Shown here piece by piece: positions 1 to 64,000 of a stretch of DNA of 64,000 nucleotides. Under the pieces are notes generated by a model, which saw only the letters and a list, made by a program, of their open reading frames with translations, had not been told where the DNA came from and searched no databases. A program made the translations under genes and the position numbers. Origin of the DNA: Apibacter sp. B3706 (lineage in GTDB: Bacteria > Bacteroidota > Bacteroidia > Flavobacteriales > Weeksellaceae); contig NZ_CP049715.1 in the NCBI RefSeq assembly GCF_011082725.1, positions 434,001 through 498,000 on the forward strand, read 5' to 3'. Each line of letters opens with the position of its first letter. Within the stretch, counting starts at the first letter, position 1.

Positions 1-2012
1 TTGTTTTTCATGAAATAACCAAAAATGCCATACAAAAAGCCATTCAAAACCCCAGAAATATAGATATTAATCTGGTTAATGCACAACAGGCCCGAAGAGT
101 GTTGGACCGATTGGTAGGATTTGAAATGTCACCTATTCTTTGGTCTAAAATAAAAGCCGGATTATCTGCAGGAAGAGTACAATCTGTGGCTGTACGTTTG
201 ATCTGTGAAAGAGAAAAGGAAATTGAAAAATTTATTCCGGTTCCTACGTATAAAGTTGAAGCAGATTTTTACAATAAATCTCATAATTTATTAAAAAGTA
301 AATTAAATACTGATTTTCAAGACTATTCTAAGGCATTAGATTTTATACAAAGAGCCCAAGGGAAAACATTTACCATATCCAATGTTGAGACTCGTCCAAG
401 TAAAAGAAGTCCATCAGCCCCTTTCACTACATCTACTTTACAACAAGAAGCTGCCAAATTAGGATTTTCAGTTAGTAGAACAATGATGTTAGCTCAACAG
501 CTCTACGAATCGGGGTACATTACCTACATGAGAACCGATAGCGTCAATTTATCAGAAGAAGCTTTGAATTCTGCAAAAGATGTAATTATTGGACAATATG
601 GAAAAGAATATTTAAATACACGTCAATATACCACAAAAAATAAGTCGGCTCAAGAAGCTCACGAAGCTATTCGTCCAACCAATTTATCCGTACAAGAAGC
701 AGGGGCAGATGATTCACAAAAGAAACTATATCATTTAATTTGGAGAAGAACTTTGGCTTCACAAATGGCCGATGCTAAATTAGAAAGAACAATTGTCGAT
801 ATATCAAATCCGGAATTAAAAGAGAAGTTCGTAACAAAAGGAGAAGTTATTGTCTTTGATGGATTTTTAAAAGTATACCAAATTCAAAAAGAAGAAGATT
901 CAGCCGATGAAGACAATAATGAAGGACTCTTACCTGTCGTAGAAAAAGGAGAAGAAGTACAACTATCTCAAATTATTGGCGAAGAAAAATTCAGTAGGCC
1001 GGCAGCTAGATATAATGAAGCCTCTTTAGTAAGGAAATTAGAAGAATTAGGTATCGGGCGTCCTTCCACATATGCTCCTACTATTTCTACAATTCAAAAA
1101 AGACAATATGTGGAAATCAGAGATTTAGATCCCAAACAAAGGGAGGTTAAGAAAATTCTTTTAAAAGATGATACTATAAAAGAAAGTGTTGAAATTGAAA
1201 ATTATGGAGCGGATCGAAGGAAATTAATGCCGACAGATATAGGATTAGTTGTAAATGAATTTTTGACGGAACATTTTCCAACCATATTAGATTATGGCTT
1301 CACAGCAAAGGTTGAAGAAGACTTTGACAATATAGCCGGAGGAAATGAAAACTGGAAAGAAATGCTGACAGGTTTTTATGATGATTTTCACCCCCATGTA
1401 GAAGAAGTAAAAGAAACGGCAGAAAGAGCTACAGGAGAAAGATTATTAGGTCAAGATCCTATAAGCGGTAAAAATATTTATGCTCGCATAGGCAGATTCG
1501 GTCCAATGATTCAAATGGGTGAAACCGAAGATGAAGAAAAGCCTAAATTCGCCGGTTTAATGAAAGGGCAACACATAAATTCAATCACTTTAGAAGAATC
1601 GCTTAAATTATTTGAATTGCCTAAGTATTTAGGAGATTATGAAGATAAAAAAGTTGAAGTAAATACGGGAAGATTTGGTCCTTATGTTAAACATAACAGC
1701 AAGTTTTTTTCCTTAAAACCTAAAGAAGGAGATGAAATTTCAACCATTACTTTAGAAAGAGCTATCGAATTAATAGAAGCGAAAAGGGAAGCAGACAGAA
1801 ATAAATTTATTAAAGCATTTGAATCAGAAGATCCAATTATTGAAATTTTAAATGGAAGATGGGGGCCTTATATTAAACAAGGAAAAGAAAATTATAAAAT
1901 CCCTAAAGACACGGAAGCCGATAAAATAACTCTTGAAGATGTCAAAAAATTAATCTCGGAATCAGGTAGTAAAACCAAGCCTAAATCCAAAACCAAATCA
2001 AAAAAGAAATAA
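1..2012 (+). CDS. topA: DNA topoisomerase I, 3' part (5' end outside window)
   Basis: Type IA topoisomerase that relaxes negatively supercoiled DNA through a tyrosine-DNA link. The frame is open from base 3, and the residues just upstream of the GTG at 99 (NAQQARRVLDRLVGF) are typical family sequence, so 99 is not the start; the Toprim domain lies before the window. The active-site tyrosine region is GYITYMRTDS, coded near 520-540. The C-terminal part carries three GRFGP/GRWGP-type repeats (near 1495, 1670 and 1855), as in flavobacterial TopA, which replace zinc fingers, and ends in a Lys/Ser-rich tail. The stop codon directly abuts the next gene, suggesting co-transcription. Identification is firm; only the length is unknown. 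Confidence 0.96.
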   Translation, partial: VFHEITKNAIQKAIQNPRNIDINLVNAQQARRVLDRLVGFEMSPILWSKIKAGLSAGRVQSVAVRLICEREKEIEKFIPVPTYKVEADFYNKSHNLLKSKLNTDFQDYSKALDFIQRAQGKTFTISNVETRPSKRSPSAPFTTSTLQQEAAKLGFSVSRTMMLAQQLYESGYITYMRTDSVNLSEEALNSAKDVIIGQYGKEYLNTRQYTTKNKSAQEAHEAIRPTNLSVQEAGADDSQKKLYHLIWRRTLASQMADAKLERTIVDISNPELKEKFVTKGEVIVFDGFLKVYQIQKEEDSADEDNNEGLLPVVEKGEEVQLSQIIGEEKFSRPAARYNEASLVRKLEELGIGRPSTYAPTISTIQKRQYVEIRDLDPKQREVKKILLKDDTIKESVEIENYGADRRKLMPTDIGLVVNEFLTEHFPTILDYGFTAKVEEDFDNIAGGNENWKEMLTGFYDDFHPHVEEVKETAERATGERLLGQDPISGKNIYARIGRFGPMIQMGETEDEEKPKFAGLMKGQHINSITLEESLKLFELPKYLGDYEDKKVEVNTGRFGPYVKHNSKFFSLKPKEGDEISTITLERAIELIEAKREADRNKFIKAFESEDPIIEILNGRWGPYIKQGKENYKIPKDTEADKITLEDVKKLISESGSKTKPKSKTKSKKK

Positions 2013-3131
2013 GTGGAAGCATTGCGAGATTTTTTGCATCCGGTAGATGAATCTTTGATATATGCACAACCGGATTCAGTAGGAAGCAAGATACAATTTT
2101 ACTGGGATAAAAAACTTGAAGAGAATAGTGTTGTAATAATTGGTTGTCCCGATTTAAGAGGTACCGGCCATAAAAAAGAGTTTTCCAATTTAAGGTTGAT
2201 CCGTGAAGAATTCTATCAATTAGTATGGAATGATTGGAATTTAAAGTTGTATGATTTGGGAGATATAATTCCTGGAAATGAATGGGAGGATACAGATTTT
2301 GCTCTCAAAAAAGTATTAGAAGAATTATTGGAAATGAAGGTACAACCCATTATCTTAGGTGGAAATATGGGACTGAATTATACCGCCTATAAAGCACTTT
2401 CTATACTAAAAAAGCCTTTAAATTATACCGCAGTTGATACGAAAATTGAAATTGGAAATACAGAAGGAAAGCTAACGGATAAAAATTATCTTTCCAAGAT
2501 GATAGTTGAAGATTTTAATTTACTTTTCAATTTTACTAATATAGGATATCAAAGTTACTACGTACCTCAATCAACATTAAAAAAATTTAACACCTTAGAT
2601 TTTGAAGGCATACGTTTAGGAAATATAACAACAAATATAAAAGATTCAGAGCCTATATTCAGAAGCTCTGATTTTGTAGGGATCAATTTGGACTCTGTAG
2701 AGTCTTATGATGGTACTCTCTCAACCGGAAGTACGGTAAACGGATTCACCAATCGTGAAATTTGTGGTTTATCAAGGTATATAGGTTTATCTAAACAGGT
2801 AAAAATAATAGGGATCTATAATTTTTTAGGATATTCATACAATAAAATGAATGAAAAATTAGTTTCTCAAATTTTGTGGTATCTGATAGAAGGTAAAAAT
2901 CAGCAAGAATATTATGAAAATGATGAATACATAAAATATACTGTTTTACATGAAGATAAAGAGTTGGTCTTTTTAAAAGATAAATATGTCGATAGATGGT
3001 GGTTGGCTATCGATTTTGAGGACAATGAAAATCTTCCTTTCTTAGTTCCGTGTTCATTAAATGATTACAAAGAAGCTTTAGAAGGAAATGTTCCCGAGCG
3101 ATATTGGAAAACTTTCAAAAAGTTTTTATAA
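2013..3131 (+). CDS. arginase/formimidoylglutamase-fold protein with degenerate metal site
   Basis: 372 residues with the order of motifs of the ureohydrolase (arginase/agmatinase/formimidoylglutamase) family, but most manganese ligands are changed: the GGxH block reads GGNMG, the DAHxD block reads DTKIE, and the SxDxDxxDP block reads GINLDSVES. A normal binuclear manganese site therefore looks impossible, so a hydrolase role is doubtful; a structural or regulatory role is inference. It starts with GTG on the base after the topA stop, with no good ribosome site, suggesting translational coupling. It ends about 100 bases before gldK. I recall family members at this position near gldK in other flavobacteria, but cannot verify that here. 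Confidence 0.75.
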   Translation: MEALRDFLHPVDESLIYAQPDSVGSKIQFYWDKKLEENSVVIIGCPDLRGTGHKKEFSNLRLIREEFYQLVWNDWNLKLYDLGDIIPGNEWEDTDFALKKVLEELLEMKVQPIILGGNMGLNYTAYKALSILKKPLNYTAVDTKIEIGNTEGKLTDKNYLSKMIVEDFNLLFNFTNIGYQSYYVPQSTLKKFNTLDFEGIRLGNITTNIKDSEPIFRSSDFVGINLDSVESYDGTLSTGSTVNGFTNREICGLSRYIGLSKQVKIIGIYNFLGYSYNKMNEKLVSQILWYLIEGKNQQEYYENDEYIKYTVLHEDKELVFLKDKYVDRWWLAIDFEDNENLPFLVPCSLNDYKEALEGNVPERYWKTFKKFL

Positions 3132-3238
3132 ACGGCCACAGATAAAATTAACGCTGATTTTAATAGAAGAACAAAAAAATTTTTAAATAAAATAAAAAAA
3201 TAGTAGTTTTACAATTTTTAAAAGAAACTTTGGTTATA

Positions 3239-4651
3239 ATGAGAAAAGTATTATTACTCTTATTGGCAACGTCAACAATAATTTCTTGTAATTCATCCAA
3301 AAAAGGAAGAGCAGGAAAACCGGGATCACAAGGAGAGATTGTAGTTACGCAAAAGAGTCAGCAATGGAATAACAAAAAACCGTATGGTATGGTTCCTATT
3401 CCGGGTGGAGCTTTTGTTTTAGGGCAATCTGACATGGATTTCACCGGCACAAACACAAAAGCCCCTTTAACTACTGTTACCGTATCAGCATTTTATATGG
3501 ATGATACTGAAGTAACCAATGCTGAATATAGAGTATTTGTAAACTATGTTAAAGATTCCATTGTTCGTTCCCTATTAGCAGAAAGAGGAGGTGAAGAAGG
3601 AGGAGAAGGAATAGGAAGATATTCTTATTTAAACAAAAAATCAGAAAAAGAACAGACTGCATATCAGCAAATGTTGGAAGAACAGGGGGGGAGAGAAGGA
3701 TATGACGAATCTAAAAAGTTAGATTGGTCGGTGCCTTTAGAATGGAATACTTCCAGATACCCTGATGTTGCTTATGCAGAAGTATTAGAATCATTATATT
3801 ACCCGCCGGAAGAAAGATTCAACAATGAAAGAGTTATAGATGCTAGAAAATTAATTTACCAATTCACATGGATTGATCAACTGGAGGCAGTTAAAAATAA
3901 AGGTAGAGGTAAAGATTTTCTTAGAAGAGAAGAAATAGCTATTTATCCGGATACGACTGTATGGCTGAGAGATTTTAATTATTCTTTTAATGAGCCTTTA
4001 TTTGAACAGTATTTTTGGCATAAAGCTTATTCTAAATATCCTGTAGTAGGGGTAACATGGGATCAAGCAAGAGCTTTTTGTGCTTATAGTACAAAATCTA
4101 AAAACGATTATAACCAAAGCAGAAAAAGAAAAATAGATAAAGTATTTCCGTATAGATTACCTTCAGAAGTTGAATGGGAATATGCTGCACGAGGAGGTTT
4201 AGAAAATGCTCCTTATCCATGGGGAGGACCTTATCTAATAGATGATAGAGGTTGCTATTTAGCCAATTTTAAACCTAAAAGAGGGGATTACATGGAAAAT
4301 GAAAATGGTTATTTATACACAGCCCCAGTTAAATCTTTCCGTAAAAACGGGTTTGGATTATATGATATGGCCGGTAATGTTTCTGAATGGACTGTTTCCG
4401 CATATAATAATAGTTCTTATATAATATCATCCACCTTAAATCCTTATTTAGGAAATAGAATTGAAGACCCTCGAAAAGTTATAAAAGGAGGATCATGGAA
4501 AGACATAGGTTACATGCTTATGGTGAGTGAAAGAGATTGGGAACATAAAGATTCAGCCAGAAGTTTTATTGGTTTTAGACGAGTTCAAACCATACCGGAA
4601 GGGGCTAAGGGTAGATTCCCGGTTGTTAAAAAACATGCTCCGGTAAGATAA
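3239..4651 (+). CDS. gldK: gliding motility / type IX secretion lipoprotein GldK
   Basis: GldK (PorK) is an outer-membrane lipoprotein that forms the periplasmic ring of the type IX secretion system with GldN. The ATG at 3239 gives a tidy lipoprotein signal, MRKVLLLLLATSTIISC, with the lipobox cysteine at about residue 17; an in-frame TTG at 3230 is less likely. The body is a formylglycine-generating-enzyme/sulfatase-modifying fold: PIPGGAFVLGQS near the N-terminus, YRLPSEVEWEYAARGG, GLYDMAGNVSEW and VIKGGSWKD towards the end. Length (470 residues) fits GldK. First gene of gldKLMN, transcribed rightwards. Confidence 0.96.
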   Translation: MRKVLLLLLATSTIISCNSSKKGRAGKPGSQGEIVVTQKSQQWNNKKPYGMVPIPGGAFVLGQSDMDFTGTNTKAPLTTVTVSAFYMDDTEVTNAEYRVFVNYVKDSIVRSLLAERGGEEGGEGIGRYSYLNKKSEKEQTAYQQMLEEQGGREGYDESKKLDWSVPLEWNTSRYPDVAYAEVLESLYYPPEERFNNERVIDARKLIYQFTWIDQLEAVKNKGRGKDFLRREEIAIYPDTTVWLRDFNYSFNEPLFEQYFWHKAYSKYPVVGVTWDQARAFCAYSTKSKNDYNQSRKRKIDKVFPYRLPSEVEWEYAARGGLENAPYPWGGPYLIDDRGCYLANFKPKRGDYMENENGYLYTAPVKSFRKNGFGLYDMAGNVSEWTVSAYNNSSYIISSTLNPYLGNRIEDPRKVIKGGSWKDIGYMLMVSERDWEHKDSARSFIGFRRVQTIPEGAKGRFPVVKKHAPVR

Positions 4652-4704
4652 TTAGTACTGATAATTAAATAATATATAGATAATAATTTAGAAAATTTAG
4701 AAAA

Positions 4705-5388
4705 ATGGCAAATCAAACAAAATCAAAGGATAAAGTGTTAAATATGGTGTACTCTTTAGGTGCAGCAGTAGTTATCATTGGTGCTTTATTTAAAATTAAT
4801 CACTGGGGATTAGGTCCTATAACCGGTAGTACCATATTGGCAATAGGTTTAATTGTAGAAGCTTTTATATTTGTGGTATTTGCGTTTGATCCACCTCCGG
4901 CTGAATATGAATGGGAAAAAGCATATCCGGAATTATTAGACGGTTCATCAGCACAGAAAAAATCAAAATCTCAAATAAAGGACTCATCCATACAAGAAGC
5001 AGAAATATCTTTGTCAACTAAATTAGATCAAATGCTTTCTCAAGCTAAATTAGATGCAGGATTATTGGAAAGATTACGAGGGGGTATAGAAAACTTTGGA
5101 CAAGCAGTTGAAGGAATTAACAAAACAGTAGAAGCTAGCTCTGTAACAGAAAAATATAAAAACCAATTAAGTATAGCTTCCTCACATTTAGAAAATTTAA
5201 ATGCTTTATACCAATTGCAATTAGATAATGGAAAAAAATATGCAGAAGCGAACCAAAAATTTGTGGATGATTTATCCAAAGCAGGAGAGTATTCTCATAC
5301 ATTCCAAAAACAATTAGCTGAATTAACAGCAAATCTAAACAACTTAAATAAGGTATATGGTGGTATGCTTAATGCCATGAAAGCTTAA
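4705..5388 (+). CDS. gldL: gliding motility / type IX secretion inner-membrane protein GldL
   Basis: GldL (PorL) is the inner-membrane partner of GldM in the proton-driven motor of type IX secretion. The 227-residue product has two membrane segments near its N-terminus (about residues 12-32 and 38-60, separated by KINHWGLGPITG), then PPPAEYEWEKAYPEL and a long alpha-helical cytoplasmic tail rich in Gln, Asn, Leu and Lys. This is the usual GldL layout. It lies 53 bases after gldK and 32 bases before gldM in an apparent operon. Confidence 0.96.
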   Translation: MANQTKSKDKVLNMVYSLGAAVVIIGALFKINHWGLGPITGSTILAIGLIVEAFIFVVFAFDPPPAEYEWEKAYPELLDGSSAQKKSKSQIKDSSIQEAEISLSTKLDQMLSQAKLDAGLLERLRGGIENFGQAVEGINKTVEASSVTEKYKNQLSIASSHLENLNALYQLQLDNGKKYAEANQKFVDDLSKAGEYSHTFQKQLAELTANLNNLNKVYGGMLNAMKA

Positions 5389-5420
5389 TAATTTTAAATT
5401 TAAAAATTAAATAAGTAAAA

Positions 5421-6947
5421 ATGGCAGCAGGAAAACAGACACCACGCCAGAAGATGATAAACCTAATGTATTTAGTGTTTATTGCTATGTTGGCAATGAA
5501 TGTAGACAGAGAGGTTTTACGTTCTTTCGAAGGTATAAATGAATCTTTACAATTATCCACAAAATTAACGGATGAAAACAATAAAACCTTTTATGAACAA
5601 ATCGATGCTAAAAAAGCCGATGGAAATGAAGGGTATGTAGAGATAGCAAAAAAATCAGATGAAGTTAAAAAACAAGCGCAGACAGCTGTAGATGCGATTG
5701 AAGAAGTAAAAAATCGTTTAGCGACAGCTGCAGAATATACTCCTCCTTCAGCAGGTGAAGAAACTAATTATAACTCGCTTCAAAATACAGATGTAGTTAA
5801 TAAAGTGTTCTTTGCAAATGATAACACAGCTACAAAAGATGTGCAAGATATGATTGCAAAGGTTAAAACATTTACCCAATTTATTTTGCAAGGAGCGAAT
5901 GAGAATGCAAAGAAAAGGATTGATCAATTATTTGATTTTACAGATAAACAAAATAAACCGTGGATTGTTAATCAATTTTATGATCAACCTATGATTTCAG
6001 CTCTAACTAACTTAACAAGATTACAATCAAATATTAGAACTGAAGAAGGAAACAGAGTTAGAGATTTATTAGCTAACAAACTGCAAGATGAAATCGAATT
6101 GAAAGCCTTTGTTCCAATCGTTTCTGCACCTAAATTCGTTAGAGCAGGAGAGAAATTTAATGTTACAATTGGTTTCGGTGCATATGATAACTCATTAAAA
6201 GGATCTATAACTCTGAACGGACGAAATATTCCTTTATCAGAAGGAAAAGCTATAGTTAATATGGTTGCTTCCGGAGTAGGAAAACAACGTTTATCAGGTA
6301 ATATCTCATACCAAACAGCAAATGGTATTAAAACAGAATCGTTTGACGAAACATACGAAGTTGTTCAAGATGTTGTTAAAGATTTACCAACCGGAGGAAC
6401 TGTAGTAGCAGATAAAATGAATGTAGTTTATAGAGGTGTAGATAACCCTATGAGCGGATCGGTTACCGGAGTTGATGCATCTACTATCAGTATGAGTACT
6501 TCAAACGGTAGTCTTTCAAGATCAGGAAAAGGTTGGATATATAAAGCAGGTTCAGGAACAACTACCAACTTTACCATTTCAGGAAAAACTTCTTCTGGAA
6601 AAACTGTTTCTACAACTGTTGCATTTAGAATTAAGAATGTACCTAAAGCGCAAGGTACCATACGAGGTGCGAATGTAGTAAGTATGCCGCCTAGCTCCGT
6701 ATCTAATCAAACTGTATCAGCAGCTATACCGGATTTTGAGTTCCCTGTTACCTTTAATGTTACCGGATTTAAATTGAAGAGACCGGGAGCAGCAGCGAGA
6801 CCTTATTCCGGAAATTCATTAAGACCGGCTGCAGATTATTTAAAAGGATTAAAATCAGGTGATCAAGTATTAATATTTGATATTTCTGCTACAGCATCCG
6901 GAATATCTCAACAAAGTATTTCACCTATTCTTATAAATGTTCAATAA
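5421..6947 (+). CDS. gldM: gliding motility / type IX secretion motor protein GldM
   Basis: GldM (PorM) spans the periplasm and links the GldL motor to the GldK/GldN ring. The 508-residue product starts MAAGKQTPRQKMINLMYLV and has one N-terminal membrane helix (about residues 13-30) followed by a large periplasmic region: a helical part, then beta-rich domains with VSAPKFVRAGEKFNVTIGFG and a C-terminal GPGAA-type segment. Length and N-terminus match the family closely. The end lies 28 bases before the gldN start at 6976. Confidence 0.96.
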   Translation: MAAGKQTPRQKMINLMYLVFIAMLAMNVDREVLRSFEGINESLQLSTKLTDENNKTFYEQIDAKKADGNEGYVEIAKKSDEVKKQAQTAVDAIEEVKNRLATAAEYTPPSAGEETNYNSLQNTDVVNKVFFANDNTATKDVQDMIAKVKTFTQFILQGANENAKKRIDQLFDFTDKQNKPWIVNQFYDQPMISALTNLTRLQSNIRTEEGNRVRDLLANKLQDEIELKAFVPIVSAPKFVRAGEKFNVTIGFGAYDNSLKGSITLNGRNIPLSEGKAIVNMVASGVGKQRLSGNISYQTANGIKTESFDETYEVVQDVVKDLPTGGTVVADKMNVVYRGVDNPMSGSVTGVDASTISMSTSNGSLSRSGKGWIYKAGSGTTTNFTISGKTSSGKTVSTTVAFRIKNVPKAQGTIRGANVVSMPPSSVSNQTVSAAIPDFEFPVTFNVTGFKLKRPGAAARPYSGNSLRPAADYLKGLKSGDQVLIFDISATASGISQQSISPILINVQ

Positions 6948-6975
6948 AAAAGAAATTAATAATACTATTTTTAAC

Positions 6976-7911
6976 ATGAAATCTTTATTACTTAGCTTAA
7001 CAGTCTTAATAAGTTCAGGAGCATTTGCACAAAATATCTTAAATGCAAAGTCCCCTGTTGAATTAAGAGAAATGAGAGAAGAGAGGTATGATATTGTAAA
7101 TGGAACGGATACAATTTCTACTGCTCCGACTGTCTTACCCTATGGGTATATTGAAGATAAAGATATTTTATGGTCTAAAGTAGTATGGGAGATTATAGAT
7201 TTAAATGAAAAATTAAATCAACCTTATTACTATTCTTATGAGGATGTTTCAGCAACTTATATCTCCCTATACGATGCTCTTTTTAAGGGTATTGATTCAG
7301 GAAACATAACTGAAGTATATGATGATGATAACTTTACATCAAGAATTTCACCCGAAAATCTTCAAAATAAAATCCAAGCAATAAGAGAATCCGAGTGGCT
7401 TCAAGATAAAAGAGCTTCCGGGGAAGAAATTACTGCTCAAGATTTGGTTGAAGGAGTAGATCATTTTAAAACGGATACACGTAGCGTGAAATTAATTAAG
7501 ATTAAAGGAATGTGGTATATAGATAAACGATTAGGTCAAATGAAATATCGTTTGTTGGGAATTGCACCTATGGGACCGGATCCTCAAGTCATGGGGCTTT
7601 CAGAAGCCGCTATGCTTGGCTATCAAGGAGATGAAGAGTTGATCGACTTATTTTGGATATTTTATCCGGGAGCTAGAGAAGTTTTATCCAGTTGTACAGT
7701 GTATAATCCTAAAAACGGATCTTCAGCAATTACCTATGATGATGTTCTTAACGCAAGACGATTCAGTTCAATTATTTATAAATCGCAATCTGAATATGGT
7801 GACGGGTTGATATCAAATTATATACCCGGAGATGCAAAATCTCAGCTTGAAGAAAGTAATAGAATTAAAAATGAAATTCTACAGAAAGAAAACAATATGT
7901 GGAATTATTAA
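6976..7911 (+). CDS. gldN: gliding motility / type IX secretion protein GldN
   Basis: GldN (PorN) is the periplasmic partner of GldK in the type IX secretion ring. The ATG at 6976 gives a clean signal peptide (MKSLLLSLTVLISSGAFAQ); a frame-open upstream start at 6937 would overlap gldM and bury the signal. The 311-residue product has the family blocks YGYIEDKDILWSKVVWEIIDLNEKLNQP and LLGIAPMGPDPQ. A strong terminator follows at 7935-7973, closing the gldKLMN unit. GldK, L, M and N are needed for secretion in non-gliding species too, so the set does not prove gliding. Confidence 0.95.
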   Translation: MKSLLLSLTVLISSGAFAQNILNAKSPVELREMREERYDIVNGTDTISTAPTVLPYGYIEDKDILWSKVVWEIIDLNEKLNQPYYYSYEDVSATYISLYDALFKGIDSGNITEVYDDDNFTSRISPENLQNKIQAIRESEWLQDKRASGEEITAQDLVEGVDHFKTDTRSVKLIKIKGMWYIDKRLGQMKYRLLGIAPMGPDPQVMGLSEAAMLGYQGDEELIDLFWIFYPGAREVLSSCTVYNPKNGSSAITYDDVLNARRFSSIIYKSQSEYGDGLISNYIPGDAKSQLEESNRIKNEILQKENNMWNY

Positions 7912-7934
7912 TTATATGAATTTTAATAAAATAC

Positions 7935-7973
7935 AGTCCTGAATCACACAAATTGATTCAGGACTTTTTTTTT
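7935..7973 (+). terminator. terminator after gldN
   Basis: Perfect 12-base-pair stem (AGTCCTGAATCA at 7935-7946, partner at 7954-7965) with a 7-base loop and a run of nine T. It ends the gldKLMN transcript. Confidence 0.92.
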
Positions 7974-8014
7974 ATCTTTACAAAAAATACACTACTTCCG
8001 ATAATATAAAAAGT

Positions 8015-9058
8015 ATGTTAGATTATCTTATTATAGGTCAAGGATTGGCAGGTTCCTGTTTGGCTCATAAATTATATAAAGAAAACAAATCATTTAAAAT
8101 AATAGATATAGTTTCCAACTCGGCTTCATTTGTTTCATCGGGAATGTATAATCCCGTGGTATTAAAACGATTTACGCCCGTTTGGAACGCAGAAATTGAA
8201 ATTGATAAATTACGTAAAGAATTTACAGAATTTGAAGATTTATTACAGGTAAAACTAGTTTATAATTCAAATTTATACAGAATTTTTGCGAATGAGGACG
8301 AAGTTAAAACTTGGAAAAAAAAGTCTGTAAGGAATGAAAATTTAAAACCTTTTTTAGATACTGAAATTTATGATTCGATCAATCCAAATATTATAGCAAA
8401 ATTTGGAATGGGAAGAGTTTATAAGGCTGGAAAGATATTTGTTAGAGAACTTTTAAGGGAATTTAGAAAATTTTTACTTAATGAAAATAGGATAATTGAC
8501 GATATATTTGATTTTAATCAATTAACAAATGAGATAAATCATTATGAATATAAAGGAATTAAAGCTAAAAAAGTCGTATTTTGTGATGGATATGCTTTAA
8601 AGTATAACCCTTTTTTTAGCTATCTTCCTATGGAAGGTGTCAAAGGCGAAACCATGGTAATTCATGCCGATGGATTAGGCCTTTCTGATATCGTAAAAGC
8701 TAAGGTTTTTATTATGCCTATGGAAAAAGACTATTATTATATAGGAGCTACTTATCATTATCGTGAAGTAAATGATGAAATATCTGAAGAAGGACAGAGC
8801 GAACTAATTAATAATTTGAATAAGTTTTTAACTATTGATTATAAAATTATTAAAAAATTTGCAGGAATACGACCTACAGTTGTTGATCGTCGACCCTTAT
8901 TAGGAGAGCATTCTGAACATAAAAATATGTTTATATTTAATGGTTTGGGTAGCAGGGGAGTTATGTTAGCCCCTATTATGGCTGAAGAGTTATTTGATTA
9001 TATGGAAAATGGAAAAGAATTAATGTCAGAGGTAAATATTAATAGATTTAATTTATAA
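8015..9058 (+). CDS. FAD-dependent oxidoreductase (DAO family)
   Basis: 347-residue cytosolic flavoprotein of the D-amino-acid-oxidase/glycine-oxidase superfamily. The N-terminus carries the FAD-binding motif IIGQGLAGSCLAHKL, the middle has GVKGETMVIHADG, and the C-terminus has the second flavin-contact block GIRPTVVDRRPLLG followed by NGLGSRGVMLAP. The substrate cannot be read from the sequence. It is followed one base later by the rhomboid gene, so the two are probably co-transcribed. Confidence 0.85.
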   Translation: MLDYLIIGQGLAGSCLAHKLYKENKSFKIIDIVSNSASFVSSGMYNPVVLKRFTPVWNAEIEIDKLRKEFTEFEDLLQVKLVYNSNLYRIFANEDEVKTWKKKSVRNENLKPFLDTEIYDSINPNIIAKFGMGRVYKAGKIFVRELLREFRKFLLNENRIIDDIFDFNQLTNEINHYEYKGIKAKKVVFCDGYALKYNPFFSYLPMEGVKGETMVIHADGLGLSDIVKAKVFIMPMEKDYYYIGATYHYREVNDEISEEGQSELINNLNKFLTIDYKIIKKFAGIRPTVVDRRPLLGEHSEHKNMFIFNGLGSRGVMLAPIMAEELFDYMENGKELMSEVNINRFNL

Positions 9059-9059
9059 A

Positions 9060-9728
9060 ATGGAAAATTCAAATATTATTGTAATAGGTATTATTATAAT
9101 TACCAGTGTACTTAGTTTTAAAGGATTTAAAGATCAGAATTTTTTTAACCGTTATAAGTTTAATATCGATGCTATTTTAAAAGGAAAACAATGGGAAAGG
9201 ATGATTACTTCAGCATTTTTACACGGAGATATTGCTCATTTGTTTTTCAATATGTATGCCTTTTATTTTTTTTCAGTCTTTTTACTAAATTATGGAAATC
9301 TGTTTTTTCTTATAACATACTTCGGATCCATTATAAGCGGTAATTTATTGGCATTATGGATGCATAAAAATAATCCACAATATAGTGCAATAGGAGCTTC
9401 GGGCGGTGTATCCGGGATTTTATTTGCTACAATTATTATAAATTCAGAAATTTCAATAGGAATTTTTCCTTTACCATTTTCTATTCCGGGATGGATTTTT
9501 GGTGTTGTTTATTTAACCTATTCTTTATATGGAATGAAGACTCAATTGGGTAATATTGGACATGATGCTCATTTAGGAGGAGCACTTTTTGGTATTCTTT
9601 GCGGGCTCTTGTTTGTTAGTGAGTATCCCTATTATCCTTTTACTAATTTTAGACCCATTTATTTATTATTAATGCTAATTCCTATCGCATATTTAATCTA
9701 CTTAATTGTTAATAAACACAAAGAATAA
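9060..9728 (+). CDS. rhomboid family intramembrane serine protease
   Basis: 222-residue integral membrane protein with about six hydrophobic segments. The catalytic serine motif is GASGGVSG (about residues 113-120), the catalytic histidine is in HDAHLGGALFG, and the early block GDIAHLFFNMYAFYFF matches the conserved HxxxN region. Both members of the Ser-His dyad are present, so it is likely active; the substrate is unknown. The start codon follows the stop of the oxidoreductase gene by one base. Confidence 0.92.
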   Translation: MENSNIIVIGIIIITSVLSFKGFKDQNFFNRYKFNIDAILKGKQWERMITSAFLHGDIAHLFFNMYAFYFFSVFLLNYGNLFFLITYFGSIISGNLLALWMHKNNPQYSAIGASGGVSGILFATIIINSEISIGIFPLPFSIPGWIFGVVYLTYSLYGMKTQLGNIGHDAHLGGALFGILCGLLFVSEYPYYPFTNFRPIYLLLMLIPIAYLIYLIVNKHKE

Positions 9729-9847
9729 GCACTTTTAATCAACCATAATTTTTAAATGTTTTTATTTTAAGTAATAGTGATTGTATTATAATTAAAATTT
9801 AAGATATAACTTAATTGGTTAAAATAATCATAGAAACAATTACTTAT

Positions 9848-11116
9848 TTACTTTAAAATCTTATATCCTATTTTACAGCTTAAACATTTTTTTTTTAAAC
9901 ACTTATTTTCATATAAATATAAAAATGCTTGAGAGTCTAAAGCAGAATTAATTTTAATACCTAATTGATTATAACTTTTTATAATCGAGTTATTTTCAGC
10001 TTTAACTTCAGAAAGTATTTCAAAAATTTCTTCTTCCATAGGTTTTCCTATACTTAAAGAATAAGCATATTTTATGGGAAGAAATGCATTTAATATTAGC
10101 AAATCTTTTAGTGAGTTAGTTAATCTTTTTTCAGAAATTGACGATGTTTTTTTATCAAAAACATAATGATCATTCCAATAGCCGGATGCTTTGACATCAT
10201 CTAATAGCCGATAATACTGATTTACAGATTTGATACCTATGATATAAGAAAATAAATTTTGATAAGTAGAGATAATGTTTGCAAGTTGGGATAATCTAAT
10301 GGTAGGAAAATTTGAAGGCCTTAATCTCAAATATTTTACATCAGTAATTTTTTCCGGTAGATTAAATTTTGATTGCAAGAATTTAAATTCTTTATATAAA
10401 TCTTGAGGATACGTATCAACGCTATTTTCCAGTTTATGAGTTGTTCCAAATAATAAAGATTCGGTTTGAAAAAGATTTTTTGAAATTTTTCTGATAATCC
10501 CATACTCTAAATATAAAAATATATATTCAAATGCATAAGCATTTATTTTGAGACCTAATGTATACCCTAAAACAGTAGTTAGGGTGGCTTCCCAATCATT
10601 CTTTTTTCTTTTCAAAATTTCATAGATACGTTCACATTTATTTTTTAATTTGTCCAAGTATAAATTTTCTGAGAAAGAAAAAATATCACAAATTAATGAG
10701 TTGTCAATTAAATTTTCGCAAGGGATAAATTTGAATGTTTGATGATCCAAAAATTCATAATTATTATAAATCTCATTGGAAATATAGGATTTTAATTCGA
10801 GAATAGGAAAAGATAAATTTTGGATTTTATCTTTATTATCATCAATTTCGTATACAACGTGAAGAATTATATTTTTGTAATAATTATTGAGATCATGTTT
10901 ATGCTTAAACCAATCCGATGATTTTACATGAATTTCAACACTACCGTTCCATTCAATATCATCTATTTTTAACTTAGCAAAAATAAAATCCGGGCCTTCA
11001 TTCGTATTATAAGTTCCCGCTTGAATTATTTCAACTTTTTTGCCATCATTAGTATACAGATCTAAAGTGTTAAATTTTTTAAATTGCCAAATATAATGCA
11101 GTAACTTTTCTTTCAT
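9848..11116 (-). CDS. DUF2851 family protein
   Basis: 422-residue protein of unknown function. It has the DUF2851 hallmarks: an N-terminal WQFKKFN block, GTYNTNEGPDFIFAKLKIDDIEWNG coded in the first 75 residues, GSVEIHVKSSDW, LRPSNFPTIRLSQLA in the middle, and a C-terminal cysteine cluster (CLKKKCLSCKIGYKIL) that could bind metal. This family is widespread in Bacteroidota. No signal peptide or membrane segment is seen. It stands alone between the rhomboid gene and the gltA terminator. Confidence 0.88.
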   Translation of the reverse strand: MKEKLLHYIWQFKKFNTLDLYTNDGKKVEIIQAGTYNTNEGPDFIFAKLKIDDIEWNGSVEIHVKSSDWFKHKHDLNNYYKNIILHVVYEIDDNKDKIQNLSFPILELKSYISNEIYNNYEFLDHQTFKFIPCENLIDNSLICDIFSFSENLYLDKLKNKCERIYEILKRKKNDWEATLTTVLGYTLGLKINAYAFEYIFLYLEYGIIRKISKNLFQTESLLFGTTHKLENSVDTYPQDLYKEFKFLQSKFNLPEKITDVKYLRLRPSNFPTIRLSQLANIISTYQNLFSYIIGIKSVNQYYRLLDDVKASGYWNDHYVFDKKTSSISEKRLTNSLKDLLILNAFLPIKYAYSLSIGKPMEEEIFEILSEVKAENNSIIKSYNQLGIKINSALDSQAFLYLYENKCLKKKCLSCKIGYKILK

Positions 11117-11160
11117 AATTTAGTCTTATTCAAGTAATTAATAAGATAAATTTAATGAAA

Positions 11161-11195
11161 ATAAAAAAAGTTTTAGCTAATTACTAAAACTTTTT
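11161..11195 (-). terminator. terminator after gltA
   Basis: Stem of about 12 pairs (11165-11176 with 11184-11195) around a 7-base loop; on the minus strand it ends in a T run. It follows the citrate synthase gene. Confidence 0.85.
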
Positions 11196-11213
11196 CTACA
11201 ATGAATTGATATT

Positions 11214-12497
11214 TTATCTTTTATCTATATCGATATAATCTCTTTTAGGACTACCGATATAGATTTGTCTTGGTCTGTTAATAGGCTCATTATTCATTCT
11301 CATTTCTTTCCATTGAGCAATCCATCCGGGCAATCTGCCTAAAGCAAACATAATTGTAAACATTTCTGTTGGAATGCCTAAAGCTCTATAGATAATTCCG
11401 GAATAAAAATCGACATTAGGATAAAGCTTTTTCTCAATAAAATAAGGATCATTTAAAGCTACCTCTTCTAATTTCTTAGCAATTTCAAGGGTTTCATCTT
11501 CAACACCTAATCTATTGAATACATCGTCAGCCACCTTTTTTATTACCTTAGCTCTAGGATCAAAATTTCTGTATACCCGATGTCCAAATCCCATAAGACG
11601 GAAACTATCATCTTTTGATTTTGCTTTATCAATCCATTTTTGAAGATCACCTCCGTCATTTTTAATCATTTCGAGCATTTCGATGACTGCTTGATTAGCT
11701 CCTCCGTGCAAAGGTCCCCAAAGGGCTGAAACTCCTGCAGATATTGAGGCAAATAATCCGGTCTGAGCTGAACCTACCATTCGGACAGTCGACGCAGAGC
11801 AATTTTGCTCATGATCAGCATGAAGTATAAGCAATTTGTTGATGGCATCAACAACTACTTCATCAATTTCTAGATCCTCAGTTGGCATTCTGAACATCAT
11901 TTGATAAAAGTTGTGAGGATAATCCAGTCTGTTGTTAGAATAATTCAAAGGTAAACCCAATTTTAATCGGTATGTCCAAGCGCATAATACAGGAAATTTA
12001 CCCAATAATAAGGTATATGCGTTATATAGATCTCTTTCAGATTTAACATTAACAGCATGAGGATTGAAAGCAGTTAAGGAACTGGTAAGGGTAGATAAAA
12101 CACCCATTGGATGAGCAGAGCGAGGAAATGCTTTTAAAATTTGTTTCATTTCTTCACTTACCAAACTATTCTTTTTTATGTCCGCTTCAAATCTGTTTAA
12201 TTGTTCTTGAGTAGGTAGCTCCCCTTCTAACAATAAATACATAACCTCGGTGAAGGTTGATTTTTTAGCAATTTGTTCAATGGGATATCCTCGATAATAT
12301 AATTGACCTAAATCTCCATCAAGATATGTAATTTTACTTTTAGTTGAACCTGTATTTTTGAAGCCGACATCTAAAGTAATTAGTCCGGTTTCATCTCGTA
12401 ATTTGGATATATTTATGCCTCTGTCGCCAATAACACTCTCAACAATGGGATATTCATATTCTTTGCCTTCATAGGATAATTTTACTGTGTCTGACAT
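11214..12497 (-). CDS. gltA: citrate synthase
   Basis: Type II citrate synthase, condensing acetyl-CoA and oxaloacetate at the entry of the TCA cycle. The 427-residue length is normal. The active-site histidines are in HADHEQNCSAS, GPLHGGANQAV and GFGHRVYRNFDPRA, and the catalytic aspartate is in PNVDFYSG. The N-terminal beta domain (about the first 50 residues) marks the hexameric bacterial type. The upstream leader of about 280 bases holds an operator-like palindrome at 12670-12685 and other dyads. Confidence 0.97.
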   Translation of the reverse strand: MSDTVKLSYEGKEYEYPIVESVIGDRGINISKLRDETGLITLDVGFKNTGSTKSKITYLDGDLGQLYYRGYPIEQIAKKSTFTEVMYLLLEGELPTQEQLNRFEADIKKNSLVSEEMKQILKAFPRSAHPMGVLSTLTSSLTAFNPHAVNVKSERDLYNAYTLLLGKFPVLCAWTYRLKLGLPLNYSNNRLDYPHNFYQMMFRMPTEDLEIDEVVVDAINKLLILHADHEQNCSASTVRMVGSAQTGLFASISAGVSALWGPLHGGANQAVIEMLEMIKNDGGDLQKWIDKAKSKDDSFRLMGFGHRVYRNFDPRAKVIKKVADDVFNRLGVEDETLEIAKKLEEVALNDPYFIEKKLYPNVDFYSGIIYRALGIPTEMFTIMFALGRLPGWIAQWKEMRMNNEPINRPRQIYIGSPKRDYIDIDKR

Positions 12498-12773
12498 ATT
12501 TTATTTTCTTTCTTATTTTATTAGTTGTTTTATTCTTTGAATATATGAAATTAAAATTAGTAGAAAAAAAATTATAAAAGAAATATTGAAAAAAAACATT
12601 CAAAAACAGTAAATTAGAAGAAAAAGTTAAAATAAATATCGTCTATTTTTATAATTTTTTGGAAGTATGGATAAGTGTACTTATCAAATATGGGAGGAAA
12701 TCCCAAAAAATTCTTATTCTTCCCATATAAGTCAATAATTTTTAATGGAGATAATTTAGTCGAGAATTTATGC
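12498..12773. other. gltA upstream region with dyads
   Basis: Non-coding, AT-rich. It contains GATAAGT-GT-ACTTATC at 12670-12685, which on the minus strand directly follows and overlaps the box CATATTTG (one mismatch from TAnnTTTG). A second dyad TATGGGA/TCCCATA spans 12690-12727. The palindrome could be an operator for gltA; the regulator is not identified. Confidence 0.4.
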
Positions 12774-12811
12774 AATAAAAAAACGGAAAGAATTAACTAA
12801 TCTTTCCGTTT
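12774..12811 (-). terminator. terminator after eno
   Basis: Stem AAACGGAAAGA (12781-12791) paired with 12801-12811, followed on the minus strand by a T run (12775-12780). It closes the enolase transcript. Confidence 0.9.
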
Positions 12812-12831
12812 ATCTTTATTTATAAAATAAA

Positions 12832-14166
<1,335 letters not shown>

Positions 14167-14241
14167 TCATTTATTAATATATAGAGGTTATGAAAAGTTT
14201 ATTTTTTATTGTATTGTTGATGCTATAAAATATAAAATTAT

Positions 14242-15294
14242 TTATGGAGAAATAAATTTTAAACAGACCGGCATATCAATTTTTATATTTTGATTGGTGT
14301 CTTGTAAAAATCCTGTATTTTGGTCAACGGAAAATATTTGAATGGTATCACTATCTTGATTAGCTACTATCAAAAATTTACCATTAGGAGATATAACGAA
14401 ATTTCTGGGATTGATATTAGTTCTTTCATAATCAATGGGAGTTAATTTACCAGTATTCTGATCGATACTGAAAATTGATATTCCATCCTTTTTTAATCTA
14501 TTGGAAGAATATAAAAACTTGCCATTAGGATGTATATGAATATCTGCACTTCCTTCGGCCTTGTATTCATCGGAAACAGTCGTCTGAATTTCTTTTAAAT
14601 TTCCATCCTCATATTTAAAAACAACTACAGTTCCACCCAATTCATTAATTAGATAAGCAAATTTTTTATTTTGATGAAATACGAGGTGTCGAGGACCTGA
14701 ACCGGGTGCAACATTTATATAAGCCGGATCAAAAAACGTAAGAAAATTCTTTTCTGTAGAATAATTTACATTGAACTTATAAATTCTATCACTTCCTAAA
14801 TCCGTAGCAAAAAGATATTTATAATCGGGAGAGAACACCACGCAATGAAGATGCGATTGATTTTGCCGTACATCGTGTACGCTGCTCCCCGAAAAATTAA
14901 CCTGTTGAATCATGGGACTTAAACTTCCGTCAGGTTCAGTTTTAAAAACAGAAATACTTCCTCCTATATAATTAGCCGTAACTATGTATTTATCTTGATA
15001 TTCAATAGTAATATAACAAGGTGCAGCGCCATAGGCTGCCTGTGAGTTTTGAAAGGAAATTTTTCCGGAAGCTTTATCAAATAAAAAGGAATTTACTATG
15101 GAACTTTCTTTATCATCATTTTCACTAACTGAATATATATGATTTTTTTTATGGTTTATAACCAAATAGGATGGATTATTAACCGAAACATTATCAATAA
15201 ATGAAGTATTTCCGGTTTCTGAATCAAAATCATATATATAGATACCGTTGCTTTCTCCATCAGTATAAGTACCTATAACTAAATAAAATTTCAT
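14242..15294 (-). CDS. lactonase family beta-propeller protein (6-phosphogluconolactonase type)
   Basis: 350-residue seven-bladed propeller of the YbhE/Pgl lactonase family. Family signs are the N-terminal VIGTYTDGESNGIYIYDFD, then NPSYLVINHKK, HLHCVVFSPDYKYLFATDLGSDRIYKF, GSGPRHLVFHQNKKFAYLINELGGTV, ADIHIHPNGKFLYSSNR and NPRNFVISPNGKFLIVANQDS. There is no signal peptide, so it acts in the cytosol. It is divergent from a glucose-1-dehydrogenase-like SDR and a sugar transporter, which suggests that gluconolactone (or its phosphate) is its substrate; that link is inference. Confidence 0.86.
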   Translation of the reverse strand: MKFYLVIGTYTDGESNGIYIYDFDSETGNTSFIDNVSVNNPSYLVINHKKNHIYSVSENDDKESSIVNSFLFDKASGKISFQNSQAAYGAAPCYITIEYQDKYIVTANYIGGSISVFKTEPDGSLSPMIQQVNFSGSSVHDVRQNQSHLHCVVFSPDYKYLFATDLGSDRIYKFNVNYSTEKNFLTFFDPAYINVAPGSGPRHLVFHQNKKFAYLINELGGTVVVFKYEDGNLKEIQTTVSDEYKAEGSADIHIHPNGKFLYSSNRLKKDGISIFSIDQNTGKLTPIDYERTNINPRNFVISPNGKFLIVANQDSDTIQIFSVDQNTGFLQDTNQNIKIDMPVCLKFISP

Positions 15295-15810
15295 TTTGTT
15301 TTTTAGTATTAAAATAATTATTTAAAATTATTAAAAAATATTTATATAAAATTATTTTTATTTTTAAAATTTTGAAATATAAATAAAGTATAAATGCTTT
15401 ATAATATAATATCCTGTTTTATATAATGAATATTTATTTCTGTTTTTTTCAGTTAAGTACAATATTTGATATAACATTAAAAAACATATATTTTATAGCT
15501 TCTTTTTTTGAGTTTTTTGAAATTAAGACGTAAAAATTTTGTTTTTATATCTTATAACTTAACTACTCTACAACAATTACTTACTACTACATAATTTTTG
15601 GCAAAGAAATCTAAATAAGTGCTATTTAAACTATAAATAAATAGAACTTATTTAAGGAACAAAAAGGGAAAACAAAGAATTTAAAAATTTCATTTATTAC
15701 TTGACTTAGTTAATAATGTAAAATAGTAATATGATAAATGGATCATATAATAAAATAATAAAACAAATAAAGTCATCAATATATAAATAAAATAATTTAA
15801 ACAATAAGAC
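15295..15810. other. intergenic region between divergent lactonase and SDR genes
   Basis: About 516 bases, very AT-rich, with no credible coding frame. It must hold the promoters of both divergent genes. I see no clean TTG-N19-TAnnTTTG promoter and no strong hairpin. Confidence 0.5.
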
Positions 15811-16590
15811 ATGGGAATTTTACAAAATAAAACAGCATTAGTTACAGGTTCAAGTTCAGGTATTGGTAAATCGATTGCGGAAAAATTTGCGCATGAAGGC
15901 GCTAATGTTATTATAACTTACCATTCGGGAAAGGAAAGAGCGGAAAATTTGGTGCAAGAATTATCAGGATTGAACGTAAAAGTTAAAGCATATCAGGTGA
16001 ATGTTTCAGATTATAATGAAACGCAAAGTTTTTTCAATTTGGTTAATCAAGATTTTAACGATATAGACATTTTAGTTAACAATGCGGGAATAAATGGTAA
16101 AAATACATACGTGGAGGATATGAATTTGGAAGATTGGGATAGAACTATAAAAACCAATTTATATGGACCGTTCTATTGTATCAAAGAATTTTTAAAACTT
16201 AAGAAAAAAAATAATTCATATAAAGGATCAAGAATTATTAATGTGACTTCTATACATGAATATATTTGCAGACCGGGAGATGCTGATTATAATACAGCTA
16301 AAGCCGGAATGAGGAATTTGGCCAGAACTTTAGCTATTGAATTGGCATCAAGAGAATTAACGGTTAACAATATTGCTCCTGGAATGATACTTACTCCTAT
16401 CAACAAACAATTTACGGATGAAGCGAAGTTATTAAAAGAAAAAGAAGATATTATCCCTATGAAAAGAGGCGGTACACCGGAAGAAGTTGCTAATGTAGCC
16501 TTATTTTTAGCTTCCGATGCTAGTTCTTACGTTACGGGTTCAACTTATACAGTAGATGGAGCATTGTCAATATTAGGGCAAAATGCCTAA
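15811..16590 (+). CDS. SDR oxidoreductase, glucose 1-dehydrogenase-like
   Basis: 259-residue classical short-chain dehydrogenase. NAD(P) binding: TGSSSGIGKSIAEKFA at residues 11-26 and LVNNAG; catalytic Ser in NVTSIHE and Tyr/Lys in DYNTAKAG; C-terminal YVTGSTYTVDGA. The sequence style (EYICRPGDADYNTAKAGM, GGTPEEVANVALFLASD) resembles Bacillus glucose 1-dehydrogenases, which oxidise glucose to gluconolactone. The next gene 26 bases downstream is a GlcU-type sugar transporter, the same pairing as the Bacillus glcU-gdh operon, which strengthens the substrate call. Other polyols or 3-oxoacyl substrates remain possible. Confidence 0.82.
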   Translation: MGILQNKTALVTGSSSGIGKSIAEKFAHEGANVIITYHSGKERAENLVQELSGLNVKVKAYQVNVSDYNETQSFFNLVNQDFNDIDILVNNAGINGKNTYVEDMNLEDWDRTIKTNLYGPFYCIKEFLKLKKKNNSYKGSRIINVTSIHEYICRPGDADYNTAKAGMRNLARTLAIELASRELTVNNIAPGMILTPINKQFTDEAKLLKEKEDIIPMKRGGTPEEVANVALFLASDASSYVTGSTYTVDGALSILGQNA

Positions 16591-16616
16591 GTGATTTCAC
16601 ACTATATCTTTAAAAT

Positions 16617-17501
16617 ATGAATATTACAGACTTTTTAATAGCCTGTATTCCTATTTTATCTTGGGGTTTTGTTCCCGTTATAGCTACCCTTATAGGTGGA
16701 AAGGTTATAGAACAATCATTTGGTATTGCAATAGGGAGTTTTATATTTGCTTGCATTATATATGCCATTAAACATCCTGCTTTAAATCTTCATATTATAG
16801 GAATTGGAATAGTATCGGGATTATTTTGGACAATTGGTTCGGTAGGTCAATTTATGGGATTGAAATATTTGGGAGTTTCAAAGTCAATGCCCATATCCAA
16901 TGGAACTCAGATCATTGGAACTTCTATTTTAGGTGTATTTTTAGGAGATTGGTCGACTCTTAATTCAAAAATATTTGGTTTTAGTGCTTTAGCGTTAATT
17001 ATTGTAGGAATTATTTTTACTTCATATAAGGAAGTAATCGAAAATGATGATGCTAAAAAAATAAATTGGAGTAAAGGAATTTCAGTTAATTTATTATCTT
17101 CCTTAGGTTTTACATTGTATGTTGGTATTTTAAAATACTATAATATTGATAGTTGGTCGAGTCTTTTGCCTCAATCTGTTGGCCAACTAATTGGTATAAA
17201 TATTATAGCATTTTTATATTTCAAAGTAAATCCCTATAGTCTTAATTCTTTGAAAAATAGTGTTGTAGGGGTGGTGTGGGCTATAGGTAATTTAGCTATA
17301 TTGATTTCTCAAATGAAATTAGGATTATCAGTAGCCTATCCGGTTGGTCAAGCATCCATTATTGTTTCGGTAATTGCGGGAGTTTATTTTAACGAAGAAA
17401 GAAAAACCAAAAAAGAGTGGATATCATCTATAATTGGTATGACTGTGATCGTGGTAGGATTATTTTTTATTTATTTGTCGGGCGTATTCGATAAATCCTA
17501 A
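16617..17501 (+). CDS. GRP family sugar transporter (GlcU/RbsU type)
   Basis: 294-residue membrane protein with about ten hydrophobic helices, of the glucose/ribose porter branch of the drug/metabolite superfamily. Family signs are the N-terminal LIACIPILSWGFVPVIATLIGG, GLFWTIGSVGQFMGLKYLGVSKSMPIS and, near the end, GLSVAYPVGQASIIVSVIAGVYFNEE. It lies directly behind the glucose-dehydrogenase-like gene and probably imports glucose for it. A long hairpin without a T run follows at 17534-17558. Confidence 0.85.
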   Translation: MNITDFLIACIPILSWGFVPVIATLIGGKVIEQSFGIAIGSFIFACIIYAIKHPALNLHIIGIGIVSGLFWTIGSVGQFMGLKYLGVSKSMPISNGTQIIGTSILGVFLGDWSTLNSKIFGFSALALIIVGIIFTSYKEVIENDDAKKINWSKGISVNLLSSLGFTLYVGILKYYNIDSWSSLLPQSVGQLIGINIIAFLYFKVNPYSLNSLKNSVVGVVWAIGNLAILISQMKLGLSVAYPVGQASIIVSVIAGVYFNEERKTKKEWISSIIGMTVIVVGLFFIYLSGVFDKS

Positions 17502-17533
17502 GTTAGGAATAGATACATTAGTCATTATTGAGG

Positions 17534-17558
17534 CATATGAGAAACAATTTCTCATATG
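17534..17558. repeat. perfect inverted repeat between convergent genes
   Basis: CATATGAGAAA (17534-17544) is followed after CAA by its exact reverse complement (17548-17558). It lies between the convergent sugar transporter and pncB genes and may act as a terminator in both directions, although neither side has a T run. Confidence 0.55.
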
Positions 17559-17636
17559 TAAACTAGTGATAATATTTATACGCTATAAAAAATAAAATTG
17601 AATAATATATGAGTTGTAATTAGATAGAAATTACAA

Positions 17637-18806
17637 TCAAATATTTTCATTTAAACCTAAGGATAATTTGCTGAAATTGATTTCATTTTCATCTCCTGTA
17701 TTTTTACCTAAAACATCAGATAACTTTACAGCATTTAAATAATCATCAGAAGGTTTTTCTTTTACATGAGTTAATTTAATTACCATATTAAGAGGCTTAA
17801 CACCCACATCATTAGACAAGTATGTCCCGATGCCATAAGTGTCATGGATTCTGTCTTTGACATGTTCTTTTATTTTTTTAACCTCATTTAAATTTAATGA
17901 ATCACTAAATACTATAGTTTTTGAAGAAGGATCGATTCTATTTTTTTTATAAAAATCAATAGTTTTTTCTGTAAACTCTAGTGGATCTCCACTGTCACAA
18001 CGAACTCCGTCAAATAATTTTGCCAATTTTAAATTAAAAGATTTAAAAAATGATTGTGTTGTATAGGTATCCGTTAAGGTAATACCCAGACTTCCCTGGA
18101 AAACATCCACCCAAGCTTCCAGAGCTTTAATGTTAGCTGAGCGATAACCGAATAAAGCTCCATGGTACATAAACCATTCATGAGGCATAGTGCCGATTGG
18201 AGTTGTATTATATTTCATGGCAAGATATACATTGCTGGTCCCTTTAAAATATTTATCGGAATTTTCCTTTAATACTCCTACAACTTTATCTTGAACGTCG
18301 AAAGAATACCTTCTACGAGTACCAAACTCAGAATAATCGGCTTTTAAATTTTTAAGTCCAATTGCTTTTTCTTTAGCTTTAATTTCAATATCTTTTGGCT
18401 TTGTGCCGATCATTTCAAAATACAATTCCGATATCATAGCCATAAGCGGAACTTCCCATAAGACAGTTCTATACCAATATCCTTCAACATACAAGTTTAA
18501 TTTACCGCCTACTTGGGAAATATGAACTTCATCAGGATTGTATCTGTACCCTTCTAAAAAATCTACAAAAAACGGATCTAAAAAATAGCATCTTTTTAAA
18601 ATAAAATTTTTTTCATCATTAGTTAATTTCAAACTAATCATTTTATTTATTTCTTCTTTCAGTCTTTCTGCAAAACCTTTTGGAAAATCATCTTTTCCTC
18701 GATTTATAAAGTCATATCTAACATATGCCCATGGATATAATTTTTGAATGGCATGCATTACTGAAAATTTATATAAATCGTTGTCTGTAAAATGCTTAAT
18801 TATCAT
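17637..18806 (-). CDS. pncB: nicotinate phosphoribosyltransferase
   Basis: Preiss-Handler enzyme making nicotinate mononucleotide from nicotinate and PRPP. The 389-residue product has the PncB N-terminus (FTDNDLYKFSVMHAIQKLYPWAYVRYDF), EFGTRRRYSFDVQ, PIGTMPHEWFMYHGALFGYRSAN including the phosphorylated-histidine region, TDTYTTQSFF and VRCDSGDPLEF. It is divergent from pncA, which makes its substrate; the two together form a nicotinamide salvage route into NAD. Confidence 0.96.
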   Translation of the reverse strand: MIIKHFTDNDLYKFSVMHAIQKLYPWAYVRYDFINRGKDDFPKGFAERLKEEINKMISLKLTNDEKNFILKRCYFLDPFFVDFLEGYRYNPDEVHISQVGGKLNLYVEGYWYRTVLWEVPLMAMISELYFEMIGTKPKDIEIKAKEKAIGLKNLKADYSEFGTRRRYSFDVQDKVVGVLKENSDKYFKGTSNVYLAMKYNTTPIGTMPHEWFMYHGALFGYRSANIKALEAWVDVFQGSLGITLTDTYTTQSFFKSFNLKLAKLFDGVRCDSGDPLEFTEKTIDFYKKNRIDPSSKTIVFSDSLNLNEVKKIKEHVKDRIHDTYGIGTYLSNDVGVKPLNMVIKLTHVKEKPSDDYLNAVKLSDVLGKNTGDENEINFSKLSLGLNENI

Positions 18807-18970
18807 AATTAAAATATGTTTTCTAAAAAGGTATTTGTCAAAGTTACAATTTTTATGATTAAAACTATTATTAATAAGCCATTTAATTAATAAAACCTTT
18901 TGTTTTTATCGAAAATAAGATAAAAATAAAAAGATTATATTTATCAGATCAAAAACAATATAGGGTTAAA

Positions 18971-19570
18971 ATGAAAGCATTAATAGTAGTTGATATTCAA
19001 AACGATTTTCTTCAAGGAGGAAGCTTAGCCGTACAAGGGGGTAATAAAATAATCCCCGTTATTAATTCCATTCAGGAAAAATTTGATTTGGTCGTTGCTA
19101 CTCAAGATTGGCATCCCAAAGGACATAAAAGTTTTGCTTCGCAACATAGTAATAAAAACGTGTATGACAAAATAGATTTAAATGGTATAGAGCAGGTTCT
19201 ATGGCCGGATCATTGCGTTCAAGGCACTGTTGGAGCCGAAATATCTTCGGAACTGAATCAAAATAAAATAGAAGCGATCTTCAGAAAAGGAATGAATACT
19301 ATTATTGACAGCTATAGTGGTTTTTATGATAATGGAAAATTAAAATGTACGGGTTTAGGAGATTTTTTAAAGGGGAGAGGGGTGAAAGAAATTTTTGTCT
19401 GTGGATTAGCGGCTGATTATTGTGTATACTTTACAGCCAAAGATGCTCTGGAATTAGGATTTACATCCACTATTATTGAAAATGCTACAAAAGCTATTGA
19501 TGTATCAAATTTTGAAAATATTAAAAGATATTTTATACAAAGTGGAGGTAATATTATAGAAAAAATATAA
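18971..19570 (+). CDS. pncA: nicotinamidase
   Basis: Hydrolyses nicotinamide to nicotinate and ammonia. The 199-residue product has the catalytic aspartate in VVDIQNDFLQGGSLAV, the metal site in ATQDWHPKGHKSFAS and LWPDHCVQGTVGAE, the catalytic lysine in FRKGMNTIIDSYSGF, and the nucleophile cysteine in GLAADYCVYFTAKDA. All catalytic residues are present. Its product feeds pncB, transcribed divergently from the 164-base gap before it. The small-RNA array begins about 85 bases downstream. Confidence 0.96.
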   Translation: MKALIVVDIQNDFLQGGSLAVQGGNKIIPVINSIQEKFDLVVATQDWHPKGHKSFASQHSNKNVYDKIDLNGIEQVLWPDHCVQGTVGAEISSELNQNKIEAIFRKGMNTIIDSYSGFYDNGKLKCTGLGDFLKGRGVKEIFVCGLAADYCVYFTAKDALELGFTSTIIENATKAIDVSNFENIKRYFIQSGGNIIEKI

Positions 19571-19655
19571 CAATAATATTATTAGAGTTATTTTTAAATT
19601 AAATACTAGTATAAGTATATATACTATTGATTTTATTGTTTTATTTAAACATAAT

Positions 19656-19748
19656 AAAAAACCCCGTTATAGAACGGGGTTAAAACTAACTACTATGAAA
19701 ATTCACTGCCTTATGAACATTTATAGTAAGACAAATTCCATGCCATAA
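19656..19748 (-). ncRNA. array unit 1 (putative small RNA)
   Basis: Hairpin stem AACCCCGTT/AACGGGGTT (19660-19668, 19673-19681) followed by a T run on the minus strand; conserved core at 19683-19714. Separated from unit 2 by a longer gap than the other units. Confidence 0.65.
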
Positions 19749-20124
19749 AATTTCAAATAGTTAAATTATTATAAATTATATGTGTTTATATAATTTTTAA
19801 GATAATATATAGTGAATAAATTATTTTTCTTTTTAAAAATAAATATGAATTAACGTTTTTTGATCTAATATGTTATAAAATCTTCCATTTTAAATTATTT
19901 CAACAAATATTTATTTAAAAGAATAATATGAAGCATATATTGGAAAAATAGTAATATTCCGTTTTTAATATATTAATAAAGTTTATATTAATAAAGTTCT
20001 TATCAATTTAAAAAGAACGGGATTTAAAAAAAAACTTATCTCAAATCAAACTTATCATTCAAATGTATTTTTTTAGCTGATTAATTCGATAATGAATTTA
20101 GTTAAAAATAATTTTTCTGTTAAT
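19749..20124. other. gap between array units 1 and 2
   Basis: AT-rich, no gene. A weak hairpin GTTCTT/AAGAAC (19996-20001, 20013-20018) followed by GATTTAAAA resembles a decayed unit end, but the conserved core is absent. Confidence 0.35.
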
Positions 20125-20216
20125 AAAAAAGCCCCGTAATACGGGGCTTAAAACTAACTACTATGAAAATTCACTGCCTTATGAATATTTATATTAAAAC
20201 AAAATTCATGCCATAA
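20125..20216 (-). ncRNA. array unit 2 (putative small RNA)
   Basis: Hairpin AAGCCCCGT/ACGGGGCTT (20129-20137, 20141-20149) with T run on the minus strand, then the invariant core. Confidence 0.65.
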
Positions 20217-20302
20217 TATATGTATTTTGTTTATTTAATTGTAATAATTTACTGATAATAAATTTGTGATTGAAATAATATAGTTTAATTAAAGTACTAA
20301 AT

Positions 20303-20400
20303 AAAGAAAGTCCCATTAATGATAATGGGACTTAAAACTAACTACTATGAAAATTCACTGCCTTATGAACATTTATATTAAAACAAAATTCATGCCATAA
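20303..20400 (-). ncRNA. array unit 3 (putative small RNA)
   Basis: Hairpin AAGTCCCATTA/TAATGGGACTT (20308-20318, 20323-20333), perfectly paired, then the invariant core. Confidence 0.65.
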
Positions 20401-20490
20401 TATTTGTGCTTAATTTATTTAATTGTAATAATCTGTTGATAATAAATTTGTAATTGAAATAATATTTTTTAAATAAAGTACTAAATAAAT

Positions 20491-20584
20491 AAAGTCCCAC
20501 TAATGATAGTGGGACTTAAAACTAACTACTATGAAAATTCACTGCCTTATGAACATTTATATTAAAACAAAATTCATGCCATAA
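20491..20584 (-). ncRNA. array unit 4 (putative small RNA)
   Basis: Hairpin AAGTCCCACTA/TAGTGGGACTT (20492-20502, 20507-20517): compared with unit 3 one A-T pair has become a C-G pair on both sides. Confidence 0.65.
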
Positions 20585-20673
20585 TTAAGGTTTTATATTT
20601 ATTTAAATACAATAATATTTTAATAAAAATTTTTTAATTGAAATAATATATAATGAATTAGTTATAAATAAAT

Positions 20674-20767
20674 AAAGTTCCACTATTGAAAGTAGAACTT
20701 AAAACTAACTACTATGAAAATTTACTGCCTTATGAATAATTGTATAAAAACAAATTTTATGACATAA
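20674..20767 (-). ncRNA. array unit 5 (putative small RNA, slightly diverged)
   Basis: Hairpin AAGTTCCACT/AGTAGAACTT (20675-20684, 20691-20700). The single mismatch is a U-G wobble only if the minus strand is transcribed. The core has TTTAC for TTCAC and the start region reads TTATGTCATAAAATTTG. Confidence 0.62.
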
Positions 20768-20840
20768 AAATTATATTTAATTTAATACGATAATATATTT
20801 AATATTATATGAAATAATAATCTTTTAAATTATGTTAAAT

Positions 20841-20937
20841 AAAAAAGTCTCACTACTTAAAGTGAGACTTAAAACTAACTACTATGAAAATTCACTGCCT
20901 TATGAACATTTGTTTATAGACAAATTCTATGCCATAA
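20841..20937 (-). ncRNA. array unit 6 (putative small RNA)
   Basis: Hairpin AAGTCTCACT/AGTGAGACTT (20845-20854, 20861-20870) with T run; core intact. The plus-strand mini-frame is broken by an early stop here, arguing against coding. Confidence 0.65.
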
Positions 20938-21023
20938 TAGTTATATTTAATTTATTTATATATTATAAATATGGTAAAATTTTATACGTTATGAAATAAT
21001 ATATCTTATTGATTACTTTAAAT

Positions 21024-21122
21024 AAAAAAAAGTCTCACTACTTAAAGTGAGACTTAAAACTAACTACTATGAAAATTCACTGCCTTATGAATAATTATTT
21101 AAAAACAAATTTCATGCCATAA
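21024..21122 (-). ncRNA. array unit 7 (putative small RNA)
   Basis: Hairpin 21030-21055, same stem as unit 6. This unit plus its spacer is identical to unit 8 plus its spacer over a 183-base period. Confidence 0.65.
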
Positions 21123-21207
21123 TATTTAATCATATATTTGTAATATATTATAATTTTAATAATATTATTATATAATTAAAATAATATATTGATAAAATGC
21201 ACGAAAT

Positions 21208-21305
21208 AAAAAAAGTCTCACTACTTAAAGTGAGACTTAAAACTAACTACTATGAAAATTCACTGCCTTATGAATAATTATTTAAAAACAAATTTCATGC
21301 CATAA
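21208..21305 (-). ncRNA. array unit 8 (putative small RNA)
   Basis: Hairpin 21213-21238. Exact copy of unit 7, including the following AT-rich spacer. Confidence 0.65.
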
Positions 21306-21390
21306 TATTTAATCATATATTTGTAATATATTATAATTTTAATAATATTATTATATAATTAAAATAATATATTGATAAAATGCACGAAAT

Positions 21391-21488
21391 AAAAAAAGTC
21401 TCACTACTTAAAGTGAGACTTAAAACTAACTACTATGAAAATTCACTGCCTTATGAACATTTATTTTAAAACAAAATTCATGCCATAA
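21391..21488 (-). ncRNA. array unit 9 (putative small RNA)
   Basis: Hairpin 21396-21421, same stem as units 6-8; the variable stretch differs from unit 8. Confidence 0.65.
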
Positions 21489-21595
21489 TTTTATGAAATT
21501 GTTATTTGTATATAATATTTATTTTAGAATAATTAAATGTTATAAAATTTTGGAGATGATATAATTGTATAAGATAAAATTTTAATTAAGATAAT

Positions 21596-21692
21596 AAAAA
21601 AGCCCTATTAATAATAACAGGGCTTAAAACTAACTACTACGAAAATTCACTGCCTTATGAACATTTTAAGTAAGGCAATATTTGTGCCATTG
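21596..21692 (-). ncRNA. array unit 10 (putative small RNA)
   Basis: Hairpin AAGCCCTATTA/TAACAGGGCTT (21600-21610, 21615-21625): the one non-Watson-Crick position is a G-U wobble on the minus strand. The core has TTCGTAG where others have TTCATAG, and the start region is TGGCACAAATATTG. Confidence 0.62.
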
Positions 21693-21810
21693 AATTGCGG
21701 AAGTAATTTATAAATTTTAAAATTTAATGTTTACTACTATGAAAATAGTAATAAATATATCATAAGGTGATTTGTAAAATAAATATTATCAATATTTTAA
21801 ATATATAAAT

Positions 21811-21902
21811 AAAAAACCCCATAATTAATGGGGTTTAAAACTAACTACTACGAAAATTCACTGCCTTATGAACATTTATAGTAAAACAATATTTGTGCCA
21901 TT
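21811..21902 (-). ncRNA. array unit 11 (putative small RNA)
   Basis: Hairpin AAACCCCAT/ATGGGGTTT (21814-21822, 21828-21836) with T run; shares the TTCGTAG core variant and start region with unit 10. Confidence 0.62.
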
Positions 21903-22015
21903 GAGTTGCACAAGTAAATTAAATATTTTAAATATAAGGTTTAAAATATCATTAAAAAATTATAAATGTATGATGAGTATTGTGAAAATATCAGAATTAA
22001 TTTTTTGTTTTAAAT

Positions 22016-22086
22016 AAAAAAAGCCCTATTAAAAATAACAGAGCTTAAAACTAACTACAACAAAAATTCACTTTCTTAAGAAGATT
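22016..22086 (-). ncRNA. array unit 12, interrupted remnant
   Basis: Hairpin arms 22021-22030 and 22037-22046; two positions pair only as G-U/U-G wobbles on the minus strand. The core is degenerate (GTGAATTTTTGTTGTAG) and homology stops at about 22086. The missing start region (consensus TATATTA-CAAAATTCATGCCATAATAT on the plus strand) is found 2.5 kb away at 24606-24636. Confidence 0.55.
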
Positions 22087-22089
22087 AGC

Positions 22090-22397
22090 CTTGCACATTC
22101 AATAGTGCCGGTAACCCCTATTGGTTTAAAACCGAAGCAAAAGCCTGCCAAAACTTCTCCAAGCACTCATGTATCAGTATTTAAACGCATTGATGTAGGA
22201 CTTGGGCAACTGAATATTGGTTATTTTGGACAAAAAGTTAAAACTCCTTGCCAATTACTTGAGCCGTATACCATTTTGATATTGCTGTCAGTTTATTAAG
22301 ACAACACTATAAACCTTCTAAAAACTGATTAATATCTGATGGTCGTTATCATCGAGCAGCCGAGGGTAAAGCCGTATATATTATTAACAGCAAGTAA
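22090..22397 (+). pseudogene. lytic transglycosylase of a conjugative element, broken
   Basis: Decayed SLT-type transglycosylase of the kind found in proteobacterial integrative conjugative elements. The frame from about 22093 reads IVPVTPIGLKPKQ and RIDVGLGQLNIGYFGQ, then KTPCQLLEPY, where a frameshift occurs near 22268. The shifted frame continues DIAVSLLRQHYKPSKN, meets a TGA in place of an expected Trp codon, and goes on as DGRYHRAAEGKAVYI. The blocks GLGQ-N-GY, LEPY, LLRQH and GRYHR-A-GG appear in the order known for that family. The first part of the gene is missing. Base composition is richer in G and C than the surroundings. It is a non-functional fragment of foreign origin. Confidence 0.72.
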
Positions 22398-22578
22398 AAA
22401 AAACGTCGGATGTCTCTTATATCAAGATATTAAAACTATTTCCGAGGAACTTTATTCAGAAGAATAGATATTACCTTCATTTTGCTGATACTCGACTTAT
22501 TTTATCTTATAAACAAAAAAATTGAAAATGTAACTTATTTAAGCAGCTCACTAAAAGTAAGCTTAAAGTGAATACTAG

Positions 22579-23772
22579 TTAAGTAATGTTACTAACTCTT
22601 GTTATCCATAAGATGAATATGGATATACCTAATAATGGAATACAAATTAAATTAACTAGTTGCCAGCCAGATAGGTACATTAAAGCGCCGGCTGAAAATG
22701 AAGCAACGATATTACCTGTATATACAAATAAGGAGTTTAATCCTTGAGCTTTTGTTTTCATGGCTGGACTGTATGTTTTTGTCAATAGAAGTGTTCCACC
22801 ATTGAACATAAAATTCCATCCTATACCGGATAAGCCGAGTTCAATCATATAAATTTCAAGAGTTTGGTTAGGTAATAAAGTTAATAGGCAACCTAATGCA
22901 CTACTTAAAACTCCGATGGTAATTAGCCCCTTAAGTCCAATAATTTTCACTAAGCTAGGATTAAAAAAGGACGGCAAATACATCATAATAAAATGTACCT
23001 GCAAGACAATAGATGCAGTCGTTAAAGCAAAGCAAGATTTATGCAATGATAATGGTGCGGCATTCATGGTTAGAGTCATTACAGCAAAAGCAATAGTACA
23101 AATAATACTAATCTGAATAAAATTCGAGCTTAATAACTTATGTTTGTGATCTGATGTTTTAATTGCATCTGGAGTAGGGCTAACCGTACGTCCTAAATCA
23201 CTGGAAAGGAATAACTGTGATAAGGCTAAACAAACACAAACAGTAATGATAGCTACAAAAGAACCAGCATAGGGTACCGGTGAAAATAACTCGGAAAAGT
23301 GACTACTGAGAAAAGGACCGGCAATACCACCTATCACCCCGGCCCCCATTACAACAGATATTGCAGAAGCATGCTCCTTTGAGTTTTTAGCGGCATCAAT
23401 TGCTGCAAACCGATAATATTGACCAAAAGCACTAAAAATACCTAATAACAAAGCTCCTAGGACGAGTACATAAAAATGATTCAACAACAAGGCTATACAG
23501 CATATTATTCCACCTAAGATTCCTACACCGGCTTTAAACATAAAACCACCTTTACGACCAAGTATCCCCATCAACCATGAGGCAGGATATATCATCAATA
23601 AAGTACCAATAACTGTAGCAGTTACTGGTAGTGTATTAAGTGAAGGGCTGGGTGATAAATATGAACCGGAAAGGCTTGAGACTGTTGTTAGCATCGAAAC
23701 AACAGTTGTAGTTAATGCCTGTCCCACGGCCAACACAATAATATCTTTCGATGGTAGATGCATAACATTCAC
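22579..23772 (-). CDS. MFS transporter, probably horizontally acquired
   Basis: 397-residue major facilitator protein with about twelve membrane helices, a central cytoplasmic loop (around residues 190-215, with TPDAIKTSDHKHK) and a GRKGG-type motif in the first half (LMGILGRKGGF). The frame is intact. Codon use and base composition differ from the host genes: many C- and G-ending codons. It sits in the foreign block with a broken conjugative-element gene on one side and shattered frames on the other, so a gammaproteobacterial-like donor is likely. The substrate cannot be read; export of a small molecule made by the decayed neighbour genes is one possibility. Confidence 0.82.
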   Translation of the reverse strand: MNVMHLPSKDIIVLAVGQALTTTVVSMLTTVSSLSGSYLSPSPSLNTLPVTATVIGTLLMIYPASWLMGILGRKGGFMFKAGVGILGGIICCIALLLNHFYVLVLGALLLGIFSAFGQYYRFAAIDAAKNSKEHASAISVVMGAGVIGGIAGPFLSSHFSELFSPVPYAGSFVAIITVCVCLALSQLFLSSDLGRTVSPTPDAIKTSDHKHKLLSSNFIQISIICTIAFAVMTLTMNAAPLSLHKSCFALTTASIVLQVHFIMMYLPSFFNPSLVKIIGLKGLITIGVLSSALGCLLTLLPNQTLEIYMIELGLSGIGWNFMFNGGTLLLTKTYSPAMKTKAQGLNSLFVYTGNIVASFSAGALMYLSGWQLVNLICIPLLGISIFILWITRVSNIT

Positions 23773-23841
23773 TCCTTTTATATGAAATTATATGAAATTG
23801 ATTTAATCATTTAATTATGTTTATTCAATTATGCACATTAT

Positions 23842-24124
23842 TTACCCTATGCTTAAAGCTTCATTTATTAACTCTTCAATTGGTATGAATCCCAGCTCAA
23901 CCATACATAATGGCTGTTGTGAACCAACTAACCAATCAAATAAAAGATATGACTCACCTGACTTAAGCTGAACAGGAACAACATTATTACGTATAGTAAA
24001 TTCTGCAAAGCTTTCAAAAATAATATCTTTGGATTGAAGACAACCCAACAAAACATGTTGAGAAAACTGATTACCACCACTAGGTCCTAATGTATAAATA
24101 GCAGGTTTATCCTTTTAATCTCGT
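23842..24124 (-). pseudogene. remnant of unrecognised gene (TLGPSGGN motif)
   Basis: The minus strand from about 24120 reads KDKPAIYTLGPSGGNQFSQH, then a 69-residue stretch beginning at the ATG at 24051 and ending ELINEALSIG at 23842. The N-terminal TLGPSGGN recalls the TLGPxGT start of prephenate dehydratase-like proteins, and the later PVQLKSGES would fit loosely, but similarity is too weak for a call. An in-frame TAA precedes KDKPAIY, and the frame upstream of it is also open, so either a short gene starts at a non-standard codon or one longer gene is interrupted. It lies 70 bases upstream of the MFS gene on the same strand. Confidence 0.45.
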
Positions 24125-24596
24125 TTTTCATGTACTGTTAATCTTAATGTTTTTCTACCTGATAAGTAAATAATACCAGCACTTTCATCATATATGTAAG
24201 GCAATATAATTACATATTGATTTCCAAGCTACATTTTGTATAAAAGAAATAGCATCTTCTAGAACTTCCTCATTTTCGAACTGAGCCGACCATTCAGTTT
24301 GATGGCGATTAATTATTAAACTAATAATATAGGCTGTAATTAAATGATTACAAGATAAAAAACTAATCATTATACCACTGATGCTTGCAAATTAATCTCG
24401 TGAGGTAATTGATATCTAGAGGTTCGTGATGGATCAAATAAATTATCCCAATCAATATTTAGTAAAATTGCATCAAACTTTGCTGCAACATTTCATTGAT
24501 TAAATTGGAAAGTATTTCCCTTTCACCAGCAATAACAGAATGACTATTTCCTCCCACAACATTTGAATATAATACAAATTTGATAATGTTTTGGTT
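24125..24596 (-). pseudogene. shattered coding region, family not recognised
   Basis: On the minus strand three successive frame segments read as one protein if shifted: SNQNIIKFVLYSNVVGGNSH... to NEMLQQ; AKFDAILLNIDWDNLFDPSRTSRYQLP...; then SGIMISFLSCNHLITAYI... through HQTEWSAQFENEEVLEDA to CNYI; and finally YDESAGIIYLSGRKTLRLTVHEKRD before a stop. Each switch needs a one- or two-base shift. The product reads like a real cytosolic protein but I do not recognise the family. Together with the remnant downstream and the MFS gene it may be the ruin of a small biosynthetic operon. Confidence 0.45.
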
Positions 24597-24605
24597 AGAT
24601 ATATT

Positions 24606-24636
24606 AGATATATTAGACAAAATTTATGCCATTATA
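24606..24636 (-). repeat. displaced end of array unit 12
   Basis: The plus strand reads TATATTAGACAAAATTTATG and then CCATTATAT, matching the start-region end of the array units (TATATTAAAACAAAATTCAT then GCCATAATAT) at nearly every position. It is 2.5 kb from the rest of the array and marks the right border of the foreign block. Confidence 0.65.
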
Positions 24637-24959
24637 TCATTATAAATACTTAATATAATATAAATTCGGGTGAGTTGAAAATGTAAAAGACAATTATTAA
24701 TTGCCATTCTTTATAAATCAGTATAATATATTTATTATGTTTCTATGATTCAATATACTATTTCTGAATATAATTTTTATTTAAGTTTTTAATTAAATAA
24801 TTATATTAAGAGTAACAATTAAATTATTAAATAAAAACACTTTAAATATTCTTGTATTATATTAGCTATTTCTATGGTGATTGGTAAATTATTTAATAAT
24901 TTAAAATTTAGGTTAATAGATTTAATAGATTTAATTGTAAGATTATTTTAAAATAAAAA
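24637..24959. other. AT-rich intergenic region
   Basis: About 320 bases between the foreign block and the CYTH gene. Very AT-rich, no coding frame, no strong hairpin seen. Confidence 0.5.
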
Positions 24960-25436
24960 TTATTTATTATCCCAATTTTTATAAGGATTTTTCATAAGCA
25001 TTGAATTGTAATATCTGGGATCAGCTGTGACTTCTTTCCCTAACCAATTCGGTTTCTCAATATTTTCATTTTCATCATCTAATTCAATTTCTGCAAGGAT
25101 TAGTCCTTCGTTCTCACCATAAAACTCATCTACTTCAATTATTTTATCTCCAAAGGGAACAATATATCTTATTTTATCTATAATACCTACTTCACATAAT
25201 TGTATAAGTTCATTAGCCTCTTCTTTTGTGATTTCCTTTTCCCACTCAAATCTGCTTATACTATTTTTTTTATTTGAACCTTTAATGGTTAAAAAACCTT
25301 GATTGTCTTGGATTCTAACACGTACAGTTCTTTCAGGTATTGAAGATAGATATCCTTGTTTAATTTGTAAACTTTTAATAGCCTTCGATTTAAATTCTCC
25401 TGTAATTAAATATTTCCTTTCAATTTCTTGTCCCAT
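24960..25436 (-). CDS. CYTH domain protein (triphosphate tunnel metalloenzyme)
   Basis: 158-residue cytosolic protein that begins with the diagnostic ExExK signature (EIERKYLI). Charged beta strands follow: ERTVRVRIQ, GFLTIKG, FEWEKEIT, DKIRYIVPFGDKIIEVDEFYG and ILAEIELDDE. Bacterial single-domain members of this size are usually inorganic triphosphatases; adenylate cyclase activity is less likely. It is followed on the same strand by no close gene; the GT9-GT2 fusion lies upstream in transcription order. Confidence 0.88.
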   Translation of the reverse strand: MGQEIERKYLITGEFKSKAIKSLQIKQGYLSSIPERTVRVRIQDNQGFLTIKGSNKKNSISRFEWEKEITKEEANELIQLCEVGIIDKIRYIVPFGDKIIEVDEFYGENEGLILAEIELDDENENIEKPNWLGKEVTADPRYYNSMLMKNPYKNWDNK

Positions 25437-25503
25437 AGGATGTAATAAACAATTTTATTGAATATTTCATTTGTAAATTATAAAAAAATACAAATTTTTG
25501 AAT

Positions 25504-27378
25504 TTAATTTTTATTCTTTTTAGCTTTCCAAAGTTGATCTAAATATTTATATCTGTCGGAAACATATTGAGAATACATTTTAGAAATAATATATCCCTCT
25601 TTTCCATCTAAAAAACCAAATTGAATAATATAATGATGGAGAAAACGATATATAGGTTTAATATGGTGATGTAAAAAATTAGATTTTTTACCCTTTTCAA
25701 ATAATTCTTTTGCCTTTAGTCGGGAATATTTATCTAACTTATCCAAATATTTTTTTTCAGAATTAAAAGAATAATGGTCCAATCTGTTTTTTAAATATCC
25801 CGGTTCGGTTTTACATTCTATTTCTTCATGAACAAGTTTACTGCTTTTATATAAGGATTTATCTTTTTTAAATAAACGTATTACTTTATCATTCTTCCAT
25901 CCGCTATGTTTCAGAAGTTTATCTTTAAAGTAAAAATTTCTTTTTATCCAATAAGCGTCTTTAGGGTTAAGGGAATTTACAGTATTTAAAATTTCATTTA
26001 TTAAAGGAGTGGGGATATGTTCGTCTAAATCAAAAAAGACGATCCATTCATGAGTTGCGCGTTCAATTGCAAAATTCTTTTGATTAGTGAAATTATCAAA
26101 TACTCTTTCAATGAAAATTACATTAGGATATTTTTTGAAACGTTCCTTAGTTTTATCTGTGCTAAATGAATCCACTACAATTATCTCATCGGCAAAAGAA
26201 ATGTCTTTCATGAAACGATCTACATTATCTTCTTCATTATAGGTGATACATAAAGCGGTGATTTTTGGTTTATTGTCTTTAATTTCTTGAGGTAAATTGG
26301 AATTTGTTTTCTCAATTCCTAAAATATTTTGTAAAAAATGATCAATTTTGCCAAGTAACATTTTCGGTTTCATTAGTTTATAAAAAGGTTCAGGCTTACG
26401 TAAGATTTCTTTAAGAGGATATTCCGTATAAATTTCAGGATATATATCCATAAGATGAAAACTCTTATGAATAAATAAATTTTCATAGCATCCCCAATCT
26501 TTTCTGAACTTGTGCGGGGAAAAAATTGAAAACGTGGGCTTTTGTATAGCCTTTGCAATATTAACAGCTCCTCCCTCATTGGCTATCAGTGCATTGCAAT
26601 TAGATAATATGGAAGCAAATTCTCGAATATTATTTCCAAGAATGGAAGTAAATATTTTTTCTTTATGTTCAATTTCTTTTAAAAGATCATCCGCTTCTTT
26701 TTGCTGACTAGGAATATAATTAAATAAAATATCTATATCATAATATTTTAACAAGTAATTGATTAACTCCGCCATATACGATAGAGGCCAAGATTTTTTT
26801 AAACTGCTTCCCAATATACCAACCATTAGGACCGGTTTAATAAAACTGACTCCGGAACTGATCATTAATTTTTTAGCATTATTAATTTCTTGATCATTTA
26901 AAAATATTTCGGTTTGAAAATCAATTTTTGTAATATCATCTACAAAAGGAGAAAGTAAAAGGCATCTATTTTCAATAGAAGTACAATGGATAAATTTAGG
27001 AAACTTTTCTTCTACAAAAACATCCGTATAAAAATATTTAAAAAAAGGTTTATCATAACTAATTTTCCTCTTAGCTTTAGAAAACAAAGTTATAAAACGG
27101 CTTTGTAATTTAGCGTAAGGATCTAAAAGTATATCATATTTTTCATTTTTAATATATTTTGTATACTTCCATAAAACAGAAAGCTTTTTTAACTCAATAT
27201 CATCAAACTCAATTATTTTGTCGATATAAGGATTGTTTTGAAGGATATAAATAGCATTGTGGTAACAAAAAAAATGAACTTCGATGTTGGGAAATATTTT
27301 TTTTAAATTTTTAGCAAGTACACTGGCCACTAAAACATCTCCGATAAATTTATTTTGTATAATTAATGCTTTTTTCAA
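25504..27378 (-). CDS. two-domain glycosyltransferase: GT9 (heptosyltransferase-like) fused to GT2
   Basis: 624-residue fusion. Residues 1 to about 350 are a GT9 (heptosyltransferase) domain: IQNKFIGDVLVASVLAKNLKKIFP, ILLDPYAKLQSR, PVLMVGILGSSLKKSWPLSYMAELI, and ANEGGAVNIAKAIQKPTFSIFSPH. After a linker with QEIKDNKPK, residues from about 378 form a WaaE/KdtX-like GT2 domain: ITALCITYNEEDNVDRFM, EIIVVDSFSTDKT, NQKNFAIERATHEWIVFFDLDEHI, DKVIRLF and LVHEEIE. Both active-site regions look intact. It probably adds sugars to the lipopolysaccharide core at the inner membrane. These domains are usually separate genes. Confidence 0.87.
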   Translation of the reverse strand: MKKALIIQNKFIGDVLVASVLAKNLKKIFPNIEVHFFCYHNAIYILQNNPYIDKIIEFDDIELKKLSVLWKYTKYIKNEKYDILLDPYAKLQSRFITLFSKAKRKISYDKPFFKYFYTDVFVEEKFPKFIHCTSIENRCLLLSPFVDDITKIDFQTEIFLNDQEINNAKKLMISSGVSFIKPVLMVGILGSSLKKSWPLSYMAELINYLLKYYDIDILFNYIPSQQKEADDLLKEIEHKEKIFTSILGNNIREFASILSNCNALIANEGGAVNIAKAIQKPTFSIFSPHKFRKDWGCYENLFIHKSFHLMDIYPEIYTEYPLKEILRKPEPFYKLMKPKMLLGKIDHFLQNILGIEKTNSNLPQEIKDNKPKITALCITYNEEDNVDRFMKDISFADEIIVVDSFSTDKTKERFKKYPNVIFIERVFDNFTNQKNFAIERATHEWIVFFDLDEHIPTPLINEILNTVNSLNPKDAYWIKRNFYFKDKLLKHSGWKNDKVIRLFKKDKSLYKSSKLVHEEIECKTEPGYLKNRLDHYSFNSEKKYLDKLDKYSRLKAKELFEKGKKSNFLHHHIKPIYRFLHHYIIQFGFLDGKEGYIISKMYSQYVSDRYKYLDQLWKAKKNKN

Positions 27379-27426
27379 AAATATAATATTTAGTTATAAA
27401 ATAGTTCAGCAAAATTAGAAAAAAAA

Positions 27427-28056
27427 TTATTCATAATTAAGAACATAGGTCATGTAATAATTATTTATTTTCTTATAGTAGGCATAATATTTAACACTCG
27501 CTTTTTCATCAATAATCCAACATACAATAGGTTTATCACTTTTCAATTGAAAGGGTTCTACTCTATAGTGATTTAAAAAAGACCATAAGTTTCCATGGTG
27601 TATTTTATACAGGGCTTCTTTTAATCCCCATAAAATATGATAATAGTCCTTTTCCTCACCTTTCGGTATGAATTCAAATTCATCTTTTCGAATAAATTTA
27701 TATTTTATAGTATTAATTTTTTCATCCCTTTCCAATTCAATATCTACTCCAATATTAAAAGACGAAGCACCAACACAGACTACTCCGTGTGAATGAGATA
27801 CGGAAATATTGTAAGTTCCTTCAACATAGGGTTTACCTTCTTTAGTGTATTTCACGGTACTATCTAAACCTAAAGCCATTAAACAAGCTCGTAATCCCAA
27901 ATATTCTCGTTTTCTTTTAGGGGTTAACGAATCATATTTACCTTGTCTTATGTTATCTAATTTTAATATCCGTAACAATTCCTCATTAGTTTCACTGACT
28001 TTCCAAGTAACTATTCTCGTAAAATAATCAGGTATAATAAAATCTACAATAGGCAT
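27427..28056 (-). CDS. 4'-phosphopantetheinyl transferase superfamily protein
   Basis: 209-residue Sfp/AcpT-type enzyme that moves phosphopantetheine from CoA to a carrier protein. The metal-binding motif GVDIE (in NIGVDIELERDE) and the WxxKEAxxK motif (WGLKEALYKIHHG) are present, with SVSHSHGVVCVGAS before them. It probably activates an acyl carrier protein. It lies downstream of the nucleoid-associated protein gene and 48 bases before the glycosyltransferase on the same strand. Confidence 0.88.
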   Translation of the reverse strand: MPIVDFIIPDYFTRIVTWKVSETNEELLRILKLDNIRQGKYDSLTPKRKREYLGLRACLMALGLDSTVKYTKEGKPYVEGTYNISVSHSHGVVCVGASSFNIGVDIELERDEKINTIKYKFIRKDEFEFIPKGEEKDYYHILWGLKEALYKIHHGNLWSFLNHYRVEPFQLKSDKPIVCWIIDEKASVKYYAYYKKINNYYMTYVLNYE

Positions 28057-28110
28057 TTAAGATAATTTAAATAGATTAGTAAGTAAATATATAAAATTAT
28101 AATAATTCTC

Positions 28111-29169
28111 TTATAACTCTGAATTGTAAAATACTTTGTAATAAAACATTTTCTTTTCTTCATCATACCCTTGCTCAAGAAAATCTTCGGAAGCTTCAGG
28201 TCTGTTAATGTCTAATTTAATTTGAATATATGTATCTAATTTGATATCAGTTTTAATTTTTCTTTTTTCCCTAGCTAATGCATTGGTGGAAACATCAAAA
28301 ATTTCCGAAAATTGAACCCCTGAATTTTCTGAATAATCTTTTTTATATGATTTGAATTCATCAACCATATCATAATTATCCAATAATTCCTTCTCTAAAA
28401 TTTCTTCAGTTATCGTTTCATTTTCATTAAATACTTGAAGACAATTACTGATAAATTCAGTTTGAATTTTCTTTCCTTTTTCCTCAAAAATTACTTGTTG
28501 TGAAAAATCAGATAATAAATTAATGTAATTTTTAGTTTGATACGAATCATCTTTAATATAATCTACTTCCAGAAATGACTTTTTCCAATATTCGGATTCT
28601 ACATGAGCATCATCATGTACCAATATTTTATAACCACTTTCTTTATGTGTATTAAGTATTAAACAACTCTTATCAATGGATGAATCTAATCGAAAACCTT
28701 TCTGTATGGCGCATTCAACAATGTCAGAATGTTTAAATCGAAGAAATTTGTTCTTATTTTCAAGTTTGAATATCCCGATGCCGGAAATTTTAGATTCCTG
28801 TCCAATATCAATATCATTGAATAAAGCGATAAAAATTTCGCCTTTTTTAATTTGTGGGTGATTGGATCTTTCGTAAAGATGATCCAAAACTTTGTCTGAA
28901 AAACTTACAAAATCGATGGCATCTTCAAAAACATCTTTACATAAAGAATATAAAATATTAAAATTTATGTCTTGGGTATAATGAGTAAATTCATAGTATT
29001 CCAAATTTTTTTTAAAAGGAGAAAGAAAATAGGGTTGCATAGCCTCTTCCTCTTTTTCATTTAAATGAAATAAATCACCGGCATAAATATTTTTTTCTTC
29101 ACGTAGTTTATTACCGGAAAATTGTAATGTTAATTTGGAAATTACAGCATGTTTTAAATTAATCGTCAT
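28111..29169 (-). CDS. nucleoid-associated protein (NdpA/YejK-like, NA37 family)
   Basis: About 352 residues from the ATG at 29169 (MTINLKHAVISKL); an in-frame ATG 12 codons upstream is less likely, as the extension is Cys/Ser-rich and atypical. Family signs are AGDLFHLNEKEEE, SNHPQIKKGEIFIALFND, KISGIGIFKLENKNKFL, and KILVHDDAHVESEYWKKSFL in the middle, as in flavobacterial members of the 37-kDa nucleoid-associated family. Cytosolic; DNA binding is inferred from family membership only. Confidence 0.84.
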   Translation of the reverse strand: MTINLKHAVISKLTLQFSGNKLREEKNIYAGDLFHLNEKEEEAMQPYFLSPFKKNLEYYEFTHYTQDINFNILYSLCKDVFEDAIDFVSFSDKVLDHLYERSNHPQIKKGEIFIALFNDIDIGQESKISGIGIFKLENKNKFLRFKHSDIVECAIQKGFRLDSSIDKSCLILNTHKESGYKILVHDDAHVESEYWKKSFLEVDYIKDDSYQTKNYINLLSDFSQQVIFEEKGKKIQTEFISNCLQVFNENETITEEILEKELLDNYDMVDEFKSYKKDYSENSGVQFSEIFDVSTNALAREKRKIKTDIKLDTYIQIKLDINRPEASEDFLEQGYDEEKKMFYYKVFYNSEL

Positions 29170-29546
29170 AAATTTGCCTGATAAAGAATTACAAAAGTAA
29201 TTCATTTAAAAATATCAGTAAATAATATTCATTACTAATTTATTTTGATTAATGAAATAATGTAATTTACTCAAAACAAACTCCTTGTCCTAAATTAATT
29301 TGTGAAATCCAAAATCAAAAAATCTTATTTTCATTTAAAATGATATCAATATTTTTTTAGAATTCAGTATAAAGCTATTTAAAATAAAAACATTTATAAA
29401 TTGACTCTAATATTCTTCTAAAAAAATTGAATAGAATTTTTATTAATTTTTTATCTTATTTATTACAGAAATTCTACGAAAAACTAATCAGTTACATTAA
29501 AATTAGAAATTTTAAATAGTTTATATTTGCAAACATTTAATAAAAT
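29170..29546 (+). promoter_or_regulatory. intergenic region with prfC promoter
   Basis: AT-rich region between divergent genes. TATATTTG at 29522-29529 is a perfect TAnnTTTG minus-7 box, 17 bases before the prfC start codon. No clear TTG lies 19 bases upstream. Nothing else is seen in the region. Confidence 0.55.
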
Positions 29547-31139
29547 ATGGGAACCACTCTAGAAAAAGAAATTAAAAGAAGGAAAACTTTTGGAATTATA
29601 TCCCATCCGGATGCTGGTAAAACAACCTTAACAGAAAAATTACTTTTATTTGGTGGAGCGATTCAAGAAGCAGGAGCTGTAAAAAGCAATAAAATCAAAA
29701 AAGGGGCAACCTCAGATTTTATGGAGATTGAAAGACAAAGAGGTATTTCGGTTGCTACTTCCGTATTAGCCTTTGAATATAAAGGAAAAAAAATAAACAT
29801 ATTAGATACACCCGGGCATAAAGATTTTGCCGAAGATACCTATAGAACACTAACTGCCGTAGATTCAGTAATTGTAGTTATAGATGTAGCCAAAGGAGTT
29901 GAAGAACAAACCGAAAAATTGGTTCAAGTTTGTAGAATGAGGAATATTCCTATGTTGGTATTTATCAATAAACTCGATCGCGAGGGTAAAGATGCCTTTG
30001 ATTTATTAGATGAAGTTGAACAAAAGTTACAATTAAGGGTTACACCATTATCTTGGCCCATCGGTATGGGATTAGATTTTCAAGGAATCTTTAATATGTG
30101 GGAGAATAATTTTAAATTCTTCACCGAAGAAAAAAAACAAAAAGTAGGGGAGAGTATTGAGATTAAAGATATTAATGATCCAATAGTAAATGAACTTATT
30201 GGCGACCAAGCAGCAGAAAATCTAAGGAATGAACAAGAATTAATACACTCGGTTTACCCAAAATTTTCAAAAGAAGAATATTTGAACGGAACCTTACAGC
30301 CGGTATTTTTCGGTTCCGCATTAAATAATTTTGGAGTTCAGGAATTATTAGATGCATTCGTTGAAATTGCACCCAATCCGCTACCTAAAATGAGCGATAT
30401 ACGATTAGTTAAACCGGAAGAAACGAGTTTTACGGGATTTGTATTTAAAATTCATGCCAATATGGATCCTAAACATCGGGATCGTTTAGCTTTTGTAAAA
30501 ATTGTATCCGGAACTTTTAAACGAAATACCAATTATCTGCATGTACGTCAAAATAAAACCATGAAATTTAGCAGTCCTGCAGCTTTTTTTGCCGATAAAA
30601 AAGAGGTTGTTGAAGAAAGTTTTCCCGGAGATATTGTTGGTTTGCACGATACCGGTAATTTCAGGATCGGGGACACCTTAACAGAAGGAGAAAAATTAAA
30701 TTTCAAGGGAATTCCATCGTTTTCACCGGAACATTTCCGTTATATAAATAATGAAGACCCTATGAAAACCAAGCAGTTGGCAAAAGGTATTGATCAATTA
30801 ATGGATGAAGGAGTTGCGCAATTATTCACATTGGAAATGAATAACAGGAAAATCATAGGAACAGTGGGTGCGCTGCAATTTGAAGTAATACAATATCGTT
30901 TAGAACATGAGTATTCAGCAAAATGCAGTTATGAACCAATTCATATACATAAAGCATGTTGGGTGGAAACAGAGGATGAAAAATCATCGGAATTTTTAGA
31001 ATTTAAGAGGGTGAAACAAAAATTCTTAGCTAAAGATAAGTTTGGGCAATTAGTCTTCTTAGCTGATTCTGCATTTAGTATAACCATGACTCAAGAAAAA
31101 TTTCCATCGGTAAAACTTCATTTTACGAATGAATTTTAG
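29547..31139 (+). CDS. prfC: peptide chain release factor 3
   Basis: GTPase that recycles release factors 1 and 2 from the ribosome. The 530-residue product has the GTP-binding motifs SHPDAGKTTLTEKLL, RQRGISVATS, DTPGHKDF and NKLDREG, domain 2 (GFVFKIHANMDPKHRDRLAFVKI) and the C-terminal VGALQFEVIQYRLEHEY. Length and order of domains are as expected. A strong terminator follows at 31165-31200. Confidence 0.97.
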   Translation: MGTTLEKEIKRRKTFGIISHPDAGKTTLTEKLLLFGGAIQEAGAVKSNKIKKGATSDFMEIERQRGISVATSVLAFEYKGKKINILDTPGHKDFAEDTYRTLTAVDSVIVVIDVAKGVEEQTEKLVQVCRMRNIPMLVFINKLDREGKDAFDLLDEVEQKLQLRVTPLSWPIGMGLDFQGIFNMWENNFKFFTEEKKQKVGESIEIKDINDPIVNELIGDQAAENLRNEQELIHSVYPKFSKEEYLNGTLQPVFFGSALNNFGVQELLDAFVEIAPNPLPKMSDIRLVKPEETSFTGFVFKIHANMDPKHRDRLAFVKIVSGTFKRNTNYLHVRQNKTMKFSSPAAFFADKKEVVEESFPGDIVGLHDTGNFRIGDTLTEGEKLNFKGIPSFSPEHFRYINNEDPMKTKQLAKGIDQLMDEGVAQLFTLEMNNRKIIGTVGALQFEVIQYRLEHEYSAKCSYEPIHIHKACWVETEDEKSSEFLEFKRVKQKFLAKDKFGQLVFLADSAFSITMTQEKFPSVKLHFTNEF

Positions 31140-31164
31140 GTAAAATATATAAAAAAACATTGTA

Positions 31165-31200
31165 AAAGAGAGCTAAAAAAAATTTAGCTCTCTTTTTTTT
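31165..31200 (+). terminator. terminator after prfC
   Basis: Stem AAAGAGAGCTAAA (31165-31177) paired with 31183-31195, then a T run. It can also serve the convergent protease gene, since the other side carries a shorter run of A. Confidence 0.92.
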
Positions 31201-31224
31201 AACGAACAATAGTATCTGTTACTA

Positions 31225-32505
31225 TTATCTTAAAATATAAAATGCTATGCCTTCATATCTATAGACATTAATGGGAATATAACTTTTACCTTTACCTAAA
31301 ACTAACGAACCATCTTCGGATATCCAGATTTTAAGTTCATTTTTGTTGGTGGTGAGCAAATGATCCGATTTCTTTTTATATGATTTGTAAAAACGATAAA
31401 CCGGAATTGTATTAGGTTTTTGAGTATTGAATGCATAACCGGATATACCTTCAAAAATCCATCCTCCTTGTCCACCGTTTTTTAATTCGTTCCAATCAAG
31501 TGTAGATAAACGATCACCGTTTAAAAAATTATAATATCTGTATATAGGATAAGATCCTTCCACTTGATTAGCATAAATTTTTCCTAATATCCCCTCAAAA
31601 TGTTTATTTCCTAATTCATTATAATTTGATGTATAAAAATGCTGTCCGTTTATATTATATCTGTAGAAATTTTTTGTTTCCACATATGTATACCTGCCGG
31701 GATATTGTTCAGATATAAATCTTTTATCCATTTCGCTAAGTACGGTATTCCAACCGCTTGACCACCCATTTAAAGTTAAAGATGCAGGAATAGAATAAAG
31801 CATGATTGATTGACTGTCAAAAGAAGAATAATTAGTTGTAGTTGAATTATATTTATTTAAAACATTACTATCAACATACGCTTGGTTCCAATAATTAGGT
31901 TCTCCGGCATAATATTCATATACTTTCTGTCTATTCCACTGAATATTAGCAGCGGGGCTTTGATGCTCATGTTGTAAACCAAGTGCATGTCCGAATTCGT
32001 GAATTATTGTCCTTGAAAACTCGTAATCAGGAGTTGAATCTGTAAACCACCCGAAATTCATGGTAGGAATACGTTGAGTAATAGATCTAGCATCAGTTCC
32101 AATATAAGACCAAGACTGACCACTATTATCAAAATTTATTTTTATATCAGCATATTGATAAGCAGGAACATATTCAAAGTTTAAATTAGCATATTTCAAC
32201 CATTCACCGGCAAATTGTTTTACTTTATTCTGTAAATAAGAGTTTCCGTTTAAAAATTTAATTTTTATAGTTTGTCCTGTATTCCATTTATTAAATTTAT
32301 TAATTACTCCATTAGCAATAACGTCTTGAGTTGAATCTTGGGGTTGAATAATGTCATTTGGTAAATAAGCATCTAAACAAAAATGTTCTTTTTGAACTGT
32401 ACTTTTGTCCGGTACAATATCAGAATTTAATGAATCTTCAGTACAGGAAACTATATATACAAATAGACTTACAATTAATAAAAATAAATACGTAAATTTT
32501 TTCAT
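31225..32505 (-). CDS. astacin-type (M12A) metallopeptidase lipoprotein with C-terminal DUF5648-like repeats
   Basis: 426-residue secreted zinc protease. The N-terminus is a lipoprotein signal ending VYIVSC. The catalytic domain has the zinc motif HEFGHALGLQHEHQ and the Met-turn SIMLYS including the tyrosine typical of astacins. From about residue 280 there are repeats of the YRYxxxxxxHFYTxxxNE kind (FYRYNINGQHFYTSNYNEL; IYRYYNFLNGDRLSTLDWNEL; VYRFYKSYKKKSDHLLTTNKNEL), as in DUF5648, which may bind glycans or substrate. Its paralogue upstream at 32602 lacks these repeats. Confidence 0.88.
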   Translation of the reverse strand: MKKFTYLFLLIVSLFVYIVSCTEDSLNSDIVPDKSTVQKEHFCLDAYLPNDIIQPQDSTQDVIANGVINKFNKWNTGQTIKIKFLNGNSYLQNKVKQFAGEWLKYANLNFEYVPAYQYADIKINFDNSGQSWSYIGTDARSITQRIPTMNFGWFTDSTPDYEFSRTIIHEFGHALGLQHEHQSPAANIQWNRQKVYEYYAGEPNYWNQAYVDSNVLNKYNSTTTNYSSFDSQSIMLYSIPASLTLNGWSSGWNTVLSEMDKRFISEQYPGRYTYVETKNFYRYNINGQHFYTSNYNELGNKHFEGILGKIYANQVEGSYPIYRYYNFLNGDRLSTLDWNELKNGGQGGWIFEGISGYAFNTQKPNTIPVYRFYKSYKKKSDHLLTTNKNELKIWISEDGSLVLGKGKSYIPINVYRYEGIAFYILR

Positions 32506-32601
32506 ATTTAAGATTTTTTAAGGTTTTATAAATCCAGAATAAATGTTTAATAATATTACTTTATATAAAATAATTAGAGTTATATAAAGTGATTTTAACA
32601 T

Positions 32602-33414
32602 TTATTTACTTTTTGGATATTGCTTAGCAATAAATTTCTTGTCAGTAGAAGATAATTTATAATTGGGTTGACTATGCCAATGATTTAAAGTGAATGAAGA
32701 AGGAAATGAAATAAGCATGATAGAATGTTTATCAAATGCCGAATAATTAGTTAATGCCTTGCTGTATTTATAAAAAATTTCAAAATCCACTTTGTCCTTA
32801 TTCCAATAATTAGGTGCACCTTCAAAATAAGCATATACTACCGGTTTATTCCATTTTATATTTGAATTAGGGTTTTGATGTTCATGATGTAATCCAAGAA
32901 CATGACCGAATTCATGAAGAATTGTTTTAGATAATTCATTTTCAGGAGTAAAATCCGTAAACCAACCAAAGTTCAAAGAAGGACTTTGTTGAGAAATGTA
33001 TTTTGAATCGGTGCCCACATAAGACCATGATTTTCCACTGTTATCAAAATTGATTTTAATATCGGCATATTGATCCGCAGTAACATATTTGAATGTTAAA
33101 TTAGCGAAATGAAGCCATTCACTTGCATATGTTCTGACTTTATCTTGCAAATACGATGAACCATTTAAAAATTTGATTTTAATAGTATCTCCGGGATTCC
33201 ATTTTTTTATAATGGTGGTTACACCATAACCGGAAACTTCTTTATCCAATTCTGGGGTCTGAAAATTATCTCCGGGTAGAAAGACATCTACACAAAATTT
33301 TTCATTTTCTGAGGATTTATTCTCAGGATAAATGTCAGAAGTTAATGATTCCTCATTACAAGAAACCAAGAAAGCAGATGAAAATAATAGTAAAAAAAAA
33401 GTAAAATTTTTCAT
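32602..33414 (-). CDS. astacin-type (M12A) metallopeptidase lipoprotein, short paralogue
   Basis: About 270 residues from the ATG at 33414 (MKNFTFFLLLFSSAFLVSC, a clean lipoprotein signal); an ATG two codons upstream is possible. The catalytic domain is closely similar to that of the neighbour (NKWNPGDTIKIKFLNGSSYLQ against KWNTGQTIKIKFLNGNSYLQ), with zinc motif HEFGHVLGLHHEHQ. The Met-turn reads SIMLIS, so the tyrosine that normally contacts zinc in astacins is replaced by isoleucine. The C-terminal repeats are absent. A tandem duplication followed by loss or gain of the repeat tail is likely. Confidence 0.86.
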   Translation of the reverse strand: MKNFTFFLLLFSSAFLVSCNEESLTSDIYPENKSSENEKFCVDVFLPGDNFQTPELDKEVSGYGVTTIIKKWNPGDTIKIKFLNGSSYLQDKVRTYASEWLHFANLTFKYVTADQYADIKINFDNSGKSWSYVGTDSKYISQQSPSLNFGWFTDFTPENELSKTILHEFGHVLGLHHEHQNPNSNIKWNKPVVYAYFEGAPNYWNKDKVDFEIFYKYSKALTNYSAFDKHSIMLISFPSSFTLNHWHSQPNYKLSSTDKKFIAKQYPKSK

Positions 33415-33675
33415 AATCATAATATTTATAAATTTATCAAATATAGGAAAAAATATTTAATTTTATATTCTGAATTAAAATTAAAAGTATATATAATATT
33501 GTGATTATGTGATATAATTGTGTTTTTAAATTATTATATGATAATTATATTTGATTAACCAATTGTCTTTTATAAAATTTTAAATACTGCAAAAAGCAGA
33601 AGTTGAATAAAAATTTAATTATTTAGATTTTATAAAAAGATAAAAAAATAAGTTTATTATAATTCAAATAATAAG

Positions 33676-33709
33676 TAAGTTTGCCTATCAGTTTAATAGG
33701 AATTAAATT
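33676..33709 (+). promoter_or_regulatory. promoter and ribosome site of the ABC transporter gene
   Basis: TAAGTTTG at 33676-33683 fits the TAnnTTTG box. AGGAA at 33698-33702 lies seven bases before the TTG at 33710 and supports that non-ATG start. Confidence 0.5.
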
Positions 33710-36142
33710 TTGTTGTTTTTTTTTATATTGAATAAAATAATATTGCTTGTGAATAATCAATTATTTAAAATAGATCTTCGATTTTACACTTTGTTTTCTA
33801 AATATGTATACGTGCTAATCTTTCTATTTAGTACAACGATTTATCAATCACAAACTCTAAAAAAAGGCGAATTAGCGGTTGGTATTGATCTAACTTATGC
33901 TCCCTATGCCTATTTAGAAGGAATTCCCAGTGGTTTTGACCCTGATTTAATGAGATTAATAGGGGAAAAATTAAATCTTAAAGTAGTCTTTAAAGATACC
34001 AGAATAGAAAATATAATTATGGGCTTAAATGCAGGACATTATGATCTTATAGCATCTGCATTGTATATTAATCCGCAACGAGCTCAACAAGTTTCATTTT
34101 TACCCTATCTGCAAACCGGAGGTGTATTAGTTGTTAGAAAAGACGAATCCTACCGACCGTTATCTTTACAAGACTTATGCGGAAAGAAAATTTCTTCCAT
34201 GAAAGGGGCGGCATGGATTCCTAAATTAAATGATGTTACCAAGAATTTCTGTTTTAAGAATAATAAACAAGCAATTGAAGTTAAAGAATACCCCAGTGCT
34301 CCCGAGGCTTCACAGGCGCTATTATCCAAAGGCGTGGATGTACAATATGAAGATGCGGCAGTAGCTAAAATGTTAATTGACAGATTAGGAGATAAATTGG
34401 TAATTTCTACACACGAAATGATAGATCCCGTATTAATAGGTTTAGCATTTAAAAATGAAAACATAGCCTTAAAAAATAAAATCGCACAAGTTATCCAAGA
34501 ACTAAGAAAATCGGGAGAATATCAACAGTTATTGGATAAATATAATTTGGCTTATCCAAGTCAAGAATTAGTACATAAATATCAGATAGAAGAAGAATCG
34601 ATTTCATCTCAAAAAAAGAATACAATTTTAAATTGGAAATATTTTAAAAATCAATTTATTAACACAGATTTTTGGAAAGCTTGTTTAACTGTATTCGAGT
34701 TAAGTACATTAACTTGGTGTATAGGAGTAGTTTTAGGCTTTTTAGTAGCATTAATGGGACAGAGTTCTCATTCATTTATAAGAACTATTTCCAAAGGTTA
34801 TATTTGGTTTTTCAGGAGTTTACCTTTATTGGTATTATTAATATTTATATATAATCTACCTCAAATTTGGCCTCAAAGCTCGATAATACTATCCAATCCC
34901 TTCATATCCGGTTTAATAGCTTTAGTTTTAAGTGAAACAGCCTATATAGCGGAAATACATAGAGGAGCATTACAAGCGATACCCAAAGGACAATATGAGG
35001 CGGGAAAAGCACTGGGGTTATCCTACTGGGGAATCATGAGATTGATTGTTGCCCCTCAAACATTTAGGATAGCCTTACCGTCACTCGCTAATCAATACGT
35101 AACCATAGTTAAGTTAACCTCACTGGTATCGGTGATTTCCTTGACCGAAATATTGATGGTTGGACAGCAATTGTATACACGTAACTTTCTGGTTATGGAA
35201 ACCCTGTTAGCAGTTGCTATCTATTATATACTAATAGTTACTTTGGTAACATGGATTATTAACAAATTTGAAGCAAAATTTGATGTCCATAAAAAAAGCA
35301 CAGACATTGATAGTTCAATACAAGTTGATTTTGAAAAAATAAGAGAATATTCGAACATAAAAAATACGAAGAAGGGGTCAACCGCTTTAGAATTAAAAAA
35401 TATAACAAAAACATTTGGAACTACTTTAGTATTAAAGAATATATGTTTAAGCGTTCCTTGGGGAAAAGTAATTAGTATTATAGGTCCATCAGGATCCGGA
35501 AAAAGTACCTTAATAAGATCCATAAACGGTTTAGAAACAATAGATGAAGGAGATATTGAAATGGGAGAAGTTTCTCTTATAGCTAAAAATAAAAGTAAAT
35601 TTCATAAATCAAAAATGAAACTTCAGGAAATGAGGATAGGTATGGTTTTTCAATCGTATAATCTTTTTCCACACAAAACGGTATTAGAAAATGTAATGTT
35701 GGCTCCTTTATATCATAAAAAAAACAATGATAAACAGCTGCTGCGTATGTATGCATTGGCAATGTTAGATAAAGTAGGTATGTTGGTTCATGCCAATAAA
35801 TACCCTCACCAATTATCAGGAGGGCAGCAACAGCGGGTAGCCATAGCAAGAGCATTGGCTATAGAGCCCGATATTATGTTATTTGATGAACCAACATCCG
35901 CTTTAGATCCCGAATTAGTTCAAGAAGTATTGAAAGTTATAAAAGAATTATCTACTGAAGGCATGACTATGATAATTGTTACTCATGAAATGAAATTCGC
36001 ATTTGAGGTATCAGATAGAATTGTTTTTATGGAATCAGGAAAAATTTTATACAATGAAGAACCTCAACAAATGAAAAAATCCAAGGATGAAAGATTACTA
36101 AAATTCATTGGAAATGTTGCTCCCATCGATTATACTATTTAA
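33710..36142 (+). CDS. amino-acid ABC importer with binding protein, permease and ATPase in one chain
   Basis: 810-residue polar amino-acid (His/Gln/cystine type) importer. After a hydrophobic signal (about residues 33-46) residues 50-280 form a substrate-binding domain ([47 protein letters not shown]). Residues about 310-525 form the permease ([60 protein letters not shown]). Residues about 550-800 form the ATPase: Walker [25 protein letters not shown], Walker B IMLFDEP, switch THEMKFA. No ATG occurs before residue 81, so the start is non-ATG: TTG 33710 with an AGGAA box, or GTG 33752. The next two genes suggest a cysteine-related substrate. Confidence 0.9.
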
Positions 36143-36165
36143 AATAAACATAAGTAAATACAAGT

Positions 36166-36666
36166 ATGAAGAATCAAAAAGAAGAAATAGGTATTTTACA
36201 AAGACGAAAAATTGAAGCAGAAATAATAAAACCTATATACGATATTTTAAAGAGAGAGTATGGACTTGAACAGGCAAAATCGATTATTGAAGAAGCCGTA
36301 GCTAATGCAGCCATTCAGGCCGGAAAAGATTTTGCCCAAAAAGAAGATGAGCCAACCTCAGTACAAAGTTTTGTAGCTCTCCAATATTTATGGGAAAAAG
36401 ATGATGCACTAGAAACAGAAGTGGTTGTTAATAATGAGAACCAATATGATTATAACGTGAAAAGATGTCGATATGCAGAAATGTATCATGAAATGGGTTT
36501 GGGCGAAATTGGATTTTTACTTTCCTGCAACAGAGATGCTAAATTTATTGAAGGATATGCTCCAAATGTAAAATTAACTCGTCCCCATACCATAATGAAC
36601 GGAGACGGTTTTTGTGATTTTCATTATAAACTTGAAAAAGGGAAAACAGATATTTCCAATGAATGA
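36166..36666 (+). CDS. L-2-amino-thiazoline-4-carboxylic acid hydrolase family protein
   Basis: 166-residue cytosolic protein of the ATC hydrolase family (AtcB in Pseudomonas), which opens L-2-amino-thiazoline-4-carboxylate to N-carbamoyl-L-cysteine. Family signs are LKREYGLEQAKSIIEEAV, AGKDFAQK, the RCRYAEMYHEMGLGEIGFLLSCNRD block with its conserved cysteines, and the C-terminal RPHTIMNGDGFCDFHYKL. It is placed 23 bases after the transporter gene and overlaps the carbamoylase gene by eight bases (ATGAATGA), so the three form an operon. The family call is good; the exact substrate is inferred. Confidence 0.85.
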   Translation: MKNQKEEIGILQRRKIEAEIIKPIYDILKREYGLEQAKSIIEEAVANAAIQAGKDFAQKEDEPTSVQSFVALQYLWEKDDALETEVVVNNENQYDYNVKRCRYAEMYHEMGLGEIGFLLSCNRDAKFIEGYAPNVKLTRPHTIMNGDGFCDFHYKLEKGKTDISNE

Positions 36667-37894
36667 TAATTTACATATAAATTCTAAGAGACTACAAACG
36701 TGGTTAGCCGATTTCGCTACCATAGGAGGTACGCCAAATGGAGGGGTACATCGTTTAACGCTCACAGATTTAGATAAACAAGCTCGTGATTTGTTTGTAT
36801 CTCTGGCGAAGAAAGCCGGGTGTTCAATAAAAATAGATGCAATGGGAAACATTTTTGCCAGACGATCCGGTGAAAATAACCGTTTGAATCCTGTCCTTAT
36901 AGGTTCTCACATAGATAGTCAGCCCTTAGGAGGTAAATACGACGGGATCTATGGGGTATTAGCAGCCCTGGAAGTTGTTTACTCATTGAATGACCATAAT
37001 ATAAAGACTGATCGCCCCATAGATGTTGTAAGCTGGACCAATGAAGAAGGTTCACGATTCGCTCCTGCCATGATAGGTTCGGCCGTTTTTTCAGGTTTAA
37101 CTACTTTACAAGATGGTTGGTCGTGTAGAGATAGTGAAGGTAATACTATTAAACAAGAATTAGAAAGAATCGGATATGATGGAAAAGATAATTTTTCAAA
37201 TTATAAAATCCATGCTTCGCTGGAACTGCATATTGAGCAAGGGCCGATATTAGAAAACCATAATGAAGTAATAGGAATCGTGACCGGCGCTTTAGGTCAA
37301 AAATGGTACGATGTAGAATTCACAGGGATGGCCTCTCATGCCGGAACAACTCCTATGGAAGTACGTCAAGATGCCTTACTTGGGCTTGCCGAGGCAGTTC
37401 TTGAAGTCAATACGATAGGAAAAAATGAAAAACCGGAGGGCAGGGCAACCGTTGGAATGATAAAAATTACCCCAAATTCCAGAAATGTTATTTCCGATAA
37501 AGCTTGGTTTTCAGTTGAATTTAGACATCCTTCAGAAAAGGGATTACAAAGGATGGATCAACAATTGTCCGAAAAAATACATCAAATAGCCGAGAAATTA
37601 AATCTAACCTATAACATCCGTCCTATATTATCCTTTCCTCCCTTACCTTTTGATGATACCTGCATTGAAGTGGTACGCCAAGTAACTAAAAATCTAAACT
37701 ATCCCCATAGAACGATGGTTTCAGGAGCCGGGCATGACTCGTGTAATATTTCTAAAATAGCCCCGACTTCCATGATTTTTATACCTTGTATTAATGGAAT
37801 AAGTCATAACGAAAAGGAAGAAATTAAACCGGAATGGATGAGTTCCGGTGCTAATGTTTTACTAAATGCAGTAAAACATTTATCTAAGAGATAA
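36659..37894 (+). CDS. M20-family N-carbamoyl-L-amino acid hydrolase (carbamoylase/allantoate amidohydrolase type)
   Basis: About 411 residues from the ATG at 36659, which overlaps the stop of the hydrolase gene. Binuclear-zinc amidase of the hydantoinase/carbamoylase family: GSHIDSQPLGGKYDGIYGV, VVSWTNEEGSRFAPAMIGS, ELHIEQGPILE, FTGMASHAGTTPMEVRQDAL, and SGAGHDSCNIS near the end. The metal ligands are all in place. Next to an ATC hydrolase its natural substrate would be N-carbamoyl-L-cysteine, giving cysteine, ammonia and CO2 (the AtcC role). Other carbamoyl amino acids or ureidoglycine-type substrates cannot be excluded. A terminator follows at 37934. Confidence 0.9.
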   Translation: MNDNLHINSKRLQTWLADFATIGGTPNGGVHRLTLTDLDKQARDLFVSLAKKAGCSIKIDAMGNIFARRSGENNRLNPVLIGSHIDSQPLGGKYDGIYGVLAALEVVYSLNDHNIKTDRPIDVVSWTNEEGSRFAPAMIGSAVFSGLTTLQDGWSCRDSEGNTIKQELERIGYDGKDNFSNYKIHASLELHIEQGPILENHNEVIGIVTGALGQKWYDVEFTGMASHAGTTPMEVRQDALLGLAEAVLEVNTIGKNEKPEGRATVGMIKITPNSRNVISDKAWFSVEFRHPSEKGLQRMDQQLSEKIHQIAEKLNLTYNIRPILSFPPLPFDDTCIEVVRQVTKNLNYPHRTMVSGAGHDSCNISKIAPTSMIFIPCINGISHNEKEEIKPEWMSSGANVLLNAVKHLSKR

Positions 37895-37933
37895 AGAATA
37901 AGCCAATTTATAGATTAAATAGATTAAGTGGGT

Positions 37934-37962
37934 AAGGTAGAGCATTAAAGTTCTACCTTTTC
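37934..37962 (+). terminator. terminator after the carbamoylase gene
   Basis: Stem AAGGTAGA (37934-37941) paired with TCTACCTT (37952-37959), ending in four T. Moderate strength. Confidence 0.65.
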
Positions 37963-38158
37963 AATTACCATTATAGATGAAATTGTAAGGTGAAGTAAAA
38001 ATGCTTAGACAATATGTCAGCTTGAAAAAAATTAATTATGACAAATGTTTATATAATGCTTCATGGCATAATCATTGAAATTGCATAAACAATTATATAA
38101 GTAATAGTAGTATTTAGTATAATTAATAACCATAAGTAATTAAAGAAAAAATATAAAC

Positions 38159-40072
38159 ATGAGTAAAATTATAGGAATTGATTTAGGAACAACGAATTCT
38201 TGTGTAGCTGTAATGGAAGGTAGCGATCCTACCGTTATTACTAATGCTGAAGGAAAAAGAACTACTCCATCCGTAGTTGCTTTTATGGAAGATGGAGAAA
38301 TTAAAGTGGGGGACCCTGCTAAAAGACAAGCAGTAACCAATCCACACAATACCGTATATTCCATAAAAAGATTTATGGGTACTAGATTTTCATCAGATGC
38401 AGGTGAAATTTCAAGAGTTCCTTATAAAGTAGTAAAAGGTGATTCCGATACTCCAAGAGTAGATATTAACGGAAGATTATATACTCCGCAAGAAATTTCT
38501 GCTATGATTCTTCAAAAAATGAAGAAAACAGCAGAAGATTTCTTAGGAGAAACTGTAGATCGAGCAGTAATTACAGTTCCTGCTTATTTTAATGATGCGC
38601 AAAGACAAGCAACGAAAGAAGCAGGTGAAATTGCCGGTTTAAAAGTGGAAAGAATTATAAATGAGCCTACCGCGGCAGCCTTGGCTTACGGATTAGATAA
38701 AGCTCATAAAGACCAAAAAGTAGCAGTATATGACTTAGGTGGAGGTACTTTTGATATTTCTATTCTTGACTTAGGAGACGGAGTATTTGAAGTATTGTCA
38801 ACTAATGGAGATACACACTTAGGAGGGGATGATTTTGATGATGTAATCATTAATTGGTTGGCAGAAGAATTCAAATCTGCAGAAGGTGTAGATTTAAAAG
38901 CAGATCCAATTGCATTACAAAGATTGAAAGAAGCCGCTGAAAAAGCGAAAGTAGAATTATCTTCATCTACTCAAACAGAGATAAATTTACCTTATATTAC
39001 CGCTACAGCTTCCGGTCCAAAACACTTGGTAAAAACGTTAACAAGAGCAAAATTTGAACAATTAGCAGCCGATCTTGTTAAAAGATCTATGGAACCTTGT
39101 AAAAAAGCGTTAGAAGATGCAGGATTAAAAACTTCAGATATTGATGAAGTATTATTAGTCGGAGGTTCAACACGTATACCGGTGATCCAAGAAGAAGTTG
39201 AAAAATTTTTCGGTAAAAAACCTTCCAAAGGAGTAAACCCTGATGAAGTGGTTGCTATTGGAGCTGCAATTCAAGGAGGTGTATTAACGGGAGATGTAAA
39301 AGATGTTTTATTATTAGATGTTACTCCGCTTTCTTTAGGAATTGAAACTTACGGAGGTGTATTTACCAAATTAATTGATGCCAATACCACCATTCCAACT
39401 AAAAAATCTGAAACGTTTTCAACTGCAGCAGATAATCAACCGGCAGTTACTATTAGAGTAGGGCAAGGAGAACGACCTATGTTCAACGATAATAAAGAAA
39501 TCGGAAAATTCGATTTAGTGGATATACCACCGGCACCAAGAGGAGTTCCACAAATTGAAGTAACCTTCGATATTGATGCTAACGGTATTTTAAGCGTATC
39601 GGCTAAAGATAAAGGAACCGGAAAAGAACAATCCATAAAAATTCAAGCATCTTCCGGATTAAGTGAAGCAGAAATTGAAAAAATGAAGAAAGAAGCAGAA
39701 GCTAACGCTGAAGCAGATAAAAAGAGAAAAGAAGAAGTTGAGAAATTAAATTCTGCGGATGCAATGATTTTCCAAACAGAAAAACAATTAAAAGAATTTG
39801 GAGAAAAATTACCAGCAGAGAAAAAACAACCGATTGAAGATGCGTTGGCAGACTTGAAAAAAGCACATGAAAGCAAAGACATTCCGGCAATTGAAACGGC
39901 AATGGAAAAAATTAATGCTGTATGGGCTTCCGCTTCAGAAGATTTATATAAATCCGGTCAAACAGCTGAAGGAGCAAATCCGGGAGCTCAAGGCGGAGGA
40001 GAAGGATCATCAAGTAATCCTAATCAAGGGGGAGATAATGTTGAAGATGTAGATTTCGAAGAAGTGAAATAA
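38159..40072 (+). CDS. dnaK: chaperone DnaK (Hsp70)
   Basis: ATP-dependent cytosolic chaperone of protein folding. The 637-residue product begins [21 protein letters not shown], has the Hsp70 signatures [17 protein letters not shown] and [17 protein letters not shown], the substrate domain from about residue 390, and ends in a Gly/Gln/Asn-rich tail and DFEEVK. No dnaJ or grpE is adjacent. No CIRCE-type dyad was seen upstream, so control by HrcA is not indicated. A strong terminator follows. Confidence 0.98.
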
Positions 40073-40100
40073 AAATAGAAATAATACACAGTATAATTGG

Positions 40101-40133
40101 AAAACCTCAGAATTAAAATTCTGAGGTTTTTTT
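40101..40133 (+). terminator. terminator after dnaK
   Basis: Nearly perfect stem AAAACCTCAGAATT (40101-40114) paired with 40117-40130, then seven T. Confidence 0.93.
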
Positions 40134-40857
40134 AATGTATATATAAGAGGAAAAAACAAATTGTACATTTTTGATAAATTAAAAAATTAGGAAAATTCAA
40201 TCTAGTAAAGGGTTTAAATGATTTTGAAAATATTGGCTAGAAAAATAAAATTTCTACTTACTACCATTAAAAATGCTTAATACCTCATCTTTATTGATAA
40301 ACATTCTAAAAATCCTTGAATCCTATAGAGGCATAATTTAAAAGGGTTTATTTAATATTTAAAACTAAAAAAGAGTATGTATTATCATAACTCTTTTTTT
40401 ATTTGTTTTATATAATAAAGAAAAGTTGGTTAGTCTATTAATTAGTCAAAACATGAAAAAACAGTATATTAATGTATGAATATTGCTTTAAAATGGTAAA
40501 AAAAGCAGAATAATAAATTATTCAAAGTCATAATATATTTAAAAAAAATAACTGACTATGGATTTAAGTAATTAATAATCAGTCATTTGTTTTAATTGTA
40601 TTAAAGTTAAATGTGTATATTAAAGTAAATTTTATTATATGAGATAATTGATAGATATGATCTGCATAATTAAGTGGGGTTGTTAACTTATTTGGATTCA
40701 ATTTTATATATAATACTAAAAAGATATCAGGCTATAATCATTGCGAAGACTTTTTAGCATATGTTACTTTTGATGAAAAAAAGCAGATGCAATCCTTATT
40801 TAAACTTGTAAACAAGAATAAATTATCATTTTATTATTAAAGCAAAATATATTATAC

Positions 40858-40889
40858 AAAAAAAGCCTTTTATTTTTAAGGCTTTTTTT
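40858..40889. terminator. orphan terminator-like hairpin
   Basis: AAAAGCCTT (40861-40869) paired with AAGGCTTTT (40878-40886), flanked by A run on the left and T run on the right, so it could act in either direction. No intact gene lies just upstream, hinting at a short or lost gene. Confidence 0.7.
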
Positions 40890-41286
40890 GCGTTTTATGT
40901 ACAATTTGTTTTTCTAAAATGACACATTTTATTTTTCCAATTATAAATTAAAACAAATAAAAAAAATGTTAAAAATTGTATTTGGTATATAACCAATTAA
41001 AAATGCAGCAATATTTGTTAAAAAAATCATTTTAAATTTTTATTTACAAATATTTTTTCTTAAAAAATTAATATTAATTTAATAGAAAACGCAAAATTTG
41101 CATGTAAAAAAATAAATTAAGTATCAAATTACTTTATAAGAGAGTATTTAATTATATTTGCATGCTAAATTTAGATATTGTTTATAAAAATATAACTGAA
41201 TAATTATGCAAAGTTAATTTATTTGTATATTGATCCAATATAAATTAATAGTAAATATGATGTTTTTTTTAACATAATGTTAACTT

Positions 41287-41303
41287 TGGCACGGTATTTA
41301 GTA
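41287..41303 (+). promoter_or_regulatory. sigma-54-like promoter before the barrel genes
   Basis: TGGCAC at 41287-41292 followed by five bases and TTAGTA matches the minus-24 half of the sigma-54 consensus well and the minus-12 half poorly. It would give a leader of about 95 bases. A TAnnTTTG box at 41153-41160 is the alternative start of transcription. Confidence 0.3.
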
Positions 41304-41409
41304 TAGTTTTAACACGAAATTAGCTAAATTTAGGTTCTACTACGTTTTTAAGTGGAAGAATTAGAATTAAATAAATTTTGAATTAAATTATTTTACAAAA
41401 AAGAAAATT

Positions 41410-42021
41410 ATGAAAAAGTTAGTGTTGTTTGCAGCAGTAGTTTTTGGATTATCAACTATGAATGCACAAAAAAACAGTATTTTATTAGGAGGTAATGTAG
41501 GTTACAACCACACCGAAAACAAATTTGGAGGAAATTCAGGAAAACAAAAATTGGACACTTACGAATGGGCTCCTTATTTAGGATATCAATTTACTGATCA
41601 TTTAACTATTGGAGCAAAAGTAGCTTTTACAAAAGCGGATTTAGATAGTAAAGCACTTCAAGAATCTAATTTACTTGATGGAGATACTAAAACTTCAAAA
41701 ATCGGAGGTTTTATACGTTATTCACAACCATTAAGTGAAACTTTTGCAGTGTATGCTGATTTGGGTGCAGGTTGGCAAGAGCAAAAAACCAAAGGACATG
41801 ATGCTTTCGCAAAATATGAAAATAAAGCAGATGGATTTTACATAGGATTTAACCCTGCACTATTCATTAATTTCAAAAATAATTTTGGATTGAATTTTAG
41901 CATTGGTGGAGTTGAATACAACCATTTAAAAGAAAAAGGAACAAAAAATAAATCTAACGGGGTTGATGTAACGTTTGGAAATGCTTTCAATATTGGTATT
42001 TCTAAAAACTTTTCACTATAA
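41410..42021 (+). CDS. outer-membrane beta-barrel protein (porin-like), paralogue 1
   Basis: 203-residue secreted protein with a clear signal peptide (MKKLVLFAAVVFGLSTMNAQ) and alternating strands typical of a small eight-stranded barrel: ILLGGNVGYNH, GYQFTDHLTIGAKVAF, KIGGFIRYSQPLSETFAVYADLGAGW, ALFINFKNNFGLNFSIGGVEY and a terminal NIGISKNFSL ending in a hydrophobic residue, the usual assembly signal. Function unknown. About 60 bases before a close paralogue. Confidence 0.85.
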   Translation: MKKLVLFAAVVFGLSTMNAQKNSILLGGNVGYNHTENKFGGNSGKQKLDTYEWAPYLGYQFTDHLTIGAKVAFTKADLDSKALQESNLLDGDTKTSKIGGFIRYSQPLSETFAVYADLGAGWQEQKTKGHDAFAKYENKADGFYIGFNPALFINFKNNFGLNFSIGGVEYNHLKEKGTKNKSNGVDVTFGNAFNIGISKNFSL

Positions 42022-42080
42022 TTTAATTATAGGATAAAATTATTTAACGAAAGTTATATAACTAATTAAAAAGAAAAAGC

Positions 42081-42722
42081 ATGAAAAAAATTATAATAGC
42101 AACCCTTACCCTTTTTAGTGTGTTGTCTGCTCAAGCTCAAAAGAATTCTATCCTTTTGGGTACAGATTTTAGCCTTAAAAGAGTTAATGGTTATAATGAA
42201 GAAAAAACCAATAATGTTACTTTTACACCTGTAATAGCTTATGAAGTAGCTGATAATTGGTTTGTAGGAGCCAAAACCAGCTTATCTTATGATAAACATA
42301 CTTATGAAAAGCTTCCAAACTACAGTATTCAAGATAAAGCATACGAAAGTAGAATTGGCGGTTTTGTTCGTTATTATAAACCTTTTAGTGAAATTTTTGG
42401 TGTATACGCAGATTTAGGAGCCGGGTATCAACAATACCGTTCTGACAGCAAAAAAACTCCAGGTAATTCTATCTACAATGAGGCAGATATGTTAGTTGAA
42501 AATAGAGTTAGAGGATATGGATATTACATCGATTTTGCCCCTGCTTTATTTATAAACTTTAAAAATAATTTTGGTTTAAATGTTTCTTTTGGAGGAGTTG
42601 AATGGAGCGATACAAAAGAAAACGTAGCCTTGGATTATAAAAATTATAACAAAAGCAAAGATTTTGACTTAACGTTTGGAAAATCTATTCACGTAGGAGT
42701 TACTAAAAAATTCAGTTTTTAA
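42081..42722 (+). CDS. outer-membrane beta-barrel protein (porin-like), paralogue 2
   Basis: 213-residue paralogue of the preceding gene, sharing KNSILLG at the mature start, RIGGFVRYYKPFSEIFGVYADLGAGYQ, PALFINFKNNFGLNVSFGGVEW and a C-terminal HVGVTKKFSF. The signal peptide is MKKIIIATLTLFSVLSAQAQ. The pair arose by duplication; surface loops differ most. A terminator follows at 42750, so the two genes are probably one transcript. Confidence 0.85.
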   Translation: MKKIIIATLTLFSVLSAQAQKNSILLGTDFSLKRVNGYNEEKTNNVTFTPVIAYEVADNWFVGAKTSLSYDKHTYEKLPNYSIQDKAYESRIGGFVRYYKPFSEIFGVYADLGAGYQQYRSDSKKTPGNSIYNEADMLVENRVRGYGYYIDFAPALFINFKNNFGLNVSFGGVEWSDTKENVALDYKNYNKSKDFDLTFGKSIHVGVTKKFSF

Positions 42723-42749
42723 TTTTATAAATTAAAAAAAATAATATAA

Positions 42750-42780
42750 AAAACCTCTGATTTATTTCAGAGGTTTTTTT
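42750..42780 (+). terminator. terminator after the barrel genes
   Basis: AAAACCTCTGA (42750-42760) paired with 42767-42777 and followed by T residues. Confidence 0.92.
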
Positions 42781-42781
42781 G

Positions 42782-42811
42782 TTGATTACATGTGATAAAT
42801 AAGTAAATTTG
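42782..42811 (+). promoter_or_regulatory. pgi promoter, Bacteroidota consensus
   Basis: TTG at 42782-42784, exactly 19 bases, then TAAATTTG at 42804-42811: a textbook TTG-N19-TAnnTTTG promoter, 29 bases before the pgi start codon. It is the clearest such promoter in the window. Confidence 0.8.
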
Positions 42812-42839
42812 CTAGTATTTACTAATAAATAAATGTATT

Positions 42840-44489
42840 ATGGCATTATCTAAGATTAATCCAACAGAAACCCGTGCATGGCAATTATTAAAAGAACATT
42901 ACGACCAAATAAAAGATAAACACCTTCGTCAATGGTTTAAAGAAGATCCTCAAAGATTTAATAAATTCTCAATACAATTTAATGATATTCTTTTTGATTA
43001 TTCTAAAAACAGAATTGAAGAAAAAACATTGAAATTATTAATCCAACTGGCTGAGGAAACCCAAGTTAAAGAAGCAATTGAAAAACAATTTAGTGGCGAT
43101 AAAATTAATGAGACAGAAAATAGAGCAGTTTTACATACAGCATTAAGAAATCGAAAAAATACACCGGTTATAGTTGACGGGGAAGATGTAATGCCTAAGA
43201 TAAACAAAGTCCTTTCGCAAATGCAAAAATTTTCTGAATTAGTAATTTCAGGCGAATGGAAAGGGTATACAGGAAAAGCAATTACTGATGTGGTTAATAT
43301 TGGTATTGGTGGTTCTGACTTAGGACCTTTAATGGTTGTAGAAGGGCTAAAATATTATAAAACCAGACTCAATTTACATTTTGTATCCAATATTGATGGA
43401 ACTCACATAGTAGAAACATTGAAACCGTTAAATCCGGAAACAACAATGTTTATTGTGGCATCTAAAACATTTACTACTCAAGAAACTATGACCAATGCTC
43501 AAACAGCAAAAGATTGGTTCTTAAAATCAGCAAAATTAGAATCTGAAGTAGCTAAACATTTTGTTGCCCTATCAACCAATCAAGAAGCCGTTACAAAATT
43601 TGGAATCAACCAAGACAATATGTTTGAATTTTGGGATTGGGTAGGTGGAAGATATTCTATTTGGTCAGCTATTGGACTGAGCATATGTTTAGCTGTCGGA
43701 TATGACAATTTTACCGAATTGTTAGAAGGAGGAAATGAAGTTGATATACATTTTAGAAATACGGAACTAAATAAAAACATACCGGTAATTTTAGCTTTAT
43801 TAGGTATTTGGTATAATAACTTTTTTGGCGCTGAAGATGTTGCTTTACTTCCCTATGAACAATATTTACATCGGTTTGCAGCCTATTTTCAACAAGGAGA
43901 TATGGAATCCAATGGAAAATATATAGACCGGAGCGGTAAAAAAGTTGATTATCAGACCGGACCAATAATTTTCGGAGAACCGGGTACAAATGGACAACAT
44001 GCATTTTATCAATTGATACATCAAGGAACAAAACTTATTCCTTGTGATTTTTTTGCAGGTGCCCAAACACTAAATAAAGTCTCAGATCATCATGAAAAAC
44101 TTATATCCAACTTTTTCGCACAAACAGAAGCTTTAGCTTTTGGTAAAACGGAAGAAGTAGTTTATAAAGAATTAAAAGATCAGGGGAAAAATGAAGAGGA
44201 AATTAATAAATTAAAACCATATAAAATATTTGAAGGAAATCGTCCAACCAATTCCTTTTTATATAAAATTCTTACACCTAAATTACTAGGAAAATTAATT
44301 GCTATATATGAGCAAAAAATATTTGTACAAGGAGTTATCTGGAATATTTTCAGTTTCGATCAATGGGGCGTAGAATTAGGCAAACAATTGGCCAACAAAG
44401 TGCTGCCTGAATTATCAGGAGATCAAGAAATAACTACACATGATTCTTCAACTAATGGGCTGATAAATGCCTATAAAAAAATGAGATAA
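42840..44489 (+). CDS. pgi: glucose-6-phosphate isomerase
   Basis: Interconverts glucose 6-phosphate and fructose 6-phosphate. The 549-residue product has the family blocks [50 protein letters not shown] (signature 1), [42 protein letters not shown] (catalytic His) and [15 protein letters not shown] (signature 2). Long bacterial form. It has its own consensus promoter and a strong terminator, so it is a single-gene unit. Confidence 0.98.
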
Positions 44490-44510
44490 TTTTATATATG
44501 TCTAAATAAA

Positions 44511-44543
44511 AAAAAGATCGTCTCATCAGACGATCTTTTTTTT
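44511..44543 (+). terminator. terminator after pgi
   Basis: Perfect stem AAAAAGATCGTCT (44511-44523) with partner 44528-44540, tetraloop CATC, then T run. Confidence 0.94.
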
Positions 44544-44702
44544 ATTCGTAAAATCAAAAGTTTACGGTTCACTATAAAAAACAAATTACAGCTTTATCAT
44601 AGGTTTTTAAAATAATATAGAGTTAAACGCTTTAGGTCTGATATTTGCATTTTATAAATACAAATCAAATATTAATAAATAGAAAACTAAAAATTTAAAA
44701 TT

Positions 44703-45116
44703 ATGATCAAAGAACAAAACGTAGTGAAAAGCACTTACAACGACTCTTCAAAAAACAAAAAATTAGGTAAATTTTTTGGTGAAATTTTTTCATATAACAG
44801 CAGTTTAAAACTATATCATTGGCAAGTAACCGGCAAAGGAAGTTATGCAACACATATTGCTTTAGATCAGGCTATTGATTCAGTATTAGATGTAATTGAC
44901 CGCTTGGTTGAAACAGCTTATGCTCAATTTGGAGATATTGAAGTAACTATCAAAGAAACTCCTACGCCTAAAGATATTATTAAACATTGTGAGAATTTTT
45001 ACCTATTACTACAAGACGGTAGAGAATTATTTGTCGATGACTATGCATTGTCCATTTTTGATGATTATCAAGAAGCCATTCAACAATTATTGTTTAGATT
45101 GAAAAGGTTACAATAA
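44703..45116 (+). CDS. ferritin-like protein (DUF5856/Dps-like)
   Basis: 137-residue helical protein. SSLKLYHWQVTGKGSYATHIALDQ and the following DQAIDSVLDVIDRLVETAYAQFGD resemble the first two helices of Dps/ferritin-like folds (HW-x-V, then the aspartate/glutamate-rich helix), but the canonical ferroxidase spacing of Dps is incomplete. A role in iron handling or oxidative stress is suggested by the true dps gene 53 bases downstream; this is inference. Confidence 0.72.
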   Translation: MIKEQNVVKSTYNDSSKNKKLGKFFGEIFSYNSSLKLYHWQVTGKGSYATHIALDQAIDSVLDVIDRLVETAYAQFGDIEVTIKETPTPKDIIKHCENFYLLLQDGRELFVDDYALSIFDDYQEAIQQLLFRLKRLQ

Positions 45117-45168
45117 TCATTTATTTATTATTATAGAGTATGTAAAACCTATAAAACATAAATTTATT

Positions 45169-45690
45169 TTGAAAACAAAAACCAAAAAACCTGTGTCTGA
45201 AAAAGTAAGGCACATAGAAGCCAACATAGGGCTTAGTGAAGAAAATAAACAATTAGTGTCCGATGCACTAAACAGATTGTTAGCCAATGAATATTTTCTT
45301 TATACGAAAACCAGAAAATTTCATTGGAATGTAGAAGGTCCACATTTCAGATCTATACATTTATTATTAGAAGAGCAATATAAAGAAATTGCAGAAATTA
45401 TTGACGAAGTGGCAGAAAGGATAAGGAAATTAGGTCATTATGCGCTGGGATCATTTAAACAATTCAGTGCAGTAGTTGACTTACTAGAACATGACGGAGA
45501 AGAAGTAGATGACGAAAAGACTATATTAGTAGAATTATGTCAGGATCATGAAACGATCATCCGTTTGATCCGGGCAGGATTTATACCAACTGCTGACAAA
45601 AATAAAGATGATGGAACCAGTGATTTTTTAACCGGAGTTATGGAACAGCACGAATCTATGGCATGGATGCTACGTGCCTCAGCTAAATAA
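45169..45690 (+). CDS. dps: DNA-binding ferritin-like protein Dps
   Basis: 173-residue Dps family protein: dodecameric iron-storing protein that protects DNA from peroxide. The ferroxidase residues are in TRKFHWNVEGPHFRSIHLLLEEQYKEIAEIIDEVAERIRKLG (His, His, Asp and Glu at the usual spacing) and a Lys-rich N-terminal tail (KTKTKKPVSEK) could contact DNA. No in-frame ATG exists before residue 157, so translation starts at a TTG (45169). It follows a second ferritin-like gene and is closed by a terminator. Confidence 0.92.
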   Translation: MKTKTKKPVSEKVRHIEANIGLSEENKQLVSDALNRLLANEYFLYTKTRKFHWNVEGPHFRSIHLLLEEQYKEIAEIIDEVAERIRKLGHYALGSFKQFSAVVDLLEHDGEEVDDEKTILVELCQDHETIIRLIRAGFIPTADKNKDDGTSDFLTGVMEQHESMAWMLRASAK

Positions 45691-45705
45691 TTATAAATTA
45701 AGTAC

Positions 45706-45734
45706 AAAAAACCTCTTTTAAAGAGGTTTTTTTT
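45706..45734 (+). terminator. terminator after dps
   Basis: AAAACCTCTT paired with AAGAGGTTTT around a three-base loop, then a T run. It also separates the convergent SDR gene. Confidence 0.88.
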
Positions 45735-45735
45735 G

Positions 45736-46530
45736 TTACAAACCTGAATATTTAGCTATAATTTTTTCAAACCACAATTGTGGAATTATGGTTTTAACCC
45801 AAATAGATAATTTTTGGATAGCTGTTCCAAAATAATAATGGGGTTTTAATTTATTTTTTTGAGTAAATAATTTTTCTATAAAGGGAGCAATAGTCTCGGG
45901 GTCTAAACCATTTGAAACATCCGCATTCATATGATCATATACTTTATCAAAAACTTTAGCATAGTCAACCGAAATATCACTTTTAATCCTATGAGCTGCT
46001 ATATCTGTTCGTATGTCCCCTAAATTTACTGTACATACCTCAATACCCGAATTTTTTAATTCATAACGCAACGATTCTGTAATCATGTCTAAAGCAGATT
46101 TTGAACCCGAATAAAAACCTCTGAATGGTAGACCCATTTCACTTCCAATCGATGATATATTAAAAATTTTACCTTTATTACTTTTACGCATAATTGGTAA
46201 AACCTTTGAAGTCAGATAAGAGGGTGCCACAATATTTAGGGTGAATAAATCTATAATTTCATTTTTTTTAGCGTTTTCAACAGGCCCAACCATACCTTTA
46301 CCTGCATTATTGATTAACAGATCAATGGTTGAATTTTTAGCAAGAATTTGATCTAATGCATCATCAACTTCTTTTTCATTAGTTATATCAGTTGGAATAG
46401 TAGTAAATTTAGCATTTTTAGGTACTGAACGACTCAAACCGTATACATTGTAACCCTTCTTAAATAAATAATTTCCCAAAGCCAATCCCACGCCGGATGA
46501 GGTTCCTGTAATTATAATTGTTTTAGACAT
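45736..46530 (-). CDS. SDR family oxidoreductase
   Basis: 264-residue short-chain dehydrogenase with cofactor motif TGTSSGVGLALGNYL, LINNAG, the catalytic serine in NISSIGSEMG and Tyr/Lys in FYSGSKSALDM. The C-terminal third (KPHYYFGTAIQKLSIWVKTIIPQLWFEKII) is of the type seen in DltE/SadH-like SDRs and may bind a lipid-like substrate. Exact reaction unknown. It lies downstream of the kinase gene but a terminator separates them. Confidence 0.86.
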   Translation of the reverse strand: MSKTIIITGTSSGVGLALGNYLFKKGYNVYGLSRSVPKNAKFTTIPTDITNEKEVDDALDQILAKNSTIDLLINNAGKGMVGPVENAKKNEIIDLFTLNIVAPSYLTSKVLPIMRKSNKGKIFNISSIGSEMGLPFRGFYSGSKSALDMITESLRYELKNSGIEVCTVNLGDIRTDIAAHRIKSDISVDYAKVFDKVYDHMNADVSNGLDPETIAPFIEKLFTQKNKLKPHYYFGTAIQKLSIWVKTIIPQLWFEKIIAKYSGL

Positions 46531-46588
46531 TTTTATAGTTTAATACTAAACAAAAATAAAATTAATTTTAAAATCTAGCTATCCAAAA

Positions 46589-46619
46589 AGAAAAAAGGAA
46601 TGACATACTCATTCCTTTT
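46589..46619 (-). terminator. terminator after the kinase gene
   Basis: AAAAGGAATGA (46593-46603) paired with 46609-46619; the minus strand ends in a T-rich run. Confidence 0.85.
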
Positions 46620-46640
46620 AAACCAATTAAAATTCAAATT

Positions 46641-47501
46641 TTAAGTAAGTCTATGAGTACAGATATAGTCAATTAGACCATCAATAGGTCTTCGTAAAGC
46701 TATACCTAATTTCATTCCATTTTCAGATAATTTTTTCTCTAATTCATCTTTTAAATAAAAACCGATAGAACCATTAAAATTGATTGGGACTTGAGTACAA
46801 TTATCGTATTGTTTTATATATAAATCGATAAAGGTTTGAATTTGTTTATCAATGATTTGCTGGATAAATTCATGATCTTTGTTTTGAATAATAAATTTAG
46901 CAAATGTGGCAAGATAAGCATTGGGATTAGGTTTTTTATATAGATTTTCTTTTATAAAATCTATATCCATATTATACTCTTTCGACAATTTTATTGATAA
47001 TTCATGAGGAAGTGTTTTAAAATTATAGGCACGAATCAAATCTGCTCCTAATTTATTACCGCTGCAATCATCCATTAAAAGATATCCTAGAGATAAAACT
47101 TTTTGATGTAAAAGTTCTCCGTCATAATAACTGCAATTGGATCCGGTACCTAAGATACATACTATGGCTTGAGTTCCCGGAGGCGTGGTTGCATAAACGG
47201 CTCCATAGGTATCTTCTTCAACCACAATTTCTTCAGCATTAGGGAAAGATTCTGTTAATGCATTTCTTACAATATCTTTCATATTATCAGTTCCACATCC
47301 TGCCCCATAAAAAAATATTTTTTTTACAGCGGGTTTATTTTGGTAAATGTCAAAACGTTCATTTAATCTTTTGATCATTTCCTCTTTATTTATGGCTTCG
47401 GGACTTAAACCTTTAGTTTGTGTTGAGAATAGACGATTGCCATTATTATCAATGGCTATCCAATCGGCTTTAGTAGCACCTGAATCTGCTAGAAGAATCA
47501 T
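46641..47501 (-). CDS. N-acetylglucosamine kinase-like ATPase (BadF/BadG family)
   Basis: 286-residue member of the ASKHA fold: phosphate-1 motif LLADSGATKADWIAID at the N-terminus, EDTYGAVYATTP, the phosphate-2 region CILGTGSNCSYYDG, and GYLLMDDCSGNKLGADLIRAY. Bacteroidota homologues of this size are annotated as N-acetylglucosamine kinases for salvage of amino sugars. The sugar specificity is not proven by the sequence. Confidence 0.82.
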   Translation of the reverse strand: MILLADSGATKADWIAIDNNGNRLFSTQTKGLSPEAINKEEMIKRLNERFDIYQNKPAVKKIFFYGAGCGTDNMKDIVRNALTESFPNAEEIVVEEDTYGAVYATTPPGTQAIVCILGTGSNCSYYDGELLHQKVLSLGYLLMDDCSGNKLGADLIRAYNFKTLPHELSIKLSKEYNMDIDFIKENLYKKPNPNAYLATFAKFIIQNKDHEFIQQIIDKQIQTFIDLYIKQYDNCTQVPINFNGSIGFYLKDELEKKLSENGMKLGIALRRPIDGLIDYICTHRLT

Positions 47502-48142
47502 ATTTTTTGTTTTTAATTTTAGTTATGTTTCAAAAGTACAAAATAAAAATATTTATAGTAAAAATAAATATTCTATAAATGTTGGTTAAATTATCTTATT
47601 AGTAATGGTTAAGATGCTCAATTTATTACAACTAATAAGTATATATACTAATGTTTGAAATAGCTTAACTATCTCTTTACAGACTAAAATTAATAAAAGA
47701 TATCATTGAAACTGTAAATATTTATCAAATGTTGATTTAAATCATACGATTAGGTATAAAAAATAAAATAAATTTAAATTTATGCATATTAAATTTATAG
47801 ATACCCTGTTCTGCCAATAAAATATGGAGAAATTAAAATTTTGTTAAAAAATTAACATTTACTTCAAATAAGTCAATGAAATGGTAAGGTTTCCAAGTAT
47901 CAAAAACACCATTTTAACCTTAAAATTAGATAAAATTAATCATTTCTAAATATGATATTAATCAATTAGAATATTGTTAATTATATGATAATGATATATT
48001 TAAATGTATAATGATTTAAGGTTAGCTTACATATCTTTGATAATTTATATTATCATAGGATATTTAATTTATATTTGTATAAACACGTAAAACTTACATG
48101 TTTATAGTAATTTTTATAAAAAATAAATTAAAAACTACATAT
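47502..48142. promoter_or_regulatory. region upstream of the GH3 gene, with promoter and dyads
   Basis: Non-coding, AT-rich, divergent. TATATTTG at 48070-48077 is a perfect TAnnTTTG box for the rightward glycosidase gene. At 47879-47921 two dyads interlock: AAATGGT/ACCATTT and AAGGTT/AACCTT in the order 1-2-1'-2', so they either compete or form a pseudoknot. They lie upstream of the box and are more likely a protein-binding region than a leader. Confidence 0.45.
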
Positions 48143-50470
48143 ATGAGAAGAAAGATTTTTACTACTTTAACAATCTTGTCTCTTTTTTTTTCAAAAGCGC
48201 AGCAAAAAGAATTTATTTTAATCGATAATGGAAATGGAGTCAATTTAGGGTATTCCCCATTATCAGGTGTAAAAATTATAACTGTTGACGGTTTGAAATT
48301 CAAAGACCTTAATAGAAACGGAAAACTTGATAAATATGAAGATTGGAGATTATCCGCAGATGAAAGGGCTAAAGATTTAGTTCAAAAAATGTCCTTGGAA
48401 CAGATCGCAGGATTAATGCTTTATAGTAATCATCAAGCTATACCTTCAAACGATAGTGGATTTGCATCTGGAACCTATAATGGAAAAATCTCTTCTGCCA
48501 GTGGAGCACAACCTTGGGAACTATCAGACGCACAGAAAAAATTTCTGCAAAAGGATAATTTAAGACATATATTAATAACTTCGGTTCAAAGCCCTGAAGT
48601 TGCAGCACGATGGAATAATCAAATGCAAGCATACGTGGAGGGGTTGGGATTAGGAATTCCGGGAAATACAAGTTCAGATCCCCGACATTCTGACCAAGTT
48701 ACCGGAAATATAAAATCTGAATTTAATGCAGGAGCAGGAGGCGCCATATCACTTTGGCCGGATGGGTTAGGCTTAGGAGCAACATTTGATCCGTCACTTG
48801 TACAAAAATTTGGTAATATAGCAGCACAAGAATATAGGGCTTTAGGAATAACTACAGCTTTATCTCCTCAAATAGATTTAGGAACAGAACCCCGATGGTA
48901 TAGAATCTACATGACATTTGGAGAAAGCCCGGAACTAACTACAGATATGGCCAGGGCCTATATAGATGGTTTCCAAACTTCTTTTGGTAAAGATGAAATT
49001 GCAGACGGATGGGGATATAAAAGTGTTAATACAATGGTTAAACATTGGCCGGGTGGAGGACCGGAAGAGGGCGGTAGAGATGCACATTGGGCGTTTGGAA
49101 AATATGCAGTATATCCAGGGAATAATTTTGATACACACATGAGCCCTTTTGTTAACGGAGCTTTTAATCTCAATGGAAAAACTTCCAAAGCTTCAGCAGT
49201 TATGCCTTATTACACCATTTCATATAATCAATCAAAAGACGGAAGTAATTATGCAAATGGCTTCAATAAATATATCATTACCGATTTACTTAGAGATAAG
49301 TTTGGGTATGATGGGGTGTTATGTACAGATTGGCTGATAACAGCCAATGAGGGTAAAACTCCGGATGAATTTAAAGGTAAGCCTTGGGGAGTGGAAAATA
49401 AAACCATAGCTCAAAGACATTATATTGCCTTAATGGCCGGAATGGATCAATTTGGAGGCAACAATATTATGCAACCCATATTAGAAGCCTACAAAATGGG
49501 AGTAAAGGAATACGGGAATAAATATATGAGAAATCGTTTTGAGCAATCAGGAATACGATTATTAAAAAATATTTTCAGGCTGGGATTGTTTGAAAATCCG
49601 TATTTAAACGTTGAGCAAAGTGTTAAAACAGTTGGAAATCCTGAATTTATGCAAGCGGGTTATGAAGCACAAATAAAATCAGTGGTATTGCTTAAAAATA
49701 AAAAACGAATACTACCTATAAAAGATAAAAAAACGGTATATATACCAAAAAACTATCAACCTTCCATAAAAGATTGGTGGGGAAAATGGTCTGAACCAAA
49801 ATTAGATTATTCGGTTAATATAGAGTTAGTTAAGAAATATTATCATGTTACAGAAGATCCTGAAAAAGCAGATTTTTCCATAGTCTTTGTTTCAAGTCCT
49901 CAAACTAACAACGATGGCGGGGGATATGATATAGCCGATAGAAATAATGGAGGAAATGGATATGTTCCCATTTCCTTACAATATAACAGCTATACGGCTT
50001 TAAATGCGCGTGAGCACAGTATAGCAGCAGGAGATCCCGTAATAGATCCTTCAATTAAAGATCGAAGTTACAAAGATAAAACGGTTACCGTTTCCAATTC
50101 ATCCGATCTATCTACCATATTAACTACAAAAAGTCAAATGGGAAATAAACCGGTCATAGTAGTAGTAAATATCAGTCGCCCTATGATTTTTAATGAATTT
50201 GAATCTAGAGTTGATGGAATAATAGCAAGATTTGGAATTGGAGAACAAGCCATAATGGATATTATTTCCGGGAAATACGAACCCTCCGGATTATTACCCC
50301 TTCAAATGCCTGCAAATATGAACACGGTTGAAAAACAGAAAGAAGATATTCCTTTTGACATGGAATGTCATCAAGACAGCGAAGGGAATGTCTATAATTT
50401 TGGTTTTGGTTTAGATTGGAAAGGTGTTATCAAAGATTCTAGGACCGCAAAATACGGTATAAAAAAATAA
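48143..50470 (+). CDS. glycoside hydrolase family 3 (beta-glucosidase type), exported
   Basis: About 775 residues from the ATG at 48143, which gives a signal peptide MRRKIFTTLTILSLFFSKAQ; the frame extends 15 codons further upstream but without a signal. Family 3 layout: N-terminal TIM-barrel with AQEYRALGITTALSPQIDLGTEPRW, TVKHWPGGGPEEGGRDAHW, the nucleophile aspartate in FGYDGVLCTDWL, then the C-terminal sandwich with KSVVLLKNKKRILPI. A calcium-like DLNRNGKLDKYEDWR loop sits near the start. It removes terminal beta-linked sugars in the periplasm or outside. First gene of a locus with TonB receptors and a sugar permease. Confidence 0.9.
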   Translation: MRRKIFTTLTILSLFFSKAQQKEFILIDNGNGVNLGYSPLSGVKIITVDGLKFKDLNRNGKLDKYEDWRLSADERAKDLVQKMSLEQIAGLMLYSNHQAIPSNDSGFASGTYNGKISSASGAQPWELSDAQKKFLQKDNLRHILITSVQSPEVAARWNNQMQAYVEGLGLGIPGNTSSDPRHSDQVTGNIKSEFNAGAGGAISLWPDGLGLGATFDPSLVQKFGNIAAQEYRALGITTALSPQIDLGTEPRWYRIYMTFGESPELTTDMARAYIDGFQTSFGKDEIADGWGYKSVNTMVKHWPGGGPEEGGRDAHWAFGKYAVYPGNNFDTHMSPFVNGAFNLNGKTSKASAVMPYYTISYNQSKDGSNYANGFNKYIITDLLRDKFGYDGVLCTDWLITANEGKTPDEFKGKPWGVENKTIAQRHYIALMAGMDQFGGNNIMQPILEAYKMGVKEYGNKYMRNRFEQSGIRLLKNIFRLGLFENPYLNVEQSVKTVGNPEFMQAGYEAQIKSVVLLKNKKRILPIKDKKTVYIPKNYQPSIKDWWGKWSEPKLDYSVNIELVKKYYHVTEDPEKADFSIVFVSSPQTNNDGGGYDIADRNNGGNGYVPISLQYNSYTALNAREHSIAAGDPVIDPSIKDRSYKDKTVTVSNSSDLSTILTTKSQMGNKPVIVVVNISRPMIFNEFESRVDGIIARFGIGEQAIMDIISGKYEPSGLLPLQMPANMNTVEKQKEDIPFDMECHQDSEGNVYNFGFGLDWKGVIKDSRTAKYGIKK

Positions 50471-50575
50471 ATATAAATTTAGGTTAATAATATGCTATAA
50501 ATAAAAAAAACAAATTATAATGATATAAAATATAAAGTCATAATTAAACTAAAACCACAAAAAGATTAATTAAGT

Positions 50576-52837
50576 ATGAGAAGAGCAGTTAAGTCTCTTA
50601 GTGCTATTATGATTGTTTCTACTATGAATTTGATACAGGCACAAGAGAATAAATCTGATAGTTTAAAAACTAAAACAGATGTAAAAAAAGATCAGAACAC
50701 TTCCGTGATGTTAAATGCCTCAGCCGATAACGGGCCAAGAAATGTAAACATTGGTTTACCGGCAAGTGTGGGAGGAACTACTATTTTAGAAAATGGGTTA
50801 CCGGTTGTGATGGACTACGTCGTACAAATGCCCGTGAGGGCCTGGAGGTCAGATTCCAGTTTTGAAAAGATGGACGTATTAGATGTTGCAAAGACCGCTA
50901 TAAGCGTAGGGGATGTGGGAGTATCAGTAAATACTTATACCAATAAAGGAACAGATAAATTACAAGGTAAAGGTGAATTTGTCACCAATTCTTACGGATT
51001 ATTAAGAGGAAGCTTTAATGTAAGTGGACCGATGAAAAACGGATTTTATTATTCGGTTAGTGCTTATGCTAACATGGATCCCGGAACATTTACATCTGCC
51101 TTTTCGCAATTTTTAGATAAAACTCAAATTTATAAAGTATTTATAAATAAAAAATACAATGACGGAAAAGGAGAAATTGGAGTACAATATAAATTTATCA
51201 GTTCACAAGCGATAACAACTAAACAAAATCCTTATTACTATCGTTCCAACGGAAAAGTAGATGCAGTAGAAGGATTCAAATTAGGCAGAGATTCCTATCT
51301 GGAAAAATCCGGATTGGTGCATTATATAGATCCGCTTTCAGGAGAATATACTACTCGAGATATAATGAAAGGAAGTGGAGGTGAAAATCATATTTTCGAT
51401 ATCATCGGAAAAAATAGTCTTACAAATGGGATGAAGCTGGATTATATTTTTAGATATCAATATGCTGAATCCGGATATTTTAATCCGTACTATTCATCCA
51501 TAAGTAACCCGGTTGAAGGTAAAACACGTTTCCGCTATGTAGGTTCCGATAACATTTATAATGGAAAAGTACAATCGGTTTTAATGCTTTTCACCCCCCG
51601 AGCTCCATTCAATACTTATATGAGCCGCGTGGAATTAAGCAAAAAAACGTCTAAACACAATTGGAATATCGGATTTAATGAATGGTATTACCATATCAAC
51701 AATTATAATACGGCCTCTTATTCCTATTATCATGAAGTGGCTCCAAATCCATCACTGTTAATTCAAGAAAATTACGATCCACTTACCGGGACTTGGACAC
51801 CAAGAAAAGGTTCAGACGAATTTGGAGGATATAATCATAATGGCGCTATGCAATATTATACCGGTGGAGAAAATAAGATGGCTGTATATGGTACTGAAAA
51901 ATGGACGCCTTCTGATAAAATACAAGTGGGTGGAGGTGTGAGATTGGAATGGCAAAACATTAATGGAGAATGGTATAAAGGGGAAGACAGAAAATTAGCC
52001 GGAACAAATTGGGTATCCGGAAATAAAACAAAAGTTAAAAAAGATTGGATTAATAAAACTTTTACAGTCAATGCACTATGGAAAATCATCCCTTCATTTG
52101 GACTTCAAGGAGAGGCAACCTATGGGGAATTAGGTGGAAAGTTAAGTAGTTATGCTGGTGCAGACGACCCGGGAATTAAAAAGTCAAAAATACCCGGAGC
52201 TTCATTCGGAATATACTTTAACCATGCTTTGGTAAGAGTAGTATCTAAAGTTACCTACATTCAGAGAAGTAATTTTACGAATAATTCCACTTTTACCAAT
52301 CCAAAAGATCCAACCGATTATATGAAAAAAACTATTAGCTATGATGTTAAAACCATAGGATGGACAACCGATGCTTTGGTTACACCATTTAAAAATTTTC
52401 AATTTCATATGTTACTTACCCTACAAAATCCCGAATACAAAAATTACAAATTTGAAGCGTATGATGTAAAATATGATTACGATGGGAATATAGCAAGAAG
52501 CGTATCAAAAACCATAATAGAATTAGACCCAAGCTATAATTGGAAGAAATTTAAATTTTGGGGAAGTGCGCGATATTTCAGTAAAGAATATGCAAATTAT
52601 ACGAATTCATTATTTTTTGCAGGAAGATGGGAAACGTTTGCGGGTATAGATTTTAAATATAACAGTAACCTGAGTTTTGGAGTAAGTGCGGTTAACTTAT
52701 TAAACCAAAGTGGTGCACAAGGCTCTATTTCTGGAACTAATACAGCTGTAGATCCTACTCCTTATTATAATAAACCGGTAGCAGGAACTTACATCCGACC
52801 TTTTACCCTGGAATTTAAAACTAAGTTTAAATTTTAA
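50576..52837 (+). CDS. TonB-dependent receptor-like outer-membrane protein, paralogue 1
   Basis: 753-residue exported protein (signal to about ..NLIQAQ) with a plug-like region containing VNIGLPASVGGTTILENGLPV and DVGVSVNTYTNKGTDKLQGKGEF, followed by many amphipathic strands and a C-terminal TYIRPFTLEFKTKFKF ending in Phe, the barrel signature. No SusD partner and no N-terminal carboxypeptidase-like domain are present. It shares the ILENGLPV plug block and overall layout with the receptor at 54897. The ligand is unknown; the neighbours suggest a phosphorylated glycoside. Confidence 0.84.
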   Translation: MRRAVKSLSAIMIVSTMNLIQAQENKSDSLKTKTDVKKDQNTSVMLNASADNGPRNVNIGLPASVGGTTILENGLPVVMDYVVQMPVRAWRSDSSFEKMDVLDVAKTAISVGDVGVSVNTYTNKGTDKLQGKGEFVTNSYGLLRGSFNVSGPMKNGFYYSVSAYANMDPGTFTSAFSQFLDKTQIYKVFINKKYNDGKGEIGVQYKFISSQAITTKQNPYYYRSNGKVDAVEGFKLGRDSYLEKSGLVHYIDPLSGEYTTRDIMKGSGGENHIFDIIGKNSLTNGMKLDYIFRYQYAESGYFNPYYSSISNPVEGKTRFRYVGSDNIYNGKVQSVLMLFTPRAPFNTYMSRVELSKKTSKHNWNIGFNEWYYHINNYNTASYSYYHEVAPNPSLLIQENYDPLTGTWTPRKGSDEFGGYNHNGAMQYYTGGENKMAVYGTEKWTPSDKIQVGGGVRLEWQNINGEWYKGEDRKLAGTNWVSGNKTKVKKDWINKTFTVNALWKIIPSFGLQGEATYGELGGKLSSYAGADDPGIKKSKIPGASFGIYFNHALVRVVSKVTYIQRSNFTNNSTFTNPKDPTDYMKKTISYDVKTIGWTTDALVTPFKNFQFHMLLTLQNPEYKNYKFEAYDVKYDYDGNIARSVSKTIIELDPSYNWKKFKFWGSARYFSKEYANYTNSLFFAGRWETFAGIDFKYNSNLSFGVSAVNLLNQSGAQGSISGTNTAVDPTPYYNKPVAGTYIRPFTLEFKTKFKF

Positions 52838-52847
52838 AAAATAAAAA

Positions 52848-53795
52848 ATGAGCAAGTATTGGATTTATTTTAAATATAGGTTAGTATTCTTTTTATTCCT
52901 TCTAATTCCTTTAAGCCCTATTCATGCACAAGGCAATATCAAAAAGAAAATAATGAAGTTGATTAGCTACAATGTTTACTGGGGAATGAAACAGGACTCA
53001 ACTAAAGATAAATTCAAATTTGCTGAATGGATTCGTAAACAAGATCCGGATATTTTGGCCCTGCAGGAAATGAATGGATTTACTGCAGGAATTTATGAGT
53101 TTGCCCCTGAAGGAGCAAATCCAAAAAATTTAAGAAAATTAGCAGAAAGTTATGGTCACCCTTATTGTGTTATTGTCAGAGAACCTTCTACCGATGGCTC
53201 TGTAACTTTTCCGGTGGCTATAACTTCAAAATACCCGATTGTAAATGTTCATCGGGTATTAGATAATAATATTCATGGATATATAGAAGCTGAAATTGAA
53301 GGATTTCATTTTATAGTTACTCATTTTCACCCATTTTCATCTGAGAAAAGAGGTTATGAAGTGGATCAAATTTTAGCTACCATCCAATCCAAACCATCTA
53401 GTGATAAATGGTTGTTTATGGGGGATTTAAATTCAGTTTCTCCATTGGATAAAAGTGCATATAAAGATAATAAACTCAGAAATTTTATACGGGAAGACAG
53501 AAAGAAAAGACCGTATAATTTGAATTTGGGTAAAGACAACGAGTTAGATTATACTATCCAGCAAAAAATACTTGATTTTGGATTTATAGATGCACTTCGT
53601 TTATTCCATCCTGAATTTGAAGCGACCGCGCCAACTAAATTATTTTATGATCAATCTAAATCTCCGGTAAGATATGATTATCTCTATGTTAGCGGAAATA
53701 TGAAAAATGATCTTATAAAATGTGATGTAATTAAAGATGAATTTACTGATCTCTATTCAGATCATTATCCGGTGGTGTTGAATTTTAATAATTAA
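52848..53795 (+). CDS. exported endonuclease/exonuclease/phosphatase family hydrolase
   Basis: 315 residues with an N-terminal signal (VFFLFLLIPLSPIHAQ). The EEP fold is clear: LISYNVYWGMK, DPDILALQEMN (catalytic Glu), THFHPFSS, FMGDLNSVSP (Asp/Asn), and YSDHYPVVL (Asp-His). Family members cut phosphodiesters in nucleic acids, inositol phosphates or phospholipids. Export, and position between TonB receptors and beside a phosphatase, suggests that it cleaves an imported phosphodiester in the periplasm. It starts 10 bases after the receptor gene. Confidence 0.88.
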   Translation: MSKYWIYFKYRLVFFLFLLIPLSPIHAQGNIKKKIMKLISYNVYWGMKQDSTKDKFKFAEWIRKQDPDILALQEMNGFTAGIYEFAPEGANPKNLRKLAESYGHPYCVIVREPSTDGSVTFPVAITSKYPIVNVHRVLDNNIHGYIEAEIEGFHFIVTHFHPFSSEKRGYEVDQILATIQSKPSSDKWLFMGDLNSVSPLDKSAYKDNKLRNFIREDRKKRPYNLNLGKDNELDYTIQQKILDFGFIDALRLFHPEFEATAPTKLFYDQSKSPVRYDYLYVSGNMKNDLIKCDVIKDEFTDLYSDHYPVVLNFNN

Positions 53796-53814
53796 ATAAA
53801 TAAAATGTAAATAA

Positions 53815-54630
53815 ATGAAAAACTCTGTACTATTAAATGTTAAGTTGATAGTTTTCATGCTATTGACCGTATCAATTAACCCACAAGTTTATGGGCAAAA
53901 TAAAAAATCAACGAAACAAGATAAGACGGTAATCTTATATGTGACTCGCCATGGTAAGACTATATTGAATACCATGGATAGAGTGCAAGGTTGGGCAGAT
54001 ACCCCTTTAACACCCGAAGGAGTGGAAGTGGCTAAGTTTCTAGGGGAAGGAATTAAAGATGTTAAATTTAAATCAGCTTATTCCAGTGACTTAGGAAGGG
54101 CCAGGCAAACAGCTCGTATAGTCTTAGATACTAAAGGTCAAGAAAAATTAGCAATAACAGAAGTACCTCAACTAAGGGAAACCAATTTTGGTAGCTACGA
54201 AGGTGATTTAAACTCGAAAATGTGGGGGGATGCGGCTCTCTATTTACACTATAAATCATCAAAAGAACTTTTTGCCGATATGGCAAAAAATCCTGAAATA
54301 TTAAAAAGAGCCATGAACACATTTAAAACGTTAGAAACCTTAGGAATAGGAGAAAATTATGAAGATGTTAAAGCGAGAGGCCAGAAAGCCATTCGTGAAA
54401 TAGCTGAAAAAGAGGCTTTATCAGGAGGAGGAAACATATTATTAGTCGCTCATGGAATGGCAATTAGCGTTTTTCTTTCAGATTTAGACAGTAGCGGTAA
54501 AAAAATAACAGGAACACATATGGGAAATGCAGCAGTTTCAAAGGTAATCTACAAAGACGGAAAGTTTACGATTGAATCTTTTGGAGATATGAGTTATGTG
54601 GAAAAAGGAAAAAAGGTATTAGGCAAATAA
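53815..54630 (+). CDS. exported histidine phosphatase family protein
   Basis: 271-residue member of the phosphoglycerate-mutase-like histidine phosphatases with an N-terminal signal peptide (cleavage after VYG). The phosphohistidine motif is VTRHGKT, followed by GWADTPLTPEGVEVAK, YSSDLGRARQTARIV, RETNFGSYEG (acid) and the second histidine in LLVAHGMAIS. It probably removes terminal phosphate from the product of the neighbouring EEP enzyme. It starts 19 bases after that gene. Confidence 0.9.
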   Translation: MKNSVLLNVKLIVFMLLTVSINPQVYGQNKKSTKQDKTVILYVTRHGKTILNTMDRVQGWADTPLTPEGVEVAKFLGEGIKDVKFKSAYSSDLGRARQTARIVLDTKGQEKLAITEVPQLRETNFGSYEGDLNSKMWGDAALYLHYKSSKELFADMAKNPEILKRAMNTFKTLETLGIGENYEDVKARGQKAIREIAEKEALSGGGNILLVAHGMAISVFLSDLDSSGKKITGTHMGNAAVSKVIYKDGKFTIESFGDMSYVEKGKKVLGK

Positions 54631-54896
54631 AAATAAATCAAGTAAGAAGTTAAAGAACAACTAAGATTTACTGCATTCTAAATAATTGAATAAGATGTTT
54701 TATACGCATTTACATAATAGTATAAATACTTTAATTTATTTGTAATATATGGTTTTCATGAAAAACTATCATTTAGTCGGCTTAAAAAATTTTTAGTGTT
54801 TGATACTGTTATAATTCATCAATTTCAAAGAACATAAAACTCTGTGTATATAAAAAAGAACAGAGCACGTAACCACTGAAATAAAATTTATAAAAG

Positions 54897-57152
54897 ATGA
54901 GAAATAAAAATAGTATATATTCATTGTCAGTACTTTTATTACTGATTAGTACCAATGAAATATATAGTCAAAATCAAACGAAAAATGATACGATAAAAGT
55001 AGACATAGAACAGAAAAATGATAGGAATGTCATGTTAAATGCAGCAAATAGTACCGGTCCCAGAGATGTAAATATCGGTCTACCCGCTTCAGTAGGAGGT
55101 ACTACTATTCTTGAGAATGGTCTTCCGGTAGTATTCCACTATTGGCCGGAACTACCTACTAAAGCATGGAGATCCGATGTTACGCTTAATCGTACGGGTT
55201 TGTTTGACTTAGGACAAACCTTTATCAATATTGGAGATGTAGGTTTTTCCTTAAATACGTTTGATAATCTAGGCACAGATAAGCTTCAAGGTATAGTTAA
55301 TTTAGAATCCAATCATTTTGGATTAATGAGAGGAAGTGCAAATGTGAGCGGACCTATAAATACTAAGGGACTTAAATATTCAGCCGGTGCTTATCTGAGC
55401 TTTGACCCGGGAACTTTTAAACCATCAATTATAGATAAATATTATGCCGATAAAACTCAAATGTATAAAATGGCCTTAACTCAAGATTATAAATACAGAG
55501 GAGGAGAAGGCTCAGTTTCAGTATTATATAAATATGTTAATGTTAAAAATCTAACGTATAATTACAGCCCTTTTATGTATGGAAAAGATGGGGATGTAAG
55601 TGAAATATCGGGATTTAAAATTGGGCGGAAATCGTATCATGAAAGATCCGGAAAAATAACATTAATGGATGCTTTTACCGGAAATTTGGTAGAAAAAGAT
55701 ATATTAGACGATTTCGGAACAGAATCCCATACAGTTGATTTACTAGGTAATAACAAATTTGATAATGGATTTTATTTAAATTACATGGTTCGTTACCATT
55801 CATCCAAAGTGGGAATTTACATACCTATTATGGCAGGAGTTTCCGAAGCAAAACCGGGAGAGTATGTATATGCTGATACGGGAGAAGCTTATATGGGAAA
55901 TAACGCACAAGGGGTATTAATATTAGCAACAAGAAAAACTCCTGTTAAATCTATAACCGGTACTGTTGAATTAGGTAAAAAGATAGGAAACCACGATTTG
56001 AAAGTTGGTTTAAACGAATGGCATTATAAAGTGGATAAATATGCTACAGAATCTGCTATGTATTTTCAAGAGGTGGCACCGAATCCAAGAAAATTAATTC
56101 AAGTAGGAGGTACGGCAAATGCCAATGGAGATTTTAATTTAAATCAAGGACTAGAATATCATAATGGGAATGAAAATAAATTAGCATTATATATATTAGA
56201 TAAGTGGTTATTGGCCGATAAATTAGAATTAAATTTGGGTGGACGTATTGAGTATCAAGCATTACGGGGAGATTACCAGGACAGAAATTTAGGATTGCAA
56301 ACATTAACAGGACCTAAAACTGATATAAATAAAGATTGGGTTAATCAATCCTACATGTTAAATGCAGTATATAAAATGACCACTAAATTTGGTTTACTAG
56401 GTGAGGTTAATTACAATGAACAAGCCGGACACCTAGAATATTATAACATTGGAGTTGATCCTAAAATCAAAAAATCTAAAATACCAACTGCAGGGTTTGG
56501 AGTATATTTCAATCATCCGTTAGCAAGTATAGTTTCTAAGGCAACCTATATCACTCGTAATGAATATCGTTCAACAGTAAATTTTTCCAATCCCAATAAT
56601 CCGGGAGAAGTGAAAAGAGAAACTACAAATTATGATATTGAAACTATAGGATGGACTACAGATATCATATCAAAACCCATAAAAAACTTTGAATTACACT
56701 TTTTGATCACTTTACAAAGTCCAAAATATAAAAATTTTGTCGGAGAAGTTAAATTTAAAGACGGTGCAGCAGCTAAATATGATTTCACAGACAAATATGT
56801 AACGGGTATTTCTAAAGTTTTATTAGAGATTGATCCGAGTTATGTTTGGAAAGATTTAAGGATTTGGGCGAGTGCAAGATATTTTAGTAAACAATATGCC
56901 AATAGACCGAATACAATATATTTTGCAAGTCGTTGGGAAACTTTTGCCGGTTTACAATATGCTATTACCAAAAACTTAAGTTTCTCATCAACTGTGATAA
57001 ATTTATTCAATCAAAGGGGAGCTAAAGGAGATATGGGGGATTCTGATTTGATCTTAACTTCCGAAGAAGCTAAAAAGAAGGAAGGAACTATTCTTTCAGG
57101 AACTTACATCCGTCCTTTTACAGTTGAGTTTGGTCTTAAATACTCTTTTTAA
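54897..57152 (+). CDS. TonB-dependent receptor-like outer-membrane protein, paralogue 2
   Basis: 751-residue paralogue of the receptor at 50576 with the same plug block (VNIGLPASVGGTTILENGLPV), the same KIKKSKIP-GFGVYFNHPLASIVSKATYI region and the C-terminal TYIRPFTVEFGLKYSF. Signal peptide ends near EIYSQ. The region before it (54631-54896) holds a small hairpin CTCTGT/ACAGAG (54840-54865) just upstream of the start. Two receptors of one type in one locus suggest related ligands. Confidence 0.84.
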   Translation: MRNKNSIYSLSVLLLLISTNEIYSQNQTKNDTIKVDIEQKNDRNVMLNAANSTGPRDVNIGLPASVGGTTILENGLPVVFHYWPELPTKAWRSDVTLNRTGLFDLGQTFINIGDVGFSLNTFDNLGTDKLQGIVNLESNHFGLMRGSANVSGPINTKGLKYSAGAYLSFDPGTFKPSIIDKYYADKTQMYKMALTQDYKYRGGEGSVSVLYKYVNVKNLTYNYSPFMYGKDGDVSEISGFKIGRKSYHERSGKITLMDAFTGNLVEKDILDDFGTESHTVDLLGNNKFDNGFYLNYMVRYHSSKVGIYIPIMAGVSEAKPGEYVYADTGEAYMGNNAQGVLILATRKTPVKSITGTVELGKKIGNHDLKVGLNEWHYKVDKYATESAMYFQEVAPNPRKLIQVGGTANANGDFNLNQGLEYHNGNENKLALYILDKWLLADKLELNLGGRIEYQALRGDYQDRNLGLQTLTGPKTDINKDWVNQSYMLNAVYKMTTKFGLLGEVNYNEQAGHLEYYNIGVDPKIKKSKIPTAGFGVYFNHPLASIVSKATYITRNEYRSTVNFSNPNNPGEVKRETTNYDIETIGWTTDIISKPIKNFELHFLITLQSPKYKNFVGEVKFKDGAAAKYDFTDKYVTGISKVLLEIDPSYVWKDLRIWASARYFSKQYANRPNTIYFASRWETFAGLQYAITKNLSFSSTVINLFNQRGAKGDMGDSDLILTSEEAKKKEGTILSGTYIRPFTVEFGLKYSF

Positions 57153-57184
57153 CCTATAATAATAATTAAAAAATAATACTAAAT

Positions 57185-58462
57185 ATGACTAATAAAGAAA
57201 AAAATTACGCATTACCTATAGCAATGATGTTTGCCCTGTTTTTTATGATTTCATTTGTAACAGGCTTACAAAATCCGATGGGAATAATTGTCAAAAATCA
57301 ATTTGGGGCATCCAACTTTATGTCTCAACTAGGTAATGCTGCAAACTTTATAGCCTATGCATTTATGGGTATTCCGGCGGGTATGCTGTTACAAAAAATA
57401 GGATATAAAAAAACAGCCTTAGTAGCCATTGTGGTTGGATTTTTAGGCGTTGGAATTCAATACTTATCCGGAGGAATGGAAAGTTTTGTTGCCTATTTAA
57501 TCGGAGCTTTTGTTTCCGGTTTCTCTATGTGTATGTTAAATACCGTTGTAAATCCTATGTTAAATACGTTAGGAGGAGGTGGTAAAAAAGGGAATATTTT
57601 GCTACAATTAGGCGGTTCAATAAATTCAATGGGAGCAACTATTGTACCTGTGTTGGTAGGATATTTAATCGGAAATGCATCTCGAGCAACCATAAAAGAA
57701 GCGAATCCCGCTCTTTTCTTGGCTATGGGGATATTTGTCCTTGCCTTTATCGTGTTGTTGTTAGTAAATATACCGGAACCTTTTTTAGATAAAAAAGAAA
57801 AAATTGAAGGAAAATATAGCGCATTTTCATTTAGACATTTTTGTTTAGGAGTAGTAGCCATATTTATATATGTAGGTATTGAAGTAGGAATTCCCAATAC
57901 CGCCAATTTATTTATGACTTCTGCACCAGACAAAGGAGGTTTAGGTATTGATACAACTGTGGCTGGAACGGTGGTAGGAACCTATTGGTTTTTAATGCTC
58001 ATTGGTCGATTAATAGGAGCATCATTAGGAGCTCGAATTTCCAGTAAGGCTATGTTGGCCTTTACCTCACTTCTAGGTTTAATATTCATAATTTTAGCAA
58101 TTATTAGTCCTATTTCTTCTACGGTAAGTATGCCAGTATTTAAATCGGATATATCTATAGGTTTTGCAGAATTACCTATTACCATCGTATTTTTTGTATT
58201 GTGTGGTTTGTGTACTTCCGTAATGTGGGGAGGTATATTTAATTTAGCGGTAGAAGGATTAGGAAAATACACATCAGCAGCATCCGGAATTTTTATGATG
58301 ATGGTATGTGGAGGAGGAATTTTGCCCCTCATACAAAATTATTTTGCTGATTTATTTGGCTTTTTATCCAGTTATTGGTTAATTATCATAGAATTTGCTT
58401 ATATCCTTTATTATGCATTAATCGGAAGTAAAAATGTAAATAAAGATATACCCGTCAACTAA
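57185..58462 (+). CDS. sugar MFS transporter (FucP/GluP-like)
   Basis: 425-residue permease with twelve predicted helices of the fucose/glucose-galactose:proton symporter family: FALFFMISFVTGLQNPMGIIVKNQFG, NAANFIAYAFMGIPAGMLLQKIGYKKTAL, FSMCMLNTVVNPMLNTLGGGG, GSINSMGATIVPVLVG and YVGIEVGIPNTANLFM. It follows the second receptor by 32 bases and ends the locus at a strong terminator. It would carry the sugar freed by the exported hydrolases into the cytosol. Confidence 0.9.
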   Translation: MTNKEKNYALPIAMMFALFFMISFVTGLQNPMGIIVKNQFGASNFMSQLGNAANFIAYAFMGIPAGMLLQKIGYKKTALVAIVVGFLGVGIQYLSGGMESFVAYLIGAFVSGFSMCMLNTVVNPMLNTLGGGGKKGNILLQLGGSINSMGATIVPVLVGYLIGNASRATIKEANPALFLAMGIFVLAFIVLLLVNIPEPFLDKKEKIEGKYSAFSFRHFCLGVVAIFIYVGIEVGIPNTANLFMTSAPDKGGLGIDTTVAGTVVGTYWFLMLIGRLIGASLGARISSKAMLAFTSLLGLIFIILAIISPISSTVSMPVFKSDISIGFAELPITIVFFVLCGLCTSVMWGGIFNLAVEGLGKYTSAASGIFMMMVCGGGILPLIQNYFADLFGFLSSYWLIIIEFAYILYYALIGSKNVNKDIPVN

Positions 58463-58484
58463 TCATATTTTTATATAAAGATCT

Positions 58485-58515
58485 ATTCCCCTAACATTTT
58501 AGGGGAATTTTTTTA
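58485..58515 (+). terminator. terminator after the sugar locus
   Basis: ATTCCCCTAA (58485-58494) paired with TTAGGGGAAT (58499-58508), then a T run. Confidence 0.92.
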
Positions 58516-58532
58516 TAGGTAAAACCGCATAT

Positions 58533-59249
58533 TTAAACTACAGAAATTAAAAAACCTACGAACATTCCACTAAATACTAAAAGTAATTTTTGCCAATTTA
58601 AGGAATGCTTCTCATTACTTTCAAATATAATCACAGAAGAAATATGTAAAAAAATTCCGGCTACGATACCCAACAATTTAGGATAAATATGAGGATCTAA
58701 GAATGAACCAAAGAAAGCCCCAATAGGAGCTGAAACGGCAAACAAAACGAGAATAGAGAAAGAATATATCCTTTTAATAGGTAAAGAAAATAAAAAGGTA
58801 GATAAAACAATGGATTCCGAAACTTTATGGATGCTTAGCGCCCATAAGATATTTGAAGAATGCATGGAATGATCATGAGCACCATGATTATGTATATGAT
58901 GAACTTCCAATGGAGTTCCTTCTAAAAATGAATGAATAAACAAACCCAGCATTACACTAATCGGAATAACGCTGTCCGCATGATGTTCTGAGCTGTGTAA
59001 GTGACCGTGTTCGATTCCCTTAGATAATCCTTCTAAGATTAATTGTATGGAAACCCCGATAATAATCCATACACCTGCATTTATTCCTCCATCTATATAC
59101 AAGGAAGGAAACATGTCTAATACAGTTATTGCTAAAAGCAATCCCGCACTAAACATTAAAAGTTGTTTATTAAATTTTGAATTATTTTGGAAAAAATAAG
59201 CTATTCCTGCTCCGATGATTACAGCAGAAATTAATACGAAATAATCCAT
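58533..59249 (-). CDS. ZIP family metal transporter
   Basis: 238-residue membrane protein, about eight helices, with the metal-site histidines in MLGLFIHSFLEGTPLE and LWALSIHKVSESIVLS, and a histidine-rich loop between them (EVHHIHNHGAHDHSMHS) plus another before (EHGHLHSSEHHAD). Imports zinc or another divalent metal across the inner membrane. It starts on the base after the methyltransferase stop, so the two are translationally linked. Confidence 0.9.
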   Translation of the reverse strand: MDYFVLISAVIIGAGIAYFFQNNSKFNKQLLMFSAGLLLAITVLDMFPSLYIDGGINAGVWIIIGVSIQLILEGLSKGIEHGHLHSSEHHADSVIPISVMLGLFIHSFLEGTPLEVHHIHNHGAHDHSMHSSNILWALSIHKVSESIVLSTFLFSLPIKRIYSFSILVLFAVSAPIGAFFGSFLDPHIYPKLLGIVAGIFLHISSVIIFESNEKHSLNWQKLLLVFSGMFVGFLISVV

Positions 59250-59972
59250 TTATTTTTCAAAAATTAAAATTAGACGGGGGGAATTTTTTTCATCAAATGG
59301 GAGAAGTTGATAATCACCGAATACATTTTTTAAAGTAAATCCTACTTTTTTGGCCAGACTTTCAAAATAATTCAGTTTAAAAGTTCTTACTCTTTCTTGA
59401 AAATGAAAATTTTTACCTTTATCTTGAAATTTAATATCTTTTATAATAAAACCATCTTCAATTTTCCTTTGCAGATGAAATAAAATACCGTCTACTTCTT
59501 TGTCCTCATGTTTAACAAGCGTATCCATTGCTAAGGAAACATTCATAAAATCCATCACAAATATTCCTTTACTTAACAATTGTTCAAAAACAGATTGAAA
59601 AACTTTTAAATTATCTTCATCATCACTAAAATAGCCAAAACTGGTAAATAAATTGAAAATGGCATTAAAATGGTTCGGGAAATTACTTCTTCTCATATCT
59701 GCAACAAAGAATTTAAGATGTTCATTTTCAAAACTCTTTGCATAAGCAATGCTTTCCGGTGCAAGGTCAACGCCGATAACATCGTATCCCAATTTATTTA
59801 AAAAAATACTATGCCTACCTTTACCACAAGCCAAATCTAAAATTTTACTTTCCTTACGTAAGGCAAGATATTTTAATAAATTTGTTATAAATCCTTGAGC
59901 TTCCTGATCATCACGATTTTTATATAATATATGATAATAAGGAGTATTAAACCATTCTGCAAACCAATCCAT
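59250..59972 (-). CDS. class I SAM-dependent methyltransferase
   Basis: 240-residue cytosolic enzyme with SAM motif I ILDLACGKGRHSIFLNKLGYDVIGVDLAPESIAYAK and the later FVADMRRSNFPNHFNAIFNLFTSFGYF. The start MDWFAEWFNTPYYHILYKNRD is typical of a Bacteroidota methyltransferase group of unknown target. Co-transcribed with the ZIP gene, but no functional link is obvious. Confidence 0.87.
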   Translation of the reverse strand: MDWFAEWFNTPYYHILYKNRDDQEAQGFITNLLKYLALRKESKILDLACGKGRHSIFLNKLGYDVIGVDLAPESIAYAKSFENEHLKFFVADMRRSNFPNHFNAIFNLFTSFGYFSDDEDNLKVFQSVFEQLLSKGIFVMDFMNVSLAMDTLVKHEDKEVDGILFHLQRKIEDGFIIKDIKFQDKGKNFHFQERVRTFKLNYFESLAKKVGFTLKNVFGDYQLLPFDEKNSPRLILIFEK

Positions 59973-60468
59973 ACCTCAAATTTAATACAATTTTTTTACC
60001 TATTAATAACATTATTCCTAGAATTAGTAAGATTTTTATTTATAATAGATAAGTCTTATTTTAACTTATTTTAATTTTAAAAACCAAAAGATCATTATAG
60101 TATATCTAGTATAAATTGTATTATAATTTAATTTAATAATTGAACCGGGAATATAAATTTATATGGCTTTGTGTTCAGGATACTCGAATTCATGAGTTTA
60201 CAAAAACTTATTTGGAGTTATCATTTGATTTTTATTTTAATGGTTAGTATTTTTTACTTAGTATTTTTGTAAAGAAAATTAGTTTTTTATATAGTAGTCA
60301 TCTGAAATATAGGTGGTTAATAAATTAAATAAAGGTATAATAAACTATTTTTTTAATTATTTATATTTCTATGAGCTAAAAGGGACTAATTTTTAATAAA
60401 TATTGATTAACTTAAAGTAAATCAGCAAAAAAGAAGATAAAAATTAAGTTTAATTAAAATTTTTTTAG
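59973..60468. other. intergenic region before rpsA
   Basis: About 500 AT-rich bases between the divergent methyltransferase and rpsA genes. No coding frame and no strong hairpin seen. Confidence 0.45.
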
Positions 60469-60594
60469 TATATTTGCGCCTCGATTTGGCGAAAGTAAGA
60501 AAATCGTAATAACATCAAGTATAACCACTTCCTAAGCATCAATTTCGCCTTTATCTTACATTGAAAAGCAAAGGAATACAATGTTTATAAAAAT
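60469..60594 (+). promoter_or_regulatory. rpsA promoter and structured leader
   Basis: TATATTTG (60469-60476) is a perfect minus-7 box, placing the transcript start near 60482. The leader opens with the hairpin CGATTT/AAATCG (60482-60487, 60501-60506) whose loop holds GGCGAAA (60488-60494), complementary to TTTCGCC at 60543-60549: an H-type pseudoknot is possible. GTAAGA (60495-60500) can also pair with TCTTAC (60554-60559). AAAGGAA near 60570 is the likely ribosome site. It may mediate autogenous control by S1. Confidence 0.55.
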
Positions 60595-62388
60595 ATGTCC
60601 GAAGAGACTAAAAATTTAGTAGAAGAGCAAGAAACTCTTAAAAATGCAAATGTTGCTCCTGAGCAATTTGACTGGGATTCATTTGAATCCGGATTAAATG
60701 CTGAGGATAGAAAAGAAAAGTCTGAGTTAGAAAAAATGTATGATACTTCTTTGAGAGAACTTGACGAAAATCAAGTTTTCAAAGGTAAAGTTGTTCGTAT
60801 TACTGACAAAGAAGCAATCGTTGATATAAACTTTAAATCAGAAGGAGTTATCTCTTTGAATGAGTTCCGTTACAATCCAAATCTTAAAGTTGGAGATGAG
60901 GTTGAAGTTATGGTTGCTCAAAGAGAAGATAAAACCGGTCAATTACAACTTTCTCATAGAAAAGCAAGAATGCTTAAAGCATGGGATAGAGTTAATGAGC
61001 TTCATGAGACCGGCGAAATCGTTGAAGGTTATGTAAAATCAAGAACTAAAGGAGGAATGATTGTAGATGTATTTGGCATCGAAGCTTTCTTACCGGGTTC
61101 ACAAATTGATGTAAAACCAATCCGCGATTACGATCAATACGTAGGAAAAACTATGGAATTTAAAATCGTTAAAATTAACCACGAATTTAAAAATGTAGTT
61201 GTTTCTCACAAAGCATTGATCGAAGCAGATATTGAAGATCAGAAAAAAGAAATTATCGGACAACTTGAAAAAGGTCAGGTATTAGAAGGAGTTGTTAAAA
61301 ATATAACTTCTTACGGAGTATTTATTGATTTAGGGGGTGTGGACGGATTAATCCACATTACAGACCTATCTTGGAGCAGAATAAATCATCCATCTGAAGT
61401 AGTTCAATTAGATCAAAAAGTTAATGTGGTTATTCTTGATTTTGATGATCAAAAATCTAGAATCCAATTAGGAATGAAACAATTAGAACCACACCCTTGG
61501 GATGCATTAGATCCAAACTTACAAGTAGGAGATAAAATCAAAGGTAAAGTAGTTGTTTTAGCAGACTATGGAGCTTTTGTAGAAGTTGCACCGGGAGTAG
61601 AAGGATTAATACATGTTTCTGAAATGTCTTGGTCTACTCATTTAAGATCAGCTCAAGATTTTGTTAAAATCGGGGATGAAGTAGAATGTGTTATTCTTAC
61701 CTTAGATAAAGAAGAAAGAAAAATGTCTTTAGGTATGAAACAATTAACTCCGGATCCATGGACTGATATAACAGCAAAATATCCAATTGGTTCTAAACAC
61801 AAAGGAACAGTAAGAAACTTTACCAATTTTGGAGTATTTGTTGAATTAGAAGCAGGAGTAGACGGGTTAATTTACATTTCAGATCTATCTTGGACTAAGA
61901 AAATTAAACATCCTTCCGAATTCTGTTCAGTTGGTGACGTATTAGATGTAGTAGTTTTAGAATTAGATACTGATGCTAGAAGATTGAGCTTAGGTCACAA
62001 ACAATTAACAGAAAACCCTTGGGAAAAATACGAAGTTAAATATGCTGAAGGAACTGTACACACAGGTAAAGTAGTTCAGCTGTTCGACAAAGGAGCTACT
62101 GTTCAATTTGAAGACGCTGAAGTAGAGGGTTTCTGTCCATCTAGATTATTAGAAAAAGAAGACGGTTCCAAAATTAAAAAAGGTGATGAAACTGAATTCA
62201 AAGTAATTGAATTTAATAAAGAATTCAAAAGAATTGTAGTTTCTCATACCGGAACTTTCCGTGAAGAAGAAAATAGAGAAGAAACTGAAAAACAAGTTAA
62301 ATCACAAAATCAAACTGTTGAAAAATCTACTTTAGGTGATTTAGACGAATTACAAGAATTAAAAAGAAAAATGGAAGAAGGACAATAA
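60595..62388 (+). CDS. rpsA: 30S ribosomal protein S1
   Basis: 597-residue RNA-binding protein of the small subunit that helps recruit messages, important in a group with weak Shine-Dalgarno use. It has an acidic N-terminal part (about 55 residues) and six S1 domains, visible as repeats of G-x-V-x-x-x-x-x-x-G-x-F/I-V-D/E: GKVVRITDKEAIVDI, GYVKSRTKGGMIVDV, GVVKNITSYGVFIDL, GKVVVLADYGAFVEV, GTVRNFTNFGVFVEL and GKVVQLFDKGATVQF. The out-of-frame ATG at 60581 is ignored. A terminator follows at 62423. Confidence 0.97.
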   Translation: MSEETKNLVEEQETLKNANVAPEQFDWDSFESGLNAEDRKEKSELEKMYDTSLRELDENQVFKGKVVRITDKEAIVDINFKSEGVISLNEFRYNPNLKVGDEVEVMVAQREDKTGQLQLSHRKARMLKAWDRVNELHETGEIVEGYVKSRTKGGMIVDVFGIEAFLPGSQIDVKPIRDYDQYVGKTMEFKIVKINHEFKNVVVSHKALIEADIEDQKKEIIGQLEKGQVLEGVVKNITSYGVFIDLGGVDGLIHITDLSWSRINHPSEVVQLDQKVNVVILDFDDQKSRIQLGMKQLEPHPWDALDPNLQVGDKIKGKVVVLADYGAFVEVAPGVEGLIHVSEMSWSTHLRSAQDFVKIGDEVECVILTLDKEERKMSLGMKQLTPDPWTDITAKYPIGSKHKGTVRNFTNFGVFVELEAGVDGLIYISDLSWTKKIKHPSEFCSVGDVLDVVVLELDTDARRLSLGHKQLTENPWEKYEVKYAEGTVHTGKVVQLFDKGATVQFEDAEVEGFCPSRLLEKEDGSKIKKGDETEFKVIEFNKEFKRIVVSHTGTFREEENREETEKQVKSQNQTVEKSTLGDLDELQELKRKMEEGQ

Positions 62389-62422
62389 CCTTATAATATA
62401 AACATTTCCTAAAATAATTCAT

Positions 62423-62457
62423 AAAGAACCGTATTTATTTACGGTTCTTTTTTTATT
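62423..62457 (+). terminator. terminator after rpsA
   Basis: AAAGAACCGTA (62423-62433) paired with TACGGTTCTTT (62440-62450), then a T run. Confidence 0.93.
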
Positions 62458-62584
62458 TAATATAACCAATATGTAAATTTGTTATTTAGATTAACTTATT
62501 GAATATAAATTTATTACCTATTATACCGCCTGTTTATATTTTATCTTTAAAAAAATAAACTTTATATCGGAAAAAATTTATATA

Positions 62585-62592
62585 TAATTTTG
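62585..62592 (+). promoter_or_regulatory. promoter box of the D-lactate dehydrogenase gene
   Basis: TAATTTTG fits TAnnTTTG; the base triplet about 19 upstream is TTA rather than TTG. It gives a leader of about 45 bases to the ATG at 62644. Confidence 0.45.
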
Positions 62593-62643
62593 TACAATAT
62601 TTGTAATTATATAAAAATTAAGTTTAATGATAAAAATTTAAAT

Positions 62644-63645
62644 ATGAAGGTATCATTTTTTTCAACACAGCCCTATGATATAAAATTCTTTAATGAATGT
62701 AACAAAAATTTTAATTTTGATTTAGAATATTTTGAACCCAATTTGGATGAACATACAGTCAATATAATTGAAGAAGGAACCGATGCCATTTGCGTTTTTG
62801 TAAATGATAAATTAAACGAAGGGGTAATTAAAAAACTAAAAAAAAGAGGAATTAAATATATAGCATTAAGAAATGCAGGATTCAACAATGTAGATTTAGA
62901 AGCTGCTAAAAAATATGAAATAAAAGTATGCAGAGTTCCTGCATATTCTCCTCAAGCAGTAGCAGAGCATACCTTGGCGATGCTTTTAACCTTAAACAGA
63001 AAAACACATAAGGCATACAATAGAGTTAGAGAGCAAAATTTTTCCCTTAATGGATTACTGGGTACTAACATCTATAAAAAAACGGTGGGTGTTATAGGAA
63101 CAGGTAATATTGGTAAAGTATTTTGTAAAACAATAAAAGCCTTAGGTACAAACGTTTTAGCTTACGATGTCTATCCCAATGAAGAACTAAAAAAAGAAGG
63201 ATTTCAATACGTTACCTTAGAAGAATTACTAAAACAATCCGATATAATTTCTTTACATTGCCCTTTAACACCTGAAACACATCACATAATAAACAAACAT
63301 ACGATAAGCTTAATGAAAAACGGCGTGTATTTAATTAATACCAGTAGAGGAGGTCTAATTAATACACAAGATATTATTGACGGATTAAAATCTAAAAAAA
63401 TTGGTGCATTAGGAATTGATGTTTATGAACAAGAAGATAAATTATTCTTTAGGGATTTATCTGAAACCATCATTGAAGATGACAAAATACAATTATTACT
63501 TTCGTTCCCTAACGTTTTAGTAACGGCGCATCAGGCATTTTTCACAGAAGAAGCATTAACACAGATAGCATTAGTAACATTAGATAACTTAAGACAATTA
63601 AGCAAAAATAACAGTATTGACAATAAAGCGGCAGAATTAGTATAG
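62644..63645 (+). CDS. ldhA: D-lactate dehydrogenase (D-2-hydroxyacid dehydrogenase family)
   Basis: About 333 residues from the ATG at 62644 (MKVSFFSTQPYDIKFF); the frame is open 18 codons further upstream, but those lie over the promoter box. NAD-binding motif GVIGTGNIGKVFCKTIKALG, catalytic Arg in INTSRGGLINT, Glu in GIDVYEQEDKLFF and His in VTAHQAFFTEEAL. It reduces pyruvate to D-lactate in fermentation. The DVYEQE-x-x-L-F-F signature separates D-lactate dehydrogenase from phosphoglycerate dehydrogenase. Confidence 0.93.
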   Translation: MKVSFFSTQPYDIKFFNECNKNFNFDLEYFEPNLDEHTVNIIEEGTDAICVFVNDKLNEGVIKKLKKRGIKYIALRNAGFNNVDLEAAKKYEIKVCRVPAYSPQAVAEHTLAMLLTLNRKTHKAYNRVREQNFSLNGLLGTNIYKKTVGVIGTGNIGKVFCKTIKALGTNVLAYDVYPNEELKKEGFQYVTLEELLKQSDIISLHCPLTPETHHIINKHTISLMKNGVYLINTSRGGLINTQDIIDGLKSKKIGALGIDVYEQEDKLFFRDLSETIIEDDKIQLLLSFPNVLVTAHQAFFTEEALTQIALVTLDNLRQLSKNNSIDNKAAELV

Positions 63646-63947
63646 GTAGCGAAACTTTATTTTCATTTTTGAAAGCTTAAAAGAAAATAAAATCGAATTT
63701 CAACTTCATATAGGGTAAAAAATAAATTCTATATATATTATATTTCTTTATAAAATAAAATATATTTTAAGTATTTTTTTTAAAATTATAAATAATTTGA
63801 TAAATGTTTGATATATAAATAAAAAAAAATTGATTTTATCAGGTGATTTTAGATAAATAAAATAAAATGTTATTTTTATTAATCAAATTTTATTTTAATA
63901 ACTTATAATTCAAAAAAAGTACTTATTTTTACCGATGTGAAGATAAA
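63646..63947. other. intergenic region after ldhA
   Basis: About 300 very AT-rich bases; no coding frame, terminator or clear promoter recognised. Confidence 0.45.
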
Positions 63948-64000
63948 ATGAGAATCGATACTAAATTTTTTCAAAAAGAAGCATTTTTTGTAGCGCAGGA
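63948..64000 (+). CDS. probable DNA-3-methyladenine glycosylase, 5' end only
   Basis: An ATG at 63948 opens a frame to the window edge reading MRIDTKFFQKEAFFVAQ. The pattern of a short start, FxxxxxxFVA and the position of the aromatic residues resembles the N-terminus of the Mpg/AAG family, which removes alkylated purines. Only 17 codons are visible, so the family call is tentative. Confidence 0.5.
   Translation, partial: MRIDTKFFQKEAFFVAQ

Follow-up and report, generated by a model that had tools for sequence, protein, structure and literature searches.

Why would a bacterial genome hold a dozen short units in tandem, each with a core that hardly changes and a hairpin that changes and stays paired? 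The question arises in Apibacter sp. B3706, in a 64,000-nucleotide stretch that was analysed as a whole and is called the window below. A preliminary description had taken the units for independent small-RNA genes with intrinsic terminators. That reading is supported by covarying terminators, by promoters at a fixed distance from 11 of the 12 units and by homologues throughout the family. Judged from the DNA, the array seems to consist of a small-RNA gene in twelve copies, of a kind not yet catalogued, and a sigma-54 promoter stands before eleven of these; by base-pairing across start codons, the small RNA probably silences the messages concerned.

Organization of the array and structure of the predicted RNA

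The 12 units lie on the minus strand, within 19653-22087, and each combines an almost unchanging core with a terminator hairpin whose pairs covary. The core, TTAAAACTAACTACTATGAA on the plus strand, occurs 12 times with 85-100% identity, which confirms the twelve-copy array described earlier. Its start-to-start spacings are 468, 184, 184, 183, 170, 185, 183, 183, 204, 211 and 210; ten of the 11 thus fall within 170-211, in agreement with the reported spacing of mostly 170-214 bases. A search of the 2.30-Mb genome with GTTCATAAGGCAGTGAATTTTCRTAGTAGTTAG (at most 3 mismatches) gave 11 matches, all inside the array, and none with the reversed control; the one unit that it misses, at 22014-22087, has diverged beyond the reach of this pattern. 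The adjacent units at 21025-21207 and 21208-21390 show 100% identity across 183 nt, and such identity of neighbours indicates recent tandem duplication.

The predicted RNA, about 70 nt long, opens with a hairpin at its 5' end (GUUCAU-AAGGCA-GUGAAU); the linker UUUUCAUAGUAGUUAGUUUUAA, which is single-stranded, leads from there to the terminator hairpin. On the minus strand the predicted RNAs occupy 21808-21877 (unit 2), 21593-21666 (unit 3), 21391-21462 (unit 4), 21208-21279 (unit 5), 21024-21096 (unit 6), 20841-20911 (unit 7), 20670-20741 (unit 8, with a 5' hairpin weakened from GTGAAT to GTAAAT), 20487-20558 (unit 9), 20303-20374 (unit 10), 20122-20190 (unit 11) and 19653-19722 (unit 12). Unit 1 (22014-22087), also on the minus strand, has diverged: core and terminator are kept, the 5' hairpin is broken and no sigma-54 promoter was seen, so that it is probably a decaying copy.

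The claim that the hairpin varies but stays paired was borne out by compensatory changes: 97.4% of cells are paired over the 10 pairs of the terminator in the 12 units, and both sides have changed in 7 of these pairs. For the whole structure (16 pairs, 12 units) the covariation score was 0.342, compared to 0.205 in shuffles, a value that 0 of 500 shuffles reached; further pair types in this 12-unit alignment were no more numerous than in shuffles (11 versus 12.1). Across genera the score reached 0.458 versus 0.207 in shuffles, again with 0 of 500 as high.

Sigma-54 promoters precede the units

A conserved block upstream of the units had also been described. It is present, but we identify it as a sigma-54 promoter and not as an RNA element, and it is absent at the unit nearest 22058. 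The motif TGGCAY-N5-TTGY, which we take to be the sigma-54 -24/-12 consensus, occurs in strict form upstream of 10 of the 12 units, with one mismatch at one and not at all at one. Its minus-strand positions are 21886-21900 (unit 2, TGGCAC-N5-TTGT), 21675-21689 (unit 3, TGGCAC-N5-TTGC, a full match to the presumed consensus), 21471-21485 (unit 4), 21288-21302 (unit 5), 21105-21119 (unit 6), 20920-20934 (unit 7), 20750-20764 (unit 8, sigma-54-like, TGTCAT-N5-TTGT, one mismatch), 20567-20581 (unit 9), 20383-20397 (unit 10), 20199-20213 (unit 11) and 19731-19745 (unit 12). The distance from promoter to RNA is fixed in 11 of the 12 units, the conservation of the unit starts at about the expected +1, and the promoter also precedes homologues. 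Since each intact unit has its own sigma-54 promoter, we read the units as independent small-RNA genes of about 70 nt.

In 864 kb of the genome, 16 strict sites were found, 10 of them inside the array, and three altered control motifs gave 3, 2 and 4 sites. The genome encodes one rpoN and two strong, full sigma-54 activator ATPases. No usable enhancer motif emerged from 37 upstream stretches of the genus and 62 of the family: the 7-mers shared in the window's genus are mostly pieces of the preceding unit, and those shared in other genera are mostly A-rich, or perhaps common to orthologous loci. Among 83 copies from other genera, 31 have a strict promoter (29 at the same distance), 33 a site within 2 mismatches, 18 none and 1 is too short, in classes that are rule-based, rest on 80 of 120 loci and differ for some copies from the assignment by eye. 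Sigma-54 control is not universal, since the paralogues elsewhere include some with sigma-A-like promoters and some that lie behind tRNAs.

The RNA is conserved throughout Weeksellaceae

At E 0.001 a covariance model detected the RNA in 268 of 296 Weeksellaceae genomes, covering 29 of 33 genera. The model R2 at E 1e-4 detected it in 75 of 395 genomes of the order, all of them Weeksellaceae, with no match outside this family. Copy number ranges from 1 to 12 per genome, and values above 7 were observed only in the window's genus. The linker is kept across genera, homologues in single-copy genomes retain the whole unit, and in 7 of 10 family loci, from six genera, a copy adjoins an ndk-like gene. 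A full copy was also found in a Flavobacteriales MAG (L180). Outside the family, model R1 at E 0.01 matched weakly in five genomes (G063, G081, G087, G090, G093); the one match inspected, in G087 (L047), has no linker and was judged to be chance. A pattern match in a Kordia record (L172), with neither promoter nor terminator around it, was also taken as chance.

The family had not been recognised when the array was first described, and none of the 4227 families of Rfam 15 matches in the window at gathering cut-offs. Five sub-threshold matches at the array scored 15.8-25.9 bits against cut-offs of 40-70. A CRISPR was rejected, as a sub-threshold match to CRISPR-DR5 was all that spoke for it. 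Flavo-1, which had been named as a check, matched neither in the window at the gathering cut-off nor at the array at E 1. The literature searched, including the available parts of PMC9723704 and of the review PMC9029176, yielded no account of this RNA.

Related copies occur on a plasmid and on 23 IMG/VR contigs, where many lie behind phage tRNAs. In the phage hairpin element a pseudoknot was considered and is not claimed, as by eye its upstream stem is not in all copies. The preliminary description had mentioned neither the phage copies nor the sigma-54 promoters nor the family-wide conservation.

Complementarity of the linker to predicted translation starts

ACTAAYWACYATGAAAA is the sequence to which the conserved linker runs antisense; in its genus version as in its family version, the linker has the look of an antisense start region. 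We searched 20 RNA-bearing genomes of nine genera with ACTAATAACCATGAAAA (at most 2 mismatches) and obtained 175 matches, sRNA genes included, versus 63 for the reversed control. Among the matches listed, at least 29 sites were near-perfect (0-1 mismatch) once those recognised as sRNA genes were left out, and five of the 20 genomes contribute to this set only the site L230. At 17 of the 29 the ATG of the motif opens an ORF of 60 aa or more; these sites represent about 12 different genes, some shared by three congeneric species, and the other 12 sites are not gene starts. In 20 genomes lacking the RNA, the same pattern gave no site with 0-1 mismatch and 58 matches versus 71 for the reversed control. 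Shuffling its upstream part left 39 matches, 3 of them with one mismatch.

Over 700 start regions of the window's own genome, the linker did better than all 40 full shuffles, whichever cutoff was applied. When the part opposite the start codon, UUUUCAU, was preserved, 4 to 13 of 60 shuffles equalled it, and specificity beyond the start codon is therefore weak there. The fixed pattern showed no excess in this genome (97 matches, including the 12 array units, versus 144 for the reversed control), nor did the fixed 18-mer in nine genomes of the genus (192 matches, about 48 of them array copies, versus 190). At none of the 17 non-array loci examined in the window's genome does the ATG of the motif open a 60-aa ORF. 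The target search at start codons, suggested from the outset, thus succeeded in relatives and found no excess of the fixed pattern in the genus itself: target evidence is good in the former and weak in the latter. The base-pairing role envisaged earlier gains comparative support at the start codons of relatives, from which we infer it.

In two species the loop of a hairpin in a separate, terminator-ended stretch holds a perfect complement of the linker, making this stretch a candidate sponge RNA. Hfq (PF17209) was detected in 0 of 35 genomes, with 5 of 14 controls positive, E. coli among them.

Alternative explanations

The RNAs could be genuine sigma-54-driven sRNAs that act as a sponge, a role also envisaged earlier, or as a decoy: the partner of the linker would be a protein or some other RNA, start codons not being involved, and the array a titration device. 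The missing excess of the fixed pattern in the window's genus would fit, as would the near-invariance of the linker, in which one of four two-letter pattern positions varies among 42 genus copies that were themselves chosen by this pattern (more diverged copies exist). The complementary stretch with its own terminator in two relatives makes RNA partners other than mRNA plausible. However, both linker versions look antisense to a start region, and the near-perfect sites in relatives are gene starts in 17 of 29 cases and absent from the 20 genomes without the RNA; we regard this explanation as rather unlikely. That the array mainly ties up RpoN or its activator on DNA, transcripts being a by-product, might be suggested by its 10 of the 16 strict sites in the sampled 864 kb. 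Covariation of the terminators among units and genera and the preservation of the linker across genera argue for selection on the RNA itself, and single-copy genomes retain the whole unit, which makes such a role highly improbable.

Each unit might also encode a very short peptide, the RNA being its mRNA. Homologues that keep a protein frame but not the pairing had been named beforehand as a refutation of the small-RNA reading. A short ATG frame does run through the linker in 60 of 76 copies of other genera, but among the copies of the window's genus it is present in 4 of 42 only; a rule-based search for the 5' hairpin recovered it in 76 of 76 and in 39 of 42, respectively (all copies picked by their linker). 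Loop lengths in the other genera vary (6, 7, 8, 9, 10 and 16; 63 of 76 have 9), the two linker versions differ at positions that we read as non-synonymous, and little leader remains ahead of the hairpin. We therefore rejected a protein-coding reading, for which only a very slight chance is left. Identical neighbouring units and copies on phages and a plasmid would be expected of a non-functional repeat multiplied through slippage or by mobile-element activity, an idea that compensatory hairpin changes, the recurrent position beside an ndk-like gene and, in the main, conservation across the family render scarcely credible.

Proposed function and significance

We consider it fairly probable that this is a family of sigma-54-driven, trans-acting RNAs that block start codons independently of Hfq and are likely to damp exported proteins under stress. 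Each unit of the array would be transcribed by itself, as a single gene, and all would yield one trans-acting small RNA some 70 nt long. As every intact unit has its own sigma-54 promoter, these units would fire together on a signal to which RpoN and an activator ATPase respond. The linker would pair with the start codon of an mRNA and its 5' flank (5'-ACTAAYWACYATGAAAA-3'), often in genes beginning with MK and having signal-peptide-like starts; on the comparative evidence, this pairing would block ribosome entry without Hfq, and many copies would raise the dose. The likely role would be to lower the output of exported proteins when the envelope or protein folding is under stress. This is the weakest step, by analogy with Flavobacterium psychrophilum, whose sigma-54 regulon, in the available part of the source, includes chaperones, Lon, ClpB, gliding genes, lipoproteins and the putative sRNA Rfp36 (PMC9723704). 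A wider scheme is possible, and we hold it only tentatively: a Weeksellaceae-wide, Hfq-free start-codon blocker, its linker antisense to a translation start shared by exported proteins, would be amplified in sigma-54 arrays in one genus and restrained by a hairpin-loop sponge RNA in others, while phage copies behind tRNAs, taking their 5' end from tRNA processing, would let phages set the same host switch.

The Qrr RNAs of Vibrio are short, sigma-54-dependent RNAs with an intrinsic terminator and an invariant base-pairing region, encoded in several near-identical dispersed copies. The array RNA would share these traits, with a predicted pairing region, except that its copies are in tandem; the pairing region is another one, and the host belongs to Bacteroidota, with Hfq not found. 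No Qrr covariance-model match occurred in the window at the gathering cut-off of the Rfam library used, which presumably includes a Qrr family. In enterobacteria, MicA and RybB are sigma-E-dependent envelope-stress sRNAs that block the translation of exported proteins. An alternative sigma factor would drive a similar block here; the sigma factor is different, Hfq was not found and the targets are predicted. Flavo-1 (RF01705) is likewise a small RNA of Bacteroidota, but in L052, where a copy of it lies about 600 nt away from the sRNA, the two are distinct elements. As far as we know, the Flavobacteriales have few trans-acting sRNAs that are understood. Rfp36, a putative regulatory RNA of F. 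psychrophilum, resembles the array RNA in its sigma-54-type promoter and its host order, as far as its description in the available part of PMC9723704 allows comparison; in that order R2 had no match outside Weeksellaceae at E 1e-4. Rfp18 of the same species acts on exported proteases and, according to the same part of the source, pairs through its third stem-loop (PMC9723704), whereas the linker is proposed for the array RNA.

The analysis delimits well a structured sRNA of family-wide occurrence and supplies its promoter class and a predicted region of pairing, together with candidates for its targets and for a sponge. Its copy number, graded from 1 to 12, amounts to a dosage series provided by nature, and it may be asked why phages, too, carry a regulatory RNA of their hosts.

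Array and promoters

The twelve repeat units read from the sequence lie on the minus strand of the window, from 22087 to 19653, and share the conserved core that the preliminary description had assigned to them. That description had also placed a conserved block upstream of each unit, which we take, from the consensus for that class, to be a sigma-54 promoter. The block is present in most units rather than all: motif reading finds the strict form TGGCAY-N5-TTGY in ten of the twelve, TGTCAT replaces TGGCAY in unit 8, and unit 1, the most upstream, has a broken 5' hairpin and no visible sigma-54 promoter. Where the promoter is strict, the -24 element starts 23 nt ahead of the aligned RNA block, and in the unit alignment the near-invariant stretch runs from about the expected sigma-54 transcript start through to the terminator. 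We read the block as a promoter because strict sites concentrate in the array compared with altered motifs: 864 kb of the genome (the window and 40 stretches) held 16 strict sites (ten in the array, five ahead of other ORFs, one alone), as against 3, 2 and 4 sites for control motifs with one half scrambled or the spacing wrong. A lone strict motif is found at 24617-24631 of the window (minus strand), with no 80-aa ORF behind it. Between units 2 and 3 lies a partial, diverged linker copy (TTTTCATAGTAGTAAACATT, minus strand, about 21727-21746) that may be what is left of another unit.

RNA structure

Structure prediction gives an RNA composed of the hairpin GUUCAU-AAGGCA-GUGAAU, the linker UUUUCAUAGUAGUUAGUUUUAA and a terminator. 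The terminator hairpin, expected to vary in sequence while staying paired, does so, with two-sided changes in seven of its ten pairs. The whole-structure covariation score exceeded all of 500 shuffles and the count of further pair types did not exceed them, both over twelve related sequences to which the usual caution on kinship applies. Across the same units 96.8% of cells were paired in the modelled structure, versus 36-49% in slid structures. Covariation was stronger with 20 sequences from several genera; as the outer pair of their modelled 5' hairpin, the nine Apibacter sequences have U-A and the other 11 have C-G. None of 4227 Rfam families reached its cut-off anywhere in the window, no family came close at the array, and none approached the cut-off at the homologues in six scanned loci. 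With these promoters, this covariation and no Rfam family at cut-off, the proposal of independent small-RNA genes with terminators, of an unrecognised family, stands. Locus L052 also has a Flavo-1 RNA, scoring 67 bits, at 1939-2044 on the minus strand, some 600 nt away from the sRNA.

Distribution and promoter classes in relatives

A covariance model built from the twelve units (R1) matched all eight other Apibacter genomes, with 1 to 10 copies each; the three single-copy genomes are assemblies of at least 150 contigs. At E 0.001 a second model (R2), built from the 20 sequences, matched 268 of 296 Weeksellaceae genomes, in 29 of the 33 genera, with at most seven copies outside Apibacter; clusters of three copies also occur there (genomes G027 and G132). 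In an order-wide search at E 1e-4, 75 of 395 genomes matched, all within Weeksellaceae. R1 at E 0.01 also matched five genomes from other families weakly, and the one that was read was dropped. The exact pattern GARTTTTCRTRGTWRTTAGTTTT was found in at least 120 stretches; the 80 matches listed belong to Chryseobacterium, Kaistella, Epilithonimonas, Bergeyella, Cloacibacterium and one Weeksellaceae MAG, and a Kordia match among 40 further stretches was taken as chance. Going by gene names assigned by reading, seven of the ten family loci, in six genera, have one copy next to an ndk-like gene, and a nicotinamidase-like gene adjoins a copy in five of nine Apibacter genomes, including that of the window.

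A first-pass rule applied to 83 copies within the 80 listed loci placed 33 in the sigma-54 class, 23 in a variant class that keeps the -24 element with TTC or TTT at -12, and 18 in a sigma-A-like TAnnTTTG class; one copy was behind a tRNA, seven were unclassified and one was too short. By these classes the family includes paralogues with differing switches, of which the sigma-54 kind has been multiplied in Apibacter.

Phage and plasmid copies

The sRNA pattern occurred in 23 IMG/VR contigs (24 copies), and no match was found in the INPHARED phage collection. Ten contigs (L358, L360, L363, L364, L365, L366, L369, L370, L371 and L376) have the order tRNA, hairpin element of about 40 nt, sRNA, and ARAGORN calls a tRNA within range in six of them. 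The element has a variable stem and a loop, GTTARCTACRGGAAATTGYG, that is conserved; no Rfam family matched it in the five of these loci scanned, and it may serve as a processing signal, producing the 5' end of the sRNA. The same arrangement is seen in host loci L146 and L210. In L361 and L367 the sRNA directly follows a tRNA, its GAG lying 18 nt past the tRNA end; by eye, L368 (two copies), L374 and L380 are arranged likewise. An integrase gene lies near the sRNA in L375 and L378. Tests of ten proteins from six contigs identified a replication module (DNA polymerase, helicase, ssDNA-binding protein) in L371, a tape-measure protein, integrase and endolysin in L375, an integrase in L378, a helicase in L361, a DNA methyltransferase in L366 and a family of unknown function in L369. 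Phage identity is therefore clear for some contigs and for the rest follows IMG/VR. A match of 86% identity on a Chryseobacterium joostei plasmid overlaps no annotated feature.

Sigma-54 machinery

The window spans bases 434001-498000 of the genome's one contig, which is 2,297,680 bases long. The genome encodes one RpoN and two strong sigma-54 activator ATPases; three weaker matches over the cut-off were judged to be other ATPases. One activator (392 aa) has receiver and ATPase domains, and a search for a DNA-binding domain found none; the other (425 aa) has a Fis-type helix-turn-helix. We infer that the first kind is the likelier activator of the sRNA, because in a relative (G005) it directly adjoins the single sRNA copy in divergent orientation. 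NtrC-like sigma-54 activators of this receiver-ATPase make-up, in which no DNA-binding domain was detected, are encoded in L009 (1060-2235) and L043 (1956-3131) and could work without enhancer sites. Elsewhere in the window, by reading of the sequence, three parts of an amino-acid ABC transporter (periplasmic binding domain, permease, ATPase) appear to be fused in one 810-aa ORF (33710-36142).

Candidate targets

Reverse-complemented, the linker includes ACTATGAAAA in Apibacter or ACCATGAAAA in the family; both read as a start codon leading into the common MK opening. The pattern ACTAATAACCATGAAAA, with up to two mismatches, was searched in 20 genomes with the RNA and 20 without it (ten of the same family, ten of other families), and with its upstream part shuffled in the first, RNA-bearing 20. 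Matches numbered 175 (sRNA genes included), 58 and 39, respectively, and reversed-pattern controls gave 63 in RNA-bearing and 71 in RNA-lacking genomes. Sites at 0-1 mismatch were absent from the 20 RNA-lacking genomes, and the shuffled-upstream control had three sites at one mismatch. We examined 29 sites at 0-1 mismatch in RNA-bearing genomes that were not recognised as sRNA genes. In 17 of them, representing about 12 different genes, the ATG of the motif opens an ORF 60 aa or longer. Eleven of the 17 have secreted-protein- or lipoprotein-like beginnings, judged by eye rather than by a predictor; the others are a response regulator, a membrane protein, a short peptide of RiPP-like character and a protein of unknown role that recurs in three species. 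The remaining sites comprise three resembling decayed sRNA genes, two in the sponge candidate and the middle one of three in L260, the remainder being unexplained. Predicted duplexes at five 0-1-mismatch sites range from -20 to -29 kcal/mol.

In L260 (147-235) three linker-complement copies (2, 0 and 2 mismatches) lie 36 nt apart, in the 5' leader of a sugar-permease-like gene. One short stretch of L248 (genome G104) holds three sites: one starts a 63-aa peptide of the MKNKKLVELSKK type, similar in appearance to a RiPP precursor, and two open 12-aa frames.

A candidate sponge RNA was found on the minus strand of L263 (G049, about 238) and L266 (G138, about 270). It has a TTTACTTTG promoter-like box, a hairpin GCTTATAAA..TTTATAAGC whose loop displays the exact 17-nt linker complement, and a strong terminator of its own. 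Counted from the site, 28 nt are the same in the two species, and the site opens a four-codon ORF only.

In the genome of the window and in Apibacter, the fixed-pattern search gave no excess, and at none of the 17 non-array loci read did the ATG of the motif open a 60-aa ORF. Duplex energies were compared over 700 start regions taken from 864 kb. With the real linker 17 regions reached -14 kcal/mol; full shuffles averaged 4.2, none of 40 giving as many, and shuffles keeping UUUUCAU averaged 9.8, with 5 of 60 giving as many. On this comparison the linker appears to be tuned to start regions, with much of the effect coming from its anti-start part, and this is the weakest link of the case.

Discussion

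Promoters, RNA fold, conservation and the co-occurrence of target sites in relatives can all be read directly in the sequence. In the mechanism that we propose, the array would be transcribed and activated under stress, its linkers would pair with their targets and block translation, and copy number would act through dosage. The stress link is suggested by the sigma-54 regulon of F. psychrophilum, which includes GroESL, DnaK, GrpE-DnaJ, HtpG, Lon, ClpB and Skp, as well as gliding genes, lipoproteins and the putative sRNA Rfp36 (PMC9723704). Hfq was found in none of the 35 genomes searched. The predicted RNAs form a new sRNA family of a general kind already known, multi-copy and sigma-54-driven; what is unusual in it is the tandem number, the Hfq-free setting, the start-codon antisense linker and the carriage by phages.
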